DNA of 10,231 nucleotides from Bacillota bacterium. GTDB taxonomy: Bacteria > Bacillota > Bacilli > Alicyclobacillales > Alicyclobacillaceae. The notes under the pieces were generated by a model. The model saw nothing but the letters and a program-made list of their open reading frames with translations, ran no database searches and had not been told where the DNA came from. The position numbers and the translations under genes were made by a program. The DNA is taken from positions 1 to 10,231 of the forward strand of contig JAKAXI010000045.1 of NCBI GenBank assembly GCA_021816665.1, written 5' to 3'. This document shows positions 1 through 10,231 of this stretch, one piece after another (within the stretch, counting starts at the first letter, position 1; each line of letters begins with the position of its first letter).

Positions 1-402
1 CCGGTTGTGATCCATCGCGGTGTCGTCAGCACCATGGAGCGCTTCGTGGCGTTCTTGCTCGAGCAGTACAAAGGCGCCTTCCCTGCATGGCTCGCGCCTG
101 TGCAGGTGCGAGTCCTATCCGTCGCAGACGACTTCGCTCCCTATGCTGAGCGCGTCGTTGAGGAACTGCGCGAAGCTGGGCTGCGCGCCGAAGCAGACGT
201 CCGCGGCGAAAAGATCGGCTACAAGATCCGCGAGTCCCAGGTCCAAAAGACCCCGTACACACTGGTTGTAGGCGATCGTGAGCAGTCGGATCACGCTGTC
301 AGTGTCCGCCGCTATGGAGAAGGTGACCGGGGGCAGCAGTCAGTGGAAGCGTTCGCGGAGATGTTGAAGCAGGAAGTTGCGGAAAAACAACTGCTGGTGT
401 GA
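1..402 (+). CDS. thrS: Threonyl-tRNA synthetase, C-terminal fragment
   Basis: The frame is open from the first base and the gene runs in from upstream, so this is only the C-terminal ~133 residues. ThrRS charges tRNA-Thr with threonine in the cytoplasm. The end of the catalytic core ([20 protein letters not shown]) is followed by the class II anticodon-binding domain: [16 protein letters not shown], then [20 protein letters not shown], then [18 protein letters not shown]. These are typical of the ThrRS C terminus. A position just upstream of infC is common in Firmicutes. The apparent internal GTG start at 7 is not a real start. No hairpin follows directly; a new promoter for infC begins about 20 bases after the TGA stop. 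Confidence 0.93.
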
Positions 403-422
403 GCTGCGGTTCATCGTTCGCC

Positions 423-451
423 TTGACGGCGCCCGCGCTGTCCTGTAAAAT
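423..451 (+). promoter_or_regulatory. Sigma-A promoter of the infC-rpmI-rplT operon
   Basis: The -35 box TTGACG (423-428) and -10 box TAAAAT (446-451) are separated by exactly 17 bases. This is close to the vegetative consensus TTGACA/TATAAT. Transcription should start near 458, giving an untranslated leader of about 220 bases before infC. The position between the thrS stop and the leader hairpins fits its being the main operon promoter. Confidence 0.72.
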
Positions 452-457
452 GCAAAC

Positions 458-677
458 GTAAGTTGGAACTTTATATGGAAAGCAGAAGCATCGCGCTTCT
501 CACCTTGGTGGCATAAGCCGGCGGGTTTCGAATGTTCCATCCACAAGGGGACAGAGACATGCAAGTCTTTGTCACTGCTTGAGTTGGAGTATGTGAGGCG
601 CGGGGTTCCCGCGCCTTTTTTGACACGTCTGCAGGTCTGACGCAAGGTACGGGTAAGTAACTCGGAGGTGACAAGTT
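458..677 (+). ncRNA. infC operon leader, L20-leader type attenuator
   Basis: This long untranslated leader folds into several hairpins. AGAAGC/GCTTCT is at 484-500. A nine-pair stem GACAGAGAC/GTCTTTGTC (one G-U pair) is at 550-573. A strong terminator is at 597-621. TGGAAC (464-469) can also pair with GTTCCA (534-539), which closes a large domain. In Bacillus, excess ribosomal protein L20 binds the infC leader and favours early termination, so the operon controls itself. The arrangement here matches that system by position and shape; the L20 contact bases were not verified. Confidence 0.65.
597..621 (+). terminator. Intrinsic terminator (attenuator) in the infC leader
   Basis: A perfect eight-pair GC-rich stem (GGCGCGGG at 597-604, CCCGCGCC at 608-615) has a three-base loop and six T residues (616-621). 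It is the clearest terminator in the window. It lies inside the leader, about 57 bases before the infC start, so it must act as an attenuator and not as an operon end. Confidence 0.88.
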
Positions 678-1211
<534 letters not shown>

Positions 1212-1247
1212 CCGCGTCGGTCGAATTCCTTGAAGGTGTCCTGGCCT

Positions 1248-1269
1248 CTCGCGCGGCAGGCCGCGCGAG
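1248..1269 (+). promoter_or_regulatory. GC-rich hairpin between infC and rpmI
   Basis: A perfect nine-pair stem (CTCGCGCGG at 1248-1256, CCGCGCGAG at 1261-1269) has a four-base CAGG loop. The flanking bases can extend it slightly (CCT with AGG after a small bulge). Downstream is TAGAGGTTGTTTGCC, a poor U tract, so full termination is unlikely because rpmI and rplT lie ahead. It may act as a processing or stability element, or as a partial terminator that tunes IF-3 against L35 and L20. Confidence 0.5.
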
Positions 1270-1310
1270 TAGAGGTTGTTTGCCCAAATCGCGAAATGGA
1301 GGAACACAAG

Positions 1311-1511
1311 ATGCCAAAAATGAAGACACACAGTGGGCTTTCGAAGCGTGTGAAGCGGACTGCATCCGGTCAGTTGAAGCGTCCGCACGCATTTGCTTAC
1401 CATAAGGCGGCCGCGAAAACGTCGAAACGCAAACGTCACCTGCGCGGCACTACGTTGGTCGCCCGTGGCGATGTGCGCCGCATTAAATCGATGATCGCCT
1501 ACGTCAAGTAA
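1311..1511 (+). CDS. rpmI: 50S ribosomal protein L35
   Basis: The protein is 66 residues, very basic, and begins MPKMKTHSGLSKRVKRTASG, the typical L35 N terminus. It is a structural protein of the large ribosomal subunit. The ATG at 1311 was chosen because GGAGG (1298-1302) lies eight bases upstream and the N terminus is the conserved one; an upstream extension would add residues unlike L35. The order infC-rpmI-rplT is the widely conserved bacterial operon. The gene is intact and nothing is unusual apart from the strong hairpin in the spacer before it. Confidence 0.97.
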   Translation: MPKMKTHSGLSKRVKRTASGQLKRPHAFAYHKAAAKTSKRKRHLRGTTLVARGDVRRIKSMIAYVK

Positions 1512-1558
1512 CTCACCAATCGATTCGACTCGCTTAGGTATAGAGGGGGATTCGCACA

Positions 1559-1918
1559 ATGGCACGTGTTAAAAATGGTATGGTGACACGCCGTCGGCAT
1601 AAACAAATCCTGAAGATGGCTCGCGGCTACCGCGGCTCGAAGCATCGCTTATTCAGAACTGCGAAACAGCAGGTCATGAAGTCGCTGATGTACGCGTACC
1701 GCGACCGGCGGGTTCGCAAGCGCGACTTCCGCCGCCTGTGGATTCAGCGGATTAACGCGGCTGCGCGTTTGAACGGCATCTCGTATAGCCGCCTGATGCA
1801 TGGTCTGAAATTGGCTGGTGTAGAGGTTAATCGCAAGATGCTAGCCGATCTCGCCGTGGCGGACGCAAAGGCCTTTACGGAACTTGTCAACACCGCCCGG
1901 GAGAAGCTCGAGGCGTAA
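1559..1918 (+). CDS. rplT: 50S ribosomal protein L20
   Basis: The protein is 119 residues, the standard L20 length. It has the long basic N-terminal extension ([20 protein letters not shown], then [20 protein letters not shown]) and the globular C-terminal part ([20 protein letters not shown]). L20 binds 23S rRNA early in 50S assembly. In Bacillus it also represses its own operon by binding the infC leader, and a matching leader is present at 458-677. A GAGGGGG ribosome binding site lies at 1543-1549. A stable hairpin follows the stop and may end or attenuate the operon. Confidence 0.98.
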
Positions 1919-1945
1919 CATACAACCTGCAGCAGGTAGAGGTAT

Positions 1946-1975
1946 CGCTCCCGGACGTTTGCTGCGCCGGGAGCG
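1946..1975 (+). terminator. Hairpin after rplT, possible weak terminator
   Basis: A perfect nine-pair stem (CGCTCCCGG at 1946-1954, CCGGGAGCG at 1967-1975) has a twelve-base loop. It is followed by TTCACTATG, so there is no T tract. The right arm also contains GGGAG (1969-1973), the only good ribosome binding site for the next gene. It could reduce readthrough, hide that site, or both. Confidence 0.5.
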
Positions 1976-1981
1976 TTCACT

Positions 1982-2788
1982 ATGAAGGGTGGACCAGGCG
2001 TGTATTTGGAGTCTCCTCAGAACCCAAAAATTCACCGCTGGAGCCAACTCAAGTCAAAGAAGGGCCGTTTGACCGAAGGGGCCTTTCTTGTTGAAGGCGT
2101 TCGGCTGGTGGACGATCTGCTCCGCTCGTCTTTTGAAGTGGAAGCGGTACTGTGGGATGTAGGCACAGACAACTTGCCTGAAGACCTAACCGAGACTGCC
2201 CAATTGCGAGGAGTGCCACTGATTGAAGTTGCACCGCGCGCGTTCGCAGCCGTGGCGGATACAGTGACGCCGCAAGGCGTCATCGCCGTGGCAAAGCTTC
2301 CGCAGACCGGAGTCGAGCCGAGCTCGGTGGCATTCGGTCTCGTGTTGGACAACCTGCGCGATCCGGGGAACGTGGGTACGCTTGTCCGCAGTGCGGACGC
2401 GTTCGGAGTGGACCTGGTGCTGTGCGGCAGCGGAACGGTCGACCCGTATTCTCCCAAGGTCGTGCGTGCCTCCATGGGCGGGACGTTCCGTGTTCCTGTG
2501 GAAAGCAAGGCTACGACGGTGTTTTTGTCCGCGTGGCGCGATGCGTGGCCGGACGGAAAGGTTGTTTTGGCGGATGCGAAAGGTCAGGTCGATTGCGACC
2601 AGTTCGACTTTCGCGGACCGGTGCTCATTGTGATCGGGAGTGAGGCGACTGGGGCGTCGGCCGAGGCGGAAGCACTTGCCACTGACACCTTGCAGATCCC
2701 GATGACCGGCATGGCGGACAGTCTGAACGCAGCGATTGCCGGCTCGGTTTTGCTCTACGAGGCCAGTCGGCAGCGGCGCAGTCGGTAA
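1982..2788 (+). CDS. TrmH/SpoU-family RNA 2'-O-methyltransferase
   Basis: This 268-residue SPOUT-class enzyme probably adds a methyl group from S-adenosylmethionine to a ribose 2'-OH in rRNA or tRNA. The N-terminal ~100 residues form the substrate-binding domain (NPKIHRWSQLKSKKGR, GAFLVEGVRLVDDLL, VTPQGVIAVAKLP). The C-terminal SpoU domain carries its three motifs: LDNLRDPGNVGTLVRSADAF (residues ~121-140), VLIVIGSEATGAS (~214-226) and IPMTGMADSLNAAIAGSVLL (~239-258). These form the knotted cofactor site. The fold and length resemble B. subtilis YsgA, which in Bacillus also lies near the infC-rplT region. The exact target base cannot be read from sequence. The ATG at 1982 is supported by GGGAG at 1969-1973, although that site is inside a hairpin. 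No pheST genes follow, unlike in Bacillus. Confidence 0.88.
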   Translation: MKGGPGVYLESPQNPKIHRWSQLKSKKGRLTEGAFLVEGVRLVDDLLRSSFEVEAVLWDVGTDNLPEDLTETAQLRGVPLIEVAPRAFAAVADTVTPQGVIAVAKLPQTGVEPSSVAFGLVLDNLRDPGNVGTLVRSADAFGVDLVLCGSGTVDPYSPKVVRASMGGTFRVPVESKATTVFLSAWRDAWPDGKVVLADAKGQVDCDQFDFRGPVLIVIGSEATGASAEAEALATDTLQIPMTGMADSLNAAIAGSVLLYEASRQRRSR

Positions 2789-2832
2789 CGTGTCGGGCCT
2801 CTTGCACACGGAATAAGGGGGGAAGAGGTTCG

Positions 2833-3366
2833 ATGTTGCGGGACTCTGCGTACATCTGGATTGGTCCGTTGGTGGCCATGGTGGTTGCTCAAGTCTTAAA
2901 ACCGCTGCTCATCATGTTGCGCTTGCGCCGTTTTGACTGGGCACGCATGCGTCAGTCCGGAGGCATGCCGAGTTCCCACACGGCCTTAGTTGTGGCACTA
3001 GTCGCGGAGCTGTGGCTGCGTGAAGGCGGGCGAAATCCAATTCTCGGAATTGCAATTTTCATTGCGATCATCGTCATGTACGACGCAGCTGGCGTTCGCT
3101 GGCAGACAGGGCGGCAGGCGGCTGTGCTCAATCGTCTGCTGAACGACCTGCGTGGACAAGCGGGTCACACGCAAGCGAGTGCACCATTAGGGCAGACAGA
3201 CGAAGATACGAAACACAGGGTGAAAGGTCTGCAGCCGTTGCCGGTCGCCAAGGCGCCGTGGTTCCTCGTTGACTGGCCGGTGCTAAATGAGCAAATCGGA
3301 CATAAGCCCATCGAAGTACTCGGCGGTTGCGTAGTTGGTATCGTAGTGGCATTGTATTTGCATTGA
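2833..3366 (+). CDS. yuiD: YuiD/DUF212-family divergent PAP2 membrane protein
   Basis: The protein is 177 residues with about four hydrophobic segments: roughly residues 8-31 (IWIGPLVAMVVAQVLKPLLI), 49-60, 70-88 (ILGIAIFIAIIVMYDAAGV) and 161-176 at the C terminus. The SGGMPSSHTALVVAL segment (~42-56) is the hallmark of the family annotated as divergent PAP2 or DUF212; it resembles the SGH motif of lipid phosphatases. Function is not established, though a role in membrane lipid or polyprenyl phosphate metabolism has been suggested for related folds. A GGAAGAGG site upstream supports the ATG at 2833. The gap to the preceding gene is only 44 bases without a clear terminator, so the two may be co-transcribed. 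The loop around residues 108-140 is hydrophilic. Confidence 0.85.
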   Translation: MLRDSAYIWIGPLVAMVVAQVLKPLLIMLRLRRFDWARMRQSGGMPSSHTALVVALVAELWLREGGRNPILGIAIFIAIIVMYDAAGVRWQTGRQAAVLNRLLNDLRGQAGHTQASAPLGQTDEDTKHRVKGLQPLPVAKAPWFLVDWPVLNEQIGHKPIEVLGGCVVGIVVALYLH

Positions 3367-3470
3367 TGACAGTTGGTTGAACTCCTCACTTCTGCAAACA
3401 GTGGGGCTGGCATAGGGTAAGGGTAGCATGAAATCCGTTCGCAGCAGCGGATGGAAGGAGGACCCGGCCC

Positions 3471-3686
3471 ATGGATCGCCAGTGGCGCGTTTACACACCT
3501 TACCGGAGCCCGTTTGATCCTTGTCCAGCCACCGACCCCAAAGCTTTTATCGTACCCCCGAATCAGTTTGTCGTTTTTCAGCCGAAAGGTCTTCGCCAGT
3601 TCGCGCCTCGAGAGGCCCTCAAGCGTGGCACTCTCTGGCCAGACTTGTACAGTCCCTACGACCCCCCAAAAGGGGGTGGCCAGTGA
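3471..3686 (+). CDS. cotJA: Spore coat associated protein CotJA
   Basis: This 71-residue protein is rich in proline and aromatic residues (MDRQWRVYTPYRSPFDPCPA, then PPNQFVVFQPKGLRQFAPRE and LKRGTLWPDLYSPYDPPKGG), typical of CotJA. CotJA is a small component of the inner spore coat, made in the mother cell and needed with CotJC in Bacillus. AAGGAGG (3455-3461) sits nine bases before the ATG, which fixes the start. The TGA stop overlaps the cotJB ATG by one base, so translation is probably coupled. In B. subtilis the operon is expressed under sigma-E; upstream I see only an isolated CATAGGGTA (3411-3419) and no matching -35. Confidence 0.9.
   Translation: MDRQWRVYTPYRSPFDPCPATDPKAFIVPPNQFVVFQPKGLRQFAPREALKRGTLWPDLYSPYDPPKGGGQ
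3661..3677 (+). promoter_or_regulatory. Hairpin covering the cotJB ribosome binding site
   Basis: ACCCCC (3661-3666) can pair with GGGGGT (3672-3677) around a CAAAA loop. GGGGGTGG (3672-3679) is also the only purine-rich site before the cotJB ATG at 3686. A ribosome finishing cotJA would open the stem, so this may enforce coupled translation of the two coat proteins. It is also inside the cotJA reading frame, so amino-acid coding constrains the bases. Confidence 0.45.
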
Positions 3687-3949
3687 TGGCTAGTCCCATG
3701 CCGCGCGAGTACTACCAGTACCTCGGGGAACTACAGTCGGTGGACTTTGTCTTGGTAGAATTGACGCTGTATCTTGACACGCATCCTGACGATGCGCAGG
3801 CGATTGCGCAATTTGGGCAGTTTCAACGCCGCAAAATGGCGCTCATGTCGCAAATTGAGAATGCATATGGTCCGCTGCGTGAATACGGAAACAGCTCGAC
3901 CGGAAATCATTGGACATGGGCAGAAACGCCATGGCCTTGGCAAGTGTGA
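3686..3949 (+). CDS. cotJB: Spore coat protein CotJB
   Basis: The protein is 87 residues. It begins MASPMPREYYQYLGELQSVD and contains FVLVELTLYLDTHPDDAQAI, NAYGPLREYGN and the C-terminal ETPWPWQV, all strongly characteristic of CotJB. It is an inner spore coat component produced in the mother cell; its biochemical role is unknown. The ATG at 3686 overlaps the last base of the cotJA stop codon and gives the family's normal length. Reading upstream in the same frame would only translate cotJA out of frame. In Bacillus the next gene would be cotJC; here a terminator-like hairpin follows and cotJC lies 2.3 kb further on. Confidence 0.93.
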   Translation: MASPMPREYYQYLGELQSVDFVLVELTLYLDTHPDDAQAIAQFGQFQRRKMALMSQIENAYGPLREYGNSSTGNHWTWAETPWPWQV

Positions 3950-3970
3950 GCGCCATTAGTCGGTCAATAG

Positions 3971-4002
3971 GGCAGGCGGGAACGGAACCGCCTGCCTAGT
4001 TT
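3971..4002 (+). terminator. Terminator-like hairpin after cotJB
   Basis: A perfect nine-pair stem (GGCAGGCGG at 3971-3979, CCGCCTGCC at 3988-3996) has an eight-base loop and is followed by TAGTTT. The T tract is short, but position 21 bases after the cotJB stop, together with the separate promoter downstream, supports the end of the cotJAB transcript. Confidence 0.68.
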
Positions 4003-4170
4003 GGAAACTGGGCTACCCCCATCCGCTTTTGGGACAGCCGAGTCTTGGATCACGTTCTCAAACCTCGCTACCCCCTCACATGTGAGTACAATCCACGTGC
4101 TAACGCAGCCAAGACGGATTATCCTACTTGAACGAACGGTTCCGCGTGCCCATTTTCGTTGTCCAACCTC
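4003..4170 (+). other. Intergenic stretch with a 12-base palindrome
   Basis: No credible gene is seen on either strand between the cotJB terminator and the yhbD promoter. The only structure noticed is the perfect palindrome CTCACATGTGAG (4075-4086), followed directly by TACAAT (4087-4092). TACAAT resembles a -10 box but has no partner at -35. Its meaning is unknown. Confidence 0.4.
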
Positions 4171-4199
4171 TTGATAACGTAACAATGTTTTGTTATGTT
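4171..4199 (+). promoter_or_regulatory. Promoter with an embedded inverted repeat before yhbD
   Basis: The -35 box TTGATA (4171-4176) and -10 box TATGTT (4194-4199) are 17 bases apart. An imperfect inverted repeat fills the spacer and both boxes' edges: AACGTAACAA (4176-4185) and TTGTTATGTT (4190-4199) around TGTT, with one mismatch. A dyad between -35 and -10 is where MerR-type regulators bind, and the next gene encodes one, so autoregulation is plausible. The predicted transcript start (~4206) leaves a very short leader, which weakens the promoter call. Confidence 0.5.
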
Positions 4200-4219
4200 G
4201 GTTGAAGAGGTGAGCACGG

Positions 4220-4852
4220 ATGGACCAAGAGTTAATTTCCAAAAAGGCACTGCTGGACCTCACAGGCATCTCCTACGGACAGTTGTATCGATGGAAGCGA
4301 AAAAATTTAATTCCAGAGGAATGGTTTATCCGAAAGTCTTCGTTTACCGGTCAGGAGACCTTTTTTCCAAAGGATCAGATTCTGGCTAGGATCCAGCGCA
4401 TTTTAAACATGAAAGACGACCTGTCACTCGACGAAATTGCAGGACAGTTTTCGCCAGTACCGGAGGTCTCTGTGTCCGTTGACGAGGTACGGAGGAAGGG
4501 CCTTGTGCAAGCAACAGTCCTGGATGCGTATTTACAGTTGCGACCAGAGACGGTCGTGTTCCGATTCGACCGTCTGTTGGCACTCTACGTGTTTAATAGA
4601 CTTCTCCAGTCGGGCGACGTGAGCCTTCAGGAAGGGGAACTGATCCTCAAGACCCTGGAAGAGCACTATGACAAGTTTACGGGAAAAGACTGTGAGTTCG
4701 TGATGATTCGCAAGCTAGGGGTCACAACGACTGCCTTGTTGTCGAGCCCGTGTGAGTTGTTCCTGGAAAGCGGTGCGAAAGTGGTGGTCAAGTTGAATTT
4801 AGCGAATAGTGCGGAAGACTTGCGTATGCATGTCGTCGCTTGGGAAGGGTGA
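4220..4852 (+). CDS. yhbD: MerR-like DUF4004 regulator, YhbD type
   Basis: The 210-residue protein begins MDQELISKKALLDLTGISYG. The N-terminal ~75 residues form a MerR-like helix-turn-helix (SYGQLYRWKRKNLIPEEW, then FTGQETFFPKDQILARIQ and MKDDLSLDEIAGQF). The rest is the helical DUF4004 region, with no cysteine cluster or obvious metal site. The family, known from B. subtilis YhbD, is encoded next to bactofilins, as here. It may control the downstream genes or its own promoter; the ligand is unknown. The ATG at 4220 follows GAAGAGGTGAG at a suitable distance. The stop is five bases before the next start, so yhbD and yhbE form an operon. Confidence 0.88.
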   Translation: MDQELISKKALLDLTGISYGQLYRWKRKNLIPEEWFIRKSSFTGQETFFPKDQILARIQRILNMKDDLSLDEIAGQFSPVPEVSVSVDEVRRKGLVQATVLDAYLQLRPETVVFRFDRLLALYVFNRLLQSGDVSLQEGELILKTLEEHYDKFTGKDCEFVMIRKLGVTTTALLSSPCELFLESGAKVVVKLNLANSAEDLRMHVVAWEG

Positions 4853-4857
4853 GAAGG

Positions 4858-5463
4858 ATGGCTGATGAAATGACAAGACCCAACCTTGAGATTCATGGGG
4901 TCGGTACGGCTTCTGGCGGAAGTTATAACCTGATTCGGGTTCACGGCAAAGCCACAATTGACGGCGACGTGGTTTGCGCCCGACTCGAGGTGCATGGTGT
5001 TGTCACCGTTTTAGGAGACGTACAGGCCGATCACGTTCACGTGCACGGGCAGTCAGAAGTTACGGGGCGACTCGTCAGTACCGAAGTGCACTTGCACGGC
5101 GGTTTGAACGTCCGTGGTGACTGTAGCGCTGAAGCCTTTCGCGGAGATGGCGTGTTTCAAATAGACGGTTTGCTAAACGCGGAACACATCGAAGTGAAGA
5201 TACATGGTCCGAGTCGGGCCAAGGAAATGGGCGGACAGTCCATCGAGATCCGCGGTGAACGTCGGTCTCCGCTCGGTCGGTGGAAGAAGTTGCGCGTAGA
5301 CACCGTGGAGGGAGATGACATTCGCCTGGAATCGACCCAAGCGAAGGTCGTTCGGGGCAATCGAGTGTTTGTGGGTCGAGCATGCGATGTGGATCACGTC
5401 GAATACCGTGTCGACTTTCAGTCTACGAAGGGCTCACTGATACAGTCAGAACAGCACTTGTAG
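4858..5463 (+). CDS. yhbE: Bactofilin-family polymer-forming protein, YhbE type
   Basis: This 201-residue protein is made of short repeating beta strands with glycines at regular spacing (TASGGSYNLIRVHGKATIDG, VVTVLGDVQADHVHVHG, VSTEVHLHGGLNVRGDCSAE). That is the beta-helix pattern of bactofilins (DUF583), which self-assemble into cytoskeletal filaments without nucleotide. A KIHGPSRAKEMGGQSIEIR segment, also found in the next gene, follows the repeats. B. subtilis YhbE and YhbF (also called BacE and BacF) have been linked to flagellar hook and filament assembly. I chose ATG 4858, not the upstream frame opening at 4840, because GAAGGGTGAG precedes it and it avoids overlapping yhbD. No membrane segment is seen. 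Confidence 0.87.
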   Translation: MADEMTRPNLEIHGVGTASGGSYNLIRVHGKATIDGDVVCARLEVHGVVTVLGDVQADHVHVHGQSEVTGRLVSTEVHLHGGLNVRGDCSAEAFRGDGVFQIDGLLNAEHIEVKIHGPSRAKEMGGQSIEIRGERRSPLGRWKKLRVDTVEGDDIRLESTQAKVVRGNRVFVGRACDVDHVEYRVDFQSTKGSLIQSEQHL

Positions 5464-5503
5464 GAGCCAATGTTGCGTTTAGTTCAAATGCGGAGGTGCG
5501 AGC

Positions 5504-6109
5504 ATGGAGCGACAAGTTTCAGGCAGGAGAGATTTGCGGGTGACTGGCACCGGATCAACGTCTGGTGGTACTTATCAAAACGTTCGCCTCGTGGGCGAAG
5601 GAAGTGTCGATGGACACCTCGAGTGTCAGAAGTTTCGGGCTATCGGGACGTTCCAGTGCAAAGGAGACGTGCACGCCGAGCACCTTCGAGTCGTTGGAAC
5701 AGTCGATGTAGACGGCACTTTGTACGGAGGCCGTACCAGGATCACAGGAGAACTCTCGACGACAGGGGACTGCAGCGCCGATGTTCTGGAAGTTCGCGGC
5801 ACGCTCAGGGTCGGTGGACTCGTCAACGCCGATCGGGTCGACATACGCCTGTACGGCCCGGCGCGGTGCACGGACATCGGCGGAGGTGTCATTCGCATTC
5901 GCCCGAGCTTGAAGTTTCGCTCCAGTGACAAGGGACTGTCGGCTGAAACGATTGAAGGAGATGAGGTTCATTTGCGAGATGCCAGAGTGCAGGTGGTGCG
6001 TGGAAAACGTGTTTGGATCGGGCCAGGTTGTGAGATTGGTAGAGTCGAGTACACCGACGAACTGCATGAAGCCATGGGCGCGAGCATAACTGAGTCGCAG
6101 AGAGTGTGA
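5504..6109 (+). CDS. yhbF: Bactofilin-family polymer-forming protein, YhbF type
   Basis: The protein is 201 residues and is a paralogue of the gene before it, with the same plan. It has an N-terminal GTGSTSGGTYQNVRLVGEGS segment, beta-helix repeats (GTFQCKGDVHAEHLRVVG, VDVDGTLYGGRTRITG, STTGDCSADVLEVRG) and LYGPARCTDIGGGVIRIRPS. A long C-terminal part (AETIEGDEVHLRDARVQVV, then RGKRVWIGPGCEIGRVEYTD) also aligns with YhbE. Two bactofilins may co-polymerise into one scaffold. The start is fixed by GGAGGTG (5492-5498) before ATG 5504. The 40-base gap to yhbE has no terminator. A stretch without an evident terminator precedes cotJC. Confidence 0.87.
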   Translation: MERQVSGRRDLRVTGTGSTSGGTYQNVRLVGEGSVDGHLECQKFRAIGTFQCKGDVHAEHLRVVGTVDVDGTLYGGRTRITGELSTTGDCSADVLEVRGTLRVGGLVNADRVDIRLYGPARCTDIGGGVIRIRPSLKFRSSDKGLSAETIEGDEVHLRDARVQVVRGKRVWIGPGCEIGRVEYTDELHEAMGASITESQRV

Positions 6110-6149
6110 AAATACACGTGAATTCAAAGGGGACAGGTGGAAACTCGCA

Positions 6150-6239
6150 GTGAAGGCGCGCGAATCGAATTTTGGACTCATCATCGTGGGACTCTTGCTT
6201 GGCAGGTACGCCACACCTGGTGAGTTGGCATACGAATAA
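6150..6239 (+). CDS. Possible 29-residue hydrophobic peptide
   Basis: A short frame starts at GTG 6150 and ends at TAA 6237, with AGGTGG (6135-6140) nine bases upstream. The product has a charged start (MKARESNFG if GTG is read as Met), a hydrophobic core (LIIVGLLLG) and a polar tail (RYATPGELAYE). It could be a small membrane peptide of the sporulating mother cell. I do not recognise a family. The size makes chance a real alternative. Confidence 0.27.
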   Translation: MKARESNFGLIIVGLLLGRYATPGELAYE

Positions 6240-6258
6240 GCCACATTCACATATATAT
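6228..6258 (+). promoter_or_regulatory. Possible sigma-E-like promoter of cotJC
   Basis: GCATACG (6228-6234) resembles the sigma-E -35 element around its ATA core. CATATATAT (6250-6258) resembles the -10 element CATACANT with two differences, at 15-base spacing. Sigma-E drives cotJ in B. subtilis. The match is imperfect and the region is AT-rich, so it is a suggestion only. Confidence 0.33.
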
Positions 6259-6289
6259 CCGTGAAGCATCTCACGGGGGTGGATGAGGC

Positions 6290-6859
6290 GTGTGGATCTA
6301 CGAGAAAAAGCTGCAGTACCCGGTGCGAGTCAGCAAATGTGACCCTCGTCTGGCGAAGTTCCTGATCGAACAGTACGGTGGGGCGGATGGGGAACTCGCA
6401 GCAGCCCTGCGCTATCTGAACCAGCGCTACACCATCCCGGACAAAGTGATCGGCCTCTTGACAGACATTGGCACAGAGGAGTTTGCCCACCTTGAGATGA
6501 TCGCGACCATGGTTTACAAACTCACAAAAGACGCGTCCGCTGAACAGATGAAGGCAGCGGGACTGGGCGATCATTACGCGAACCACGATAAAGCGCTCTT
6601 TTACCACAATGCCGCAGGGGTGCCGTGGACAGCGGCCTACATCCAGGCCAAGGGTGACCCGATTGCCGACTTGTACGAGGACATCGCGGCGGAGGAAAAG
6701 GCGCGTGCCACCTACCAATGGCTGATCGACATCACGGATGACGTAGATATCCAGGACAGTCTAAAATTCCTGCGCGAGCGCGAGATCATCCACGCGCTAC
6801 GTTTCCGCGAAGCAGTCGAGATCCTGAAGAACTACCAAGAGGAGCAGAAGGTGTTTTAG
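6290..6859 (+). CDS. cotJC: Spore coat protein CotJC, manganese catalase family
   Basis: The 189-residue protein begins at GTG 6290 (MWIYEKKLQYPVRVS), the conserved CotJC N terminus, with GGGGGTGG (6275-6282) eight bases upstream. The ferritin-like four-helix fold carries the expected di-manganese ligands: E35 (GADGELAAALRYLNQRY), E64 and H67 (GTEEFAHLEMIATM), E135 or E136 (AAEEKARATYQW), and E165 and H168 (REREIIHALRFREAVE). The family breaks hydrogen peroxide down to water and oxygen. CotJC is an inner spore coat protein and may help coat cross-linking or oxidative protection. Length matches the family. It is separated from cotJAB by yhbDEF, which differs from the Bacillus cotJABC operon. 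Confidence 0.95.
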   Translation: MWIYEKKLQYPVRVSKCDPRLAKFLIEQYGGADGELAAALRYLNQRYTIPDKVIGLLTDIGTEEFAHLEMIATMVYKLTKDASAEQMKAAGLGDHYANHDKALFYHNAAGVPWTAAYIQAKGDPIADLYEDIAAEEKARATYQWLIDITDDVDIQDSLKFLREREIIHALRFREAVEILKNYQEEQKVF

Positions 6860-6990
6860 GTTGACACAATGCAGCCTGTGGTTGCGAGATGGCCGGTCCT
6901 TACATCTCGAAAATGTAAAGAAGCATTCGCGGTCCAGACTGGACCACAAATGCTCAGTTTCACAGGAACAGATAATAATCCCCTCGAAGA
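6860..6990 (+). other. Spacer after cotJC with a symmetrical hairpin
   Basis: No gene is supported here. The main structure is a two-tier hairpin at 6922-6954: AGCATT/AATGCT outside and GGTCCA/TGGACC inside, with matched three-base internal loops (CGC and ACA) and a GAC loop. It lies 63 bases after the cotJC stop. CTCAGTTTCAC follows, so a U tract is almost absent and it is at best a weak terminator. Confidence 0.45.
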
Positions 6991-7548
6991 TTACGTGTAG
7001 AATTTTCCATCGTGCGATTTACGCAATGTGCGGAACTGTACCACGCAGTGACCAAACCACACATAGGCCTTCGTATCCATTGAAATCTGGTGTATCTTTC
7101 GCACCGTTTGAGTGTAACCGACTGTGTCATAAACCGCCCCGGGCAACAAAATATCGGAAACATAATTGAATGCTGAATACACGTCATCCGAAGCCATGAT
7201 CATGTATCCACAGCCCCGCTTATTCACCTGTAATGCTAACATGCCGTACGAATGCCCGCTGCCCAGGTTCAAAATATTTACGCCTTGGACGAGATGTGTC
7301 CTCTCCTTACTTTTAACCCAAGCATCTACATCGTCCCAGACAAATGAATTAACGTCGGTCCGGGTAATGTAGCTGCGCATCGCAGCGTTTAACTCATCTT
7401 CATGGACGTATATGGTTGCGTTTTAGAACATCTCTACACATCCGGCGTGATCGTAGTGTAAATGCGACAGTACGACATGGCGAATTTCATCCGGAGTGAT
7501 GCCTAGTTCCTCTAATCGATTCGGTAACATTTCTTCGTTTGTAGCAAT
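6991..7548 (-). pseudogene. N-acyl homoserine lactonase-like protein, broken
   Basis: Read on the minus strand, this is the C-terminal ~185 codons of a metallo-beta-lactamase-fold hydrolase of the kind annotated as N-acyl homoserine lactonase. Such enzymes open the lactone ring of quorum-sensing signals. The zinc motif SHLHYDHAG is followed by VEMF, an in-frame TAA (7423-7425), and ATIYVHEDEL. Further on come LNLGSGHSYGML (metal histidine), MASDDVYSAFNY (bridging Asp and Tyr) and VWFGHC (last His), ending RKSHDGKFYT. All key metal residues remain. The N-terminal ~80-90 residues are missing, because homology stops at about 7545 where an intron reverse-transcriptase remnant begins. The segment between DVDAW and GVNILNLG also looks short. 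The internal stop makes it non-functional. Substrate specificity is inferred from family resemblance only. Confidence 0.75.
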
Positions 7549-7555
7549 TCAAAGA

Positions 7556-7811
7556 AATTTCAACAAAATTTCCTGTGACAAACTGCTCCAACTCGTACAA
7601 CAGCGGGTCAGACCGTAGGGTGTTAAAACTCCTACGGAAATGGCTGAAAGCAGAGTCATGAACAACGAGCAGTTTGAGGAAACCGAAATTAGAAGCCCGC
7701 AAGGCGGCGTCATCTCTCCACTTCTCGCGAACATCTATTTGAACTACCTCGATACGGTGTGGGAGAAACGATTCTCTCATCTTGGCACACTCGTGCGCTA
7801 TGCGGACGACC
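7556..7811 (+). pseudogene. Outer intron reverse transcriptase, 5' exon remnant
   Basis: This is the middle of a group II intron reverse transcriptase, up to its active site. Reading across frames gives FNKISCDKLLQLVQQRV (RT-3), then [11 protein letters not shown], then [20 protein letters not shown] (RT-4) and LVRYADD (RT-5, catalytic). Two small deletions are implied: two bases near 7612 (a missing GA between RVR and RRVLK), and one base near 7653 (GCAGAG instead of GCAGGAG). Family proteins would have about 180 more N-terminal residues; these are gone. The open frame that starts at ATG 7640 is not a real gene start. The exon ends directly after GAC GAC, the two aspartate codons of YADD, where the inner intron begins. 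Confidence 0.8.
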
Positions 7812-8050
7812 GTGCGCCACGAAGGCAGCGGGCCTGAAAAGACCCGGGGCCATGCTTAATCGGAGATGAGGGAGGGCCCCTCGAAGCCGCCATGCAGGTG
7901 GAGGCTTCAAACCACCGCAAGCTGCTGTGGTCAAAAGCCATGGTGGTGAGCGTTACGGAAAAGGCGAGGCCTGGACCTCGTCAGATGTGTGCCAGTGGAG
8001 ACGAACACCAGTGAACCGCTGATAAGGTGTCGAAAGCGTAGGGATCAGAA

Positions 8051-8073
8051 CCAGGAGGGAGTCGTTGGCCTGG
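8051..8073 (+). other. Candidate EBS1 loop of the inner intron
   Basis: CCAGG (8051-8055) pairs with CCTGG (8069-8073). The loop contains GTCGTT (8061-8066), which is complementary to GACGAC (7805-7810) at the end of the 5' exon: five Watson-Crick pairs and one U-G. EBS1 is normally displayed in such a terminal loop of domain I. A pairing of six bases can arise by chance, but loop position and adjacency to the splice site support it. Confidence 0.6.
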
Positions 8074-8343
8074 GATGAGTCTGGAGGAAAACCTGTTTAC
8101 TGTGCAGATGGTGACCGGCATGGAGGCGGCGTGAACGTGGCACAGGCTTCGATTAGGAACGTGGGAACCTGCCTGTCGATGCTAAGGGAAAACTCCAAGC
8201 GGAAGAACCGCAAGGACGAAAGTACCGATGCGACATGCAGGGGCGGAACAACCCGTAGTAGTCATGAAGCTTCGTAATGGGAGTGGTGCGAAGGGGTTGT
8301 GTTATCCAGTTTTGGTCAGGGGTCAACCGCAAGGGAGGAGCCA

Positions 8344-9558
8344 ATGAGCAAAGCAAAGTCTTACGAAATCTCCAAGCACGTGGTACTTGAAGCGTTCCAA
8401 CGAGTAAATGCCAACGGGGGAGCTGCCGGAGTAGACGGAGTTAGTCTGGAGAAGTTTGAGTCAAACTGGAAGGACAACCGATATAAGATCTGGAACAGGA
8501 TGTCGTCCGGGAGTTATTTCCCACCTCCGGTGAAAGCGGTGGAGATACCCAAGAAAACGGGAGGTACGCGAGTACTTGGAGTGCCCACTGTGGCAGACCG
8601 AGTCGCGCAGATGGTCGTGAAAATCTATTTTGAACCGAGTGTGGAAGCACACTTTCACCCGGATTCGTATGTACCGACCAGGGAAATCAGCGGCAGTTGC
8701 ACTTACGGTTACCCTTAAGCGATGCTGGAAATACGACTGGGTGCTCGAGTTTGACATCAAGGCGCTGTTTGACAACATTGACCATGAACTGTTGATGAAG
8801 GCGGTACGCAAACATACGGATAACCCGTGGATGATTCTCTACATTGAGAGATGGCTGAAGGCACCAATGCAGATGCCAGACGGGGTTGTAATGGAGCGGA
8901 CCAAGGGCACGCCGCAAGGTGGCGTGGTCAGCCCAGTATTGGCCAACCTGTACCTGCACTACGCGTTTGATAAGTGGATGGACAAGAATCATCTGGATAA
9001 ACCGTTTGCTCGATATGCGGATGATGCTGTGGCCCACTGCCATAGCATGAAGGACGCACTGGAGTTACGGAGCAGCCTTGAACAGCGGTTCAGGGAGGGC
9101 GGACTGGAGCTTCATCCAACGAAAACGCGCATCGTCTATTGCAAGGACGATGACCGGCGCAGGGACCACCCGGAAACAACCTTTGATTTTCTTGGGTATA
9201 CGTTCCGAGCACGCAGGTCGAAAAACAGGTGGGGCAAATACTTCATCAATTTACTCCAGCCGTCAGCAACAAGGCGAAGGCCGCGATGCAACGAGCCATA
9301 CATGACTGGCGCATGCATCTAAAGCCGGATAAGACGGTTGAAGACCTATCCAGGATGTTCAATCCTATTATTCGAGGTTCGGTTAACTACTACGGACGCT
9401 TTTACAAGTCGGAATTGTACTCCGTACTCAGACACCTGAACCGAGCGCTTGTTCACTGGGTCAGAAGGAAGTACAAGAAGTTCAACCGGCACAAGCGACG
9501 AGCATATGATTGCCTCGGTAGAATTGCCCGACGCGAACCGCAACTGTTCGTGCACTGA
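8344..9558 (+). pseudogene. Inner intron reverse transcriptase/maturase, two frameshifts
   Basis: The protein would reverse transcribe the intron at its target and help it splice. ATG 8344 follows AGGGAGGAG. RT-0/1 covers ANGGAAGVDGVSLEKFE, VEIPKKTGGTRVLGVPTVAD and RVAQMVVKIYFEP. RT-2 should read HPDSYGYRPGKSA but a two-base loss near 8671 breaks the frame. RT-3 (VLEFDIKALFDNIDHELL), RT-4 (GTPQGGVVSPVLANLYL), RT-5 (FARYADDAVAHC) and RT-6/7 (LHPTKTRIVYC, TFDFLGYTFRAR) follow in the next frame. A one-base loss in a T run near 9251 (INFTPAVSNKAKAAM expected) shifts it again. The X/maturase domain (MFNPIIRGSVNYYGRFYKS, LNRALVHWVRRKYKKF) ends at FVH, so there is no endonuclease domain. The repaired length is about 405 residues. 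Both breaks are short deletions in repeats or homopolymers and could also be sequencing errors. Confidence 0.87.
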
Positions 9559-9591
9559 CAGATGGGGATTTTGCCTGGGGCTGGATAGTGG

Positions 9592-9625
9592 GAGCCGGAT
9601 GAGCTGAGAGGTTCAAGTCCGGTTC
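9592..9625 (+). other. Group II intron domain V
   Basis: These 34 bases fold as a canonical domain V, the catalytic heart of the ribozyme. An eight-pair stem (GAGCCGGA/TCCGGTTC) contains the AGC triad. It is followed by a U-G pair and a two-base AA bulge on the 3' side. A five-pair upper stem (GAGCT/GGTTC) is capped by GAGA, a GNRA tetraloop. No disabling change is visible. Confidence 0.93.
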
Positions 9626-9628
9626 TGA

Positions 9629-9662
9629 GAGGGCCTTGGGGTGAGATTCCCCAGGGCTACTC
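9629..9662 (+). other. Group II intron domain VI with bulged branch-point A
   Basis: GAG (9629-9631) pairs with CTC (9660-9662). Then G9632 pairs with T9658, leaving A9659 as a single bulged base, and GCCTTGGGG (9633-9641) pairs with CCCCAGGGC (9649-9657). A9659 is the expected lariat branch point, six or seven bases from the 3' splice site depending on which intron end is right. Confidence 0.85.
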
Positions 9663-9665
9663 ACC

Positions 9666-10212
9666 TGGTCATCTTGTGCGAAAGGAAAACGCACGCTCTG
9701 GAAGACATCCAAGTACTCAAGGCAGTATTCGGGAAACTGGAACTGACCATGAATACGGACAAGTCTAAACTGGTGAATTTGCGGATCGACAAAGATGGAT
9801 TCGATTTTCTTGGATTCCATCACCGTCGATTGCCCAAGTTGTTCAAGGCAGGGAAGTTCTACGACCTTCGTAGTTTCCCATCCAAGAAAGCGATGAAGAA
9901 GATGCGGGCAAAGGTGAAGGAAGTAACTGCACCAAGGTCTCGGCTGTTCTGGTCGCCTAAACAGATGGTGGACAAGCTTAACCCCATCATTCAGGGATGG
10001 GAGAACTACTATGGGAGCGTAGACCCTGCCGTGTCGAACCAGTATCTAAAGGAAGTAGATTGGAATCTCAACCGGAGACTGACACTGTACTGGAACAAAA
10101 ATCATAGAGAAAGCATCTGCACCCGAAGAAGGTCGCAGAGGTGTTTTCGAGCATGGGACTGAAACGAGCAAGCGCGTATGGACAGAACTTGAGTCCGCGC
10201 ATTTGTTGGTAG
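9666..10212 (+). pseudogene. Outer intron reverse transcriptase, 3' exon remnant
   Basis: This continues the split reverse transcriptase after YADD: LVILCERKTHALEDIQVLKA completes RT-5/6, MNTDKSKLVNL and DGFDFLGFHHRRLP form RT-6/7, and LNPIIQGWENYYGSVDPAVS is the X (maturase) domain. The frame runs to ~10110. There a one-base loss in an A run (about 10110-10112) throws it into a premature stop at 10160-10162. In the next frame the genuine C terminus continues as KHLHPKKVAEVFSSMGLKRA, then SAYGQNLSPRICW, ending at TAG 10210-10212. The compact end, without an endonuclease domain, fits class C. An apparent start within 9641-9665 lies in the inner intron and is spurious. Confidence 0.85.
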
Positions 10213-10231
10213 CTATAAGGTACAAGGTGAA

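What the first reader, a model, noticed from the sequence alone, without database searches (positions are those of the whole stretch)
7556..10231. Group II intron nested in the YADD active site of another group II intron
Seen: the outer reverse transcriptase stops at RYADD, GTGCGCC follows, and LVILCE resumes after a complete domain V and VI. Exact removal restores RYADDLVILCE in frame. Known: nested group II introns (twintrons) have been reported in a few thermophilic cyanobacteria and archaea. Inference: the inner intron belongs to a lineage that targets the conserved codons for the RT catalytic motif, so it spreads by parasitising and disabling rival introns.
Basis: partly seen in the sequence, partly recalled or inferred. 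Interest (0 to 1): 0.85.

Follow-up and report, generated by a model that had tools for sequence, protein, structure and literature searches.

The report
Intron that homes into reverse-transcriptase genes
A self-splicing genetic parasite sits inside the active-site codons of another parasite's copying enzyme, and its relatives in many bacteria and some archaea do the same, apparently using an RNA guide that tolerates spelling differences between codons.

Summary
Confirmed and extended. The inner group II intron (7812-9665) has D1-D4 and D5/D6 matches, and an uninterrupted 85-86% relative of the outer reverse transcriptase (RT), L112, shows the exact join 7811|9666. In the window both elements are decayed: the outer is a 5'-truncated, broken remnant from 7559; the inner RT has two frameshifts. 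The targeting inference holds: of 66 distinct related copies with a resolved 5' end, found without regard to flanks, 55 lie one base after codons for [YF]xDD; 42 of 56 readable 5' exons match RVT_1. Guides explain it: EBS2 GCGUA and EBS1 AGUCGU pair with TAYGC and AYGAYT, with G opposite the third codon positions in 161 of 165 cells; wobble pairs fill 96 of 165 there and 2 of 440 elsewhere. Eight copies have rewritten guides, two of them in UG18/UG4-type RTs (YQDD, YMDD). Near-identical copies in one genome occupy outers of different ribozyme types. Disabling is not shown; splicing could restore the host RT. Homing into group II intron ORFs is known (Methanosarcina); the cross-class, codon-tolerant YxDD form was not found in the papers searched.

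The parts
7559..7811 (+). 5' exon: remnant of the outer group II intron RT gene, truncated on its 5' side, with an in-frame stop at 7616-7618
   Evidence: RVT_1 E 7.5e-8 for 7619-7810; homology to empty relatives begins at 7559; tblastn with the L112 protein 74% over 85 residues
7799..7811 (+). Target: TATGCGGACGAC codons for YADD plus one base; IBS2 TATGC 7799-7803, IBS1 ACGACC 7806-7811
7812..9665 (+). Inner group II intron, 1854 bases, GTGCGCC ... CTACTCACC
   Evidence: empty site in L112; Rfam; comparison of copies
7868..7986 (+). Domain I-IV region, Rfam group-II-D1D4-2 (RF01999)
   Evidence: 112.7 bits, E 3e-23
8036..8040 (+). EBS2 GCGUA (inferred by complementarity)
8060..8065 (+). EBS1 AGUCGU (inferred), in the 13-base loop of a CCAGG/CCUGG hairpin
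   Evidence: hairpin in the predicted fold, but the 66-base stretch folds no better than shuffles (z 0.78)
8344..9558 (+). Intron-encoded RT/maturase, broken by frameshifts near 8671 and 9232-9253
   Evidence: tblastn with intact relatives; RVT_1 E 3.8e-26 for 8741-9241
9014..9025 (+). The inner RT's own YADD codons, a potential self target with G at -1
   Evidence: sequence
9590..9665 (+). Domains V and VI (RF00029)
   Evidence: 55.9 bits; fold -43.7 kcal/mol, z -5.0
9666..10231 (+). 3' exon: rest of the outer RT with the GIIM maturase domain, frameshifted near 10108-10153; contig ends before the outer D5/D6
   Evidence: GIIM E 2.3e-13; L112 86%, whose D5/D6 falls just past the contig end; frameshift

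Best explanation
The inner element is a retrohoming group II intron, probably class D/IIB3, from a lineage whose home is the YxDD catalytic-site codons of other reverse transcriptases, mostly those encoded by group II introns of other ribozyme types. Intron RNA guides (EBS2 GCGUA, EBS1 AGUCGU) pair with TAYGC and AYGAY(T). G opposite each synonymous third base lets one guide accept either Tyr and either Asp codon. Reverse splicing then places the intron one base past the second Asp codon. Because it can be spliced out again, the host RT may survive. Shown here by comparison: site, exact boundaries in the window, guide-target complementarity, guide rewriting at other sites, recent within-genome spread. 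Inferred: retrohoming chemistry, in vivo splicing, and selection for wobble tolerance. The window copy is a decayed member inside a remnant of an outer intron.
For: 55 of 66 distinct copies lie after [YF]xDD codons. RVT_1 in 42 of 56 5' exon pieces; GIIM in 25 of 50 3' pieces. Guide-target pairing 10.38 of 11 on average, against at most 9.74 in 2000 permutations. Third-position wobble 96 of 165 cells versus 2 of 440 at the other eight positions; guide G in 161 of 165. Rewritten guides: L108 YQDD TATCA/TGGTA, L109 YMDD TATAT/ATGTA, L047 TGCTA/TAGCA, L062 ACGTAA/TTACGT. Exact empty site. Inner RF01999 in 38 of 38 chosen loci, with outer ribozyme parts on both sides in 18 of 38, the outers of Rfam types D1D4-3, -4, -5 and -6. 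Inner introns identical over 1868 bases in Sporosarcina lie in a D1D4-6 outer (L068) and a D1D4-3 outer (L070).
Against: No mobility or splicing experiment. Copies are related by descent, so guide counts are not independent events; on the tree the YxDD label needs 7 changes, only modestly fewer than shuffles (mean 9.3). 11 of 66 copies lack the [YF]xDD codons, and L043, L044, L061 and L082 carry them outside a recognised RT. The -1 base is unpaired in 11 of 55. The guide has U opposite the invariant G at -7, so not every guide base is optimal. 19 of the 80 loci gave no resolved 5' end; of four of these looked at, none shows YADD, so adding them would give 55 of 70. EBS labels rest on complementarity and a predicted hairpin that is not significant against shuffles. 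The intron does not end in the usual AY (recalled consensus): it ends ACC.
Confidence: 0.88

Rival explanations
1. The shared position is inherited: an ancient intron-in-RT arrangement passed down with its host intron, not repeated insertion.
For: Some pairs share close hosts, such as L053/L056 and L100/L101.
Against: Identical or near-identical inner introns in one genome sit in different outers: L068 (D1D4-6) versus L070 (D1D4-3), 0 of 1868 differences; L053 (D1D4-6) versus L055 (D1D4-4), 15 of 1872. Empty homologues of the window's outer exist.
Confidence: 0.05
2. Site choice is set mainly by the RT protein recognising flanking DNA, and base pairing is secondary.
For: Group II proteins contact distal 5' exon bases (stated in PMC3522654, passage read).
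Against: Copies occur where little but the guide match is kept, such as L061 in a terminase gene, and rewritten guides match their new sites.
Confidence: 0.07
3. The intron is an inhibitor that disables rival introns and gains by it. This concerns its effect, not its targeting, and can hold together with the best explanation.
For: The insertion splits the catalytic motif, so an unspliced host transcript cannot give an intact RT (sequence).
Against: Phase is preserved and host frames stay open on both sides in 31 of 66; copies in outers with both ribozyme ends (18 of 38) fit a tolerated passenger as well.
Confidence: 0.3
4. Assembly artefact or chance resemblance in a fragmented MAG.
For: G000 is 72.6% complete in 319 contigs.
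Against: Same arrangement in many unrelated assemblies and in plasmid records L125, L126 and L127.
Confidence: 0.02

Closest known systems
Methanosarcina acetivorans nested group II introns (Dai & Zimmerly 2003, not held; summary passages read in PMC4424553, and PMC2882425)
   Same: Repeated site-specific homing of group II introns into other group II introns; nested arrays. Two Methanosarcinaceae MAG contigs, L046 and L051, carry members of the present lineage.
   Different: There described in archaea and, by its title, into related intron ORFs. Here many phyla, hosts of other ribozyme types, and a site defined as YxDD codons. I could not check which codons the 2003 paper reports.
Thermosynechococcus elongatus F3-in-F1 twintrons (PMC2882425, passages read)
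   Same: An intron evolved to insert at one conserved site in another mobile intron.
   Different: ORF-less inner introns inserted between two start codons of the outer RT, within one genome.
Introns of insertion sequences: class D RmInt1/RmInt2 (PMC5894124, passages read); E.c.I4 in IS3 elements (PMC3522654, passages read; its class was not checked)
   Same: Introns using a mobile element's gene as home; sister copies L047, L054, L102, L129, L130 and L131 sit in transposase genes.
   Different: Their homes are transposons; here the home is the RT active site.
Hamiltonella c-Ha.de.I1 (PMC3522654, passages read)
   Same: Three copies inserted in other copies of itself at a specific position, like self-nested L083.
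   Different: Position and guide not given in the passages read; EBS motifs said to be unknown for that subgroup.

Membership tests
Group II intron (inner element) | GUGYG 5' end | tested here: met
   GTGCG at 7812
Group II intron (inner element) | D1-D4 and D5/D6 ribozyme domains | tested here: met
   RF01999 and RF00029 above gathering score
Group II intron (inner element) | RT/maturase encoded in domain IV | tested here: met
   TIGR04416 428 bits and GIIM in intact relative L031; the window copy is frameshifted
Group II intron (inner element) | Self-splicing and retrohoming | not testable with these tools
   needs experiment
Class D / IIB3 (RmInt1-like) | RT/maturase without En domain | tested here: met
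   L031 protein matches only RVT_1 and GIIM in Pfam at E 1e-3
Class D / IIB3 (RmInt1-like) | Groups with class D reference proteins in a tree | not tested
   no labelled reference set; the class assignment rests on recall of RmInt1-like proteins
Twintron (the window itself) | Inner intron inside a complete outer intron | tested here: not met
   Window outer is truncated at 7559. Among relatives, outer domains on both sides in 18 of 38 chosen loci
Twintron (the window itself) | Sequential splicing | not testable with these tools
   needs RNA data

The most novel reading that the evidence does not exclude
A retroelement lineage has evolved RNA guides that in effect read a protein motif rather than a fixed DNA sequence: G opposite Y-ending and U opposite R-ending third codon bases, so that it can invade the active-site codons of many reverse transcriptases whatever the host's codon usage. 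Repeated guide rewrites have carried it into UG-type RTs and, in sister lineages, into catalytic-region motifs of transposases.
Probability: 0.5. Interest if true: 0.85.

Novelty: new variant of a known kind. Interest (0 to 1): 0.74.

Why it matters
If right, this is a natural programmable retroelement whose guide tolerates synonymous codons and so tracks a conserved catalytic motif across phyla and across rival intron types. It gives a concrete case of mobile elements preying on one another's key enzyme, explains some orphan 'GIIM domain' genes beside complete RT genes in annotation, and makes guide evolution and hyperparasitism testable in named hosts such as Sporosarcina globispora.

Tried and rejected
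Chance placement was rejected. Vertical inheritance alone was rejected. A comparison with a free EBS1 register was too lenient and was replaced by a fixed register. An intron end at 9664, giving the usual AC end (recalled consensus), was considered and rejected: it would put the join out of frame, and the empty site fixes the end at 9665. The EBS2 of plasmid copies picked by a simple pattern was not reliable and is not used. A by-eye frameshift in the outer 5' exon was not borne out as such: tblastn shows one frame with an in-frame stop.

Literature: ten searches of the held library. In their listings and in the passages I read of ten papers nothing describes YxDD codons as a home or guides placed for wobble. 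Dai & Zimmerly 2003 and the 2002 compilation are not held, so priority could not be excluded.

Rows dropped: five loci identical to others (L001, L003, L004, L007, L028) and one duplicate flank (L069). 19 of the 80 loci had no resolved 5' end; some run off contig ends and some diverge. Four of the latter were looked at: none shows YADD; L093 reads ...VWCADI and L096 lies after codons reading ...GTPQ in another phase. L048 is cut at the contig edge. In the Rfam count of 18 of 38, L053 was not counted because its downstream D5/D6 follows a second D1-D4.

Full report
What is there. The window is the whole of contig C144 of an incomplete genome (72.6% complete, 319 contigs). An intron of 1854 bases, 7812-9665, interrupts an RT gene one base after the codons for RYADD. 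Rfam places its D1-D4 part in RF01999 and its D5/D6 in RF00029; the last 76 bases fold far better than shuffles (z -5.0). An uninterrupted relative of the outer RT in another genome of the same family (L112) aligns at 85% to the 5' exon and 86% to the 3' exon at adjacent bases, so the join is exact. L112 has an open stretch of 447 residues across YADD, with its own D1-D4 (RF02003) and D5/D6.

State of the window copies. Both elements are decayed. Homology to outer relatives begins at 7559 in six of the ten loci with a 5' hit (five distinct places; L118/L122 begin further in, L123/L124 match only 36 bases). The host is therefore a remnant joined to a broken reverse-strand gene with an HLHYDH motif and an internal stop. 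The outer RT also has an in-frame stop at 7616-7618 and a frameshift near 10108-10153. The inner RT has two frameshifts, whereas 50 of 57 copies with both ends have an open frame of at least 400 residues. The intron ends ACC rather than the usual AY (recalled consensus); the empty site fixes this end.

Does the lineage target YADD? I searched 101 genomes, the window's own included, by DNA (20 of 101 with a match, several only short stretches) and a collection of about 85,000 species by a piece of the inner RT (480 stretches encode a relative, best 80 kept). Neither search uses the flanks. After removing duplicates, 66 distinct copies had a resolved 5' end; 61 of the 80 loci are represented, 19 are not. 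In 55 of 66 the bases before the intron read codons for [YF]xDD followed by one base. Of 56 5' exon pieces of 20 residues or more, 42 match RVT_1; of 50 3' pieces, 25 match GIIM and 3 Intron_maturas2. Four of the 55 are not recognised RT genes: L061 lies in a PBSX-type terminase gene, L043 and L044 match no NCBIfam family, and L082 has only five open codons. These look like ectopic sites that match the guide. Of eight plasmid loci that I fetched from the 20 listed (588 records matched), L125, L126 and L127 lie after YADD codons, L128 has one copy after YADD of another copy, L132 reads GYAD-stop, L130 and L131 lie after WHLDE, and L129's 5' end was not resolved.

What are the hosts? I scanned 38 chosen loci, mostly those with long flanks, with Rfam. 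The inner is RF01999 in 38 of 38. In 18 of 38, outer D1-D4 domains lie upstream and a second D5/D6 downstream; the outers belong to Rfam types D1D4-3, -4, -5 and -6. So the inner lineage enters introns of other ribozyme types. In Sporosarcina, inner introns identical over 1868 bases lie in a D1D4-6 outer (L068; L069 has the same flanks and was not scanned) and a D1D4-3 outer (L070). In Bacillus sp. OV166, L055 (D1D4-4 outer), L056 and L057 carry identical inners, 15 of 1872 bases from L053 (D1D4-6 outer). This is recent, independent spread.

How the site is found. Aligning the intron 5' regions locates two short stretches that pair with the target: EBS2 GCGUA with TAYGC, and EBS1 AGUCGU with AYGAYT. 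EBS1 lies in the loop of a predicted hairpin, though that 66-base stretch folds no better than shuffles (z 0.78). With fixed registers the guides pair 10.38 of 11 bases with their own site, against at most 9.74 in 2000 permutations. In the 55 [YF]xDD copies the guide has G opposite the third codon position of Tyr/Phe, Asp and Asp in 161 of 165 cells, and 96 of 165 of these cells are wobble pairs; at the other eight positions 2 of 440 are. Targets use both codons (T/C 35/20, 34/21, 30/25). One guide thus reads all synonymous spellings. Caution: the copies share descent, so this is a property of a few lineages rather than 55 events; and the guide has U opposite the invariant G at -7.

Rewritten guides. 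L108 and L109, a well supported pair on the tree, sit after YQDD and YMDD with EBS2 changed to TGGTA and ATGTA, matching TATCA and TATAT. Their hosts match PADLOC RT_UG18 (E 2.5e-112) and RT_UG4 (E 1.3e-48; RT_UG18 1.1e-45), and the same profiles continue in the 3' exons; NCBIfam's group II RT model matches both far below its cut-off. PADLOC files these models under DRT; a defence role for these two genes is not shown. L047 lies after codons for CYDN in a transposase gene (rve_2), with EBS2 TAGCA and EBS1 CGTTGT; G faces each third position, twice over T. L054 lies after WYTDI in a transposase gene (HTH_21 before, rve_3 after), pairing 10 of 11 with its own guide and 6 of 11 with the standard one; its guide has G opposite the third base of an ATA codon, a mismatch. 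Two rhizobial plasmid copies, L130 and L131, lie after WHLDE in DDE_Tnp_IS240 genes, with an EBS1 CTTCGT, read by eye, that pairs with both GAT-GAA-G and GAC-GAG-G. L062, L084 and L103 have EBS1 complementary in 6 of 6 positions; EBS2 fits poorly (1 of 5) in L084 and L103.

Self and non-self. The inner RT genes carry YADD themselves. In 61 copies where I found it, the base at -1 is G in 59, and the guide pairs 10 of 11 there in 49, while 35 of 61 pair 11 of 11 with the occupied site. So self sites are slightly disfavoured but not excluded: L083 has one copy inserted in another's own YADD codons, and L128 likewise.

Disabling or passenger? Insertion is in phase. In 31 of 66 copies both sides are open for at least 150 residues; two of these are not RT on at least one side (L054 a transposase, L091 a DNA methylase on the 3' side). 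This fits either recent insertion or restoration by splicing; it does not show disabling.

Tree. On 61 proteins the YxDD label covers 51 rows and needs 7 changes (bootstrap 6-8; shuffled mean 9.3; 8 of 500 shuffles as low), so the label is clustered only modestly. YxDD rows come from Bacillota, Methanobacteriota, Pseudomonadota, Thermodesulfobacteriota, Nitrospinota, Chlamydiota, Chlorobiota and Myxococcota. Several of these are MAG contigs and may be misbinned. The window row uses only 167 residues and has no firmly supported group.

Known context. Group II introns homing into other group II introns are known in Methanosarcina (summarised in PMC4424553 and PMC2882425, passages read; original not held). 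T. elongatus introns insert between start codons of outer RTs, and Hamiltonella introns insert into their own copies (PMC3522654, passages read). I found no description of YxDD codons as a home or of wobble-placed guides in the searches listed under Tried and rejected. I therefore call it a new variant of a known kind.

Noticed in passing
window 6994-7557, minus strand: Decayed gene with an HLHYDH motif (metallo-hydrolase-like, recalled) and an internal stop, abutting the outer RT remnant; a 129-residue piece matches no Pfam family. The rearrangement that joined them is unexplained.
   Followed up: partly
L108:857-3598 and L109:1223-4215: Intron copies inside UG18- and UG4-type RTs at YQDD and YMDD, with guides changed to match.
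   Followed up: partly
L047, L054, L102, L129, L130, L131: Related introns in transposase genes (rve or DDE_Tnp_IS240 type domains in the 3' exon), near what look like catalytic motifs (recalled). L093 reads VWCADI and may be alike.
   Followed up: partly
L096:1434-1524: A diverged relative follows codons reading ...DDGTLFATPAGTPQ, which resembles the TPQGG motif of RTs (recalled): perhaps a second RT motif used as a home.
   Followed up: no
L128:769-4451: Related intron after RWIENPYY codons (transposase-like, recalled) that contains a second copy after its own RYADD: a three-level nest on a Bradyrhizobium plasmid.
   Followed up: partly
L125, L126, L128: Public annotation splits the interrupted outer RT, leaving 'group II intron maturase-specific domain' genes next to a complete RT gene.
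   Followed up: no
L123:4206 and L124 (minus strand): Two viral-collection contigs carry the TAYGCNGAYGAY-intron junction with identical 22-base 5' flanks; whether they are viral was not checked.
   Followed up: no
L035:3872-6384: About 2.5 kb inserted within the D5/D6 region of an inner intron copy.
   Followed up: no
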